This document shows, piece by piece, positions 1 through 64,000 of a DNA stretch of 64,000 nucleotides (its first letter is position 1; each line of letters starts with the position of its first letter). Source of the DNA: Monodelphis domestica (taxonomy: Eukaryota > Chordata > Mammalia > Didelphimorphia > Didelphidae); NCBI RefSeq assembly GCF_027887165.1, contig NC_077230.1, positions 328,026,415 through 328,090,414 on the forward strand, given 5' to 3'. The notes under the pieces are model-generated. The model was not told the origin of the DNA. It saw only the letters and a program-made list of their open reading frames with translations, and did no database searches. Made by a program: the position numbers and the translations under genes.

Positions 1-299
1 CAGGGCAAAAATATTTTTCTTGATAAACAAATTGAAGTTTGAGCAGTTCTGCCTTCTTTGCTAGTTATCATCATCTGATTCATACTAAGCAGAAATCCTA
101 TGCCTTATTTGAATCTCTTTTTTCTCCAAATACGGTTAATACACCCCATTTTTGCATGTGATTTGTATTTCTCATTGGCCTCTGGTCATTAGGAATATTG
201 ACAATATTATTACAGAACTATGCCATACAGTTATATTCATTCTCTGGACTTCAATGATTATAACTAACAAGATACTCTAGACTTAATACTTTTATGAGG

Positions 300-1130
300 C
301 GAGAACAGCTCTTAGATTAAGATATAAAGCCTGCCAATCAATGAAATGTAAAAATTGGGTGCAAACAATTACTTGTATTGAAATAATCAAATGTGAAAAC
401 TAGGTATGAATTGAATGAAAACAGATGACAAAATTCAAGAAATGTCTTGAGGTTGGTTGAAGAGAAATAGTTACACACCTTATGTGGTTTTGGATCAAAT
501 AGCAAGCAGGTTCAGAATCTGGCATTGTAATAGGAGGATGCTGGCACAGCTCCAACTGAGCTCCCAAGAGGCAATCACTTGTGGGAGAGGAAGAGAAGGA
601 GGAGAAGGAAAGTAAATGAGAAAAGATAAGGAAAGAAGCTGTCTCTTTCCTCTAACCCCCACTGACTAGAATGACTCTGTGAACTTTGAAATTTTCAGAG
701 ATTTTGACTTCCCATTAGGGTCAGTAGCAGTAATCCAAGGACAAAATAAATACATGGAGAAAAGCAAGTTCTAAGGATACTCTAGAAGGGCGCTAATCCT
801 TGGAACCCTAGAGAGCTACACTTACTAAATAGAATTTCATGAGGATCCTAAGAAGAGAGAATTTCAGCAGCCAAGGACTATCAGTTACCCCTTTATCACA
901 TATGATATTTAAACTTGAGCCCACTCTCCCCAGGGAATAAGTATGCTATAGAGATGTGGCAGTTGTTTTGTACCAACTTTTCTTTTGTAATAACTCTTCT
1001 TGCTATAAATCACCTTATAAAGTACTATTTAATTCTGGCTGACTTCCTGACATTGACCTTTATTGGATGGAGCACATCTGAGGGTAGCACATGAGAAAAT
1101 TTCTGAGTGTTATTCCTAGAACATTAAGGG
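300..1130 (+). mobile_element. Possible LTR-like remnant related to 44489-45465
   Basis: Shared words in the same order (cacttgtgggaga, ttttgtaccaacttttcttt, gctataaatcaccttataaa) suggest an old copy of the element at 44489. It is diverged, and its edges are uncertain. Confidence 0.35.
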
Positions 1131-1702
1131 GAAAAGTAGTCCTCCACCCTCCGAGAACCTGACCTCTCAGAGTGAGTGTTGAGAAGTAGCCCAGAAGGGG
1201 GTGCTGCACTCTGTTAACTGGCCTTCCTTCCATCTTCTGTACGTCCCTTAAAAATCTAAGTTAATTATTGAATTCCTTGTGCACCTGCATATGTCTTTTC
1301 AGACATCTCCTATTTTTACCTTTTCAATAGAATAATTTCCCTTTGTGTTTTCAGTAATTTATTCTTGAGAATTTTTCATTCTAGTACAATGATGTTCCTT
1401 AGAGAATTTGTCTACCTATCCTTCCAATCCTTCTTTTGAACTTTTTGAAAAAAGCATTCCCCAAATCTAGGATATATATCAGACTGCATCTGGATTTCTC
1501 TTCATTCTATAATGTAAACTCTGGGATAGAGTGGTTACTTTTGTGCAAGATTCCCATCATTTCTCCACATAGGAGGCCAGTTCCTTTCTGTTAGAGTGAG
1601 AATTTAAAAAAAGAATAAGATTTCCCTAACTTGGATCCTCTATCTTTTGAAGGAATGAATTATTATTAATGCAAGGCAAGAAGATATTAGTTGTTTCTCT
1701 CT
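1131..1702. other. Unassigned AT-rich stretch
   Basis: No gene, RNA or repeat family was recognised with confidence. The text around 1380-1520 looks like decayed repeat. Confidence 0.4.
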
Positions 1703-1875
1703 CTCTGTGCATGTGAGGGTAGAGACAGAGAGAGAGACACAGAGAGAGACAGAGGTGGTGGAAGAGGGAGAGGAAGAAGAAAAGAAGAAGAAGAAGGAGA
1801 AGAAGAGGAGGAGGAGAAGGAAGAGGAAGAAAAGAAGGAGGAGAGAAAAGAAGAAAGGAGAAAAGAGGAGAGATG
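1703..1875 (+). repeat. Purine (GA/GAA) tract
   Basis: About 170 bp of almost pure A/G on the plus strand, starting as agagacagagagagaga and becoming gaagaagaagaagg and gaggaggag. The reverse strand gives low-complexity Ser/Leu/Phe-rich frames that are not genes. Confidence 0.95.
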
Positions 1876-2694
1876 CAACTGAGATCCAACTGGTTTTTAG
1901 ATAATTTAATTCTTCCATGTTTATTGTATGATGCCTCTGTACCAAACTTGTGATGTTTCCCAAACTCATTGGAACAAAAATATTAGTTATTTGGCTGTGG
2001 CAGAAATATAGACTTGTACACTGCATAAGTCACAACAAAAATTTCCCTATTCTCTCTACTGGTTAATAGAGTATGTGTAATATAATATAATAATATTTTC
2101 CCTTGTTCTTTGAACTCCTCCTCGGTGTTTGCCCCATGATCCCTAAGGCCTGGTTTGAACTTCTAATGTCAATTATCACCTCTTGATATCTTAATAATCT
2201 AATCCAATTTCATTTCCTTACTTTTAACAATTGCCCAGCTACAACTACCTTCCTTTTCCTTCTTATACCAATCTCTTAGATATATCACTAACATGCTCCA
2301 TCTACCAATTCATTCTTCCAATTGACTTTAAACTTCGTTTTTTAAAAAAATATATTTAACCCTGCAGTGTCTTACTATCTTTCCCCCTTTTTTTGACTCT
2401 ATTTGTTCTTGTGCCTGAATTCTCATTAATCCTCCTTGATCCTACCCCTCTTTCAATCTTTTCTCATGATACCCAGAAATAAAACCTGGACAATTGTTTT
2501 GGACCAGAAGATTATTCTTACATTTTTCTGTATTTCACCAAATTTCTTCTTTCCAAATACACTCCTTGACCTTCTTTATTGGTCCAAACCCATCTATATC
2601 ATGCAAATATCTCCTTATTCAGTTCAAGTCCTTTTTTCTTATGCTCCTTTGTCTACAATATTCTCCCAACAATCAAGAGGGGGGAATGTAATGA
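1876..2694. other. Unassigned, pyrimidine-biased stretch
   Basis: The plus strand is T/C-rich, with short open frames (for example 2436-2702) lacking recognisable domains. Probably decayed LINE sequence. No gene seen. Confidence 0.4.
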
Positions 2695-2824
2695 AGTATT
2701 GAAGACTCCCATTGTGTTCCCAGTTCTGTTTTAGGCACTGGGGACAGGAAGACAAAAACTAGACAGTCCCTGTATTCAAGGAACTTACATGAAGGTACAA
2801 AGGACCTATAACAATTAATGCTAA
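2695..2824 (-). mobile_element. L2 LINE 3' UTR fragment
   Basis: The text aggcactggggacaggaaga, aaaaactagacagtccctgt and tcaaggaacttaca is the reverse-strand L2 3' UTR. Confidence 0.6.
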
Positions 2825-3206
2825 GGTTTCCAAGCCACAGATTTTCATAGTAGGATGGAATTTCTGAGGTCCTCTATTCTAATCCACATTTGATTGAAAA
2901 TCCACTTTATGACACCCAGAAAGTAGCCATTCAACCTTTGCTTGAAGACTTTCAATTAGAGGGGAAACTACCATCTCTACAGATAGCCCATTCTGCTTTT
3001 GTATAGCTCTACTTCTTAGGAAGTTTTTTCTTACATTAAGCCAAAATCTACATTTCTGCAAATTTTATCCCATTGGCTCTAATCCCAAGCCAAAAGGACC
3101 AATCAGACTAAGTCTAATTTGCCTTTTCTATAATCTTCCATGTACTCAAAGACAACTATTATATCTTCTCTTAAGATTTCGCCTCTCCATGAAAAATATA
3201 CCTTAT

Positions 3207-3395
3207 GCTGGGTGGTTCAGTGAATAGAGAGGCAGGCTCAGACTGGACTTCCTAGATTTGAATCTGATCTGAGCCATTTCCTAGCTGTGAGACCCTTGGC
3301 AAGTCACTTAACCTCCATTGCCTAGCCCTTACTATTCTTCTACCTTAGACCCAATACATGGCATTGATTCTTAGATGGAAAGTAATTAAAAAAAT
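3207..3395 (+). mobile_element. tRNA-derived SINE (marsupial SINE1/Mon1-like)
   Basis: An A-box-like ggtggttcagtgaatagag and a B-box-like gatttgaatct are followed by the family 3' body (ttgcctagcccttac) and an A-run. It is inserted in a CR1/L3 LINE. The family name is from memory. Confidence 0.8.
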
Positions 3396-3659
3396 ACTTA
3401 ATTCCCTTTGTTCATCGATATATAGCATGATTTCAAGATCTATTCACCAACCTGGCCACTTCCTTGGACCTACTTTAATTTATCAATGTCCTTCTTAAAA
3501 TGTGGCACCCAGAACTGAAAATAATATTCCAAGCATGGCTTGAACAGAGCAAAGAACAATGAGACTGTCACTTTCCTTATTCTGGACACTGTGCTTTAAT
3601 AATACATCCCAAGAAACAATTAGTTTCTTTAGTTGTTAGTACCTTTCCTTCTAAGGCTG

Positions 3660-3842
3660 CCTTCAATCTTCTCTGTTATTTATTGTGTATACACACAAAC
3701 ATATATATGTATATGTGCTTATATTAGAATGTAAACTCACTGAAGGCAAGGTTGCTTTTGCTTTTTATTTGTACCCCAGCTTCTAGAACAGTCTATGGCA
3801 TATAGGAAGCACATAATAAATGCTTGATGGCTAACTAATAGA
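3660..3842 (+). mobile_element. L2 LINE 3' tail
   Basis: The typical L2 terminus is present: agaatgtaaactcactgaag, a gcaaggttg segment and cacataataaatgcttgatg. Confidence 0.65.
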
Positions 3843-3983
3843 CTGCCATATTTCTTTGTTGATTTACTGAGTTTGAAGTTCACTAAAACCTTCAGATCTT
3901 TTTTCAGATGAGCTGCTATTTATAAGTACTAGTTAGCTAACATAGCTGTAGCAAAAAATGAAGTAATAGTGGCTCATTCTTTT

Positions 3984-4182
3984 TTTTTGAACCCTTACCT
4001 TCCATCTCAGAATCAATATTGGATATTGGTTCCAAAGCAGAAGAATGGTAAGGGCTAGGCAATGGGGATTATGTGACTTGTCCAGGGTCACACAGCTAGA
4101 AAGTGTCTGATGTCAGATTTGAACCCTGGACCCCCCATCTCTGGGTCTGATTCTCAATCCACTGAGCCACCCAGTTGCCCCC
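3984..4182 (-). mobile_element. tRNA-derived SINE (SINE1/Mon1-like) with TSD
   Basis: Full-length reverse copy ending ccactgagccacccagttgc. A 14-bp target duplication, tggctcattctttt, lies at 3970-3983 and 4183-4196. It is inserted in the CR1/L3 remnant. Confidence 0.9.
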
Positions 4183-4620
4183 TGGCTCATTCTTTTAAAA
4201 TAAATGAGTTTATTCCAAGGGGAAAAAAAGCCCCTCTGATCTTGTACATGTAAACTGAGTTTGGGAATCCAAAGATTGTTTTTATTAAATTTTCTAATTT
4301 CCATTGAATTTCACCTTATTAGATTCAGCCTAATGTTGAGATATTTTGGGTATTGATTTTATTATCCAATGTGTTAGCTATTGCTCTTAGCTATGAGATG
4401 TGCAAATTTGATAAGCATGCCTTCTATGTATGCCTTTATCTAAATCATTGATAAAAATGTTAACTAGCACAGAGTCAAACACAGATTCCTTAGTATTCTA
4501 CTAGACATCATGAAAGTTGGTGTCAACCCATTAATACTGACTTTTGGAGTCTAGGCAATGAAATATCATATGGTAGTAGACCTTTAAGCCTCAGTTGAAT
4601 TCAACTCAATTCCATTCAAT

Positions 4621-5129
4621 CTAAAAAAACAAGAATATTTGAGTGTCTACTGCCATAAACCAAATTATATCCCACCTATATTTAGGGTTGACCCCATGAA
4701 CAAGCTCTCCATGCTGATTGTCAAAAGAACCATTCCTTCTTGCCTTAACCCTAAATTCTCTGTAGTTTGCCCCAGGATAACCAGCAAGGAAGATAGTGAG
4801 CCTGTAATGATACTCTTCATTTAACATTTGATGTTCTCCAGTCAGCATCACGCTCACTCCCACTGTGAGTTAAAATGGATAATGGCTCCCTGAAAGCCTG
4901 GGTATACCTGACCTATACCTATGAGGAAATAGACATTACGTTTATTTTATTGTCTATAAGAGGAGTGAAGAGTGAACTGATAAAACTGATTGAGAGGATA
5001 ACATTTTTTGATTTGTTTATAGTTATTTGGCAGAGCTGGGGACAGTCTTAGACCTTGATGAGAATCTTAGAAACTGGTCCTTTGCCCAGTAAATGTCCCT
5101 AATAACCTCTCCCATTACATACAATTATC
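4621..5129. other. Unassigned stretch after CR1/L3
   Basis: May continue the CR1/L3 remnant in a form too diverged to recognise. No gene seen. Confidence 0.4.
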
Positions 5130-5330
5130 ACGAGATACTAAATTTAGAGGTGTAAAGGAACAGTATAGAACATTTAATCCAATTCCCTCATTTTACAAGT
5201 GCAGAAAGTGAGAGCTAGAGACACCAAGGGCTTGCTCAAGGTCACATATGTAAAAAGTAACAGAACCAGAATTCATACTCTCTTATTAGAGAAGCATTTC
5301 TTTGTGCTGAAGCATTGTACTTCTAGAAGT
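5130..5330 (-). mobile_element. CORE/MIR-type SINE
   Basis: The text ccctcattttacaagtgcag, aaggtcacatatg and accagaattcatactc follows a reverse-strand MIR-family SINE. Confidence 0.65.
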
Positions 5331-5360
5331 CTCATATTGAAAATGTAACGACTATTTGTC

Positions 5361-5625
5361 CCAGCAGTGTAGTTCAGTGAAAAGAGCCTCATATGCAGAA
5401 TTGAAGGATTTAAACTCGAATCTGCAGGCAATTCTGGCATATATGTGTTTATATTTAATGTGTATTTATAACCATATATGTATGCATACATGTATGTATG
5501 CATGTATGCATGCATGCATGTATCAAATCACTTAACCTCTCTTCCCCTCAGCTTCCTCTTCAGTGAAAGGAGAAGTTAGGCTTGATGACCTCAAAGGTCC
5601 TTTTTTGTTCTATATCCTATGAAGA
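5361..5625 (+). mobile_element. CORE/MIR-type SINE carrying a TGTA/TGCA microsatellite
   Basis: The 5' part gtgtagttcagtgaaaagag and 3' part atcacttaacctctcttccc with gatgacctcaaaggtccttt are MIR-like. The middle has been replaced or expanded by the repeat at 5440-5522. Confidence 0.65.
5440..5522 (+). repeat. TGTA/TGCA microsatellite
   Basis: Imperfect tatg/tgca units (tgtatgtatgcatgtatgca) inside a MIR-type SINE. Confidence 0.9.
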
Positions 5626-5967
5626 CCCTCATTGCATTTGCCTTCCTAGAACACATAAATATTCATTTTGTGAATCTCATTGAAAAGCAAGCAGCATTCT
5701 AAAGAATAAGTCTATGTAGGTTTTTTAACATTGCTTCCAAAATAGGGCTATACACACAATGGTCACTCTATAAGAGCTGTTGACATACATTCTTTCAGAA
5801 AAGAATGCACACAAGTCAGTAGGCTGTGGGAAAAAACACATCCATCAGCCAACCGATTGGCCCAGGATAGAGTAATGGGATGGTTCTTTGGGGGGGGGGA
5901 GGAAGGTGAGGAGAAGAATCTTCATTTGAGTCTATATCTATATTTATATATCTATCAAGTCTTTGTT

Positions 5968-6545
5968 AAGTTTGGCAGGCACCATGGTGTAGTGGAGAGA
6001 GTGTTAAACTATGAGGGAAAAGATCTGGGTTTTAAGTTTTATTTCTACCAGGCATGGAGGTGGGAACATGGCTGGGGCTCAGGGGTGGGAATGGCAGAGA
6101 GCAAAGGGCTTAGTATAAATTGAGATCTCAGAGGGCAAGCAGAAAGCCAAACTGAGTTGAAATCCAAGAGTTCACAAAGGCCAATATTGTAGAGACCAGG
6201 CAGACAGTCATGGACAGAATCCAAAAACAAGAAGACCAAAACCAGGGGGAGGCCCACATAGAGTTATGGTCAGGAAAATACCCTGTGAAGGAGGGGAAGC
6301 AGGAAATATCAGCAACTGATGTCTTGTCTCCTATGAGAAGTCAGCCCAAGAGAGCACCTAAGTGTCTCAGGGTTGTCACAACCCGTCACCACCTCTTGAT
6401 CAACTGTGGCTGTACAGCTGGGGGCCCAGAGAGTGTGATTAGGTAGCAAAGTCACCTAACCTCATGGAACCTGTTTCCTCAAATGTCAAATAGGAATTAA
6501 AAATCTCTTCTGCTTACTGCATAGGGCAGTTTTGAGTTTAGAATA
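5968..6545 (+). mobile_element. MIR-type SINE split by about 375 bp
   Basis: The MIR 5' half (caccatggtgtagtggagag, agatctgggttttaag) ends near 6050. A 3' half (gtcacctaacctcatggaac, ctgtttcctcaaatg) starts near 6440. The sequence between is unassigned. Confidence 0.6.
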
Positions 6546-6552
6546 AGACTAT

Positions 6553-6553
6553 G

Positions 6554-6586
<33 letters not shown>

Positions 6587-6588
6587 GA
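6553..6588 (+). repeat. TA microsatellite
   Basis: Two short (TA)n blocks separated by tg. Confidence 0.9.
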
Positions 6589-7128
6589 AAATGCCTTTTT
6601 CAACATTATATAAATATAAGGGAATATTTTTGGATACTCAAATTGGTTGAATTAAAATTTTAAAATAACAAAATAGTGGAATCAGTCAATAAATTCTTTT
6701 TTTGGTCTTTATAATGCCAAGCATATGCCGTTTGGACTCCATTTAAACTTTGTCACTTAGTTGTTTTGGCATCATCTAGACACAACCCCCACCCCCAAGA
6801 GGAAATGATACAAATTTTGGCTATGACCAGAGACTTTATAAAAAACTACTGTAATTACTGATATTTATATGGGGATTTACAGTTACAAAGCACTTTATCA
6901 TGTCAAATACTCAAATAGAACTGCAGACTTCTCAATATGGAGTTCCCTCCCATGATGCTAATCTTAACTCATCCATGCCTGCCCCTCCTATGTGGCTCTT
7001 ATCTTTGTCTTCCCATACATTCCCCATAGTGGGTCTCCTTGCTTAAAAATAATGGAGGCTTTCATGTACATTATATTCATGTATACATACAATACACATA
7101 TGTGTCTATATATGTAAAGCACATACAC

Positions 7129-7346
7129 CAAAGGCAGCTGATGGTGCAGTGGATTTAGCTCTAGACCAGGAATCAGAAAGTTTTGCATTCAGATACAGCC
7201 TCAGATACCTATTAGCTGTGTGACCTGGATAAGTAACTTTACTTCTATTTGCCTCAATTTCTTCACTACAGTGGTAATAATAATTGTACTTGGCTCTCAG
7301 GGTTTTTGTGGGAATTAAATAAGATATTTGGAAAAAAAGTAGTACA

Positions 7347-7348
<2 letters not shown>
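7129..7348 (+). mobile_element. CORE/MIR-type SINE ending at a TA array
   Basis: Head gatggtgcagtggatttagc, middle agctgtgtgacctggat, 3' core gcctcaatttcttcactaca and ctctcagggtttttgtggga, then the (TA)n array. Confidence 0.75.

Positions 7349-7424
<76 letters not shown>
7349..7424 (+). repeat. Long (TA)n microsatellite
   Basis: About 76 bp of perfect alternating TA directly after a MIR-type SINE. Confidence 0.97.
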
Positions 7425-7426
<2 letters not shown>

Positions 7427-7560
7427 TTATTCCCTTCATATGTGGGTATATATGTATATATACATATATTATAGATATGTTCCAATTTAATAATATAATA
7501 CTATATAGTATAGCTTTGACAAAAAAATTTCCAAGTCTGACTCCTCCCCCCCTCTCTTTT

Positions 7561-7565
<5 letters not shown>

Positions 7566-7629
<64 letters not shown>
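7566..7629 (+). repeat. Long (CT)n microsatellite
   Basis: About 64 bp of perfect CT, roughly 140 bp beyond the TA array. Confidence 0.97.
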
Positions 7630-7630
<1 letters not shown>

Positions 7631-7679
7631 ATCTATAAGGCTTTATGATTAAGACATCATCTATCTTATATGACCTGCC

Positions 7680-8135
7680 TCATGACCACCTCCTTGAAAG
7701 TTATGCCACCCATAGACCATGTTCCTGTATTTTTCACCCTGCCCTTCTAGTTTGGAAACATCCATTCCTTGGATCCTGAAATCCTAATGGGTGAATACTT
7801 CTCGTGGCACCCTTGGTATCTATACTATTTTAGGAAAGGCCCAGCTATACTTCATGTTGATTATTATTCTCCACTCATTTCATCAACAGGCTAGCCAACC
7901 ACTAGCCAACAAATTCTGCCATTATTCATCAATAAGATACGTCAATCTATTCTTCTATGGTGCCATTCACCAGCTCTCTAACTTTCTGGACTTTTCTTCC
8001 TCTCCCAGCTGCCTACTATTCTCCGTATGTGTTCTCTCTCCTTATAAGAAAATAAATTTCTTGCAGCAGGGACAATTTTTGCTCTTGTATTTGTATGTTA
8101 GCATAGTGCTTGACATGTAGTAAGTTCATTCATTT
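7680..8135 (+). mobile_element. L2/L3-type LINE tail
   Basis: The region ends agcagggacaatttttgctc, ttagcatagtgcttgacatg and a tcatt-rich repeat, the shape of an L2/L3 terminus. The upstream part is weak. Confidence 0.45.
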
Positions 8136-8489
8136 ATCCATTTATTCATTCATATGGAAAAAGTGCTTTGGGTGGTTAATACATTTTTATTGAAGACCTC
8201 CTATATTTCAGTTGCTGTGTTAATCCCTGGGGATAAAGAAAAGCCACACTTCCCACCTCTACTTTTTAAAATGACATTTCTATTTCTTCATGTAGCACAT
8301 GCATCCTTTCTTCTCCAGCAAATGTTCTCCCTCTATCATTCTTATTCTCTTACTAATTGTTACTCTTTTCCCACCTGTGAGTTGTTTCCTTACTGCCTAC
8401 AAACAACTGCTTCCCTATTGCCTAGAAACAGGACCATATCTCACTTATCCTTATAAGTCCCCTCACTGAATTTATTGTTCCCCACTAGG

Positions 8490-9905
8490 TATCATCCTAT
8501 ATCTTTCCTCTCTTTTGTAATTAAACTCTTTGAAAATGCCATTTCAGTTTGGTGCCTCCTTTTCTTTCCTCTCATTCTCCTCTTAATTCTCTGCAGACTG
8601 GCTCCTAGTCTTATTATTATTCAACTGAAACTGCTCTCTTCAAACTCACCAGTGATTTCTTAGTTGCCAAATATAATGATTTTTACTTAATTCTTTTCCT
8701 TTTTGATCTCTCTTTAGCCTTTGATACTGTTAAATACTCTCCTGTCCTGGATACACACTTCTCTTAAAGTTTTCAGGACATTATTCTCTTCTGGTTCTCT
8801 TCCTAGCTATCTGACTACTCCTTTTCAGCTGCCTTTGCAGGATCTTCATCCAGGTCATACCCATTAACTGTGGATATCTCCCAGGGGTCTGTTCTGGGTC
8901 CTTTTCTTTTTTTTAAAATACCATTTCACTTGGTGATCTCATTAGCTCCCTAATTATTATCTTTATGCAGCCTTAACCTCTTCCCTAATTTCCAGTCTTG
9001 CATCTCTAACTACCTGTTTGACATCTCAATCTAGATGTCTTGCAGGCATCTTACACTCAACATGCCCCAAATTCCCATTATCTTTTTTCTCCAATTCTTA
9101 ATTTTCCTGTTACTTTTGAGGACACCATCATCCTCCCAGTAACCCAGGTATGAAACCTTCTTGACATCTTCATCTCTTAGCACCCATATCCAGTTCTCTG
9201 CCAACTCCTATCCACTATTCCATCTTCATAACACCTCTCATATATATCTCCTCTCTCCCCCTTCTCTCCTTTGACACTATCACTACCCTGGTATAGGCTT
9301 TCCTGGTCCATTGCAGTGCTGGTTGATCTCTCTACCTCAAGTCTTTCCCACTCTACTCCATCTTCCAACTCAGCAGCATATTGAATCTTTCAAGTACAAT
9401 TAATTTTTTTTAAATATAAAAGAATCCTCTGTCTTTTAAAGCTCTTTTCAATCTGGTTCCTCCTCTTTTCCCAGTCATATTATACATTATTCATCCTTAT
9501 ATACTCTGCAATCCAGTGACACTGAATTTTTTGAAGCTTCTTGAACAAGATACTACATTTTTGGAATTCTGAACATTTTCACCAGCTGTCCACTATCCCT
9601 GGAGTTTTCTCCTTTCTCTTCTCTGTTTCCTAATTTCCTCCAAGTTCTTCCAATATTCCGCCTTCTACAAAAAGCCTTTCTCAAAAGATTTAATGTTAGT
9701 GCCTTCCCTCTTTTGATCAAATCCAGTTTATCCTGAATATATCTCATATCTACATTTTTGTGTTGTTTCTCCCATTAGACTATGAGCTTTTTAAGATCAG
9801 AATCTCCCCTCCCCATTTTCTTTGTATCTTCCATGCATAACACAACACCTGACACACAGTAGGCACTTTAAAATAAGTTCTTGTTGACTGACTGACTGAT
9901 ACATT
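8490..9905 (+). mobile_element. L2 LINE, 3' half
   Basis: The region contains decayed L2 reverse-transcriptase coding text (gcctttgatactgtta, ggggtctgttctgggtcc, catcctcccagtaacccagg). It ends with the L2 3' terminus: cattagactatgagctt, acacctgacacacagtaggc and a tgactgactgac repeat. There are many frame breaks. Confidence 0.8.
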
Positions 9906-11261
9906 GGTGACCATATCATCAGAATCCAAATGTCACTAAAGAAGAAAGGAATTTGTTGTGGACATTTTTGCAGTTTCCCTCCCTTCCATTTATGATCTGT
10001 TCATTGTATTTTTCTTAATTCCATCCTTAAATGCCCTTTTAAAGATCTAGTTTAGTTGGATCACTTGCCATGTTTTCCATAAACTTGCTTTTTTCTCTAT
10101 TGCTTCTCACTGTTTTATGAGGTGATACTGCTCATAATCTTTCACCAAAGCCATCCATAAGGTTTAAAAATAAGTTTATATTCTTCTATATTGGTGTTGC
10201 CCTTGGCTGTCATATCTTTCCTTTTGGTAGGGAGACAAGTATTTTCTGGCTAAGACACTAAGTTTTTTTGTTCTCCTCATCAACAATAGATTTGTATTCA
10301 TTAAACTTCCTCTTCTCTTATTCATTGCACATATTTTTGAAGAAATATTTAAATAAGTCAGGTTGGAGTTTCCTGCCTCAACTGTGTGCTATAAATTCTT
10401 ATTTTAATCTTTCCTATAATTTGGTAATGATTCCTATTTTTACTCAAATAAGTAGAGAGACATAGTAGCTAGAGACTCAGCCTTGAAACCAAGAAGACCT
10501 GATTTTGACTCATACTTGCTCCGTGACCCTGGGCAAATCATTTAACTTCTCCATGTTCTATGCAACAAAGAATGTTGTACAAAGGAAGCACTGATCTTTG
10601 TTAACAGGATTTTCTTATGCAAGAATTCTCTGTACTAATGAAATCATAGATCCAATCCCTATTCCCTTTAAGTGATAGGCAGCGTACTTAAGAGACAGCT
10701 CACTTGGAAATAACTTCCGCATCAGCAATCAGTTATCAGTTTTTTCCTGTCTGAAAATAAAATCGATTTTCACTTTTTTTGGATATCATTTGATGCTCAT
10801 TACATAGCAACTTGTGATTTTCTTAAAGAAAATATTCAGGCCAGATAGATATGTGTCTTCTATAAGGTCTGTAAAGCTTTGATTTTTCCTTTCTTACCCA
10901 CAAACCACATTTTCCAGAGTCTTTTTCATTTATTTTTGCCCCCTTTGGAATCAAGTCCTTGGATACAAGAGTACAAGCTGATTTAACTTGGAGGGTCATG
11001 CTAGGTTATTTATACATGGTGTCTCTAAAGTCTTAGATTTAAGCCATTAAAGCTTCTCTACCTCCTTATTCTCTGCAGGAAGTGTTAGCACATAGGCCAC
11101 AATTTTATTTATGATGATACTTTTGGAAGTGTTTATCATCATCATTGTAAGACAAGATGACCAAGGTCCTCTGAAATGTTTTTGTTCCTTTTGGAGGCAG
11201 AACTAAATGAAGTCTACTAGTTTTTTTTATTGCCCCTTCCAAGGAGAAATCTGCAAGCCCT
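9906..11261. other. Mostly unassigned AT-rich stretch
   Basis: Apart from the MIR fragment at 10455-10545, nothing is assignable. A segment at 11018-11065 (ggtgtctctaaagtcttaga) resembles a mariner-type terminal repeat but is too short to call. Confidence 0.4.
10455..10545 (+). mobile_element. MIR-type SINE fragment
   Basis: Contains agacctgattttgactcata and ccctgggcaaatcatttaac. Confidence 0.6.
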
Positions 11262-11475
11262 CTTTCTTTTAAAATTCTATTTTATTTTTAATTTTAGTTC
11301 CAAATTATCTACCTCCCTTCTCCTTCCCCAACCCATTGAGAAGATAAGAATTACAATATTCACTATATATATGAAGTCATGCAAAAATGTCAATTTTAGT
11401 TATGTTTCCCCCCCCAAAAAAAACCCAAGAAAGATAAAATAAATATGGTTCAGTCTGTACTCTGAGTGTTTTAGT
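11262..11475 (-). mobile_element. LINE-1 3' UTR fragment
   Basis: The sequence agttccaaattatctacct through cccattgagaag, tgaagtcatgcaaaa and ttcagtctgtactctgagtg follows the minus-strand 3' UTR of the L1 family seen at 42960-43330. Confidence 0.65.
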
Positions 11476-11856
11476 GTGTGGTAAAATATGTATCAGACAT
11501 CAGTATGACATGAGATTTAAAAAGCGAATATGAACTTAGACTGCTTAGGTTCAATGGTGCTATTATAATTATTATTTTTAGATGATGGAACTTAGTCTAA
11601 AGGAAGTCAGAGAATCTTAGAATTACTCAGTGGGTTCAGCCCCATAATTGAAAAGAAATCTACCATACTCATCCAGTAGTTATCTGATTGACTAATATCC
11701 AATAAATGATGTTCTCAATATGTTGTAGCAAAAAAATGACCAAGAAGATAAGCACATTCCCAGGGGAACCTAATTCATATCTTAAGCCTTTCAAAATACT
11801 ATAAGCTGAGTGACTCAAATTTGATTCCATTCAATAAGTATTTTAAAAACGCATGT

Positions 11857-12061
11857 GGGGGCAGCTGGGTGGCTCAATGGATTGAGAACCAGGCCCAGAG
11901 ATGGGAGGTCCTGGGTTCAAATCTGACCTCAGATACTTCCTATATGTCTGACTCTGGGCAAGTTACTTAACCTCTTATCACACTCCTGCTTTGGAACCAA
12001 TACCAAGAATTGATTCTAAGATAGAAGGTAAGGGTTTAAAAAAAAGAAAGAAAGAAAGAAA
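11857..12061 (+). mobile_element. tRNA-derived SINE (SINE1/Mon1-like)
   Basis: Full-length copy: gggcagctgggtggctcaat, ctgggttcaaatctgacctc (B box), the terminal aagatagaaggtaagggtt, and a tail that has become a GAAA repeat. Confidence 0.9.
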
Positions 12062-13079
12062 TACTATCTGCAGGGGAGTTATTCAAGAATAGCCTCATTT
12101 AGAATGTCATTTGAATTGAGCTTCTGGTGAGACTCAGCATGAGTCTGTTTGGTATAGTTTGGAAGCAATGATAAGTAGCTATCAGAATTGATTTTGCTCC
12201 TTTCATCTCAGTGTTTCTCACATAGTATACTGAGTCTTGCCTGGATGTATGTATAAGGTACTTCCATATATACTCTCTGGGATCTTGTCCCCAATCCTCA
12301 CTGGAAAGGATTATCCTGTACCATGAGAAAAAAAGTTTGAGAACCACCAAATCATTAGAATTGACATTTTGTGAGTTCTGTTATAATTTCCTTAGGTGGT
12401 GCATTCCTGAGCAGACGTTTTCTCTGAATGAAAATTAGGTAACTGAAGCCTTTTCTGAGGAAACAATAAAAATAGGACATTTTCATAGCTTTTTATAACT
12501 TACAAAATATTTTCACATTCATGATCTCACAACACCCATGTAGTAGTCAAGGAAGGAGTTTTCATTCCCTATTATTATTATTTTGTAGATGGAAACTAAG
12601 CATCTCTCCACCATGGAAGAGTTGGCAACTCTTACATAATTTAGAATCTAGGTGGCAGTTTCCACATCAGGAAGTTTTTCATACAAATGAAATTACAACT
12701 TGGGACCAAACCAAAAAAAACAACAACAAAGTATAACACATATTATGAAGGTTCGGTGAGGTTATGACACCTGCTGGAGCCCGTAAAGATATCCAAACAG
12801 AACTTAAACCCATATTTTTGGCTGTCAAAGCTAGTGTTCTTATAAGGAGACCAGGGTGAGCTAGAGTGGTACAGATCAGATACTCATGTGCAGGAGGAAT
12901 TCAGCATAAACACCTTCTCAACCTCCACAAGCAACTTCACCTCCTCTCCACCAGGAACTTGGGCATTGCCCCTGGATCCCTCAGCTCTGATAGGTGAGCT
13001 GTTACCTTCTCACCCTCTCCCGAAACCTACTCCCCCAGCTCTACAAATCCATGCCAGGACCAGGTCAAGCCTCTATGCA
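12062..13079. other. Unassigned stretch
   Basis: No gene seen. A faint MIR-like segment lies near 12530-12600 (gtagatggaaactaagca). The frame 12888-13166 has no recognisable domain. Confidence 0.4.
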
Positions 13080-13345
13080 GAACCCCTCCCTCCCCATTTT
13101 GCAAAGGACTTTCCTAATCCCCCAAATTGTCAATGCTCTCTCCTCACCCTAACCAAATACCTTTAAAAATGGATTCAGTATATATTTTGCATTAATCTAC
13201 TTGTGTATCTGTTGTTTTCCCCCCAAAAGCATGCAAACTCCTTGAAATCAAAGGCTATATAGCTTTTGTGTCTCTCTCTAATACGTATAAGATTCTCTTA
13301 TACACAGCAAGGGTTTAATAAATACCTGATGAATTGAATTGCATT
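13080..13345 (+). mobile_element. L2/L3-type LINE tail
   Basis: The text ttgcattaatctacttgtgt, aaactccttgaaatcaaagg and taataaatacctgatgaatt fits an L2/L3 3' end. Confidence 0.5.
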
Positions 13346-13545
13346 GCATTAGCAGAACTCGTTATTTAAAGAAACTCTTTGGTAGGCTGAATAAAGAATA
13401 TTTATCCACACATTTGTCTGCTATAAAAATCCAGATTTTCACAAACTGGGTTTGTGGTAAAGAGACAACACACCTGAAGAAGATCACAGAATTTAAAGCT
13501 GGGAAGGACAACAGAGATCATGAGTATATGCATATATGTAATATC

Positions 13546-13550
13546 TATCC

Positions 13551-13593
<43 letters not shown>

Positions 13594-13621
13594 CATCCAT
13601 CCATCCATCCATCCATCCATC

Positions 13622-13680
<59 letters not shown>

Positions 13681-14195
13681 ATGTGTGTGTTTACCCAAGA
13701 TAGATACAGAGATAGATAGATGGACAGAGAGATACAGATCAACAGGTAGATACAGTGAGATGGATAGGTAGATACATATTGAGAGATAGATACAGAAAGA
13801 TAGAGAGAAAGATAGATGGATAGATAGATACAGCTTAACAGATAGATACAAAAAGATGGATAGATACAGATTGACAGAGAGATAGATCAATAAATACAAA
13901 TTAACAGATACATACAAAAAGATAGATACAGAGAGAAAGATGGGTAGATATTGATTGACAGATAAAGAGAGAAAGATGGATAGATACAAAAAGATGGATG
14001 GATAGGTAAATACCAATTGACAGATACATACGGAAAGATAGATACAGAGAGATACAGAGAAGTAGATGGATAGATAGAGACAGATCAACAGATAGATACA
14101 AAGATAATTAGATAAATAGATACAGATCAATAGATAGATATAGAAAGATAGATACAAAGAGATAGCCGATCAACAGATAGCTAGATAGATATTAG
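13546..14195 (+). repeat. Composite tetranucleotide array with strand switch
   Basis: ATCT units (13546-13591), then ATCC units (to about 13620), then ATCT units (to 13680). After a spacer of about 20 bp, the strand-reversed form (gata, gaca and gaga units) continues for about 490 bp in degraded form. The two arms are partly complementary. Reading frames through it code only low-complexity peptides. Confidence 0.95.
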
Positions 14196-14228
14196 AGTGT
14201 TTATTAAGAGCTTACTATATAAGTTAGT

Positions 14229-14468
14229 AGGCAGTTAGGTGACTCAGTGGATAGAGTTATGGGTCTAGAATCAGGAAGACCAGAGTTCAAATCTAGCCTC
14301 AGATACTCCCCAATTGTGTGACCCTGGGCAAGACAACCTCTGATTGCTTGGCAAAAGGATCCACTAGAGAGTGAAATGGCAGAGTACTCAGCATTCTTGC
14401 TAAGAAAACCCCATGGATAGTTATGGTCCATGAAGAATTGGACATGACCGAACAACAACAATAAAAAT
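14229..14468 (+). mobile_element. tRNA-derived SINE with RTE-type tail
   Basis: The head reads ggcagttaggtgactcagtg with B box agagttcaaatct. The tail is aagaaaaccccatggatag, gaagaattggacatgaccga and an ACAACA repeat, which resembles the 3' end of RTE/BovB LINEs, so RTE enzymes probably moved it. Confidence 0.85.
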
Positions 14469-14794
14469 GAGTCAGATACTGCTAAGTACTGACTATATAA
14501 ATGCAGGTAACTTCATATTATGTTTCTATATTCTAGTGGCTTATATTCTAAAGGATCAAGACAGTACAGAAAGGGGAGCTGGAAGAAAGGGGAGGTGTTA
14601 CATGTATAGACCTGGCCTGGCACTGGATGGCAAATGGTGTGGAGGGATGGGAAAAAAGGCAAGACTTCCTCTATCAGAGATGAAGGATTGAGAGGCAGAG
14701 TCCAGGCTACTGGAGGACAAGAGATGGAGCTGACAGTTCAGATTTAGAAGATGTGCTGTTGAACAGGCTGGGAAGTGTTCTACAGACCTCTATA

Positions 14795-14890
14795 GCTAAA
14801 GCTCACCCCATTGTACAGATGAGGAAACAAAAACCCTGCTAAAGAAGTGACTTGCTCCTAGTTACCCAACTAGAGCGAGCAACCAAGCTA
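14795..14890 (-). mobile_element. MIR-type SINE fragment
   Basis: Contains ttgtacagatgaggaaacaa and agtgacttgctcctagttac. Confidence 0.65.
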
Positions 14891-15502
14891 CACAGAACTA
14901 AGGCAAAAAATGGTAAATCCCAATGTTGGAATTTTTAGTTGTCATGAAAGAGAAAATAAAACATTTGAAGAGTTTTCACAGCACAAATGCATCCGGAAAC
15001 CACAAGGGCTGGGTATATGTGTGTTTAAAAACATGTGGTACCATAGTTCTATAAAACTCTCCAAAATGGCCATCTCAAGCCGATGCAAATGCTGTACATG
15101 TTCCTTGGCAAGAGATCAAAAGTTTCAAAATGATAAAAGACAGTCAGTGCCAAACCTTTGATTCCCCACTTAGCAACTACAGCCTGAGGCAGCTGTGAGC
15201 TACATGTCCCATGAGCCAGCTGTGACCAGCAAGTCACAGAAGGCCCATAGCTTTGCTGATGTGTGTCTGGAAGGAATTTAAAGGGCCCCAGGACCCTCTA
15301 TGCACACTTATCAGGCCCCAAATGACCACCCTGAAGGAGGCATACTTGCTAAGTGAGCCTCAGCTTGGCATTCAAGGCTTTCTTACCTTTCTTTCTAGTT
15401 TTATCCCTTGCTATTTTCCCACATTTTTTAAATGCTCCAGCAAGGTGCGACTCCTCCCTGATCTCCAGACAAGTCTACACTTTTGGTATATTTTCTTTTT
15501 CT
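14891..15502. other. Unassigned stretch
   Basis: Possibly unique sequence. Several short overlapping frames are present, but none has domain-like features. Confidence 0.4.
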
Positions 15503-15685
15503 TTTTTTCATCCCTTATCTTCTCTCTTAGAATCAAGGCTTGGTATCCATTGTAAGAGAGAAGAGCAGTAATGGTTAGGCAACTGGAGTTAAGTGACTCA
15601 CCCAGGGTTACACAGCTAGAAAGGGTCCAAGACTACATGTGAACCCAGGCCTGGAGCTCTACTCACTGTGCTACTTAACTGTTCT
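15503..15685 (-). mobile_element. tRNA-derived SINE (SINE1/Mon1-like), diverged
   Basis: Reverse copy with cttagaatcaaggc, gttaagtgactcacccaggg and gctagaaagggtcc. It is more diverged than its relatives. Confidence 0.75.
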
Positions 15686-15714
15686 TTCTGTATCTTTTCT
15701 TAGGCCAAAAGTCT

Positions 15715-15890
15715 GATATAATAGAAGGAACTTTGGGTTTGTAGATTAGAAACCTAGGATCGAAGCCCATCTCTACCATATATTACCTTGGAAAAGTCAC
15801 TGAGCCTCAGTTTTCCTAATCTGAAAAATAGTAGTTTCTACTTATCACAGTGAGGTAGCTGTAAAAGTAAAGGATATATGATGTACCAGA
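15715..15890 (+). mobile_element. MIR-type SINE
   Basis: Contains aaaagtcactgagcctcagt, ttttcctaatctgaaaaata and the upstream head. Confidence 0.7.
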
Positions 15891-17234
15891 AACTATTTTA
15901 TAAACTATAAATAGTTACATGATATGTAGATTATAAAAAATGTTGATATGACTTCATCTTGTCATGGGTATATGCTTCTCCTGACATTAGGCTAATTCAG
16001 AATGTCAGAACTTGACTAGAGGAAACCAAATTGGGCTGATTTCCTTGCCTTTATTTGGTTTTCTGTCAGTTGAGTACAAGATTTGTGATTTCTCTGTTCT
16101 TTTTTGACATATTTTTAATTAGGTGGTTTTTAAGAACAGCCATTACTCTAAGAAAATGGGTAATTTTGTGGCTCTAGCAGAATACACTTCAGTGACTATC
16201 AGAGATGTTTGAATGGTGAATGGTGGAAGGAAGTTAAAGCCAATAATAAAGCATAAATCAGTTACACCAAAGTATAAAGGAAAGTGAAGCTGAAAATAAA
16301 GAACACCTAAAACAATTGCTAAAAACAGGCTAATTAATCCTCAGAAAGCTTAGGGGGACCTGATGTCTAGTGGGCTTCTTATTGATTCCTTTACAGTTCA
16401 GTGTAAACTTCCTGAGTTTGGGAGAATGGTTAGAGATCAATTAAAAAAATTCCCATGTGCAAACAGTTATTACGAAGAAAAAAAGCTTGTAATGGGCAAG
16501 ATAGTACAAAGGCTAGAATATTAAAGTTTGGGAGAAGGTAACTTTTGCTAAAGGAACACATTTTCTCCCCACTTAAGTTCACACAAAACCATTGTCATAA
16601 GAAATCCCAGTAAGCTGATAAGGTTGAGATATCTTCTGTACTGTAAAGCATCCACTGCTCAAAAGTTTGGGATGATTTTTTATTTCTCATTGAGGGAGTG
16701 GGAAACTAATAAATATTGTGCTATACTGAAAGGCAGAATTGTTCCAGAATTACAGGGTTTCCCAAATGGAGAAAGAAGGCTTATAATACAATCTTGTACT
16801 ATGCACATCTTGAAAACTTGAGAAATTTATCTGAGATAGAAATTAACACGCTTTGAGAGTCTGAGCACTTGCCTTATTTAAACCTCATTAAAACCTTATG
16901 TTCTATAATCAAGCTAAGACTTGGAAAAATGGACTGTCAATGGCATATTTACATTCTCAATGTAATAAGTTCTAATGGGGATGAGGGGAAGATGAGAAAA
17001 GGCTTTCCAATGAAGATATCATTATTTACCTAGAAACTTTTTAGTAGATGAAAAGGAAGGAATGAAGGAGGAGTGAGTGGCTAAATGGTGTGAAAGAGAA
17101 GTTAACTGAGTATAGAAGTTTGGCTCTTAGGGGAAAAGAGATACTCATTGAATCTAAGAAGAAGGGAAAGATTTAAAAAAAGATCACAGCAAAGGACCCT
17201 CACTTTCACTGAGGCCAGAGGAAAGTAGGAAAGA
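15891..17234. other. Unassigned stretch, possibly unique
   Basis: The longest repeat-free interval of the left half. AT-rich, with no frame above 65 codons, splice-like exon or RNA gene recognised. Confidence 0.4.
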
Positions 17235-17425
17235 TTCCAGGATTACAGATTTAGAGCTGGGAAGAGATCTTCTGGACCATCAAGTCCAAGCCTCTTATTT
17301 TGCAGATGAAAAAACAGGCACAAGAAGATTAAAGGTGATACAAATAATAACTGTCTGAGGAAGGATTTGAAATCAGATTCTCCTAATTCCAAGCCCCAAA
17401 CTCTATCCCCTGAACCAAGGCATAA
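17235..17425 (-). mobile_element. CORE/MIR-type SINE
   Basis: Contains agatttagagctgggaagag, tcttattttgcagatgaaaa and gaaggatttgaaatcagatt. Confidence 0.7.
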
Positions 17426-17579
17426 AAAAGACTGAGTTGGGAAGGAGAGGTGACAAGGAAACATAGATAGCTTCAAAGTTCTTAGAAAAGTAGAAGGGGA
17501 GGTCATATATTGAAAAAGAGAAGTAAGAAGAGAGTTGAAGATTTAAATAAAGAGGAAAATCTTTAGAACCACCGCTATG

Positions 17580-17803
17580 GGGGCAACTAGGCCTGAACTA
17601 GGTTCAGGAAATAGAGAGCCATGCCCAGAGATGGAGGTCCTGGGTTCAAATTTGGCCTCAGACATTTCCTAAGTGTCTGACCCTGGGCAAGTTACTTAAC
17701 CCTAATTGTCTATCACTTACCACTTGTCTGTCTTGGAACCAATACTCAATATCAATTCTAAGACAGGAAGGAAGAGTTTAAAAAGAGTTTAAAAAAAAAA
17801 AGA
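17580..17803 (+). mobile_element. tRNA-derived SINE (SINE1/Mon1-like)
   Basis: The 5' end carries a short internal duplication (aggcctgaactaggttcagg). The rest is normal, with cctgggttcaaatttggcct, the family 3' body and a long A-rich tail. Confidence 0.85.
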
Positions 17804-18039
17804 AAAACCAGGATGGAGCAGTTTAGGAGGTCAGTTAAATAGGAATAAAAGGATTGTTGGGTTTTAGTGAGGATGCATCTGAGGTTGGATAAGAATAATA
17901 GAAATTCATTGTACTCAGTCAGTAAAGGGACTGCAAATTTTCCCAAAAGTGCTTGTATAGTGGGTGTATAAAAAAATAGAGTGAATGGTGGGGATATGGG
18001 AACAACATAGGAACAGAAGAACAAGGGATTCATGGGAGA

Positions 18040-18395
18040 GGTAGTATTATCCTATTATCTATGCCTAGAATATGTTCCCCCAGTATTTCTATCTAAATGA
18101 AATCCTCCCCAGATTTCTAAGCATAAATTCAAATGCTCCTCCTTTATGGAGTTTTCCATGATACCCTCAATCAACGATGTTTTTCCCTTTGAAGGAAAAC
18201 CTGTACCATATTATCTGAACCTCTTATGTCACATCACATATTATCTTGTACTAGAGTTATTGGTATATATGTCTTATCACATCTAAACAACTAATTTCCA
18301 CAGGAGAAAGAACTATCTTACCTTTGTGTTCTCCCATTGTGCCTGACACAGTTCCTTGATCATAGCAAGGGTCCAATAAAAGATGGCTGGATGGA
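18040..18395 (+). mobile_element. L2/L3-type LINE tail
   Basis: The region contains tcaaatgctcctcctttatg, gtgcctgacacagttccttg and gtccaataaaagatggctgg, in the order of an L2/L3 3' end. Confidence 0.5.
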
Positions 18396-19459
18396 ATTAC
18401 ATATTGAGTTAGGGTGGAAATCACTTTGCTGTTAGTCCTGCAGGATCTGGCTGTGGTGTGGGAAAGACAGAGGACAGAGAGAGGGGTGGGTGGTTGATTT
18501 TAGTCTAGGGAAAGGAGGAAGAGATTCTAGAGGTTAAAATTCCCCTTGCTTCTAGATGCATCCATCAAGAGAAGCCAAAGAAATGGGCTTTGTTGAGTTG
18601 GAGTGTGAAGAGTTCTCCTTGGGTGACTTTTCTGGCAGTGTTCCCTATTCCAACTCATCACAAGACTGAGCCAACCACTTGGGTCACCAAATGTCTAGGA
18701 TAGAAGTAGGTATCCAGGGAACATCTTAGTCATTCTATAATGTCACAAGATCCAGCTCATTCCTCTCAAAATTCAATTTTGAAATGCTTAGTGGTTTTCC
18801 CATGTCCTGAAAGAGACTTACATGGGTGGGGGACGAGTTCAAGATCTCAGAACAAGAAACAAACAAACTGACAAATTCTACCCCAATACTGTTGGTTCAG
18901 CAAAGCTCATAAAAAATAAAACAAAACTAACAAAACATAACCCTAGAACTCTGAGGGGCTGCCTGATGTAAGAGAAGAGAAGGCAAAGAAGATGGAAGTC
19001 CAGTGTTAGAAGAACTCTCCCTCTTCCTTGTCATCTACCATATATTTTACAGATGCATAGTAATATGATGCTTAGTTTAGATGAGCTTTTAGAAAGAACA
19101 GGACATTTATGAGGGTTGCATAATGCCAGAGCATTTTCCATCAGAAATTACTGTGAAGAAAACAGTTGATATAGCTTTCTGAGATGATTTAATAAACTTA
19201 TAGCTTGAGAAAAGGTCAGGACAAATGACCAGAATAAATTCTATGATTCAATGGAAAACAGATTTCTTTTTGATATCTAAACACCACTGTTTGTTATTTA
19301 AAACCTCAACTTGTCTTTAGAGTCTTATTACACCTTACCCTACATGGGCTATTCCTAATCAAAATTGCCTCCCAGGAGTCAGCTCATTATTCTAGCTCAT
19401 GGAGCTCTTTTTAGATGCAAATTATCTCACCCACTATATTAGCTATTAAAAAAAAGTTG
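18396..19459. other. Unassigned stretch, possibly unique
   Basis: No family or gene recognised. The base composition is a little richer in G/C near 18420-18850. Confidence 0.4.
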
Positions 19460-19631
19460 TTTTAAACCTTTACTTTCTTAGTAAAAACTCCAAGACAGAA
19501 GGCAAGGGCTAAGCAAATAATGTTAGGTGACTTGCCAGGTCATACAGCTAGGTATCTGAGGCTAGATTTGAACCCAGGTCCTTGTGACTCCAGGCCTGGC
19601 ATTCTATTCACAGTGCCTCCTTGCTGCCCAC
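19460..19631 (-). mobile_element. tRNA-derived SINE, reverse copy
   Basis: The text taggtgacttgccaggtcat, gaggctagatttgaacccag and cagtgcctccttgctgccc gives both promoter boxes in reverse. Confidence 0.8.
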
Positions 19632-19877
19632 AGTATATTAGCTATTACTTCTAGCTTTACAACCTCTGCAAATCATGCAAGTGTTTGAAAAAAAAAAAAC
19701 CCAAAGACAGATTCAGGTGGCACTTACTCTCATGTTACATCAATACTCTAATCATCCTCCTCATCTCAAGCTTTTCATTAGCTTATTGGATCAATTCTGA
19801 ACCCACCTACTTATACTATCTTCTAGTTTCACTGTCTTCATTTTGTCAACAAAAGGATAACATTAAAGACTTTGTCT

Positions 19878-20054
19878 GGGGGCAGCTGGGTGGCTCAGTG
19901 GATTGAGAGCCAGGCCTAGAGATAGGAGCTCCTGGGTTCAAATCTGACCTCAGACACTTCCCAGCTGTGTGACCCTGGGCAAGTCACTTAATCTGCATTG
20001 CTTAGCCCTTACCAAGTATTGGCTGCAAGATGGAAGGTACAGGTTAAAAAAAAA
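19878..20054 (+). mobile_element. tRNA-derived SINE (SINE1/Mon1-like) with TSD
   Basis: Well-preserved copy bounded by a perfect 13-bp duplication, aaagactttgtct (19865-19877 and 20055-20067), with an A tail. A short internal deletion removes the middle of the 3' body. Confidence 0.93.
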
Positions 20055-20230
20055 AAAGACTTTGTCTAATGTGTTTTTGAAATATAGGCATATACCATGT
20101 CTCCTATTTTCCCTTCATCTGCTAATTTAGTAGCCTTGAGGAAGAAAGAAAAATTGAAAGGAAAAGTAGAAAGGAAGAATAAATGAAAGAAATGAGACAG
20201 TACATTTCTTCTTTAGTCTTTGGCTTTTGT

Positions 20231-20424
20231 TCTCTAAATCCTTACTTTCTGTCTTTAGAATCAATGCTTCCAAGGCAAAAAAGCAATTAGGCTAGGCAAT
20301 GGGGCTTACGTGACTTGCCCAGGATCATACAGCTAGGGAGTATCTAAGGTCACGCTTGAACCCAGGACCTACTGTTTCTGGGTCTGCCTCTCATTTCACT
20401 AAGCTAGCCACCTAGCTTCTTTGT
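20231..20424 (-). mobile_element. tRNA-derived SINE (SINE1/Mon1-like)
   Basis: Reverse copy with tctttagaatcaatgc, gacttgcccaggatcataca and a degraded A box (cactaagctagccacc). Confidence 0.8.
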
Positions 20425-20507
20425 GGTATCAGATATGCACTTATTATTGTATCATCTTTTGAATCACTGAAGCCTTCCTTCTAAAGAGAGGTCAAACTAT
20501 AAGGGTC

Positions 20508-20630
20508 AGTAGAATGTAAGCTTCATGAAGACAGGAATTGTTTTCCTTTTTGTGCCTCCAGAGCATACATAGCCCAGATCTTATACATGGTAGGTACTTA
20601 AAAAATGCTTGTTGGATTAGCTTGGCTTCT
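20508..20630 (+). mobile_element. L2 LINE 3' tail
   Basis: The text agaatgtaagcttcatgaag and tacatggtaggtacttaaaa marks an L2 terminus. Confidence 0.6.
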
Positions 20631-20944
20631 GCTGGCCTGACAGTGCGAGGGCATCTAAACACTGAACTGAAGTGAGTTGGGTTGTTCAAGGACCTACTGA
20701 AGCACTTATAATTTGATCCTGCCCTTATTGGACAGATTAATCTCTCAAGCCCTTTCCAGATTAAATTCTGTGATTTTATAATTCTTTGCTTTTATGATGT
20801 GGATTCTCAGTAGGGTTGGCAATGAGACTTCTGAGTGTAGAAACTGACTTTAGGTCATCATTTTTCTTTCCAACTGTCCCTATATCATTGATTATGAAAG
20901 TTCTTAGAAGTAGCAAACACCTCAAAGTAGTGAGGAATTGTATA

Positions 20945-21125
20945 TAGATTCATAGGTTTAGATTGAGAAAGGAATTCCTCAAGTCCAATTCTCTCATTTT
21001 ATAGATGAGGAAACTGAGGCACACAGAGGTTCTATGCCTTGCCTTTGGTCATAGTAATTATCTGAGGAAGGATTGGTTTGAGGTCTTCTTGACTTCAAGT
21101 CTGATGCTCCATCCATTGTCTCTTA
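20945..21125 (-). mobile_element. CORE/MIR-type SINE
   Basis: Contains ctctcattttatagatgagg, aaactgaggcacacagaggt and a reverse head near the end. Confidence 0.75.
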
Positions 21126-21183
21126 AACCCTGAGGCATATGGACTGTCTTTAACATTTGAAGGTGGGAACCATATATATTCTT

Positions 21184-21391
21184 CTTTCTTTTTTAACTCT
21201 TACCTTCTGTCTTAGAGTCAATACTGTGTATTGGCTCTAAAGCAGAAGAGTGGTAAGGGATAGACAATGGGGGTTAAGTGACTTGCCCAGGGTCACACAG
21301 CTAGGAAGTGTCTGAGGCCAAATTTGAACCTAGGACCTCCTGTCTCTAGGGCTAGCTCTCAATCCACTGAGCCACCCAGCTGCCCCCCCCC
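21184..21391 (-). mobile_element. tRNA-derived SINE (SINE1/Mon1-like) with TSD
   Basis: Full-length reverse copy flanked by a perfect 13-bp duplication, catatatattctt, at 21171-21183 and 21392-21404. The terminal G run has grown to about ten bases (C on the plus strand). Confidence 0.93.
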
Positions 21392-21644
21392 CATATATAT
21401 TCTTGACTTCTCCCATGACATATAGAAGAAAGCATATTGCCCATTTATTTCCCAGTTCTAACCACCAGCAAAAGAAATGGTCCTAAAGGTCCATAAATGG
21501 GTGGGCTATTTCTGCTTGGCCCATATTAAATACCTAATTCATGCCTTTTTGTTCCCTTTATTCCCAAGATGGTGATCTATAGAATCCATGAGTCCCCCAA
21601 ATAGGAACTTCAAAGTAGTACAGAATGTTAGTAAGCAAAACTGC

Positions 21645-22265
21645 ACAATGGAAAGAGCACAAAACTCTGCAGTCAGAGGATCTGAATGCAAACCCCATCC
21701 CTGGGGCTGACCCTGGGTGTGACCTTGGGAGAAAGTCACTTAACCTCCCAAGCTCAGTTTCCTCATCTATAAAATGAGAATCCCTTTCAGCTCTCAGTGT
21801 ATGATCCTAGGGTCCCATGAATGCTGAAGTACACTATGTTTCATGTACCAAAAAAGAAAATTGGATTTGGAATCAGAGGACTGAGCTCCAAATCCCCGCT
21901 TGGCCACTAGCCATGTCATCTGGAGTTGGAGCCTGAAATTCTCTAAGCTCTAGTTTCCTCTCTGTAAACCATGGATGATAAAACTTCCCCTTCCTATGTC
22001 CTAGGGTTGTTGCTCTGATAAAATGTGCAATGATGGGTGTTAAAGCCTTTGCAATCATAAAGCATTATGTCACAGAACCACAGAAGGTTAGTGCTGAAAG
22101 GGTCCTTGGAGATCAACTATTCCAACCCTCTCAGCTCATAAATGAGGAAACTGAGACCTAGAGAAATGAAAAGATTCAACAACAGTCTCATAGCTATTGA
22201 GTGGAAGAACTAGGATCTAATCTGGGTTGTTTGACTGCAAGTTTGGTGCCCTTTTTCCTATGCCC
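21645..22265. mobile_element. Three CORE/MIR-type SINEs in a row
   Basis: A plus-strand copy (21645-21820; agtcacttaacctcccaagc, tcatctataaaatgagaatc), a second plus-strand copy (21855-22060; ggaatcagaggactgag, agggttgttgctctg) and a minus-strand copy (22068-22265; gggtccttggagatcaacta, aatgaggaaactgagaccta) lie back to back. Confidence 0.7.
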
Positions 22266-23234
22266 TTTTCCTTTGCCACTTAAGAGTAAGATATTAAATA
22301 TGATAATGTCCTTCCACTTATAACTACGGATTTCCAGAAGGTAATTTTCAATGATCCCTTCTTTAATTCATTCAACCATCCATCCATTCATTTGTTCATT
22401 CACAGGTTCATTTGTTCATTCATTCAGCTCTTTTTATGTGTGAACTGCTACTGAAGCATAGAAGAGGGAATGATAATTAAAAGAGACTTCCTGCCCCTCC
22501 CACCATGATTGTTGCCACTGTCATGCCACTGGCCACACAGCTGGGCCTCCCACCAACCGCAAACCATTTCTTTTGAGGCATAGACTGGTGGAGTGTGTTT
22601 CCCAACTTCTGATCTTATTCCTCAGTCTGCTGGGGTCAGCTGCAGAGATCAAAGGGGGTCTTAAAGAAAGGAAAATAGAAGAAAGTAATGGGAAGAAAGA
22701 GATGTTTTAATAATCAAAGACAATCTGACCCCAAATGGCAGAACTCATGCTAAGAGGTAACAGGACAGAGAGGAATGAGAAGGGAGAGAGGGAGAGAGAA
22801 GAGGGAAAGAGAAAAGAAAGAGAAATAAGAAGGATGTAGGATTTGGCATTTGGGTAAATGCTAGCTAAGTGATTAAGATTGATAAACCCCCTTTAAAAAG
22901 TTTGTTTGCTTTGCTGCCATAATACTAATGAAATCATATAGAAAGAAATTCCAAAAGATAATTCATTATGACAGAACAAAACCCAAATGACTCAACACTT
23001 GTGAAATAGGGAAAAAGCCTTTCATAGACATTGAGTCATAAAATGTCAAGAATTGAAAGGGACTTTAAAGAAATTTAGCTCAATTCCCTAATTTGATCAT
23101 GTTTGCTTTAGTTAGGGCTTTTCTTAAAGACTTTGTAGAGCAATCCTGGAGCTAAAGTAATAAGCTCTATGTCTTCTCTGATTGAACTGTTGTTAATATT
23201 TCTCAAAGAAATAACCTTTTTCTGATACATGTAA
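22266..23234. other. Unassigned stretch
   Basis: Contains an attcatt-type simple repeat (22365-22430) and a GA-rich run (22770-22830). A CR1-like segment near 23035-23230 is too weak to call. Confidence 0.4.
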
Positions 23235-23375
23235 AACCCAGTGGAATTGCTTGTTGGCACCAGGAGTGGGGAGAGAGGAAAGGAGGGAAAGAACGTGAAT
23301 CGTGTAACTATGGAAAAATATTCTAAATCAATTAAATAAATAAATTTATTTTAAAAAATAAAATAAAGGGCAAAA
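23235..23375 (+). mobile_element. LINE-1 3' tail
   Basis: The stretch gtggaattgcttgttggc, a gggagagaggaaaggaggg polypurine run and atgtaac-like text before an A-rich end form a short L1-type 3' terminus. A second, similar tail lies at 24335. Confidence 0.5.
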
Positions 23376-23534
23376 AATAACATTTTTTCAATACTTTAGC
23401 TTCATGTGATATCTTTCTTATCAAAAAATATATATATAGTGCTGCTGTGTGGATTATTTCCTTTGTCATCACACAACTGGTAATGATCATTTTTTAAAAA
23501 GGGACACTAAAACACATTCAACTAAACAGTTTTG

Positions 23535-23969
23535 AAAATTCAAAAAACATTTATTAAGCACCTACTATTTTCAAGGCATTAAGCAAGATCCCTTCCATAT
23601 AAAGAAAGAAATAAGATAATTTGTGTTCACAAAGAACTTAAATTCTACTAGGAGGGAAACCTTTATTCACTGAGAGTAAACATAAGGTTATTTGAGTACA
23701 GAAAAAAGGCATTGAGAAAGACAGAAGTGGAGTGGGATACAATCAAGGAAAATTTCATGGAGAATGTGTCACCTGAGCTGGCCCTTAAAGGAAGGTAATA
23801 TTAAAATCAATAGAAATTTATTGATCTCCTGCCATGTGCAGGGCACTGGACTAGATTCTACATTGAACACAGAGAAGTGTAGAACATCAATCAATCAATT
23901 ATAACTTCATGCAGAAGATGGTGCCTGAAGTGTTTCTCAAAGGAAGACAGAGACTCTCTGAGGTGTAGT
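23535..23969 (-). mobile_element. L2 LINE 3' UTR pieces
   Basis: The text aacatttattaagcacctac and, at 23815, aaatttattgatctcctgcc with gtgcagggcactggac are reverse-strand L2 3' ends. The following part resumes at 24241 after a probable LTR, and more of the same type lies at 24458-24560. Confidence 0.6.
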
Positions 23970-24240
23970 TGAGGGGGGAATTATATAAATGGAGATTTTG
24001 AACCTTTGACTTCATTCCCCAGAAGTTCTTAGTATTTACCAAAATTCCCTCTAATCTCTCCTGCGTCTCCACTTTGGCGAGATCATGTTATTGGTATTTA
24101 AGTGGCTGTATGCTCCTCTCATGGTCTCTTTTTGACCTGTAACTGAGCCGAATTCAAACAGTTATTTTGCTTTAATTATTAATAAAATTTTATAAAATAT
24201 AATATTTGGTTATTGTATATTGATTTAAATCTTTACAGAA
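23970..24240 (+). mobile_element. Possible solo LTR
   Basis: A segment of about 270 bp starting tgaggggggaattatat and ending gatttaaatctttaca, with an aataaaa signal near its end, interrupts L2-type sequence. Boundaries TG...CA fit an LTR. No target duplication was recognised. Confidence 0.4.
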
Positions 24241-24334
24241 TGCGGACACTCAGTACAAAGTAAGAGTAATGGTGAGGCTATAAGGAACAGCGAGATGGCC
24301 AGGATGGCAAGGTGCAAGACAGGGAATAATAACT

Positions 24335-24458
24335 TGAATGAATTGCTTGTCAGCTCAAGGAGAGAGGAGGAAAGAAAGAAGGGAGACAATATGGATCATA
24401 TAATTTCATAAAACTTATGTGGAAATTTGTTATTAAAACAAAAATATAAATAAAAAGA
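24335..24458 (+). mobile_element. LINE-1 3' tail
   Basis: The stretch gaattgcttgtcagctc is followed by a purine-rich run and an A/T-rich end, parallel to the copy at 23235. Confidence 0.5.
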
Positions 24459-24604
24459 GCTAAATGAAGAAGGTGATGTTTTATCCTAGAGGCAATAGGA
24501 ACCCAGTGGAGTTGGTAAGTAGGAGAGTCACATGATGATGGAAGCTTGGAAACCCAGGCTTAGGGAAACCTTTTGATTTTATCCAATAGGTTTTTACTGT
24601 TTCT

Positions 24605-24770
24605 GTTGTTCATTCTTTGTTTTTGACGAAGATTGTTAATGTCGCAGTATTAATAGATGATGTCATAACTGGTTCATTTGATTTAAATGGGGCAAAATTG
24701 AGCTGAATTGTCAGTCTCACTCTATCCGGAGTCTGGTGGCAAGACAGATGACTAGCATTGGCACAAGATG
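24605..24770 (+). repeat. Unnamed interspersed repeat, shorter copy
   Basis: The order of words (gttgttcattctttgttttt, tgatgtcataactggttcat, tttgatttaaatggggc, ctggtggcaagacagatg) parallels the start of the repeat at 30545, so both belong to one family. Confidence 0.4.
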
Positions 24771-25394
24771 CAAAACAAAATAAACTTTGTTGTGACTGTG
24801 CTCTGGTTGGGTAGTATTACACCTAAGACTCTACTGAAAAATCAAATGGGCCCTAAAATGGGGTTCAATGTCTTTGTTGACCTTGAAAAAGTACTAGATA
24901 TTTTTAGCAAATTTGTAGATGATACTATCATACGTTATGAGGCAGTATGTTTTTGTGGATTAAGAACTCCCTCAGAATGAAGACAACCTTGATTCAAATC
25001 CTACCTTTAATACTTACCATCTGTGTGACCTTGGGACTTAATTTCTCAATATTCCTAATCAGTAGTTTCAAACAAATAGAAACAGGGGCCACTGAATTAT
25101 ACATAAGGTATGAACCATACATACAACATTCTGTGGGCCATATATTGACTAAGAAAGCCACACATGTTTATAGATTTCTTTTAAAAAATGCATCATTTTA
25201 CTGGTTCAAGCTATACTATTTGGGAGTGTTGTTTTGACACCTTTTTTTTTTTCTAGAAAACTCTATAAGAATGTATGTTGAAGAGTAATTGTTACCTGCA
25301 GTGGTAGAAGGCATTTCCCTCCTGGGGAGAGACTCTGACACAGGTGAAAATATAGATCTAGGCTATGACATTCCCAAAATTATATGGAGTTACT

Positions 25395-25680
25395 AACAGT
25401 AACAACAACTATAAAAACAACAGCTAGCATTTACATAATACTGTAGGGTTTGCAAAATGCTTTACAGATATTATCTCATTTTATCTTCAGAAGAATCCTG
25501 GAAAGTAGTAGTATTATTTTCCCCATTTTACAGATGAGGAAAACTGAGATATATAGAAGTTGAGTAACTTACTCAGGGTCACATAGTCAGTAAGTGTCTG
25601 AGGATGAATTGCTCAAGTCTCCCCTATCTACAAGCTCAACATTCCAATGGGTGGCATTCATTTTGCCACCTAGATGTCCT
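25395..25680 (-). mobile_element. CORE/MIR-type SINE, near full length
   Basis: Contains aatgctttacagatattatc, ccccattttacagatgagga, ctcagggtcacatagtcagt and an end at tgccacctagatgtcc. Confidence 0.8.
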
Positions 25681-25764
25681 TGAGAAATTAAAGGAAAAAT
25701 GAAACTTGATACAGGATGGAATTTAGGAGTAAATGAAAGTTACATACTTGCAGTTTGAAAACTG

Positions 25765-25900
25765 GTAGACTTGGAGTCCAAAAATATGAGTTAGAAACTT
25801 AGCTCTCCATTTTCTACTTAGGTGACCTTGAAAAAGTCACAACCTTTCTGAGTCCCAGGTTCCTCATCTATAAAATGAGAGAGTAGCTCTGGATCAGAGA
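25765..25900 (+). mobile_element. MIR-type SINE
   Basis: Contains ggtgaccttgaaaaagtcac and ttcctcatctataaaatgag. Confidence 0.65.
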
Positions 25901-26379
25901 TGTAGTCTCCTGCAACTAGCAACATTCCTGAGTTCTACTAGAACCAGTTTAAAATGTAATTGGGAAACATTTAATAAAATAAATAAAAATACAGTAGAAC
26001 ATTGGTAATATTAATATGTGGTTTTCTAAGTCAATATATAGCCCACAGCTATATATGTCAATATTTAACCTTATATATATGGTTTAGTGGCTCCGTTTCT
26101 ATTTGTGTTTGACACTACTGTTTAAATGGTCTCTGTTCCTTTATAGCTTGAAATCTAAGATTCTTTTCTATAACAATAATCCAAAACGGAGAAAAAACTG
26201 TGAGTATAATTGATTACTAGCTGAGTATCAATCAACAATATTGGGGTGTGGAAGACTTAGGGATAATATGGTATGGTGAAAATGACCTTGGATCAAAGTC
26301 AGGATATCTGAATTCTAGTCTAGATTCTATTGATTGACTTTGGGCAAAGGAAGCTAATCTAATGGAATCTCAGTGGATG

Positions 26380-26800
26380 ACAGGAGGAGCTAAATCACTC
26401 TATCTCTCTGCTTGCTACCATCAGACAGCTAGATCTCCATCCTACCAACTTTTTCTCTGTTTCTATAGTCATTGCTCTGTCCTTCAAGCCTATTCATTGA
26501 GGATCAGGCCTGGGAAGAGCTAAACCCACTCCTTCACCTCCACTTTCCACCTCTCACTTAGGGAACTGCCACCCAATCAGTTATCATGGCCTCTGGAAAT
26601 GGCATGCAAATGGACTGCCTTACTGTTCTATTCACCATCTTTTTGACTTTCCAGACAGTTACTCCCTTCCCTGGCCACTACTTGCCTATGTGTGTCACCC
26701 TCAGTAGAACGCATGCTCCTTGAAGGTGGGGGATGGCTTGCTTTTTGTTTTGGGGTCATAAGCACTTAGGACAGTGCTAGGCACTCAAATGGTTTTGAGA
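26380..26800 (+). mobile_element. L2 LINE 3' tail
   Basis: The region ends gcatgctccttgaaggtggg and aggacagtgctaggcactca, the L2 terminal signature. The upstream 300 bp is weakly L2-like. Confidence 0.5.
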
Positions 26801-27005
26801 TATTGATTTAAGAATTTCCTTCAATGATGCAAATCATATTCTATTCATGCCTTTGTAACTCTCATCCATGTTTCCCCAAAGGTTTGCTTCAGGAGGTTCA
26901 CTCAACAAGTTGGAGGCCTTCTTTCATCAGTTTCTTTTGACATCATGAGAGTACTAGTGGAGCACTCTGGCTATTCACCTGTCCCTCCTTCCTTTTCCTA
27001 CATGA

Positions 27006-27616
27006 CTGTGGGTCTTAAAGTTTTGTGGTGGTGGTCAGGGGAGGGGGGAACGATGATTGCATCTCCCAGCAGGGGTCCTTCCCCCTAACTTCCTGGCATG
27101 GGATTGGTCTTGAATGGACCAATTCCATACTGGGGGAGGGACCACGCCCCCTACTTTCTGGTCTTGAATTGGACCAATCCTATGCTAGAGAGGGGCCACA
27201 CCCCCAACTTCCAGGTGTGGGATTGGTCTATATAAGGACCAATCCCCGGCCTAAGAGGGAACTTGGAATCTGAAAAGAATCAAGGTTTAGGGAGTTAGTT
27301 AATATGAGAGGGGGGAGGGAGTGGGGGAAACTCCTGTGTTGCTATTTTCTTATTTTAATAGTTTCACGACCAACTTATCTTCTCTTTCTAGCATATAATT
27401 CCTTTATGATGTTCTTTATTCTTGATCTTTTTTTTGTAGTACCTTACCAGTTAAATATATGCTTTTCCCTCACCATTTATGTGTTGCTCATCTTCACTTC
27501 TGTGGTCTCTGTTTGATCTCTGTGCTAGATCTCCCTGCTATATAGCAATGCTTGGTGAAATGTTTGTGTTGAAGTTATAGACCTTTGTTCTTATAAAACA
27601 TGGGGTCCGTAACAGT
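27006..27616 (+). mobile_element. Probable solo LTR with repeated CCAAT/CACCC enhancer units
   Basis: A TG...CA unit of about 610 bp. Its first third holds three related segments, each with attggtct or ggaccaat (CCAAT boxes) and a CACCC-type box (ccacgcccc, ccacaccccc). A TATA-like ctatataagg follows at about 27228. The second half is T-rich and ends ggggtccgtaaca. This layout fits the U3-R-U5 arrangement of a retroviral LTR, though a host promoter cannot be excluded. It lies between unassigned DNA and an RTE remnant. Confidence 0.5.
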
Positions 27617-27639
27617 GCTTTACAATTTCCTGAAAGCAA

Positions 27640-28100
27640 TCTATCCAATTCTCCTACTTTTCAAATCTGGGCCCAGCTCAATCTCTATTTCTTTTGTTTA
27701 TGCGCAGATATACATACTGTTGGATAAGTTCTATAGTGTTCTTTCAGATGGATGTTGAAATCTGGGCAATAGACATTCTTCATCCATTGGTTCTTTTTCA
27801 TGTAGATGGACAGGCCAAACTACTTTGAGTGATTACAGATCTTTTCCAGAAGACTGAAACATCCTGGGATTTGATGTAATTAACAATGTTATTTGCAAAT
27901 AGTAGCATCTGGAGGATGTCAGCATCAAATGGGAATCTCTCCCCAACCTGGATTCTCTCCTGGATCATGTCCATTTTGCATCATAATGACAGTCACTTTG
28001 GGTGAGCACATATCTTTGTGTTTTATGCTTTTCTAATGTTTATCATTAGAGAATATTGAACAGGATTATTTCTCGCATATTTTCAAGGAATCTTGAATAA
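27640..28100 (-). mobile_element. RTE (BovB-like) LINE reverse-transcriptase remnant
   Basis: On the minus strand, translated pieces resemble the end of an RTE reverse transcriptase: a degraded FPFDADILQMLLFANDIV-like block, HSKxFGLSM and WMKNVYCPDFNIHLKEH. The order and wording fit RTE/BovB ORFs. It is short and full of stops. RTE machinery is the likely mobiliser of the SINEs in this window whose tails match RTE 3' ends. Confidence 0.65.
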
Positions 28101-28374
28101 TTTTGGTATGTGGATGAGAGACTTTATAAAAGAGAGTAAGCACTTAGCAAATGTTTTTCATCCATCTATGCATTCTTTTCCTTCATTTATTCTTGGGCTC
28201 TTCATCTGCAAGTATAAGGGGTTGCATTAGATTACAGAGTCATGGATTCACAGCATCTCAGATTTGAAAGAGATATTAGAAATCATTTGGTCACACTCTT
28301 ACCTGAAATATGACCTCTCAGATTCCTATTGGCTCTAACATGTTATAGCTATGAAATAGTTAAACAAGTTTTTC

Positions 28375-28652
28375 TTTCTTTTTCTTCCTGTAGGAAGTGA
28401 AGGGGCTCCTCAAAAGTACAAACCCACTACTGATTATTTATAGGTTATGTTTCTAACCTGGATCAATTTGATCCTCTGTAGAGAACCTATTGGCTCTCCT
28501 CTTCCAAAGGCTCACTATATTAATGCCAAATTTAGTTTGGACACCCAATTTGCATAGCACTTGTAGCCCAGAATTCCCGAGCTTAAGAGATCTAACAGTC
28601 ACAACCTTCTCAGTAGCTGAGATTATAGGAATGCATCATCATTACTGGCTCA
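28375..28652 (-). pseudogene. RN7SL: 7SL (SRP) RNA retropseudogene, near full length
   Basis: On the minus strand this matches 7SL RNA from its 5' domain to its 3' domain. Plus-strand reads such as gtagctgagattataggaat, cagaattcccgag, atgccaaatttagtttggac and cccactactgatta correspond to the reverse complement of 7SL segments. Its 3' end abuts a T-rich run (an A tail on the minus strand). Flanks carry near-identical 10-bp repeats, aacaagtttt (about 28363-28372) and accaagtttt (about 28653-28662), as expected for L1-mediated insertion. Divergence is high, so it is an old, non-functional copy of the signal recognition particle RNA. Confidence 0.85.
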
Positions 28653-28662
28653 ACCAAGTTTT

Positions 28663-29954
28663 AAGTAAAAGAGTATTGTGAGCCTTCAAGAAAAATTTAA
28701 ATTTAAATAATAGGCATTGCAGTTTTTAAAAGAGAAAGAATCCATATTGGACCAAGAAAATTATTTTTTGTAAGTTACTAAAGAACTGACAAAGAAGCTC
28801 CATGGGACACTCAAATCCTACAATGTGAAGAACTCTCAGAGGCTATCTAGTTCACTCCCTCAAACATTTAATGTGCTGGATATGGCACCCTCAATTCCTT
28901 TAGGAAAATTCAATTTAAAATTGGCTTTATTAAAAATTCACATAGCTGAGAGATCATAAGGAAAAGGCAATCACAGATGGCTGTGTATGAACCAGGGGAG
29001 AGGGTAGGACCCAGTAGGCTTCTGGAGCTGGGCCCTGCTTTTATTTTCATTTCATATCTTCATGAGTAATCTGGAAGAAGGAAATGTGACATAAATTCAA
29101 TATGCAACAGAATCCTCCTTGGGTGGCAAAGAAAATGACAAGCAAGGACAGTTGGACAAATTAAAAGTGACCTTGAAACATAGCTATGAGTTAATTAAAG
29201 GGGGGAGGTGGAGTAAGCCAGAATCTTAGACTGTAACACGTGGAGAAAGTAATATAAAATGCAGATCCTCCATGGCAGATAAAAAAGTGATCACTACAAA
29301 GAAAACAGTAACAACAAAGGAGATCTGAGATCATACTGGATTGTAATAAGAACCTGTAATGTTTGGAAGATTAAGATTCAAATGAAGTATTGGCTGGTGT
29401 CTTGGGAAATCATATTCTTGAAATGCATTCAGTTTGGTTTGGCTAGAAACAGTATCCTAAGCGAAACTATGTGTGTTGAATTAATAGAAATACAAACGTT
29501 CCTCCATTTACTTAATTCAGAGAGGTCTCTAGTGGGATGCCCTCAAGCTGGGTGTTAATTCATGTCTCATTTTAAAAACTTCGCTAAGAATCCTGGGAAA
29601 TGGAATGCCAGAGAAATTTACAGAATAAACTAAGCCAAGAGACACCAAACAAAAAAGACATATGAGAACACAAAACTGTTCATATTTAACTTAGAGACGT
29701 GTAAATAATTCACAACACTGACACTGAGGGAGACAGAGAAATCTAGGCTCAGTAGCCATGGTTTAAGCAGACTGAGGGCTGAGGAGAAAACAGTAGGGAG
29801 TTAATCAAGTGGATGTAGTTTAGATATGTGACTGTGTCAAGATTGTCCTGGGAGTCTCAGGTAAGAGAAATTTAAATAAATGTGGAAGGAGCCATTGAAC
29901 AGGAGCCATTCAGCATTGGATGGGTTCAGGGTACTTTAATGTTCAGCATTAAAA
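28663..29954. other. Unassigned stretch, possibly unique
   Basis: About 1.3 kb without recognisable repeats or open frames. It is the best candidate for old unique DNA in the middle of the window. Confidence 0.4.
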
Positions 29955-30540
29955 AAGAGCTGAGCCAGTCAATAAACATTTATTAAGCACCTACATGTGC
30001 TAGCACTGTGCTAATCTCTGGGGATGGAAAGAAAGGCAAAAGATAGTCTCTACTCTCATGAAGCTCAGTCTGATGGGGAAGATAGCATGAAAACAAACTA
30101 TGTACATATCAGAATCTATAAAGGATATATAGGGATTAAATTGGAAATAATCAACTGAGGGCTGGCACTAGAATTAAAGAGAAAAGCCTTCTTGGAGAAA
30201 TGGGATTTTAGCTAGAATTTGAGGAAGCCAGGAGGCAGAGATGAGGAGGCAGAGCATTCCAGGCATGAGGGACAATTAGTGAAAATATCTAGAATCCGAG
30301 ATGGTGTGTCTTGTTCAAGCAAAGCAAGGAGACCATTGTCTATAGGCAATCCCTATTTGTAGGGAGTTTATGTTCTCAAGGTGGGGGTGGGTTGGAAATT
30401 AAGATGGTCTTTATGTAGGAAGTAGCCCTTGAACTCAGCCTTAAAAATCCTATTAATTTTTAAAGGCCGAGATGAGAAGGGAGAGCATTCCAGCTATGGG
30501 AGATAGCCTGTGCAAAGCTATAAATCCATTTAATATACCT
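29955..30540 (-). mobile_element. L2-type LINE 3' UTR
   Basis: The text caataaacatttattaagca, agcactgtgctaatctctgg and gatggggaagatagcatga is reverse-strand L2. It is followed by further UTR-like text with two related gagcattccag segments at about 30250 and 30482. Confidence 0.65.
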
Positions 30541-30544
30541 TGTT

Positions 30545-31110
30545 GGTAGATTGTTGTCCTTTGTACTTGAAGAGGACCAAAATTATATCACTTGTTTATG
30601 CCTTTTGACTTGCACATAAGTTGGATTTAAATGAGGCTAAGTAGCAGAAAGTCATCCAGCCTCTCTTGTCCAGAGTCATTGAAGTCTGATGTCAAGACAA
30701 TTGTCAAAGCAATTAATGAGGTCTTGGGATGCAGTGGATGACCTTGGCTTCTTTAGTGTCCAACCAAATATTAAGCTCTCCATAGTTCCTGCTTCTGATG
30801 CCTCCATAACCATTGGAATAAATTGTTCTTATCCACCCATTCTAGCAGGTAAAGTCCTCAAATGGTTGGAATAGGCAACTCATTAACACACCAATGGGTC
30901 TGAAGCCTTCAGGTTACCCTCAGCCTGTTAGCCTGCCTGCCATTATAGTTTAGCAGGCCATTGCCCCCTGGACATTTTATAGCTTCTTGAAACTAAATTG
31001 AAACTTCAGGTGAGAGTTAAGTGGCAGGTGAACCCCAAAGGATGAAAGCAGCCTTGAAAAGGGCTTGGCAAGTCCTCATACCAGAGGCACTAGTCTTTCC
31101 CTGAATACCC
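30545..31110 (+). repeat. Unnamed interspersed repeat, longer copy
   Basis: The segment starts gttgtcctttgtacttgaag and runs through gacttgcacataagttggat, gtcttgggatgcagtggatg, aataaattgttctta and ttagcctgcctgccattata. I recall this text as recurring in opossum DNA but cannot name the family. A shorter relative lies at 24605. No coding potential was recognised. Confidence 0.45.
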
Positions 31111-31284
31111 TACATACCCCCTTTCATTGGTATTTCCTTATTAAAGCAATTACACACATATATAATTTAATTTCATCCTCTTAATATTGTGGAAGGTAAA
31201 GAAGGCAGTTAGTGGCAATATCTACAGTGTACAAATGACAACAATTGAAATCCATAGAGGTTAAATAATATATAAAATCTTGGA

Positions 31285-32170
31285 ATTTTAGAGATAGGAG
31301 GACTTTGAATAGCAGGTTATGTAATCCAATGGTACTTGAAAACATGAATTTCCTTGAAAACAGTCCTTCAAAAGTCACTCAACCCCAGTGTGAACAACTT
31401 TCAAGATGGAGAACTCACTACCCTTTCCATTTTTAGTTACTTTTAATTATCAGAAATATCTTTTTTATGCATCCCACTAACTTCTAATCCATTGTTTCTT
31501 TGTCTACTTTCTGGAGTCCAGCAGCACATGTCTAATTACTCTTCCACATATCAGCTTTTCAAGTACTTGAAGACAGTAATCATGAGCTCCTTAAACCTTC
31601 CTTTCTTTAGGATATTTCCATCCTTCAACTAATCCTTCTGTGACATAATTTTAGGATTCCTCACCAACATGGGCTGTGCCTTCCTTTTGAAACAATTATT
31701 TAAACTCATCATTATTCTTTTTTTTTTTAAATCTTTACTTTCAATCTTAGAACCAATACTACGTATTGGTTCCAAGACAGAAGAATGGTAAGGGCTCAGC
31801 AATGGGGGTTAAGTGACTTGCCCAGAGTGACACAGCTGGGAAATGTTTCATACTAGATTTGAGCCTAGGATCTCCTGGCTCTCAATCCACTGAGCCACCC
31901 AGCTTCCCCCCATTATTCTTTAAAAGCATGGTGCCCAGTAGTGTGCTAGATGTGACCTGAGATGAGTAGAGAATGGTGAGGACCATTACTCTCTTCACTC
32001 GGGTGTTGTACTTCTTTTTGTATGGCCCAAGGTTACATGCACATACACACACACAGTATATCAGCTGTGAATTTAAATCTTGAGTCCCATATAAAAATAA
32101 GGTTTCCTGACTATTTTCTACTTTGTCTCTAGCTCATCTTTCTTTCTAATTCCCTGGGCCTATTAATCTA
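31285..32170 (+). mobile_element. CR1/L3 LINE remnant, interrupted by a SINE
   Basis: The same CR1-type text as at 2825 recurs in weaker form (gatggagaactcactaccct, ttcaagtacttgaagacagt, atggtgcccagtag). A minus-strand SINE at 31721-31910 splits it. Confidence 0.65.
31721..31910 (-). mobile_element. tRNA-derived SINE (SINE1/Mon1-like) with TSD
   Basis: Reverse copy with an 11-bp duplication, cattattcttt, at 31710-31720 and 31911-31921. It is inserted in a CR1/L3 remnant. Confidence 0.92.
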
Positions 32171-32446
32171 CATTAATTATTATTTTGTCCATCTTCTCTA
32201 TCCTGAACGTGAAATTCATCAAGTCTTGATGATTCTTTTTGGAGAATATTTTTAAGATACACCTCTTTTTCTTCCCATTTCCTTAACAATAATTTTTGAC
32301 TAATTTGTGGATTTTTCAATAGATATTTAGTCAGGTTTATTGGCTTTGTTGCTTCTGGTCTTTTACAATTTTGTAATATAACAACAACAAAAAAAAACAG
32401 ACAAACAAAAAGGTCACAAACCAGAAATCTTTTCATTTTTGAGGGA

Positions 32447-32820
32447 CCCAATAGAGCACTGGAAAGAATTCTGGGGTGGGAATCAGGGGACCTGGGTCCC
32501 GACTTACAAATACAATGTATAAGCACAAATGATGAATCCTGTGAAATAGCCATTTGTATTTCAACACCTGATATTCAAAGTTATGATTATATAAAATATG
32601 GTCATTGTTTCTGGTCTAACAGAAATATGTAGAACAAATTCAAATAATGTGATCACTTCATTGAATTCATTAGTTACACTAATTGGGACTCAGCTGTACT
32701 GACCATCACCATCCAGGGTGACCTTAGGTAAATCACTTCTTTTTTCAGAGACTCTGTTGCTTCACTGTAAAATGAGAGGATTGGATTAGTTTATCTTAAA
32801 GGTCCCTTCCAGCTCTGCAC
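32447..32820 (+). mobile_element. MIR-type SINE split by about 190 bp
   Basis: The head (caatagagcactggaaagaa, atcaggggacctgggtcc) ends near 32505 and the 3' core (tgaccttaggtaaatcactt, actgtaaaatgagaggattg) starts near 32698. The filler is AT-rich and unassigned. Confidence 0.6.
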
Positions 32821-32910
32821 TTGTGAACATTTTCTGTTTCTTCTTACTAGATACAATCTCAGTGGTCCTGATAGATCAAGACAAAGAATCTATGGCTCAG
32901 ACTTGTTTGG

Positions 32911-33185
32911 CCATGTAGGTGATACAGTAGATACAGTAGATAACAGATGCCATGCCTAGTGACAGGAAGACTTGTCTTTTTCAGTTCAAATCTGGTCTCA
33001 GACACTTACTAACTGTGTGACCCTGGCCAATTCACTGAATCCTATTTGTCTCAGGCCCTCATTTTGTAAAATAAACTGGAGAAGGAAATGGCAAACCACT
33101 TTAGAATCTTTGTCAAGAAAACCCCAAATGGGGTCATTAAAAATTGGCCATGACTACAAGGACAGAATGACAATTCAGTCAACAA
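32911..33185 (+). mobile_element. tRNA-derived SINE with RTE-type tail
   Basis: Head with cagttcaaatctggtctcag; tail with ggagaaggaaatggcaaacc and aagaaaaccccaaatggggt. Confidence 0.85.
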
Positions 33186-33769
33186 TAGACTTGTTTACCA
33201 TGGATTTAGAAAGTAAAATCCTATGATCATAGCTTTAAAATTCGTTTCTCCCTTCACATTCTTCCCACAAATGAAATTTTGGCTTTAAGAAGCCAAAGGT
33301 TTCTTAAACCTTTTCACAAGGTTACCCAAAAATCTGGGAACTGTGTCCCCAAAGTGGAACTTCAAGAAAAGGCCATTTTTGGGGGTACAACTTTAAAAGA
33401 AGAGCCTTGAAAAATGGCAACTAGATGCCACTGAAGGAAATTTTAAACAAAAACTGTCAATGGGAGCCATGTTAATGGCATCACTTTTGCAAAAGAAGGA
33501 AAAATGCCACTCCTACCAAAAGGAGAGGTGAAGAAGGTCATGTGATTGCAGCTGAAAACTCTTGAAATCCCTGAACCAGAGGCCAAACCTGGTTTGGTTC
33601 CATCTTCCTCCCTATCCCCACTCCCCCTCACTCAATAAATAAAAGCACCTTTTCATTCACCAAGGCAGCTAGTCCTTTATGAGGAATCTACATCCAAACT
33701 AGTTTTCTTCTCATATTGAACTGCTGGTTTCTTCAGATGCTAAACTCAGTATCTAAATTTCTTGAAAAG

Positions 33770-35345
33770 GTCACCTAGAGTAAGTACTTCCACTTTTTCT
33801 TCTCACTCTCTTCTTAACCCCTTACAAGCTGGCCTCTGACCTTATTATTCCACTAAAATTTCTCTCTCCAAAGTTATAAATGATCTCTTAGTTGACATCC
33901 AATGGCCTTTTCTCAATCCTCATTCTCCTTGACCTTTCTGAAGTCTTTGACACTGTTGATCACTCTCTTCCTTGAAACTTGCTTCTCTCTAGGTTTTTAG
34001 ATACCACTCTCTCCTGGTTCTCCTACTTATCTGACTGCTTCTTCTCAGTTTCCTTTACTGTATCTTCCTCCAAATTATACCTTCTAACCTTAGGGGTCCC
34101 TCAAGTTTCTGTCCTGGATAGTCTTCTCTTGTCCCTCTCCATCATCAATCCTGACTTTTGCCTTATCTTGGACTTTGTAGAGTCTGGGAGAGTGAGGCTG
34201 ACAGTTTTGTACAACTCTGCCTCATTTAAATCCAATTTAGGTGCCAGTGGAGACATCACCTTGTGATGTCATTGGCTCTCTTCAGCAACAACAACAATAT
34301 TACTTCATTTTGTAATCTCAGCTCCCATGGATTTAATTACCATCTCTATACTGATGATTCTCAAATCTAGCTTTCCTGCCCCAGTCTCTCTGCTAACATA
34401 CAATCTCCTTTCAATGCCTTTCATATATCACAAAATGGATGTTCAGTAGATATCTTAATCTCAATATGTCTAGAACAGTACTTACCTTTTCCCCAAACTC
34501 CTTCCTTCTGCATTATAGTAGAGGGCAATATCACCCTCCCAATCTCTCAGACTCACACCTAGGCATCTTCCTGGATTATTCATTATCTCTCACCCCTTCC
34601 TCCCATATCCAAACTATCACCAAAGCCTGATTTCACCTTTGTAATATCTTTCAAATATGCCCCCTTCTCTCCTCTGACACTGGGATCTCTCTAGTACAAA
34701 TTTTTATCACCTCACATCTGGATTATTGCAATAGTTTGCTGGTGGGTCAGCCTGCCTCAAGTATCTCCCCTCTCCAATCCATTCTCCAATTGGTCACTAA
34801 AGTGATTTTCTTAAAATGCATTTCAGATCATGCCACCTCCTTACTTACTAAACTACTGACTTCCTAGTGCCTCTAAGAACAAATACAAAATGTTATTTGG
34901 ACCTTCATAACCTCCTTATTTTTCTCCATCTACTCTTTGATCCAATGGCACTGGCCTCCTGGCTGTTTCACAAATAAGACACTTCATCTCTGAGATCTGG
35001 ATATTTTCTCTGGCTATCACCCATGGCTACAATACTCTCCCTCCTCTGCTTCCAACTACTGACCTCCCTTGCTTTCTTTAAATCCCAATTAAAATCTACA
35101 GGATTCTACAGAAAGCTTTCCTTAACTCTTCTTAATTCCAGAGGTTTTGCTCTGTAATTATTTCCCATTTATCCTGCATTTAGCTTGCTTTGGATATTTT
35201 GTTTGTATGTTATATCCTACACTAGGTTTTAAGCTCCTTGAAGGCAAGGACTGTCTTTTGCCTCTTTTTGTATCCCCAGTGCTTAGTATCAGTGCTTGGC
35301 ACATAGTAGGTATTTGATAAATATTTATTGATTGATGAATGAACA
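33770..35345 (+). mobile_element. L2 LINE, 3' half
   Basis: Coding remnants read like the L2 reverse transcriptase (FDTVDH-type text at about 33950, LGVPQ-type text at about 34095, SSFRT-like and later segments). The region ends in the 3' UTR ttttaagctccttgaaggca through cacatagtaggtatttgata and a short terminal repeat near 35335. It is better preserved than the copy at 8490 but still heavily broken. Confidence 0.85.
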
Positions 35346-36025
35346 TCTTCTTCAAGCAGGATTACCTTTATGCATAGACAAATCAGGAATCTTTTTGTTT
35401 ATTCTCAATTTAGCAACATTTAAAAAAGGAAACATGTCCATATACAAAGTAGAACAAAGGAATGTAGAATTATGTGAAATTGAGAATTTCTACTATGTAT
35501 AATTAGACTTTTAAAAAAAGTATATAGTAAATTCAACATGTAACTTCCAAAGTTGTCTTATTTTCCTCTGATCTTTCTCCTCTTCTCTGATGTGAATTTT
35601 TAAAAGATACTTGAATAACCTTTAAACTTTCTTTTTTTAATGGTTATCATTATCACTAGTTCCCCCAATAGTTCACTTTTTAGAAGGGAAAAACACAAAC
35701 ACAATTCTTATAACAAATAAGCACTGTTAGATAAAATAAATTTACATAATTTCTATGTCTAAAATTGTATGTCTCATTTGACTCCTTGGGTACATCACTC
35801 CTTGGCCAGAGATTGGGTAGTATGCCTCATAATTGGTCTTCTGGAGTTGTGGTTGGTCTTTGCATCGATCAGAGTTCATAATTTTTTCCAACGTGTTTTC
35901 TTTACAATATTGTTATAATGTAGATTCTTCTCCCAGTACAGCACTTTATACTCCATCATTCATACATGCCTTCCTAGGTTTCTCTGCTACTGTCTTTCAT
36001 CATATCTAATGATAATATTTTGTTA

Positions 36026-36444
36026 TGTTATGAATAAGAATTAATCTTGGAGACTTTATACTAAATTTATAAGTATTTATTAGAAAAGAGAAAGAAAGAT
36101 AGAAATAAGGTTTCCAGCCTTTCTAACTTAAGGTAAGATCAAGTCTTGGATCCCAGCTGATAGGGACAGCTCAGAGAACGGCCAAGAGAAATGAGAGCTG
36201 AGAGAGCCCTGAGCATCATTCATTCCCCTTTCAAATCTCCCTCAAAGCCCTTCCCCTGGATCCTTCAATTGTCCCATGACCTCAATATATTATATCTCCT
36301 GGCCTCTGTGATTTCTTGTTCTGCCTGGCTGGCAGATCCGGTTATGTGGCTCTATGACTCCTATGTCCACCCATTGTGGTGAATTTTCTGGGATTGGATT
36401 GGGTTGGAGGTCCCTCAGGTATTTAATTCACATAATTACATTCA
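36026..36444 (-). mobile_element. Probable solo LTR inside an old L1
   Basis: On the minus strand the unit starts TGAATGTAATTATG and ends TTATTCATAACA (TG...CA), with an AATAAA polyadenylation signal about 65 bases from its end. It interrupts a recognisable L1 3' region, so it is younger than that L1. A target duplication is not clear. Family uncertain. Confidence 0.6.
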
Positions 36445-36599
36445 TATAGCATAATTTATTTAGCCATTCCTCACTTGATTGCCACCCACTTTGCTTACAA
36501 GTCTTTGCTACAACAAAAGGAATTGACTTTAAATATCTTTTTAGGTCTTTTCAGTATTTATCTCTTTGTGACATGGGCCTCAGAGGTAGAAGGGAATAT

Positions 36600-37187
36600 T
36601 TTTTGTTTTCTTTTTCTTTGGACAGAGCTCTGATAATGTCCTCTTTCTTAGACTGTAGACATTCTTCTGAACATTATTATGCTTCTTTTGTCTTGAATCC
36701 TTAAACCTCTCAGCCTGTGAACCAGAAGCTTCTCATCAGTTTTGTCTGCCTTCAGTTTGTGGATATGCTCTTTGAGGATCTCTTTATTCTTGAACACATT
36801 TCTCTTCAACCTCAAGTAAAAGCTGTGATCATATGTTAGTCACTCTTTTTGGATTTACAATATATGTAGAACAGATGGTACAGAATCCACACTCTCCAAG
36901 TGACCTTCTCAGGCAATATTCCCTTTCTTACCATTGCCTGTGTGCCTACTTTTCTACTGAACCAGTGTTTTCTGGCATAGAGCAAGAGAGGAAACAGAGA
37001 TAGATTTATTGATGATCAGCCCATCTCTAATCAACTTCCTGATTTGCTGATGGATATTAGTGCTGTTAATTTTATTGATTTCATTGGGTTTGAACCAAAC
37101 CATCTTTTTTGCAATCAAAGGGCAATAGAGGCAATTCTCTTAAGAACCCTGACCATATTCATGGTGGCAGCTACAGTGCAAAAAAAG
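36600..37187 (-). pseudogene. RPL19: RPL19 processed pseudogene
   Basis: Read on the minus strand from the ATG at 37162, the sequence follows ribosomal protein L19 (large-subunit protein eL19) along its length. Landmarks are MNMVRVLKRIASIAL, a degraded KKVWLDPNE block, ARKHWFS with a neighbouring [42 protein letters not shown] and a C-terminal [21 protein letters not shown] in another frame. A short leader with ctgccacc just before the ATG resembles the RPL19 5' UTR. It has several in-frame stops and at least one frame change near the C-terminus, no introns, and an A-rich 3' end. It sits inside an older minus-strand L1 remnant. Ribosomal protein genes are frequent donors of retrocopies. Confidence 0.9.
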
Positions 37188-37496
37188 AAAGTAGAGAGCA
37201 ATTTATTGACTTTGAGGGCTTCCCAGTGGCTGGACCAATTTAGAGTTCTCCCAACAGTGTATGAGTGTGCTGTCTTCCTATAACCCCTCCAATAATTGTC
37301 ATTTTCCTTTTTGGGAGTCTTCTTTGCCAATCTAATAAGTGTGATTATGAAACCTCAGAGTTGTTTTTATTTGGATTTCTCTAATTGATAGTGATCTGGA
37401 GCATTTCTCATATAACTGCTGATCAATAGTGTTTCTGACCTGGAGAAATTGCCTGATCATATCCTTTGACCTTAACTTTTGGGAAATTAGGCTAAG

Positions 37497-37735
37497 TAGA
37501 TGCAAAGGGGTTAGAAGGCTGGACCTTGAGTCAGAAAGACATCTTCCTAAGTTCAAATCTAGTATCAGATACAAGTTGTGTGATTCTGAGGAAGTCATTT
37601 AACACTTTTTGCCCCAGTTTCCTCATCAAATGAGCTGGAGAAGGAAATGGCAACCCACTGCAATATCTTTGTTGAGAAAACTGCAAATGGGGTAAAGAAG
37701 AATTTAACAACTGAAAAAAACAACTAAACAATGGT
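37497..37735 (+). mobile_element. tRNA-derived SINE with RTE-type tail
   Basis: Contains aagttcaaatctagtatcag, ggagaaggaaatggcaaccc and an AACAA-type end. It is inserted just after the old L1 segment. Confidence 0.8.
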
Positions 37736-37808
37736 GGAATTAGGAATCTTATTTTCATAATGATAGGGATAAGAATAGGTACTGGACCCATGATTTCAAT
37801 GGTATAGT

Positions 37809-38005
37809 GCAGCAGTTATTAAACTTTTTGGTTTTAGAACCTCTTTGTACTTAAAGATTATGGAGGACCATAAGAACTTTTGTTCTTATGGATTATATAT
37901 ATATATTATATTAGAAATTAAATTGTCTTAGTATTATAATGCAAAACAGTTTTGACCTTGCAGTCCTCCTAAAGGGTTTTGGGGAGAATCTCTGATGAGG
38001 AAATC
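37809..38005 (+). mobile_element. hAT (Charlie-like) MITE
   Basis: The left end cagcagttattaaacttttt and right end ggttttggggagaatctctg resemble the inverted termini of a Charlie-group hAT element. The inner text ggaccataagaacttttgtt fits the same family. No clear 8-bp duplication was seen. Confidence 0.5.
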
Positions 38006-38029
38006 CTCACTCCCAGCACCTTTTCCTTA

Positions 38030-38400
38030 ATTTATAGTTTCAGAGAGTTCCTTGAGTTCATAAGAGCTTAAGTGACTCTCCCATGATCAGAGGTAGCATA
38101 TGTCAAAAACAGAACTTGAAATTACATCTTCTTGACTCAAGTACTGACTTTCTATCCACTATACTGTTTCATCTCATGAATAATAATGATGTTGATGATG
38201 AGCATATTTATAATTTGTAATGTATTTTCCTCACAACAACCCTGTGAGGTGTGAATATTTTTGTACTCATTTTAGCAATTAAGAAATTATGACTCAGACA
38301 AGTTATTAGTGCATGGTCACAAAGGGAGTAAATGAAAGAAGAAGGATTTGAACAAGTCTCCTAACTCTAAAATCATCCATCTTTTGATTATGTCACACTT
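38030..38400 (-). mobile_element. Two CORE/MIR-type SINEs in tandem
   Basis: Reverse copies at about 38030-38175 (cttaagtgactctcccatga) and 38178-38400 (acaacaaccctgtgaggtgt, gaaggatttgaacaagtctc). Confidence 0.6.
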
Positions 38401-38609
38401 ACTGAATGATGAATAAATGAAGCATCAGAATTTTGAAAATAACATATAGAGATAATGGAGAGGAGAGTAAGAAAAATTAGTGGAGAACATGGCCTATGGG
38501 GACAGCCTGAGTGAAAGAGCTTGGTGAATGTCTATAAAGAAGAACAGGAAGGCAGAAAATGTTAGGAGAAGGACTCAGCCATCTAAGATATTTTCCAGGG
38601 TCTCATAAT

Positions 38610-38750
38610 GGTAGAGACAGTATAGCATAGTGGGTAAAGTATTACATTTGTAGTCAGAAGGATTTGGGATCAAATCTTGTCTTTGCCATTATAGTGACTC
38701 TGGAACAAATCACTTAATTTAAATCTCAATGTCAGCTTTCTTAGGTCACA
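38610..38750 (+). mobile_element. MIR-type SINE
   Basis: Contains agcatagtgggtaaagtatt, tcagaaggatttgggatcaa and aaatcacttaattt. Confidence 0.65.
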
Positions 38751-38850
38751 ATTAGGTTATGTACTATTTAATTTTTGTCTTTGTATTCCCAATCTGGCAC
38801 ATAGTATGCTCTTAATAAGGACTCATTGAATTAATAAGTGAATTTCTATG
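38750..38850 (+). mobile_element. L2 LINE 3' tail
   Basis: A short terminus: tctttgtattcccaatctgg and cacatagtatgctcttaata. Confidence 0.5.
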
Positions 38851-40374
38851 TTTCTCAGGTTGCTTCCTAGGACTTCTAAAACAGACAGATTGTGATCTGT
38901 GTTGGAAGAGTGAGTTCCCATGCAGGGCGTTTCCTCATAACTATCACAGGAGGAAAAAGGAGTAAACTTCCCTGGGGGAGGCTCAGGTTAAACAGTAGGA
39001 AAACAATTCACAGGTCAACATCAGCCTGGGATAGTTGACTTGGGGAGTTTGTGAGTTCTCTAGGGAGATTTTATTTTTTTAACTTCATTTTAAATCATAG
39101 ACAACAAACATCAACTAACACAAACATTCTAATGTACAAAGAAAAAAAAATAGGATTGTGTTTGAAGACATGTGTTTCCATTAGGTAAACTTTTTTTTTA
39201 AGAATGCATATTAAATTTAGCCCAACAGTAGCAAAACCAACCTGCCTGTGTCCTTTTTTGAACTTTCAGATTTTCTTCTGTATATTTTTTACATTTTACA
39301 TTTTTTCTTTCTTTCCTTCTTTCTTTTTTCTTTCTCTTGATTTCTTCCTTCCTCCCTCCTTCACTTCTTTCTCCCATCTTTCTTTCTTTCCTTCCTCCCT
39401 TCCCTCTGTTTCTCTTACTCTTTCTTATTTTTCCTTTCTCCCTTCCTTCCTTTCTCCCTCTTTCCTTCATTCCTTTGTTCCTTCCTTCCTTCTCATTTTC
39501 TACCTCTGGTTCATCATTCTTTTGCCAGGGCATGTAAGGGATGAGGGATATTTTATCACCAGTCTCAGAAAGCCAGAAATGGTTGCTGTATTGATCAGAG
39601 GGTGGAAAAACCAGTTTGATCATTGGAATTCTTCAATTCTAGAGGGCAGAGGATTTAAAGGGGAGCGAGAAGTCTAAATGACCTTGAGGGCCCTTCCAGG
39701 CCCATTTTCTACAGCTCTTTAAGTCCAGGTGGGACTCAGAGGTAACAAGTGGTGACATGTTACTGGCAAGGCAGGAAAGAGGCTTCCAAGGGGTACTTTC
39801 ACCTGAAGCTGCATTAATTGGAGTATTACATACAGAAAAGTGGGGGGGGGGGAGGGAGTGTGGGGAGTGCTGCTGAGGGAACAACAGATGCCATTCATTC
39901 CTGGTTCACAAATTGTACTGGGACCATAAAGTCAAATTCCTTCTCTGATGCTCAGTGCCCAAGATGGGCCTTTCACCTAAGAAATGTTATGAATGTGCTG
40001 GGGGAAAAACAGTCATATTGAGTGAATGACTGCCCTTCAAGTATGTAGAGTTTGGACAAAAATCCTCTTATTTTTAAGTTATGACATGATCATGAGCTAG
40101 TTCAGTCACCTAGCCCCCCTGGGAGAGAGAGAGAAGTCAAGAGGAACAGCCCCATTTTTTAGAGGAGGAAGTGAGACATGGCATTAGATTAGAAAGCTTC
40201 TGAAGCTCAAATGGAATTCGGGAACTGGGGCAGAAAGTTAGTTCAGTCTATGTTCTGGACTACTTGTAAAAGCTAGACTTGTCAAATGCTTAACTTTATT
40301 TTTAAATAAATTATTATTGATAATAATAATCAACAGAAATAATAATAGTGAACATTCACATAGCACAAAGATTT
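38851..40374. other. Mostly unassigned stretch
   Basis: Besides the pyrimidine tract at 39298-39500 and a G run at 39842-39851, no gene or repeat was recognised. Confidence 0.4.
39298..39500 (+). repeat. Pyrimidine (CTTT/CTTC) tract
   Basis: About 200 bp rich in ttcctt and ctttc units. The reverse frame is a low-complexity Arg/Lys/Glu peptide and not a gene. Confidence 0.95.
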
Positions 40375-40770
40375 ACAAAGCGCTTCATAGGATCATAGAC
40401 TGAGATCAGGAACATATTTTCAAGGTCATCCAATTCAAATCCCTTATTTTATACATGAAGAAACTGAAATCCAAAGAAATAAAGTAATTTCCCCATATTT
40501 TATATGGGAAGCCACACGTTAAGCCACATTTTATACATGCCTTTTTGAACACCACAAGATCCAAGGGCTGAGGTCCCTAAGGCTGCAGGTATTATTACAC
40601 CTATTTTTCAGGCAGACTTATCTGGAAGTGAGCATAGACCTCCTCTACTCTACCCCCTTGTTTTACAGTTGGGGAAACTGAGGTTTAGAGAAGTGAAGGG
40701 ATTACAGAGTTTTAACTAAAATCCAGTCTTTCTGACTCTCCATCTGGTGCTATTTCTTCTGTATTATGCT
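40375..40770 (-). mobile_element. Two CORE/MIR-type SINEs
   Basis: Reverse copies: 40375-40560 (aaggtcatccaattcaaatc, acatgaagaaactgaaatcc) and about 40590-40770 (cccttgttttacagttgggg, aaactgaggtttagagaagt). Confidence 0.65.
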
Positions 40771-40839
40771 GACTGATCTGAGGATGACACTGTAAACATA
40801 TAATTTTGAATGATTTCTTCTGACTGGAATTTAATTAGG

Positions 40840-40985
40840 ATGACAGTGAATGAGAACCAATTCTTTCAGCTTTGGCACTAACTGTATGACTTATTGGGCA
40901 AAAATATTTCTTTTCCCTGGGCCTTTGTTTCTTCATTTATTAAATGAAGCAATGAGGAATAAAAGAGATGCTCTCAAAGGTAAGT
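40840..40985 (+). mobile_element. MIR-type SINE
   Basis: Contains gggcctttgtttcttcattt and a degraded head. Confidence 0.55.
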
Positions 40986-41039
40986 TTGACAGCTGTAAGT
41001 TGTATAATTTTTTGAGATTTATCTCTAATTTAATCTAGG

Positions 41040-41265
41040 GCATATTGGCAGTGCAGTGGATAGGAGTCAGGAAGACCCTTAAATTAAAATCTATTTTCAC
41101 TTACTAGCTGTGTGATCCTGAGCAAGTCACTTAATACTGTTTGCTTCCATTTCCTCATCTGTCAAATGATTTGGAGGAAGAAATGTCAAAACTCTAGTAT
41201 CTTTGCCAAGAACATCCCAAATGGAATCATGAAGAGTCAGACACAAACTGAAGAAAAACAATAGT
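41040..41265 (+). mobile_element. tRNA-derived SINE with RTE-type tail
   Basis: Head cagtgcagtggataggagtc; tail gtatctttgccaagaacatc and gaagagtcagacacaaactg. Confidence 0.8.
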
Positions 41266-41399
41266 TTTAACCAAGGAACCTAAAACTTAAATAAAAGACT
41301 TCCTCTAGTCCTCTTTTTCTATCCAGCTTCTTTCCCATCTCTTCTTCCCTTCATTCCTAAACTTGAAAAAACTATCCTCTTTTGACATCTCTTTTTCCT

Positions 41400-41570
41400 C
41401 AGTGATAATTATAATAATTATTAGAACTAATTTATGTATAGTGTCTTAAGGGATGCAAAATGCTTTATATATATATTTCCATTTGATACTCATAGTATTG
41501 CTATAAAGCAATGTAATATCCCCATTTGTAGATGGGGAAACTAAGGCTGAGAGAAGTCATAGTTATCTCT
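41400..41570 (-). mobile_element. MIR-type SINE
   Basis: Contains ggatgcaaaatgctttatat, ccccatttgtagatggggaa and actaaggctgagagaagtca. Confidence 0.65.
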
Positions 41571-41589
41571 ATTTATATCTTACACTTCG

Positions 41590-41715
41590 AGTAGACTACA
41601 AACATGGTAAGGGCACAGACAGTTTAAGTAAACTTTGTACCTTTCCCACTTCTGACCACAGGGCCATGCACATAATGGACTCCTAGTAAATGTGTGTTGA
41701 ATGAATGAATAAATC
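41590..41715 (+). mobile_element. L2 LINE 3' tail
   Basis: The terminus reads gggccatgcacataatggac then tagtaaatgtgtgttgaatg and a gaat repeat. Confidence 0.5.
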
Positions 41716-42239
41716 ATGAAATCTTGGTAAATCCATAAGAACAACTATAAAAATTGATTGATATGACCAAGAACAAGACCAAGATATCAAGATGGACTCA
41801 GTAGAAATCAAACAGAAATCAGACAGTGAAGCTAAACTCAAGTGAACACACACACACACATATAGTTTCTTCATAGGTCCTTCAAATCATACTTCAGTTA
41901 GAAAATTCCTCTAGCTAACAATATTATCACACTTATATGTACTTAAGGGGCATCAAAGAAGAGAAGAGAAAGGGAGAATAATTCATGTTCAAGGTTAGTG
42001 TATGATTTAATGCTGGTTCAAGTTAAATATTAATTTGGGAAAAGCAGCTTTAAAAACCAAGCCAGCTTTGAGTTGATCCAAGAGTCATCAGTACAAAAAT
42101 ATTGAAGCAAAATGTAGGCCACATCACTAGAGCTGATAAGGGTTGGCAAGGAAATTCATCTCAGGGAAGGAGTAAGAAGAGCAAAAGTCTTCTAGAAGGC
42201 AGTTCATGGTTTCCCTCCTATTCCTGGCTTTCTTTTCTT
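41716..42239. other. Unassigned stretch
   Basis: Contains a short CA repeat (41848-41860). No gene seen. Confidence 0.4.
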
Positions 42240-42860
42240 TAAAAATTTTTTTAAAGTAATATTTTTTAAACTTTATCTTCATTTTATTTTAATAAATTTA
42301 CACATAATTTTTCCAAAGTTATATGAATGATTTATGTCTCCCTTCTTTCTTCCCTCTCCCCTCCTGGAGTTGGCAAGCAATTCAATCTGGGTTGTACATA
42401 TATTATCACTCAAAACATATTTCCATATTATTCATTTTTTGTAAGTGAATAATCTTATAAAACCTAAACCCCAAATCATATATCCAAATAAGCAAGTGAT
42501 AAATCATATGTTTTCATTTACATTTCTACTCTAACAGTTCTTTCTCTAGAGATGGATAGCGTTCTTTGTCATACGGATCATAGTATTGATGTTAGTAGCA
42601 AAGCCTATCACATTTAATCATCCCTCAGTATTGCAGTTATTGTATATAATGATCTGGTTCTGCTCATTTCACTCTGCATCAGTTCATGTAGGTCTTTCCA
42701 GCTCTTTCTGAAATCATCTTGTTCATCATTCCTTATAGAACATAGTATTCCATCACCACCATATATCATAATTTGTTCAGCCATTCCCCAATTGAGGGAC
42801 ATCTTTTTAGTTTCCAATTCTTTGTCTGGCTTTCTTTTCAATTGAGGCAATAACCCTTGT
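42240..42860 (-). mobile_element. LINE-1 3' end (5'-truncated)
   Basis: The final ORF2 codons and 3' UTR are shared with the intact L1 (gttctgctcatttcactctg, agtattccatcacc, tttgttcagccattcccc). It lies head to tail with the next L1 fragment in the same orientation. Each has its own 3' UTR, so they are two insertions. Confidence 0.85.
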
Positions 42861-42879
42861 TTCTAAGTTTTGGTGATTA

Positions 42880-44035
42880 GGTGCCTCCTTTTAATTTACA
42901 TTTTTGTTATTATAATTTATTTATTCATTTTTATTTACTTATTTATTCATTTTAAACTTAAAAATGTTTTTGAGTTTCAAGTTCTCTCCTTCCCTCTAGC
43001 CCTACTTCTTCCCATTGAAGACAAGTGATATGATACTCATTATACTTGTGAAATCATGTAAAATACATTTCCATATTAGCCATGTTGCGAGAAAACAAGA
43101 AAAGGGGGAAGTTGGGTGGCTCAGTGGATTGAAAGCCAGGCCTAAATACAGGAGGTCTTGGGTTCAAATCTGCCTCAAATACTTCTTAGTTATGTGATGT
43201 TGGGTAAGTCATTTGGCTTACCTGGCTCTTACCACTCTTCTGCCAATACAAAGTATTGATTTTAAGAGGGAAGGTAAGGGTTTTATAAAAAGTAAGATAG
43301 ATTTATACTTCAGTTTACATTCAGGGTTAATACATTCTCTCTCTGGAGGTGGATAGCAATTTTCATCATGAGTCCTTCAAATAGTCTTGAATCTCTGTCT
43401 TGATCAGAGCAGCTGAGACATTTGCAGTAAGTTATCATTACAATGTTGCTGTCACTGTACACAATGATATCCTCCTGAAACTTCTTTTACTTTGCATCAG
43501 TTCTTACATATGGTTTCTTGTCAGTTCTTGTAACACAGTAGTATTTCATCACAATAATATACTACAACTTATTTAGCCATTCCCCTTTTCATCAGCATCT
43601 CTTCAATCTCCAATTCTTTGCCACCAAAAAAAGAGCTGCTCTAAATATTTTTGAACATATAAGTCTTTTCCCTTTTCTTTGATCTCTTTGGGATACAGAC
43701 CTAATTGTGGTAGTGCTGGGTCAAAGGCTAGGAACAGTTTGATAACCCTTTGGGCATAGTTCCATACTGTTCTCCAGGATGAGTTCTTAATTCTACTAAC
43801 AGTTCACTAGTGTACTTTCCTATATCGCCTTTAGCTTTTGTCTTGAGAGCTGCAAGGTAGTACCTCAGAGTTGTTTTAATATGCTTTTCTCTAATAAGTA
43901 GTGATTTAGTGCATTTTTCCAAATGGCCATTGATAGCTTTGGTTTCTTCTGAAAATAGCCTATTCATATCCCTTGATCATTTATACATTGAGGGATGGCT
44001 CTTATTTTTATAAGTTGATTCAGTTTGACTGGAAG
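42880..44035 (-). mobile_element. LINE-1 3' end, split by a SINE
   Basis: The minus-strand ORF2 C-terminus and 3' UTR of a marsupial L1 are recognisable by comparison with the intact copy at 53337: stretches such as tttagccattcccc, gatctctttggga, gtgctgggtcaaaggc and acctcagagttgttttaat. A SINE at 43105-43291 interrupts its 3' UTR. 5'-truncated and decayed. Confidence 0.85.
43105..43291 (+). mobile_element. tRNA-derived SINE (SINE1/Mon1-like) inside L1
   Basis: The text gttgggtggctcagtggatt, ttgggttcaaatctgcctca and the standard 3' body. It lies in the 3' UTR of an older L1. Confidence 0.9.
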
Positions 44036-44069
44036 TGCTTGTAATGATGTGACCATAAGGTCAGAAGAG

Positions 44070-44225
44070 GGGTATCAAATTTGATATGGAATCAGAAGAC
44101 CTGGGTTCAAATTCTCATTTTTCTGATTACTACTTTTGTGGTCTTGGCAAAGTCTATGGGTATTGGTTTTTTCAACCACAAAGTGAAGATATTAGACTAG
44201 ATGATCTCTAAGCTCTGGTCTATTA
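44070..44225 (+). mobile_element. MIR-type SINE
   Basis: Contains ggaatcagaagacctgggtt and ttagactagatgatctctaa. Confidence 0.65.
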
Positions 44226-44455
44226 AATTCAACAAACATTTTTTTCTTATTCTGTACCCTCATGGAGTATGTGTTGAATGAATTAAAGAGGGAAGTAATA
44301 GTAGAACAGGTGACCATTACAATGTTGAGATTCTGTGATTCTTAGAACAGGATATTCTAAGATGTTCTTTTCCACACCCCTTTTTAAAAAGAGTAAAATA
44401 TATGGAAATCAAAGACCTGATTTCAAAACCAGATTCTGTCACTTTTTAGCAACAT

Positions 44456-45625
44456 GACTTTGCTGTAATGGAGAGAGCACTAGACATGTGTAAGGGTAGG
44501 GGATCATTGAGCCAGCAAATCAATGACCTCAACTACCTTTAAAGTGAGTGGTAAGATGCTAAACCCTGGTACTTAAGCCAGGTGAGAATGTCTCATTCAA
44601 AGGCTTTAGATCAAATGTTAAAAGTCCTTGATCAGGTTAAGCATCAGATGAATTGGAGGGAATCTATACAGCATATATGTTTGGATTGGTTCAGGACATC
44701 CAACCACACTCTGTGGATGCTCTATAAAATAACAAACCAATTCGGAACCCAGGAGATTCTAGTGGCAATAGAGGAGGGAAAGCTACCACTAAGGAAAACC
44801 ACTTGTGGGAAGAGGGAGAGCAGGGAGAGATGCTCTGAAAAGGAATATTTACTCTCTGTTCTCTTTCCCTTCTGTCCCACCCTGGCTGGAGGAGGACATT
44901 GAGATCTTCAAAGGGTCCAGATGATTTTAGGCTTTCTATCCTCCTCCTATCCTTGATCCTGGGACAGCAGTAGTAGTGTCTGCATCAAGAACTGAGAACA
45001 GACTGGATGAAATAATAATAAAAGGCAGAGAGAAACGAGGCTCAAAAAAGAGCCGAGAAGAAAAGCATCAACATGCCTAAGGACTCCAGCAAAAGGATTT
45101 CCAGGAGCTATACTACTTCCCTCTGCTACATGTGTCCTCTAAGCTTGATCCCACTTTCTCTTGAACTCCTGATGGGAGATTGTAACACAGTTTGGGGGAA
45201 ATTTCTTGTACCAACTATTTTTGCTATACCATCTTAGTAAATACTCTTTTCTAAAAACAAATTGTCTTACTGACTTTCATGTCGATTGATAATAAAGGGG
45301 GAGGTCAAGTATGCTGGTGGATACTCATGAGTGAAAACATTTGAAAAACAAACTCTCTGACATTTAAGGGTAGCCCATAGATTTCTAAAGGGATGAATAG
45401 TAGCTGAGCTCTGAGGATCTGGGCTAAGTCCAAGTTGAGGTTGAGAGAGTTTATGTGTATTTCATTTGGAAACAAGGAGACTTGAATTTGAATCCTGCCT
45501 CAGACACTTAGTGATCAACCCCTAAACTCTTAAGTCCTTAGTTTTCTCATATGTAAAATAAAGGGGGGTGTATATTCGATATTATCTGAGGACTTTTTCA
45601 ACCCTTAAGTGTATGATCCTATTGT
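44456..45625 (+). mobile_element. MIR-type SINE split by an LTR-like element
   Basis: The head gctgtaatggagagagcact stops at about 44488. The body resumes at about 45466 with ggagacttgaatttgaatcc, tgcctcagacacttagtgat and tctcatatgtaaaataaagg. The 975 bp between is the LTR-like element. Confidence 0.65.
44489..45465 (+). mobile_element. LTR-like element splitting a MIR
   Basis: A unit of about 975 bp, starting tgtaagggtagg and ending ...tgtatttca, separates two halves of one MIR. It holds ttcttgtaccaactattttt, gctataccatcttagtaaat and gattgataataaagggg, features reminiscent of an LTR. A weak relative lies at 300-1130. The family may be ERVL/MaLR-like, but this is uncertain. No coding region was recognised. 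Confidence 0.45.
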
Positions 45626-46184
45626 CTCCATGAACTTTTTTTTAACCTTATGTGGAAAATGAAAATAAACATAATTCTTTCATCTACTTCATGAGGTTAT
45701 TGTAAACTTTAATATGTAAATGTTAGTTAATGTTATAGCTGAACGAGTTGTCTTTTGTATTTGAGTGTTTCCTTCTTCAAGGTAGTCCCCTTAGAAATTT
45801 ACACATTTATCCCATAAACATGCCTTGATTTAGAATATCCCTAGATCTCCTTCTTGGGAAGGACCTTCAGGAACAGTTCAGGTGGCACTTACAAACACAC
45901 ACACATACACACAAATTATATTTTGGCCAAATTATAGACAAGCTTTGTAATCCTTAATGGCTACATATATCCCTTTTAAGCAGAGCACCTTCATGAGGGC
46001 AAAATTTTAGACATTTGTTCTTTATTCTTCATATATTTCAAATGCATTATGTTTTCAAAATAAATAAAGGCTTTAAAATTAGTTTAAATATCGTTTGGTG
46101 AGGGTTGATTCAATCTTACTTGGATACATAGGCAGTAAAAAGGAGTAAATATTAAAGAGTTGAATGTAGTTGAATATATGCACT
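45626..46184. other. Unassigned stretch
   Basis: AT-rich with a short CA-type repeat at 45896-45912. No gene seen. Confidence 0.4.
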
Positions 46185-46262
46185 ACACCAGAAGTCCAAA
46201 GATGTGGGGGATAATCTCAACTCTGCCAGGAATTGGTGTATGATTTTAACAAGTCAAGAGTG

Positions 46263-46745
46263 AGGGTTCTTAAACTTTCTTGTGCCATAAAACTTCTTTG
46301 ACTGTCTGGTGAAATTTATGGACCTCTTCGCAGAATAATGTTTTTAGCTCAGTGTAGTGGCATATATCTTTAATCCTAGATAATAGAGAAGTCAAAGATG
46401 GTGGATATCTTGAACTTAGGAGTTTCAGTAAGATAAGGTGATTGTTTGCTCCAACTAAGTTTGACATATGTAAGGTAGGCCTAGAGAAGGGAAGGTCATC
46501 AGGCTGCCTAAAGAGGGGCAAATTGAGTCAGGTCAGAAACAGAATAGGCCAAAACTCCTGCATGGATCAGTAATGGGACTGGGTCCCTGAGAATTACTAA
46601 GACACTTTAAACTTTGACAAAATAGGAATATTTGATCTCAATAAAAAGATTTTAAATGCATAAAATAAAATATATGTGACCCCAATTTTATTGAAATTAA
46701 AAAAAAATAAGTTCATGGACTTCTGGTTAAGAATCTCTTGGCTAG
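46263..46745. mobile_element. hAT-like MITE interrupted by 7SL
   Basis: The left end gggttcttaaactttcttgt and right end ggttaagaatctct form imperfect terminal inverted repeats. Internal text (atggacctcttcgcagaata, atgcataaaataaaatatat) matches a mammalian hAT MITE as I recall it. The two halves are 46263-46345 and 46641-46745. Confidence 0.6.
46346..46640 (+). pseudogene. RN7SL: 7SL (SRP) RNA retropseudogene, near full length
   Basis: The stretch aligns to 7SL RNA throughout. It begins near the GGTGGCGCGTGCC region (here tagtggcatatatc), passes aacttaggagttt, actaagtttgacat, ggctgcctaaagagggg and aggtcagaaac, and then reaches aaaactcctgcatggatcag and agtaatgggactggg. Length is about 295 nt, near the 300 nt of the RNA. 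The tail is A-rich (aataaaaag). It is inserted inside a hAT-like MITE. Many substitutions make a working SRP RNA unlikely. Confidence 0.88.
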
Positions 46746-46914
46746 ATGATTTCTTTTTCTTTTCTTAGATGTCTAAAGTTCTAAAGTTCTAAAGTCCTTC
46801 CCAGCTCTAATAATCTATTATTTCTATAATCTAAAGTACAGTTAAACAAGGGTAATAGAATATTATATTAAAATTCTGATTTTTTCCCTTATCTTCTGGG
46901 CATAGGGAAAATGA

Positions 46915-47310
46915 GAAGCAGCATAGTGAAGTAAACAGAGCAATGGATTGGAAGTTGGGGAACTTGGGTTCAAATTTTGCTTCTGACATAACAGTTGTGT
47001 GATCTTGTTGCTGTTCAGTTGTTTCAGCCATGTATGACTCTTTGTGACCCTATTTAGGGTTTTCTTTTTGGCAAAGATACTGGAGTACTTTGCTATTTCC
47101 TTTTCCAGCTCATTTTACAAATGAGGGGAACTGACACAAACAGGGTTAAGTGACTTGCCCTGGGTCAAAGAGCTAGTTAGTGTTTGAGGGTAGATTTGAA
47201 CTCAGGAAGATAAGTCTTTCTGACTCCATACCCAGCTCTATTGTGCCACCTAGATGTCCTTGTGTGGCTCTAAGTCAGTTATTTAACTTTTAATAGCCTC
47301 AGGCAACTCT
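46915..47310 (+). mobile_element. MIR-type SINE split by an RTE-tailed SINE
   Basis: The head gcagcatagtgaagtaaaca with gggttcaaattttgcttctg precedes 47012. The 3' part (gtcagttatttaactttta) follows 47263. Confidence 0.65.
47013..47262 (-). mobile_element. tRNA-derived SINE with RTE-type tail, inside a MIR
   Basis: Reverse copy: the tail gttgctgttcagttgtttca leads to a head ending at the A box (ctctattgtgccacctag). Short repeats of the type ttgtgtg at both edges (about 46995 and 47261) look like its target duplication within a MIR. Confidence 0.82.
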
Positions 47311-48399
47311 AATATTTACTTAGTAGAAAGATGCTTTGCAGTTGTGAAGAGTTCCTTGAATGATGAAATCATAGATGTTTGACATATTGAAGAATGGTAT
47401 TGAGAAAAAAAGTAATTTTAATGAAGAAAGAATGCTTGATCCAGATAAAGTTTGTCTAGCTGCACTCTAATATCCCTTTCAATTCTGAGATTTGGTGATT
47501 CTGAAGTAGAAAAATGGGATGATTCCATGCTGCCATCTTATAACTTAAGCCTTAGTTCATTCCAGATAGGTAACTTATTTACAAAACAAGGTACAAGTAA
47601 GGGACTAATGTACCCATATTTCAGGTGCCCAGTTGTCCTGAGAGCTCCCTCTTCCCCTTGTTCCTTTGCCAACAAATCTCACTCTAATGAATACAAGGTT
47701 GCCCTTTCCATCTCACATTGAGAAGAAAACATCTTTTATAACCCTGAGGACAGAGGATGAACATTTTAGGAATATTTGCTAAAACTACCCAATCAAAACT
47801 TCATTTTCACATTTCGCTGACACTTTCCCAGACTTCCTCCTTAATTATTTTATTTACAAGTTGGATGATCTTGTTTTCTAGCCAACTTCATTGAATTTAA
47901 AAGGCATTTGTCATGGGTGGGACAAGTCAAAGGCCAAGAGACTATCACAGTACATGGCTTAACCATTCCAAATGACAGGGACTAATTTCAGTTGGTTTCA
48001 TGGTAGAATATTGGGGGAAACTGAAATGGGTGGGAGGGGAGGCAAATGTAGTAATAATTGAAAGAAAGTGCCAAGACCAGATTACATGAATTGAAAAAAA
48101 ATCCTGTGATACCCCAGGGAAAGAAGGGTAGGGAAAAATGTGCTGCAACACCAAATACTTTACAGATGCTTTTAGTCAAAGGCCTGGGTGGACCATGGCA
48201 AGGCAAACAATGGGTGTGGGAGAATTCCTTTCAGCCAGAGGAATCTGCTTTAGTTAATCCCTAGAGTCTTGATGCTTCTTTGACTCAAACCATGAGGAAA
48301 TGAGATGCCATCTTAAGCATGGAAGGATGCTCTAAAAAGGAGAATTTACTTAGAGAAATTTCATATCTCACCAAGTTATAATTCCACTGTTCTTCCCTG
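47311..48399. other. Unassigned stretch
   Basis: No repeat or gene recognised. Overlapping short frames on both strands at 47945-48264 have no domain-like pattern. Confidence 0.4.
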
Positions 48400-48529
48400 G
48401 TCAGATCATCTTTGGAAGAGTCACTTATGAATACCATCTTTTAGGAGGGACATTGATAAGTTAGAAAGTGTCCAAAATAAGGCAACCAGGATAGTGAGGG
48501 GATCCCAAAATATATGATATAAAGAATAG
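48400..48529 (-). mobile_element. CR1/L3 LINE fragment
   Basis: The stretch gagggacattgataagttag, tgtccaaaataaggcaacca and ggatagtgagggg is the reverse-strand form of the CR1-type region. It is cut by the start of the L1 at 48530. Confidence 0.6.
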
Positions 48530-51500
48530 TTGGGAGGCAAGATGGAGGAGCAAACTATAGCAGCTCCATGTTACCAAGAGAATCCTCTCTGACCAAGATT
48601 AAAATATCACCACAAAACGAATACAAATACAGCAATGAAAGAACCAACAAGAACACGGAGTGAAACAACTTTCAAGAAAAGAAAAACCTAAAAGGTAGGC
48701 AGAGATTATCTGGGGAACTGGAGTGAGAGGAAAACAGAGCCAGCAAAAGAATGTAGTAAGGAGGGAAGAGCAAGGCAAGAACAATGCCCCCACCCCCTTC
48801 TGTTGTCCCAGGTTTGGAACTGAAGCTCAAGACCACCTTCAAATCTTGATATGCTGCTTGGGCAAATAGTGGTATAAGCCAAACGCACACCCCTTGAAAT
48901 TTCAAACCTGTGGAGAAGTCTGGAGTCCTATCCCAGGGCAATCTGGGCTGAAGTGGACTGATCCGTGTGGGCCCAGAGTGAAGCCAGGATTTCCAATCTG
49001 GGCTTGGGATAATGACCTGGTACACAGTTTGGGGTGGCTGATAGTACTAAGTACTGATCTTTCTGCCTAAAACTCAAGGGGGAAATCTAAGACAGGGCAA
49101 TCAAGGGTGTGCCTGATTGGATCAAGTACACAGCAAGACCAAAAACTTGAGCCTAATCCTGGGGCTAGAATTTGATCATCCCCTGAACTGATCAATGTCA
49201 GAATGAAATCAAAAGCTTATGCCCAAGCCTGAGGCAAGTCCTTAAGTCATCAGCATCTTGAATCAGCAGGGGAGGGGGCTCCCAGAGCTCTCAGCTCTCA
49301 GACCCAGAAAGTAAGTTGAGAATAACATCAAGGACTGATGTTTAAGATGGTACCCTACCTTCTGAGAAAACAGAGCTTACCTATAATTAGATAGGAAAAA
49401 TGAGCAAACAACAACAAAAAAGCACCAACTCTAAAGAATTTTTATGGAGACAAAGAGCAAGGTACAGACATAGAAAGGGACAGTGAAAGCAAAGGAAACT
49501 CATGCAAAGTCCAAAAGAAAAATATGAATTTGACACAAATTCTGAAAGAGATAAAAAAAGACTTAAAAAAACAAATTAAGATAGGCAGAGGAAAAGTGAG
49601 GGAGAGAAATGAAGGTGATGCAAGAAGAAATGGACCAATTGAAAAAGGAGAACCAAAAACTGAAAGAGGAAAATCAGGTCTTAAAAATCATAATTAACCA
49701 TCTAGAAACTAATGATTTTATGAGGAATCAAGAAATAATAAATAAGAATCAAATGAATGAAAAAAAGAGAACAGGAAATATATTATTAAATAAATAACTG
49801 AACTAAAAACAGATTTAGGAGAGACAATTTGAGAATTATTGGACTACCTGAAAGCCATAATCAAGAAAAAACCTTGGATGTCATATTACAAGAAATTATC
49901 AAAGATAACTGCCCAGAGATCCTCAAACAAAAAAATAAAATTGAAATCGAAAGAGTTCACAGATCACCTCCAGAAATAAATCCTCAAATGACAACTTTGG
50001 GGAATATAATAGTTAAATTCAAAAGCCACCAAGCTAAGAAGAAAATTCTCCAAGCAGCCAGAAAGAAACCATTCAAATACCATGGAGCTACAATCAGGAT
50101 CACATAGTACCTAGCATCTTCTACATTAAAGGATTGAAAGGCATGGAATATGATATTCAGGAAGGCAAAGGATTTGGGATTATAACCCAGAGTCATCTAT
50201 CCAGCAAAACTGAATATATTCTTTCAAGGGGAAAATGGGCATTCAATAAGATAGAAAATTTTCAAGCATTCCTGAGGAACAAGTTAGACTTAAACAAAGA
50301 AATTGAAGTCCAAAATGAGACATAAGACAAGTTCAAAAAGATAAATAAGAGAGAGAAATTTTAAGGAACTCATTAAGGTTGAAATGTTTATGTGAGTATA
50401 TGGGAAGAAGATTTCCATAGTTCTCAAAAATTATTCTTAAAATAGAGAAGACAAGGAATTTACTCAGAAAGAGGGTGGAGAAGTAAGCTGATTATGATGA
50501 AATGATATACATGATGATATACGATGATATGATGTGTATGTAAATGTGATGATATGGAACAATATGTATATATGATATAAAATGTATGCATATGGATGAT
50601 ATGTATAAATCAATCAAGGGCTGAAAGAGAATGTTGAACTGAAAGAAAATGGACAGGAGAGATAGAATGGTGTAAATTATATAACAAAGAGTCATGAAAA
50701 GTCTTTATAGAGAGGGGAAGATAAGGGTGGTGATGGGCAACACTTAAACTTTACTCTCATCTTAACTGACCCAGAGAGGGAAAAACAAGTATATTCAGTG
50801 GGGTATAGAATTCTATCTTTTCTTCCCAAGAAGTAGAAGAGAATAAAACAAGGAAAAAGGGAGGTAATTGGAGGGAACGGGAAAGGGGAGGGGTGACAAA
50901 AAGCAAAATACTGGTGAGGAAGAACAGAGATAAAGGGAATGGAGCAGGATCTAAAGGGGATGATAGGATGAAGGGAAATACACAGGTAGTAATCATAATG
51001 CTGAACGAGTATGGGATGAACTCACCCATTAAACAGAAGCAGATAGCAGAATGGATTAAAAACCAGAATCCTACTATTTGTTGTTTACAAGTAACATATT
51101 TGAGGCAGGGTGACACACACAGATTCAAGGCTGGGGCAGAATTTATTATGCATCATCTAAAGTAAAAAAAAAAAGCAAGAGTAGCAACCATGATATCAGG
51201 CATAACCAAGGTAGAAATTGATCTGATTAAAAGAGATAAGGAAGGAAATTATATTTTGTTAAACGGTACTATAAAGAATTAAGTAATATCATTACTAAAC
51301 TTTTATACACCAAATAATATAGCATCTAGATTTCTAAAGGAGAAATTAAAGGAATTTTAAGGGGAAATAGAAGACCATACTAGTCGGGGATCTCAACCTT
51401 CCCCTTTTCAGAACTAGATAAATGGAACCAAAAAATAAATAAAAAAGAAATAAGGGAAATGAAAGAAATGTTAGAAAAATTAGAGTTAATGGAGATCTGG

Positions 51501-52795
51501 AGAAAATTGAACTGGGATAAAAAGGAATATATGTTCTTCTAAGTAGTACATGGTACATATACAAAGATTGACCTTTTACTAGGGCATAGATATATTGCAA
51601 ACAAATGCAGAAAAGCAGAAATAATAAATTCAACTTTTTCATATCATAATGCAATAATCATAATTAACAAGGGTCCATGGAAAGGCAAATTTAAAATTAA
51701 TTGGAAACTAAATAATGGAATTCTTCAAAACTGGTGGGTCAAAACAGAAATCATAGATACAATTACAAACTTCATTAAAGAGAGTGACAATGAAGAGACA
51801 ACATATCAAAATCTCTGGCATACAGCCAAAGCAGTACTCAGGGGAAAATTTATATCTCTTAGTGCCTATATGTACAAAATGGAGAGGGAGGAGATCAATA
51901 ATTGGGCTTGCAAATTAAAAAAATTAGAAAAAGAACAAATAAAAAATTCCTAGATAAAAACTAAATTGGAAATCCTAAAAATTAAAGGAGAAATTAAATT
52001 AAAGGAGAAATTGAAAGTAAAAGAACTATTGAACTAATAAATCAGACTAGGAGGTGTTATTTTGAAAAAAAATGAAATAGATAAAGTATTGGTTAACCTG
52101 ATTTTAAAAAGAAGACAATCAAATTAACAGTATCATGAATGAAAAGGATGATCTCACCTCTAATGAAGAAGACATTAAGGCAATTATTAAGAACTATTTT
52201 GCTCAATTATATGGCAATAAATATGACAATTTAGGTGAAATGCATGAATATTTACAAAAATATAAATTGCCTAGATTGACAAAAGAGGAAATAGAATACT
52301 TAAATAATCCCATCTCAGAAAAAGGAATTGAACAAGCCATCAAAGAATTTCCTAAGAAAAATTCCTCCGGACCAGATGGATTCACAAGTGAATTCTATCA
52401 AACATTTAGAGAAAAATGAATCCCAATACTCTAGAAATTATTTGACAAAATAAGCAAAGAAGGAATATTACCAAATTCTTTTTTAAAGATAGAAATATGG
52501 TACTGATTCCAAGCCAGGCAGACCAAAAACAGAGAAAGAAAACTGCGAACATACATACAAAAATCTTAAATAAAATACTAGTAAAAAGACTTCAAGTTAT
52601 CACAAGGATTATTCATTATGACCAGGTGAGATTTATATCTGGATTGCAAGGATGGTTTAATATTAGGAAAACCATCCACATAATTGATCATATCAATAAT
52701 CACACAAACAAAAATCACATGATTATCTCAATAGATGCAGAAAACGCCTTTGAAAAAATACAACACCCACTTCAAATGAAAACACTAGAAAAAAG
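48530..52795 (+). mobile_element. LINE-1, old copy with 5' end, truncated within ORF2
   Basis: The element begins at about 48530 with ggaggcaagatggaggagca, an L1-type 5' end. The 5' UTR runs to about 49399 and ORF1 from 49400 to about 50325; it starts MSKQQQKSTNSK and has several stops. After a spacer, ORF2 starts near 50960. It reads GMNSPIKQKQIAEWI and [11 protein letters not shown] (the catalytic Glu of QETH is Val), then [35 protein letters not shown] and a last ENAFEKIQHP. Similarity stops before the FADD motif. It has many stops and frameshifts and is clearly inactive. Loss of the 3' half while the 5' end survives is the reverse of normal L1 truncation. Confidence 0.9.
50492..50620 (+). 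repeat. GATAT-rich simple sequence in an L1 spacer
   Basis: Imperfect gatatgat and gatatac units lie between ORF1 and ORF2 of the old L1. Confidence 0.8.
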
Positions 52796-53020
52796 TGAAA
52801 ACCACTTTTCCAAGGTGTGAACTCCAGACACAAGAGTGAGAACTCATGGCCTCTCTCCCAACTCCTCTATATAAGTGAATATCAGGCATCTAAATCATTT
52901 GGGATCACTGGAATCCTCATCTACAGATGCAGATCCTCTCCTCTACCCAAAACAAACCAGGTATTACCTTTGCAGGCTCTACCTGGAAAAAAAAAACACT
53001 TTTTTTCATTAGTTGGGGCA
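52796..53020. other. Unassigned junction between old L1 and YTHDC1 copy
   Basis: About 225 bp belonging neither to the L1 ORF2 on the left nor, as far as I can tell, to YTHDC1 coding sequence on the right. It could be YTHDC1 5' UTR, a third element, or filler. Confidence 0.4.
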
Positions 53021-53336
53021 ATGACAGTCAATAATCGGGAGAAGAAAGATGGAAATTTTCATGTTTTTTACTATATTTTAAGTGAAGAATATGATCAGGA
53101 TGACACATTATAGCACCCTGAAATTGAACAAAATGAAAATGAGGAAAAGTATTCAAGAAGAAGTTGTGACCAAATAGGAACTACTGAAAGCAAGAGTCAA
53201 AAATCTTCTGAAAATTCCAGACAGTTGACTCCAAAGCCACCTAGCTTCTCCATTAGCACAGAGCAATAAAAAAAAAAAGTCAATGTGAAAAGACTTCAGT
53301 CAGGAAAAGGCATCTAGAAAGAAGGACTGAGTCTTT
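53021..53336 (+). pseudogene. YTHDC1: YTHDC1 retrocopy, 5' part (N-terminal coding region)
   Basis: From the ATG at 53021 the frame reads MTVNNREKKDGNFHVFYY, then QDDTL, a stop at 53111-53113, and on through EIEQNENEE and SRQLTPKPPSFSIS before further stops. This follows the YTHDC1 N-terminus (REEKDGELNVLDDIL, EQDDELYNPESEQDKNE, SRQLVSKPLSSS) residue by residue without introns. YTHDC1 is the nuclear m6A reader that steers splicing and export of methylated RNA. The copy is broken by stops and then interrupted at 53337 by the L1; it resumes at 59751. The 52796-53020 stretch before the ATG could include 5' UTR, but I cannot assign it. The protein comparison is from memory of the human protein. 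Confidence 0.88.
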
Positions 53337-53714
53337 TTTTTTTTTTAAATTTTAATATTATTTTATTTGGTCATTTTCATACATTATTCACTGGAAACAA
53401 AGATTGTTTTCTTTTCCTCCCCTCCCCTCCCCCCCCCACCCCCCCGCCTTTCCCTCTCCCATAGCCGACGCATGATTCCACTGGTTGTCACATGTGTTCT
53501 TGACTCGAACCCATTTCCCTGTTGTTGGAGTTTGCATTATAGTGTTCATTTAGAGTCTCTCCTCAGTCTTATCTCCTCCAACCCTGTAGTCAAGCAGTTG
53601 CTTTTCAGCGGTGTTTTTACTCCCACAGTTTATCCTCTGCTTGTGGGTAGTATTTTTTTTTTTAGATCCCTGCAGATTGTTCAGGGATTGCATTGATACT
53701 AATGGAGAAGTCCA
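53337..53714 (-). other. L1 3' UTR with G-rich polypurine tract and poly(A)
   Basis: The 3' UTR runs from the ORF2 stop to the poly(A) tail (T run 53334-53346 on the plus strand, partly shared with the target duplication). A strongly C-rich plus-strand tract at 53418-53448 is a G-rich polypurine run on the L1 strand, with several runs of four or more G, which could form a G-quadruplex. Such tracts are a known feature of mammalian L1 3' UTRs. Confidence 0.8.
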
Positions 53715-56700
53715 TCACCTTCGATTGTACCACAATGTATCAGTCTCTGTGTACAATGTTTTCCTGGTTCTGCTCCTCTCGCTCTGCATTACTTCCTGGA
53801 GGTTGTTCCAGTCTCCATGGAACTTCTCCACTTTATTATTCCTTTTAGCACAATAGTATTCCATCACCAACATATACCACAATTTGTTCAGCCATTCCCC
53901 AATTGAAGGGCATCCCCTCATTTTCCAATTTTTGGCCACCACAAAGAGCGCAGCTATGAATATTTTTGTACAAGTCTTTTTGTCCATTATCTCTTTGGGG
54001 TACAAGCCCAGCAGTGCTATGGCTGGATCAAAGGGCAGACAGTCTTTTATCGCCCTTTGGACATAGTTCCAAATTGCCCTCCAGAATGGTTGGATCAATT
54101 CACAACTCCACCAGCAATGAATCAATGTCCCCACTTTGCCACATCCCCTCCAGCATTCATTACTTTGCATAGCTGTCATGTTAGCCAATCTGCTAGGTGT
54201 GAGATGATACCTCAGAGTTGTTTTGATTTGCATCTCTCTGATTATAAGAGATGTAGAGCACTTTTTCATGTGCTTATTAATAGTTTTGATTTCTTTGGCT
54301 GAGAATTGCCTGTTCATGTCCCTTGCCCATTTATCAATTGCAGAATGGCTTGATTTTTTGTACAATTGATTTAGTTCTTTATAAATTTTAGTAATTAAAC
54401 CCTTGTCAGAGGTTTTTATGAAGATTGTTTCCCAATTTGTTGCTACCCTTCTGATTTTGGTTACATTGGTTTTGTTTGTACAAAAACTTTTTAATTTGAT
54501 GTAATCCAGATTATTTATTTTGCATTTTGTAACTCTTTCTAATTCTTGCTTGGTTTTGAAGTATTTCCCTTCCCAAAGGTCTGACATGTATACTATTCTG
54601 TGTTCGCCTAATTTTCTTATAGTTTCCTTCTTTATGTTCAAGTCATTCATCCATTTTGAATTTATCTTGGTGTAAGGTGTGAGGTGTTGATCTAAGCCTA
54701 ATCTTTCCCACACTGTCCTCCAATTTTCCCAACAGTTTTTATGAAATAGTGGATTTTTGTCCCAAAAGCTGGGATCTTTGGGTTTGTCATATACTGTCTT
54801 GCTGAGGTTGCTTGCCCCCAGTCTATTCCACTGATCCTCCTTTCTGTCTCTTAGCCAGTACCAAATTGTTTTGATGACCGCTGCTTTATAATATAGTCTG
54901 AGATCTGGGACTGCAAGACCCCCTTCCTTTGTGTTTTTTTTCATTAATTCCCTGGATATCCTTGATCTTTTGTTCTTCCAAATGAACTTTGTTATGTTTT
55001 TTTCTAAATCAGTAAAAAAATTTTTTGGAAGTTCCATGGGTATGGCACTAAATAGATAGATGAGTTTGGGTAGGATGGTCATTTTTATTATATTGGCTCG
55101 TCCTACCCATGAGCAGTTAATGTTCTTCCAATTGTTCAAGTCTAGTTTTAGTTGTGTGGAAAGTGTTTTGTAGTTGTGTTCATATAGATCCTGTGTTTGT
55201 CTCGGGAGATAGATTCCTAAGTATTTTATTTTGTCTTGGGTAATTTTGAATGGGATTTCTCTTTCTAGTTCTTGCTGCTGAGCTGTGTTGGAATTATATA
55301 GAAATGCTGATGACTTATGTGGGTTTATTTTGTATCCTGCAACTTTGCTAAAGTTGTTGATTATTTCAATTAGCTTTTTGGTTGAGTCTCTAGGATTCTT
55401 TAAGTAGACCATCATGTCATCTGCAAAGAGTGATAATTTGGTCTCCTCCTTGCCTATTTTGATGCCTTCAATTTCTTTTTCTTCTCTAATTGCTACTGCT
55501 AGTGTTTCTAATACAATGTCAAATAATAGAGGTGATAATGGGCATCCTTGTTTCACTCCTGATCTTAATGGGAATGGGTTTAGTTTATCCCCATTGCAGA
55601 TGATATTAGCTGATGGTTTTAGATATATACTGTTTATTATTTTTAGGAATGACCCTTCTATTCCTATGCTTTCTAGTGTTTTTAGTAGGAATGGGTGTTG
55701 TATTTTATCAAAGGCTTTTTCTGCATCTATTGAGATAATCATGTGATTCTTGTTGGTTTGCTTGTTGATGTGGTCAATTATGTGGATAGTTTTCCTAATG
55801 TTGAACCAGCCCTGCATCCCTGGTATGAATCCTACTTGATCATGGTGGATGACCCTTCTAATCACTTGCTGGAGTCTTTTTGCTAGTATCCTATTTAAGA
55901 TTTTTGCATCTATATTCATTAGGGAGATTGGCCTATAGTTTTCTTTCTCTGTTTTTGGCCTGCCTGGCTTTGGAATTAGTACCATGCTTGTGTCATAAAA
56001 GGAGTTTGGTAGGACTCCCTCTTTGCTTATTATGTCAAATAGTTTGTGTAATATTGGGGTTAACTGTTCTCTGAATGTTTGATAGAATTCACTGGTGAAT
56101 CCATCAGGCCCTGGGGATTTTTTCTTAGGCAGTTCTTTGATGGCTTGATGGATTTCAATTTCTGATATGGGATTATTTAAGAAAACTATTTCTTCTTCTG
56201 TTAGTCTAGGCAATTTATATTTTTGTAAATATTCATCCATATCACCTAGGTTGGTATATTTATTGCCATATAGTTGGGCAAAGTAGTTTTTAATGATTGC
56301 CTTAATTTCCTCTTCATTTGAGGTGAGATCCCCCTTTTCATCCTTGATGCTATTAATTTGCCTTTCTTCTTTCCTTTTTTTAATTAAATTAACCAGTACT
56401 TTGTCTATTTTGTCTGTTTTTTCAAAGTACCAGCTTCTAGTCTTGTTTATTAGCTCAATAGTTCTGTCACTTTCTATTTTATTAATTTCTCCCTTAATTT
56501 TTAGGATCTCTAGTATGGTTTTCTTCTGGGGGTTTTTAATTTGTTCATTCTCAAGTTTTTTTATTTGCATTTCCAATTCCTTGGTTTCTGTCCTCCCTAA
56601 TTTGTTAATATATGCACTCAGGGATATGAATTTTCCTCTAAGTACTGCCTTGGCTGCATCCCATAAGGTTTGAAAGGATGTTTCGCCGTTGTCATTTTCT

Positions 56701-57521
56701 TCAACGAAATTGTTAATTGTTTCTATGATTTCTTCTCTAACTATCCGATTTTGGAGTATCATGTTATTTATTTTCCAATTAATTTTTGATTTGGGTCTCC
56801 ATGTACCCTTGCCGATCAATATTTTAATTGCCTTGTGATCTGAAAAGGCTGCAGTTAATATTTCTGCTTTTCTGCATTTAAGTGCCATGTTTCTATGACC
56901 TAGTGTATGATCTATTTTTGTGAATGTGCCATGTGGTGCTGAAAAGAAGGTGTATTCTTTTTTGTCCCTATTTATTTTTCTCCATATGTCTATTAATTCT
57001 AATTTTTCTAAGATTTCATTCACCTCTTTTACCTCTTTCTTATTTATTTTTTGATTTGATTTATCTAAATTTGATAGTGGTTGGTTCAAGTCTCCCACTA
57101 ATATGGTTTTACTGTCTAATTCCTCCTTCAATTCTCCTAGTTTCTCTATTAAAAATTTGGATGCTATACCATTTGGTGCATACATGTTGATTAGTGATAT
57201 TTCCTCATTGTCTATATTTCCTTTTAGCAGAATATATTTACCTTCCCTGTCCCTTTTGATCAGGTCTATTTGTACTTTGGCTTTGTCAGATATCATGATT
57301 GCAACTCCTGCCTTCTTTCTATCGGTTGAGGCCCAAAAGGTCTTACTCCAACCTTTAATTCTAACCTTGTGAGTGTCAACCCGTCTCATATGTGTTTCTT
57401 GAAGACAACATATGGTAGGGTTTTGTGTTCTAATCCAATCTGCTATTTGTCTGCGTTTTATGGGTGAGTTCATCCCATTCACGTTCAATGTTATGATTGT
57501 TATTTGTGGATTCGCTGGCAT
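53715..57521 (-). CDS. L1 ORF2 protein: endonuclease and reverse transcriptase
   Basis: The 1268-residue ORF2p nicks target DNA and reverse transcribes L1 RNA at the nick (target-primed reverse transcription). An APE-like endonuclease covers about residues 1-235. It shows N13 in LNVNG, E42 in LQETH, the YAPN motif, D144 and N146 in GDLNQPL, a [15 protein letters not shown] block and SDHKAI near its end. The reverse transcriptase carries FADD at residues 699-702 within [10 protein letters not shown], and the preceding [13 protein letters not shown] block. The C-terminal Cys-rich segment starts at C1123 with C-x3-C, a later H and a C. The length is close to human ORF2p (1275). The canonical EN block GDFNTPLS reads GDLNQPLS here, with the catalytic Asp and Asn kept. 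ORF2p is also the likely source of the enzyme that mobilises SINEs and retrocopies like those in this window. Confidence 0.95.
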
Positions 57522-58202
57522 TTTGATGTCTTCCCCTAGTTCTGCCCTTTCTTCTTTAGCTTTCTCCTTTTGAACCAGTGATTTACTTTAGGTCAGTCCC
57601 CCTAGTCCCCTCCCTTGAGATGCTTCCCTTTCTAGCCCCTCCCTTTTTATGCTCCCTTCCCCTCCCCCCTCTCCTTCCCTCCCTTTTTGTACTCCCTCCC
57701 CCCCCCCTTAATTTTCCTTTCTTTCTTGCCCTAATGGATAAGATAGAATTTAGGATCCCACTGGATCTAGATGTTCTTCCCTCTCAGATTTGATTTCACT
57801 GAGAGTAAGGTTTAAGTAATTCCACTTCACGCTCTCTTCCTCTCCTTCTCATATGAGAGTTCTTCCCCTCCCCTTCCCATGTGTATCTTTATATGGGAAA
57901 GTTTATTCTATTGATTCCCCCCCTATTTCTTGAAGTTAATCTTAGTATTATCACGGTTCCTCCCTCCCTTTTCCTTTTTTTGCCCCAACTTTCCCCAAAT
58001 CTTCTTAATTCCCCAATCTTTCCCTATGCATGTTTCTTCTAACTACTCTTATGATGATACAATTTATAAGAGTTACACAAAACATTTTCCCCACATATTA
58101 ATATATATAATTAGATGTAAATGTAGTCCTTATAGAAGGGAGTTTGACTTAAAGAGAAAGATAAGATTTATCTCCTTTTCCCTTTCTTTCATATTTACCT
58201 TT
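57522..58202 (-). other. Long L1 inter-ORF spacer
   Basis: The gap between the ORF1 stop and the ORF2 start is 681 bp, against about 63 bp in human L1. On the sense strand it contains several G-rich runs (plus-strand C runs around 57640-57715) and no substantial open frame. It may help ORF2 translation, but that is inference. The other two L1s with 5' ends in this window also have long spacers. Confidence 0.8.
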
Positions 58203-59186
58203 TCATGTTTCTCTTGCTTTCTGTGCTTGGATATCGAACTTTCCACAGAGCTCTGGTCTTTTCTTAGCAAATGCTTGGAAATCTTCTATTTTGTTGAATG
58301 CCCATACTTTCCCCTGGAAGTATATAGTCAGTTTTGCTGGGTAGTTGATTCTTGGTTGGAGACCCAGCTCTCTTGCCTTTCTAAATATCGTGTTCCATGC
58401 TTTGCGGTCTCTTAGTGTATTAGCCCCTAAGTCGTGTGTGATCCTTATGGGAGCCCCCTTATATCTGAAGCTTTTCTTCTTGGCTTCTTGTAGGATTTTC
58501 TCCTTTACTTGGAAGCTCTTGAATTTGGCAATTACATTCCTAGGCGTTGTCTTTTGGGGATTTAGTATAGAAGGTGTTCTATGAATCCTTTCTATTTCTA
58601 TTTTGCCCCCTTGCTCCAGAACGTGGGGGTAATTTTCTTTTATAATCTCCTCTAGAATAAAATCCAATTTTTTGTTTACCTCTGGTTTTTCTGGGAGACC
58701 GATGATACGGAGATTTTCTCGTCTTCCTCTGTTCTCCAGGTCCGTGACCTTCTCAGTGAGATATTTTCTGTTTTCTTCCAATTCATTAATTATTTGGGTT
58801 TGCTTTATTGATTCTTGCTGTTTTATCATCTCACTTTCTTCGAGGTCCTTAATTCTGGTCATTAGGGACTGGATTTGCTTTTCAGCCTTGTCTGCCCTTC
58901 TATTGGATGCTTCGAGTTCTTTTTCCAATTGAGCAGTCTTATCTGTCAGACAGCTGATCTCTTTCTCCCATTTTTCTTTCCAGAAGGTTTCCATCTTTTG
59001 GATAAGTTCCAGTTTGAGATCTTCCAGAGCTTGTTGATAGTTTCCATTTTGGGAGGCGTGTTCTGAATTTTTTTGGATTTCCTCCTCATTCTCCTCTTTT
59101 CCTTGGGTACTTCCACCATAAAAGTTTTCAATAGTCACTTTTTTCCCTTTCTTCCTGGAGGCTTGATTTTGGGCCATGTGAGCCAT
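58203..59186 (-). CDS. L1 ORF1 protein: RNA-binding chaperone
   Basis: The 327-residue ORF1p coats L1 RNA as a trimer and acts as a nucleic-acid chaperone. A basic N-terminus (KKGKKVTIENFYGG) is followed by a long Glu/Lys/Leu-rich coiled coil at about residues 55-155. Then comes the RRM with RRENLRIIGLPE, and the C-terminal domain with ARELGLQPRINYPAKLTI and GKVWAFNKIEDFQAF. All are standard L1 ORF1p landmarks, and the size matches human ORF1p (338). The start chosen is the first ATG of the frame (MAHMAQ); the nearby second Met four residues in is an alternative. Its N-terminus differs from the MSKQQ start of the other two L1s in this window, while the RRM and C-terminal domain are clearly related. 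Confidence 0.93.
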   Translation of the reverse strand: MAHMAQNQASRKKGKKVTIENFYGGSTQGKEENEEEIQKNSEHASQNGNYQQALEDLKLELIQKMETFWKEKWEKEISCLTDKTAQLEKELEASNRRADKAEKQIQSLMTRIKDLEESEMIKQQESIKQTQIINELEENRKYLTEKVTDLENRGRRENLRIIGLPEKPEVNKKLDFILEEIIKENYPHVLEQGGKIEIERIHRTPSILNPQKTTPRNVIAKFKSFQVKEKILQEAKKKSFRYKGAPIRITHDLGANTLRDRKAWNTIFRKARELGLQPRINYPAKLTIYFQGKVWAFNKIEDFQAFAKKRPELCGKFDIQAQKARET

Positions 59187-59750
59187 CCCTTTGGTGGTTT
59201 TATTTCCCTTTCCTTTTTGGTCTGGGGTCTGGGTTATAAGAGCGGTTTTTCTGTGAATTTAGGTTGCTTCAGACTAGTTCTTCCCAGCCTCCGAGCCCAG
59301 GTATTCAGCTCCGCCCAGATAATCAGCGCGCGTTGTTCAGCGCAGCCCGCACCGAGTCCAGGTCCACTGGATTCTCCAGTGTAAGCGCCCTGAGACGTTT
59401 TTTTCCTGGCAGTCCCCAGATCCCAAGGACCCTGGATTCCCCCCCCAGACAGAGACGCTCCCCACTCACTCGCTGTCCCGGTGAGCGCTCAGGTAGCTCA
59501 CTCTGGTTTAGTGGGGGAGGTGGGGTGGGGGAAGGGCGGCTCAGTTCACTTTTCTGTGCAAGCTTTTCCTTCTTATTTTAGTGTGGAAATGTTCAAGCCC
59601 CATGTACCTTTGCCTCTGTGGGGTACTGGGGAGTCCTTCTGTTCCTCCAAAGGTGATTTTATGCTCCTTTGATGTAGTCTATTTCGTTCGGTGCTGGGGA
59701 GAGGAAGCGTGCCGCTTCTAGATTGCAGCCATGATTACCCGGAAGTCCCC
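59187..59750 (-). promoter_or_regulatory. L1 5' UTR with CpG-rich promoter, YY1-like and ETS-like sites
   Basis: This 564-bp leader precedes ORF1. The stretch 59275-59490 holds about 14 CpGs in roughly 215 bp, a sharp contrast to the CpG-poor surroundings. Within the first 30 bases of the element, on the L1 sense strand, lie an ETS-type core ACTTCCGG (59739-59746 on the plus strand as ccggaagt) and a YY1-like ATGGCTGC block (59725-59737). Human L1 has a YY1 site at the same place that sets accurate initiation; the equivalence here is inferred. No TATA box is seen near the start. Confidence 0.7.
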
Positions 59751-61345
59751 AGGACTGAGTCTTTCACAGCAGACAGTTACCAGAGAATTCAGCAGGATGT
59801 TGATAGGTGGAATGGCAGATCAAACCTTTCTTCCAAAGAAGTAAGCTTTGAAGAATATGACCACGAGACTGACATGAGGAACTCTTCTGAAGAAGAGCAC
59901 AGAAACTGTAGAAGGAATGAGGCAGAAGGAATGGAAAAAGAGGAAGAGAGGGATGCTGGGAGAAAAGATGAAGAAGATAGAGGGGAGGAGGAAGAGGAAG
60001 ATGAGAGAGACCAAAAAGAGAGAAGCAACTATGATACTCCATGTGAAGCCAATGACTCTTATTCTGAGACTGTATTTTTCCCAGAAGGGTCAGTCACCTC
60101 TGGTTCTAGCACTGATGGAGCAGATGTGAAAAAACAAGGAAGTAAGAGAGCCAGAGGCATAGCTTCAATTGTTTTTGTAGAAGTCCAATTTTTATATCAG
60201 AATCATTTGCAGGTTCAGAAAAGAAGCACAAGAAATTATCATCTTCTTCATGTTCATGTTGTTCAGAAAGATCAAACAAGGAGACAAATATATTCTTTGG
60301 GATGCAAAATTCTTTCTTATAAAAAGTAGCAACCATGAAAACATCTCTCTTGCTAAAGCCAGGGGTATATGGCCGACATTTCCAGCAAATGAAAAAAAAA
60401 TTGAATGCTGCATTCAGATCTTCAAGAAATGTAATTTTGATATTTTCCATGGGAGAAAGTAGAACATTTCAAGGCTTTGCAAGACTCTCTTCAGAATCCC
60501 ACTATGGAGGATCTTCTATACATTTGTTTCTGCCTGAAGCTATGAATCCTAAAATGTGTGGAGGTGTCTTTAGAATTGACTGGATTTGCAGGCATGAATT
60601 GCCCTTCACCAAATCGGTTCACCTTACCAATGCTTTGAATGGACATGAGCCAGTTAAAATTGGACATGATGGACAGGAAGTTGACCTTGAGTGTGGAACC
60701 CAGCTATGTCTTCTATTTCCCCTTGATGAAAGTGTTGACTTGTATCAGATCATTCATAAGAAGAATTGCAAGAGAAGAATGAGTTCACTGTTTCATTCAA
60801 GAGGATGTCCATCCCATCGAGAACCAGTCCAGGATATGAGAAGGCATCAGATAGAAGATTATGATGTTCATAAGATTAGAAAGAAATCAAGGATGGACTA
60901 TGCCCCTGGGTTTCATCAGAGACCAGGGCATAGAAAGGATGCACACTATCAAGAAGCAGACAGAAGATTTTCAGGAATTCCCAGAGATGTTTTCTTAAAT
61001 GGCTCCTATGATGATTATTTGAGAGCATTTCACAACACGAGATCACCATCACCAATTCAGGGAATGTCCCCTTATCTAGGACGAGAACAGTCTTCATATC
61101 ATCCTTGCTATCAGTATCATGCTCTTCCTTTTCAGGACTCTAATTGAGGGCATAAACCTGTACTACATGAAGCAAGACACAGAGATAAACCAGCATGCAA
61201 TTATGATAAGTGGGTAGATGACTTTCTTTGTAAAACATGAGCTATTGTTAGTGGTCAGAGAAGTAGATCCTGTGAAAGAGATAGAGATAGAGAATGTGAA
61301 AGTTCCAGATATATCAGAAGACACAGGGAGAAGGATCAATGGAAG
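59751..61345 (+). pseudogene. YTHDC1: YTHDC1 retrocopy, 3' part (acidic region, YTH domain, C-terminus)
   Basis: After the L1, the copy continues with SSKEVSFEEYDHETD, a Glu-rich acidic stretch, DERDQKERSNYDT, then a YTH domain (about 60215-60760) and the C-terminal [35 protein letters not shown] and DDFL blocks of YTHDC1. Frame changes occur around 60200-60345, and a stop at about 61145 precedes the last recognisable codons. The YTH aromatic cage of human YTHDC1 uses W377, W428 and L439. The copy keeps the first Trp (GIWPTFP) but has Leu for W428 (SIHLFLPEA) and Cys for L439 (KMCGG). It therefore cannot be a working m6A reader even apart from the frame breaks. Absence of introns marks it as a processed copy of the mRNA. 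Confidence 0.93.
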
Positions 61346-61500
61346 AAGAGGAGTGGAGAGGTGAGGGGAAGAGAGAAGAGAAGAGAGTGGAGAAGAAAGG
61401 AGAGAGGAAGAGAGATGAGTAGTGAGGGGAAGAGGGGGGAGGGGAGGGGAAGAGAGTAGAAGAGAGGAGAGGAGAAGAAGGGAAGTGAAGTTGAAAGAAT
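61346..61500 (+). repeat. GA-rich tract at the 3' end of the YTHDC1 copy
   Basis: Nearly pure G/A (gaagagaggagaggagaag) directly after codons matching the Arg/Glu/Asp-rich YTHDC1 tail. It probably grew from that purine-rich coding text. Confidence 0.85.
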
Positions 61501-61554
61501 GAAAACAAAACTTAAAACTATGACTGGCAAATTGTGCAGAGACTCATTTCAAAT

Positions 61555-61843
61555 GGCCCAAAATTCTAATTTTGGCCCTATTTCATCTCCGAAGCAGACT
61601 CAGAGGTTATTTATACATCTCACCATTTCAGATGCTGTTTGGATATCTACCTATTCAGGCACAACCATTTACCCCTGCCTATATGCCATTGTTAGGAGGG
61701 GATACCACCATTGCCACATATATCAGACAATTACAAACAAAATTGTGAGAACTCCACAACTCTGGAGCTGCTTTTCAGACAGACCCCGTAGAGTTCTCTC
61801 TGTATAATTTGAACCCAGGTGATAGTGTGTATATAAAGAATTT
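61555..61843 (+). mobile_element. Endogenous retrovirus pol fragment (class I), broken
   Basis: Short translated motifs, SPFQMLFG and LNPGDSVYIKNL, are typical of the integrase C-terminal region of gammaretrovirus-like (class I) pol. The fragment is broken, with several breaks, and is cut on its right by the L1 at 61844, so it is older than that L1. No LTR is visible next to it. Confidence 0.7.
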
Positions 61844-62507
61844 GAGGAGTCAAGATGGCAGCATAGAGGCAGTGAAAGTTCAGACTTCTGAAAACCCTTA
61901 CTTACCAATTACAAACTAAGTGCTCCTAGGGGACTGAAAATCAAATCTAACAACAAGACAGAGCCAAGGAACCCTCCTACTGAACTCAATTCAAAAGGTA
62001 CTGAATTTGAGAACACTCCAGTTTAAGGGAAAGGAAGAAGGAAGGTTCCAGGACCCCCCCCCCACACACACACACATACCTAGAGCACTAAGCCTCCAGT
62101 GGCAGCAGGAACCTCTGGACGGGCAAAGGTGCTCGTCTAGAGGGAGTACCTTGCGGGCAGGGCTGTGCCAGACTCAGAGCATTGAACACAGGTGGTGGGG
62201 AAGGAGCTGGAGAGGGAGTGCAGAGTGGGCAGCCTGGTCACAGTGGCAGAGACCCTCCATATTGCTCCAGCCTTCCAGGAGGTTTTGGCCTCAGGGCATA
62301 TCCAGCCCAACCCAGCTGGACTTAATCCCATCAAAAGTCTTCAGAGGTCAGGGAAGCTCAAGCTCCAACACCCCTCCCTCACAGACAGCACTGAGAGATC
62401 TCCTAACAAAGCTCCAAGAGGGGAGACTGACAGAAAACCCCAAAACAAAAAAAATGAGAGGAGCAAGACCACAGACAACTGCAGAAAGTAAAGAAGGGGT
62501 AAATATG
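61844..62507 (+). promoter_or_regulatory. L1 5' UTR with YY1-type start
   Basis: The leader of about 660 bp opens with caagatggcagc, the YY1-type motif that human L1 carries at the same position. A C run followed by a CA repeat (62056-62079) interrupts the leader. No open frame of note precedes the ORF1 ATG. Confidence 0.65.
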
Positions 62508-63679
62508 AGCAAACAACAGAAAAAGAAAAAATAAATTACAATTGACAGCTTCTATATGGGCAATGAACAAAGAGCAAATGGAACTGAGAAAGAGGGAACA
62601 CCAAGCAATAAAACAGAAACACCAGCGAATTGGATACAGGCTTTGGAAGAACTCAAAATACAATTCAAAACACAATTAAGAGAGGCTGAAGACAATTGGG
62701 AAAAGAACTTAAAATCTAAGATAAGTCACCTGGAAACAGAAAATAGTGTCCTGAAAGCCAAAATCAAACAGCTTGAAAAAAGAAGCAAAGGATATAGGAG
62801 ATGAAAGATGAGGCAAAGAAGATGAAAGATGAGGCAAAGGAGATGAAAGATGAGGTAAAGAGGATGAAAGATGATCTCCAAAGAAAATCAGACCAGAAGG
62901 AGAAGGATGACCAAAAACCCAGGAATGAAATCCAGTATTTAAGAACCAGAATACAACAACTAGCATCAAGTAACCTCACAAGGCAGCAGGAAACTATAAA
63001 ACAAAACCAGAAGAATGAAAAAATTGAGGAAAATATGAAGCATCTCATTCACAAAACAGAAGATTTAGAAAATCGTTCCAGGAGAGACAACTTAAGAATC
63101 ATTGGTCTACCAGGAGACCATGACAAAAGAAAAAGTCTGGATGTCATACTACAGGAAATTATCCAAGAAAACTGCCCCAATATTCTAGAACAAGAGGAAA
63201 AAGTGGATATTGAAAGAATCCACAGATCACCTCCTGTACTTAATCCCCAACTGACAACACCCAGGAATGTTATAGTCAAAGTCAAGAACTATCAGACCAA
63301 AGGAAAAATATTACAAGCTGCCAAGAAAAAGTCATTCAGAAACCATGGAACCACAGTGAGGATAACACAGGATCTGGCTGCATTGACAGTGAAGTATCGA
63401 AAGGCATGGAATGTGATATTCTGGAAAGCAAGGGAACTAGGTCTACAACCAAGAATCAACTATCCAGCAAAACTGACCATATTTTTACAGGGGAAAGTAT
63501 GGTCAGTCAACAAACTAGAAGAATCCCAAGAATTTGTAAAGAAAAGACCAGACCTGAACAGAAAATGTGATGCCCAAGCACAGAACTCAAGAGAATCATC
63601 AAAAGGTAATTTAAAAAGAGGGAAAAAGAAAAACAAAGCAAAACAAAAGAAATCCCCTTTTTTTAAAGAGACCCAATAA
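62508..63679 (+). pseudogene. Defective L1 ORF1
   Basis: The frame begins MSKQQKKKK at 62508, hits a stop at codon 10, and continues ITIDSFYMGNEQRANG and a coiled coil to about 62795. There a frameshift moves the reading frame to that of 62801-63679. The downstream part reads RRDNLRIIGLPGD (RRM), IERIHRSPPVLNPQLTTPRN, and ARELGLQPRINYPAKLTI with GKVWSVNK in the C-terminal domain, all typical of ORF1p. A 21-bp (seven-residue) unit encoding MKDEAKK-like heptads is repeated at 62801-62872, lengthening the coiled coil. An intact relative lies at 58203-59186. Confidence 0.9.
62801..62872 (+). repeat. 21-bp tandem repeat in L1 ORF1 coiled coil
   Basis: Units of atgaaagatgaggcaaagaa type, about 3.5 copies, each encoding one heptad (MKDEAKK-like). 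Confidence 0.9.
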
Positions 63680-64000
63680 GTTAAAATGATAGTATCCCTA
63701 TAAGAAAAGAGGTCATTCATAACTCTTAAAAATTGTTATTATCACCTGGGCAGCTAGAAGAATTACACTTAGAGGGAACAGTGACAAACTGTATAGGATG
63801 AAATGTGCATAAACACGTTTACATATAGATACACAACTAGAGATAAAAATAGAGATAAAAAGAGGTTAATACTAAAAGAAATGGGAAAAGAAACAAAAGG
63901 GGGTAAATTTATATGTCACAAAGTAACTCATGGCGGGAGGGAGGAGAACATCAATACACTGGAAGGGTAAAGAGGTTGGAGATAGGAAATACTCAACTCT

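Follow-up and report, generated by a model that had tools for sequence, protein, structure and literature searches.

A full-length L1 with both reading frames open, antisense in a broken YTHDC1 retrocopy of the opossum Monodelphis domestica

Anatomy of the element and its target site

The window, that is, the whole 64,000-nt stretch of Monodelphis domestica DNA analyzed here, carries a full-length L1 element of 6,414 bp on the minus strand (53337-59750). Read in its own sense, the element comprises a 564-bp 5'UTR (59187-59750), ORF1 (58203-59186; 327 aa), a 681-nt intergenic spacer (IGR; 57522-58202), ORF2 (53715-57521; 1268 aa), and a 3'UTR (53337-53714) with a G-rich purine tract, an AATAAA motif at 53362-53367, and a terminal A run, all on the minus strand. 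Both frames are open, and the first-pass annotation, which had proposed a complete L1 with two intact ORFs and a full 5' end, had placed these features correctly to the base. The poly(A) tail that it described is present but short, with 10 A only, or 13 if the bases shared with the target-site duplication (TSD) are included. The 5'UTR starts with GGGGACTTCCGG, bears ATGGC at +19, and contains 21 CpG, with an observed/expected ratio of 0.51 versus at most 0.23 in any of 102 equally sized chunks taken elsewhere in the window. Nineteen of 20 compared relatives start at the same place (element position 1-5), which shows the 5' end to be complete; the 5'UTR would accommodate a putative internal promoter. 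A search of Rfam at gathering thresholds yielded no RNA family within 53300-59800, and the viral_contigs collection yielded no relative.

The encoded proteins are those of an L1. ORF1 contains the L1 RRM-like and C-terminal domains (PF02994, PF17490) and aligns to the human ORF1p structures 2ykp (117 bits) and 2ldy, the alignment to human ORF1p being confined to the C-terminal part (residues 107-313). ORF2, in which PF00078 and PF03372 were both detected, combines an APE-type endonuclease, an L1-clade reverse transcriptase, and a Cys-rich C-terminus, and aligns to human ORF2p (8sxt) over residues 3-1257 with 1541 bits. Its residues sit at what we take to be the human positions N14, E43, Y115, D145, N147, D205, and H230, and those of the reverse transcriptase at presumed human D600, D702, and D703. 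The catalytic residues read in this way are unchanged, and a further motif was located by position at residue 1122; position reading and the human alignment bore out both the endonuclease catalytic residues and the Cys-rich end claimed at first sight. The window L1 thereby shares with human LINE-1 (L1HS/L1RP) the ORF1-ORF2 order, endonuclease, reverse transcriptase, Cys-rich end, A tail, and TSD, whereas eutherian full-length ORF2 matches are only ~50-54% identical to its ORF2.

The element is flanked by two copies of a 14-bp sequence, one at its 5' end (AGGACTGAGTCTTT; 59751-59764) and one at its 3' end (53323-53336), identical at 14 of 14 positions. As three bases on the 3' side (AAA in sense) are indistinguishable from the A tail, the firm TSD length is 11 bp. 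When 5' and 3' flanks from different copies were combined, a match of at least 14 bp arose in only 1 of 420 such mismatched pairs, so that the perfect duplication reported initially holds; together with the A tail, it is of the type left by target-primed reverse transcription.

The DNA interrupted by the L1 is a degraded YTHDC1 retrocopy on the plus strand, to which the element lies antisense. Its 5' part spans 53021-53336, with the start read from translation, and its 3' part, including the YTH domain, spans 59765-61164, with a broken frame and an end set by that of the stretch tested. All seven paralogous YTHDC1 retrocopies compared (L030-L036) can be aligned over the insertion site and lack the L1 there; four of them (L033-L036) belong to a single tandem array. 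The alignment is continuous in five paralogues, whereas in L031 and L032 it falls into two pieces, a little sequence upstream of the junction remaining unaligned. The flanks, joined and translated, gave no match in the PDB, and the YTHDC1 identity therefore rests on the YTH domain and the DNA paralogues. The literature, checked through titles and abstract beginnings under terms other than the position, gave no description of the locus.

A young L1 family and the age of the copy

A whole-genome search placed the window copy in a near-identical family. All 37 scored copies, the window copy included and drawn from 541,372 first-look candidates, are at least 99% identical in ORF2, and 33 of them have an ORF2 without internal stop. 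For comparison we used the 20 best-ranked others by ORF2 score against the window copy, a choice that biases the set towards similar, open copies; 19 of them span the full element, and in 12 neither ORF is interrupted. An intact copy is accordingly not rare in the opossum, contrary to what had been implied, and the window L1 is an ordinary element for this species. It differs from these relatives by 34-79 DNA changes in ~6,370 positions (39 in 5,473 positions for the truncated L021), that is, by 0.5-1.2% (98.8-99.5% identity), which assigns it to the young family and, in a divergence check set beforehand, leaves its recency unrefuted. Among UniProt Monodelphis entries, ORF1 is 97-98.5% identical to clusters P0121-P0123 and ORF2 98% identical to P0002/P0004 over the aligned part; the latter two diverge from the family sequence from ~residue 863, whereas ORF2 of the window copy is uninterrupted throughout. 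A second opossum L1 lineage has an ORF1 of type P0137. A protein search with the ORF2 C-terminus retrieved one close opossum match (96% over 65%) among the best 120 of 2,529 and added no dating power. Collectively, these data support recent activity of the young opossum L1 family.

The window copy is set apart from this family by its own private changes, ~15 in number (0.24%), from which an insertion age of roughly 0.2-2 Myr may be estimated; those at element positions 312/314 and 1325 are examples. With 19 singletons, the third most of 21 copies (L010 has 5), it is recent but not among the youngest. The singleton at position 35 is shared with four copies outside the set, which differ from the window copy by 1.6-1.7% (two copies) and 4.7-10.4% (the other two), and that at 6313 falls inside a G run. 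Private protein changes are N172K, C186Y, and A254G in ORF1 and L251I in ORF2, and ORF2 P1061A represents the old-family state. The private coding changes, 5 nonsynonymous and 5 synonymous, are too few to demonstrate constraint. Under neutrality, and assuming indel ratios of 0.08-0.16, both ORFs would survive with a chance of 5% at 0.34-0.55% divergence.

Origin of the insertion

The anatomy, the duplication, the uninterrupted paralogous sites, and the membership of a near-identical family are direct observations. Our preferred reading, to which we give a probability of about 90%, is that this full-length, both-ORF-open L1 with its 14-bp TSD, antisense in a broken YTHDC1 retrocopy, probably arrived through target-primed reverse transcription in approximately the last two million years, and that functional ORF1p and ORF2p are its predicted products. 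In such an event, a source L1 would have been transcribed from its own internal promoter and its RNA bound by ORF1p and ORF2p; ORF2p would then have nicked the YTHDC1 retrocopy where it is A-rich (bottom strand CTTT/CA), with copying of the L1 RNA starting from the nick, with second-strand synthesis presumably leaving the 14-bp duplication.

The low divergence, the 5'UTR CpG content, the open ORFs, and the perfect TSD sustain that part of the initial proposal that saw here a recent, coding-competent copy. That it is moreover a currently active source element with daughter copies already made strikes us as distinctly unlikely. The open ORFs and the unchanged catalytic residues would allow it, as would the youth of the family, with its 37 copies and low DNA divergence, but the copy has private coding changes, and nine of its private variants, in the 5'UTR and ORF1, are absent from four copies matched by 5' pattern and from the 19 full-length relatives; the small number of copies screened for private variants included no descendant. 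The pair of singletons at 5410 and 5418 recurs at 84 other places, but the eight compared there are all old copies, 86-93.5% identical. These two positions, only 9 bp apart, match 8 of 8 compared older copies and 0 of 19 young full-length ones, so that the window copy may conceivably be a mosaic that acquired a short stretch near element position 5410-5418 by conversion with an older L1 as donor. We regard this as a tentative alternative with a minority share of the probability: the pattern is explained equally well if the copy descends from a somewhat earlier branch within the young family, one in which the 5410/5418 states persisted; position 35 is common to two copies of similar divergence, and the tree places the window copy only weakly (support 0.15).

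An old insertion, well preserved by chance or kept so, would fit a copy whose singletons outnumber those of 18 among the 20 others; it is nonetheless very improbable in view of the small distance to the relatives, the low fraction of private changes, the poor odds of neutral survival of both ORFs, and the CpG retained in the 5'UTR. Near-identical 6.4-kb repeats collapse easily in assemblies, and with 37 copies at 99-100% in ORF2 a clean copy might be a collapsed repeat polished to the family consensus. This we hold the least credible account of all, since the copy carries private variants and a TSD of its own, and its flanks are collinear with the paralogous YTHDC1 retrocopies. A recent insertion by target-primed reverse transcription remains our preferred reading, and being datable and accompanied by paralogous empty sites, the insertion is usable for genotyping. 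A single locus shows a young opossum L1 family with at least 12 other intact full-length copies.

The inter-ORF spacer

In an element that is otherwise ordinary, the 681-nt spacer is the noteworthy feature. Human L1RP-based constructs have 63 bp between the ORFs (PMC3091869), and a 31-species L1 survey gives a range of 18-580 bp (Yang et al. 2014, PMC4072516), which the window spacer exceeds; the same survey already names marsupials among the long-spacer L1 hosts. It also describes a long spacer, of 445 bp, in megabat L1 lineage 1, which is extinct and reconstructed, whereas that of the opossum belongs to a young family. Perissodactyl L1 spacers, in a different host order, similarly measure several hundred bp (~280-500 bp, variable among lineages) and are shorter than that of the opossum (PMC5872511).

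Six AUGs occur in the spacer, all within its first 353 nt; the remaining 328 nt, rich in purines and weakly folded, contain none. The zero AUGs in this latter stretch compare with 2.25 expected (P 0.10), and shuffling the whole spacer gives P 0.015 for a 3' AUG-free run of this length, so that AUG depletion at the 3' end is suggestive only. The last 328 nt fold less stably than their shuffles (z +2.14; all 100 shuffles equally or more stable), on which grounds a structured IRES, or other structured element, was rejected for this stretch. As a speculative and doubtful proposal, ORF2 of young opossum L1 might be translated by ribosome entry within the spacer, with ribosomes landing on or scanning the 328-334-nt AUG-free, purine-rich, and unusually unstructured stretch, and not by human-style reinitiation across a short gap. 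If so, the spacer, of a type that carries a cost in cultured cells, would owe its persistence to serving as the ORF2 translation element. The presence of a very long spacer in a young family renders an open question raised by Yang et al. testable in a lineage that is likely still active.

Anatomy and coding capacity of the L1

The L1 element occupies 6,414 bp of the minus strand (53337-59750) and comprises, from 5' to 3', a 564-bp 5'UTR, an ORF1 of 327 aa, a 681-nt spacer, an ORF2 of 1268 aa, and a 378-bp 3'UTR that terminates in an A run. The first-pass annotation had claimed that both frames are open and that ORF2 retains the endonuclease catalytic residues, which was borne out by alignment of residues 3-1257 of the 1268 to human ORF2p (8sxt; 1541 bits) and by the positional match of its endonuclease and reverse transcriptase residues to human N14, E43, Y115, D145, N147, D205, H230, D600, D702, and D703 (human numbering). 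Similarly, residues 107-313 of ORF1 aligned to human ORF1p (2ykp; 117 bits), and Pfam domains were consistent with the L1 ORF1 and ORF2 assignment. The nearest proteins to both ORFs are from Monodelphis domestica (98% each), with Sarcophilus ORF2 at 75%. Other opossum UniProt clusters are ~60% identical to the window ORF1 (P0137 and P0140, with 87 and 42 members, respectively) and ~90% identical to the window ORF2 (P0001 and P0003); this suggests that, if the clusters belong together, the two ORFs may have diverged very unequally between opossum L1 lineages.

The 5'UTR starts with ACTTCCGG and carries ATGGC at +19 (window 59715-59750), presumably ETS-like and YY1-like motifs, respectively; the former is unbroken in 16 of 20 full-length copies, window copy counted. 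The L1 is flanked directly by an exact 14-bp target duplication (53323-53336 and 59751-59764), confirming the perfect repeat annotated earlier, although three of its bases are indistinguishable from the A tail on one side. Mismatched control flank pairs (420 pairs from 21 copies) matched over at least 14 bp once and over at least 10 bp 19 times.

Family, age, and possible source role of the window copy

A search of the opossum genome (3.586 Gb in 13 contigs) yielded 541,372 first-look candidates, from which 37 copies, window included, were scored; all 37 showed ORF2 identity of at least 99%, and ORF2 was free of internal stops in 33. The comparison set consisted of the 20 best-ranked of the 36 other copies, and is biased because these were chosen by ORF2 similarity. 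All but one reach full length, with 5' ends at element position 1-5; the exception, L021, is 5'-truncated at position 905. Exact duplications of at least 13 bp flank 16 of these 20 relatives and three have repeats of 10-11 bp, within chance reach; only in L024 was no target duplication found. An open ORF1 and an open ORF2 occur together in 13 of the 21 copies, window copy counted.

The first-pass annotation had proposed counting differences from the species' L1 consensus; counted against these 20 close copies, divergence was low, amounting to 34-79 differences over ~6,370 positions (39 over 5,473 for L021). The window copy carries 19 singletons, and a 1-nt deletion in its spacer is likewise private; among the 21 copies only L024 (31) and L025 (22) exceed this singleton count, compared with five in L010. 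Screening of singletons against outside copies was applied to the window copy alone. Position 35 proved common to four copies retrieved with a 5' pattern, two of which diverge by 1.6-1.7% from the window copy and two by 4.7-10.4%; positions 5410 and 5418 have the same state in all eight fetched older copies, and position 6313 falls inside a G run; removal of these sites left 15 private changes (0.24%). At a mutation rate of 2.35e-9 per base per year, reported for the Virginia opossum (PMC13247528), they translate into an age of 1.0 Myr (0.56-1.65), and at 4.6e-9 per generation (PMC13247528) with 8-month generations (PMC9995274) into 0.34 Myr (0.19-0.56), the range extending to 1.98 Myr with all 19 singletons counted; these ages are rough upper-type estimates, because private changes may come from an unsampled source. 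The 5'UTR retains a CpG observed/expected ratio of 0.51 (21 CpG), whereas 102 chunks of equal size from the remaining window have a median ratio of 0.06 and reach 0.23 at most. Under a simple neutral model in which indel ratios were assumed, the chance that both ORFs stay open falls to 5% at 0.34-0.55% divergence. Both results agree with a young insertion. The other L1 fragments detected in the window show 68-76% identity.

The neighbouring old-family states at 5410 and 5418 (window 54341 and 54333) in this young copy may reflect either gene conversion or early-branch descent; the pair occurs at 85 places, window included, and the eight fetched are old copies, 86-93.5% identical. The singletons cause five amino-acid changes (N172K, C186Y, and A254G in ORF1; L251I and P1061A in ORF2), none at the catalytic residues read, and five silent changes in coding regions; P1061A is the state of the eight older copies. 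Nine private 5'UTR/ORF1 variants besides position 35 were absent from 23 copies (19 full-length relatives and the four found by 5' pattern), and a role of the window copy as source element is possible but unsupported. Activity of L1 in M. domestica has been inferred from recent SINE amplification (PMC4476161), and the opossum is cited as one of 14 mammals with families below 5% divergence (PMC7140322); the window L1 is a new individual of an already known element type.

The inter-ORF spacer

The spacer (57522-58202, minus strand) measures 680-687 nt in all 21 young copies, the 681-nt ORF1-ORF2 distance being a family trait. An older plus-strand L1 in the window has a homologous 631-nt spacer (50336-50966; 56% identical versus 43-47% for ten shuffles), which makes the long spacer an old feature of this lineage. 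Yang et al. 2014 (PMC4072516) report spacers of 18-580 bp in 31 species, possibly the opossum among them, with long ones in marsupials, Laurasiatheria, and Afrotheria. Perissodactyl spacers also reach several hundred bp (~280-500 bp; PMC5872511). The 445-bp megabat spacer inhibits 26- to 40-fold in culture, and its persistence is, for Yang et al., perhaps the hardest point to reconcile (PMC4072516).

All six AUGs of the window spacer lie in its first 353 nt, each opening a short ORF of 7-26 codons. The AUG-free 3' stretch is 328 nt long in the window copy and 328-334 nt in 20 of the 21 copies (126 in L011). These last 328 nt are ~74% purine and fold less than their own shuffles. Such a lack of AUGs departs only mildly from expectation, with P 0.10 when the stretch is taken by itself and 0.015 for a run of this kind in the spacer as a whole; among the 21 young copies it is shared by descent.

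Reinitiation would need to get past six AUGs over a distance of 681 nt, and for this reason ribosome entry inside the spacer deserves mention as a hypothetical route to ORF2 translation in the young opossum family, even if we consider it unlikely (roughly 15%). A mouse L1 spacer IRES (as cited in PMC4072516) and predicted IRESs in some mammalian L1 spacers (as cited in PMC9252281) are already published, and therefore only the opossum case and the unstructured form would be new. In megabat, the intact spacer performed 8.8-fold better than a shuffled one, and AUG removal lowered retrotransposition, with the authors favouring reinitiation (PMC4072516); this latter result counts against spacer entry in the opossum L1.

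Insertion site and YTHDC1 retrocopies

The L1 flanks belong to a single plus-strand YTHDC1 copy that lacks introns and has a broken frame, a degraded retrocopy split between 53021-53336 and 59765-61164. Upon joining the flanks with one duplication copy, one frame runs through the junction, presumably the part of the YTHDC1 reading frame that precedes the YTH domain; a PDB search with the translation of the joined flanks returned no match. Intronless paralogues elsewhere in the genome are 78-86% identical to the right flank, and include single copies at C1:689.81 Mb (86%), C5:17.69 Mb (85%), and C3:24.89 Mb (83%). All seven fetched paralogues (L030-L036, of which L033-L036 come from a single tandem array) cover the site on either side but lack the L1; five align across it as one piece, and L031 and L032 align in two, interrupted by a short unaligned segment that lies upstream of the junction proper. 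The duplicated sequence is present once, with 1-2 base differences, at the four junctions viewed (L030-L033). These paralogous, not orthologous, empty sites prove that the L1 was inserted, but not when.

With 40 of the 89 candidates scored, a YTHDC1-like intronless array at C1:667373330-667639410 comprises at least 36 copies, all on the same strand, with 27 of 35 spacings at 3.93-3.96 kb and the other eight near multiples thereof. The 658-aa frame is open in the four fetched units (L033-L036); L034, in which the YTH domain was confirmed, shows 99.4-99.98% identity to the remaining three. The locus appears to be an amplified array of m6A-reader retrogenes, perhaps of greater interest than the L1. 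Elsewhere, window 13542-14196 is a TATC/GATA-rich microsatellite array with longer periods nested.
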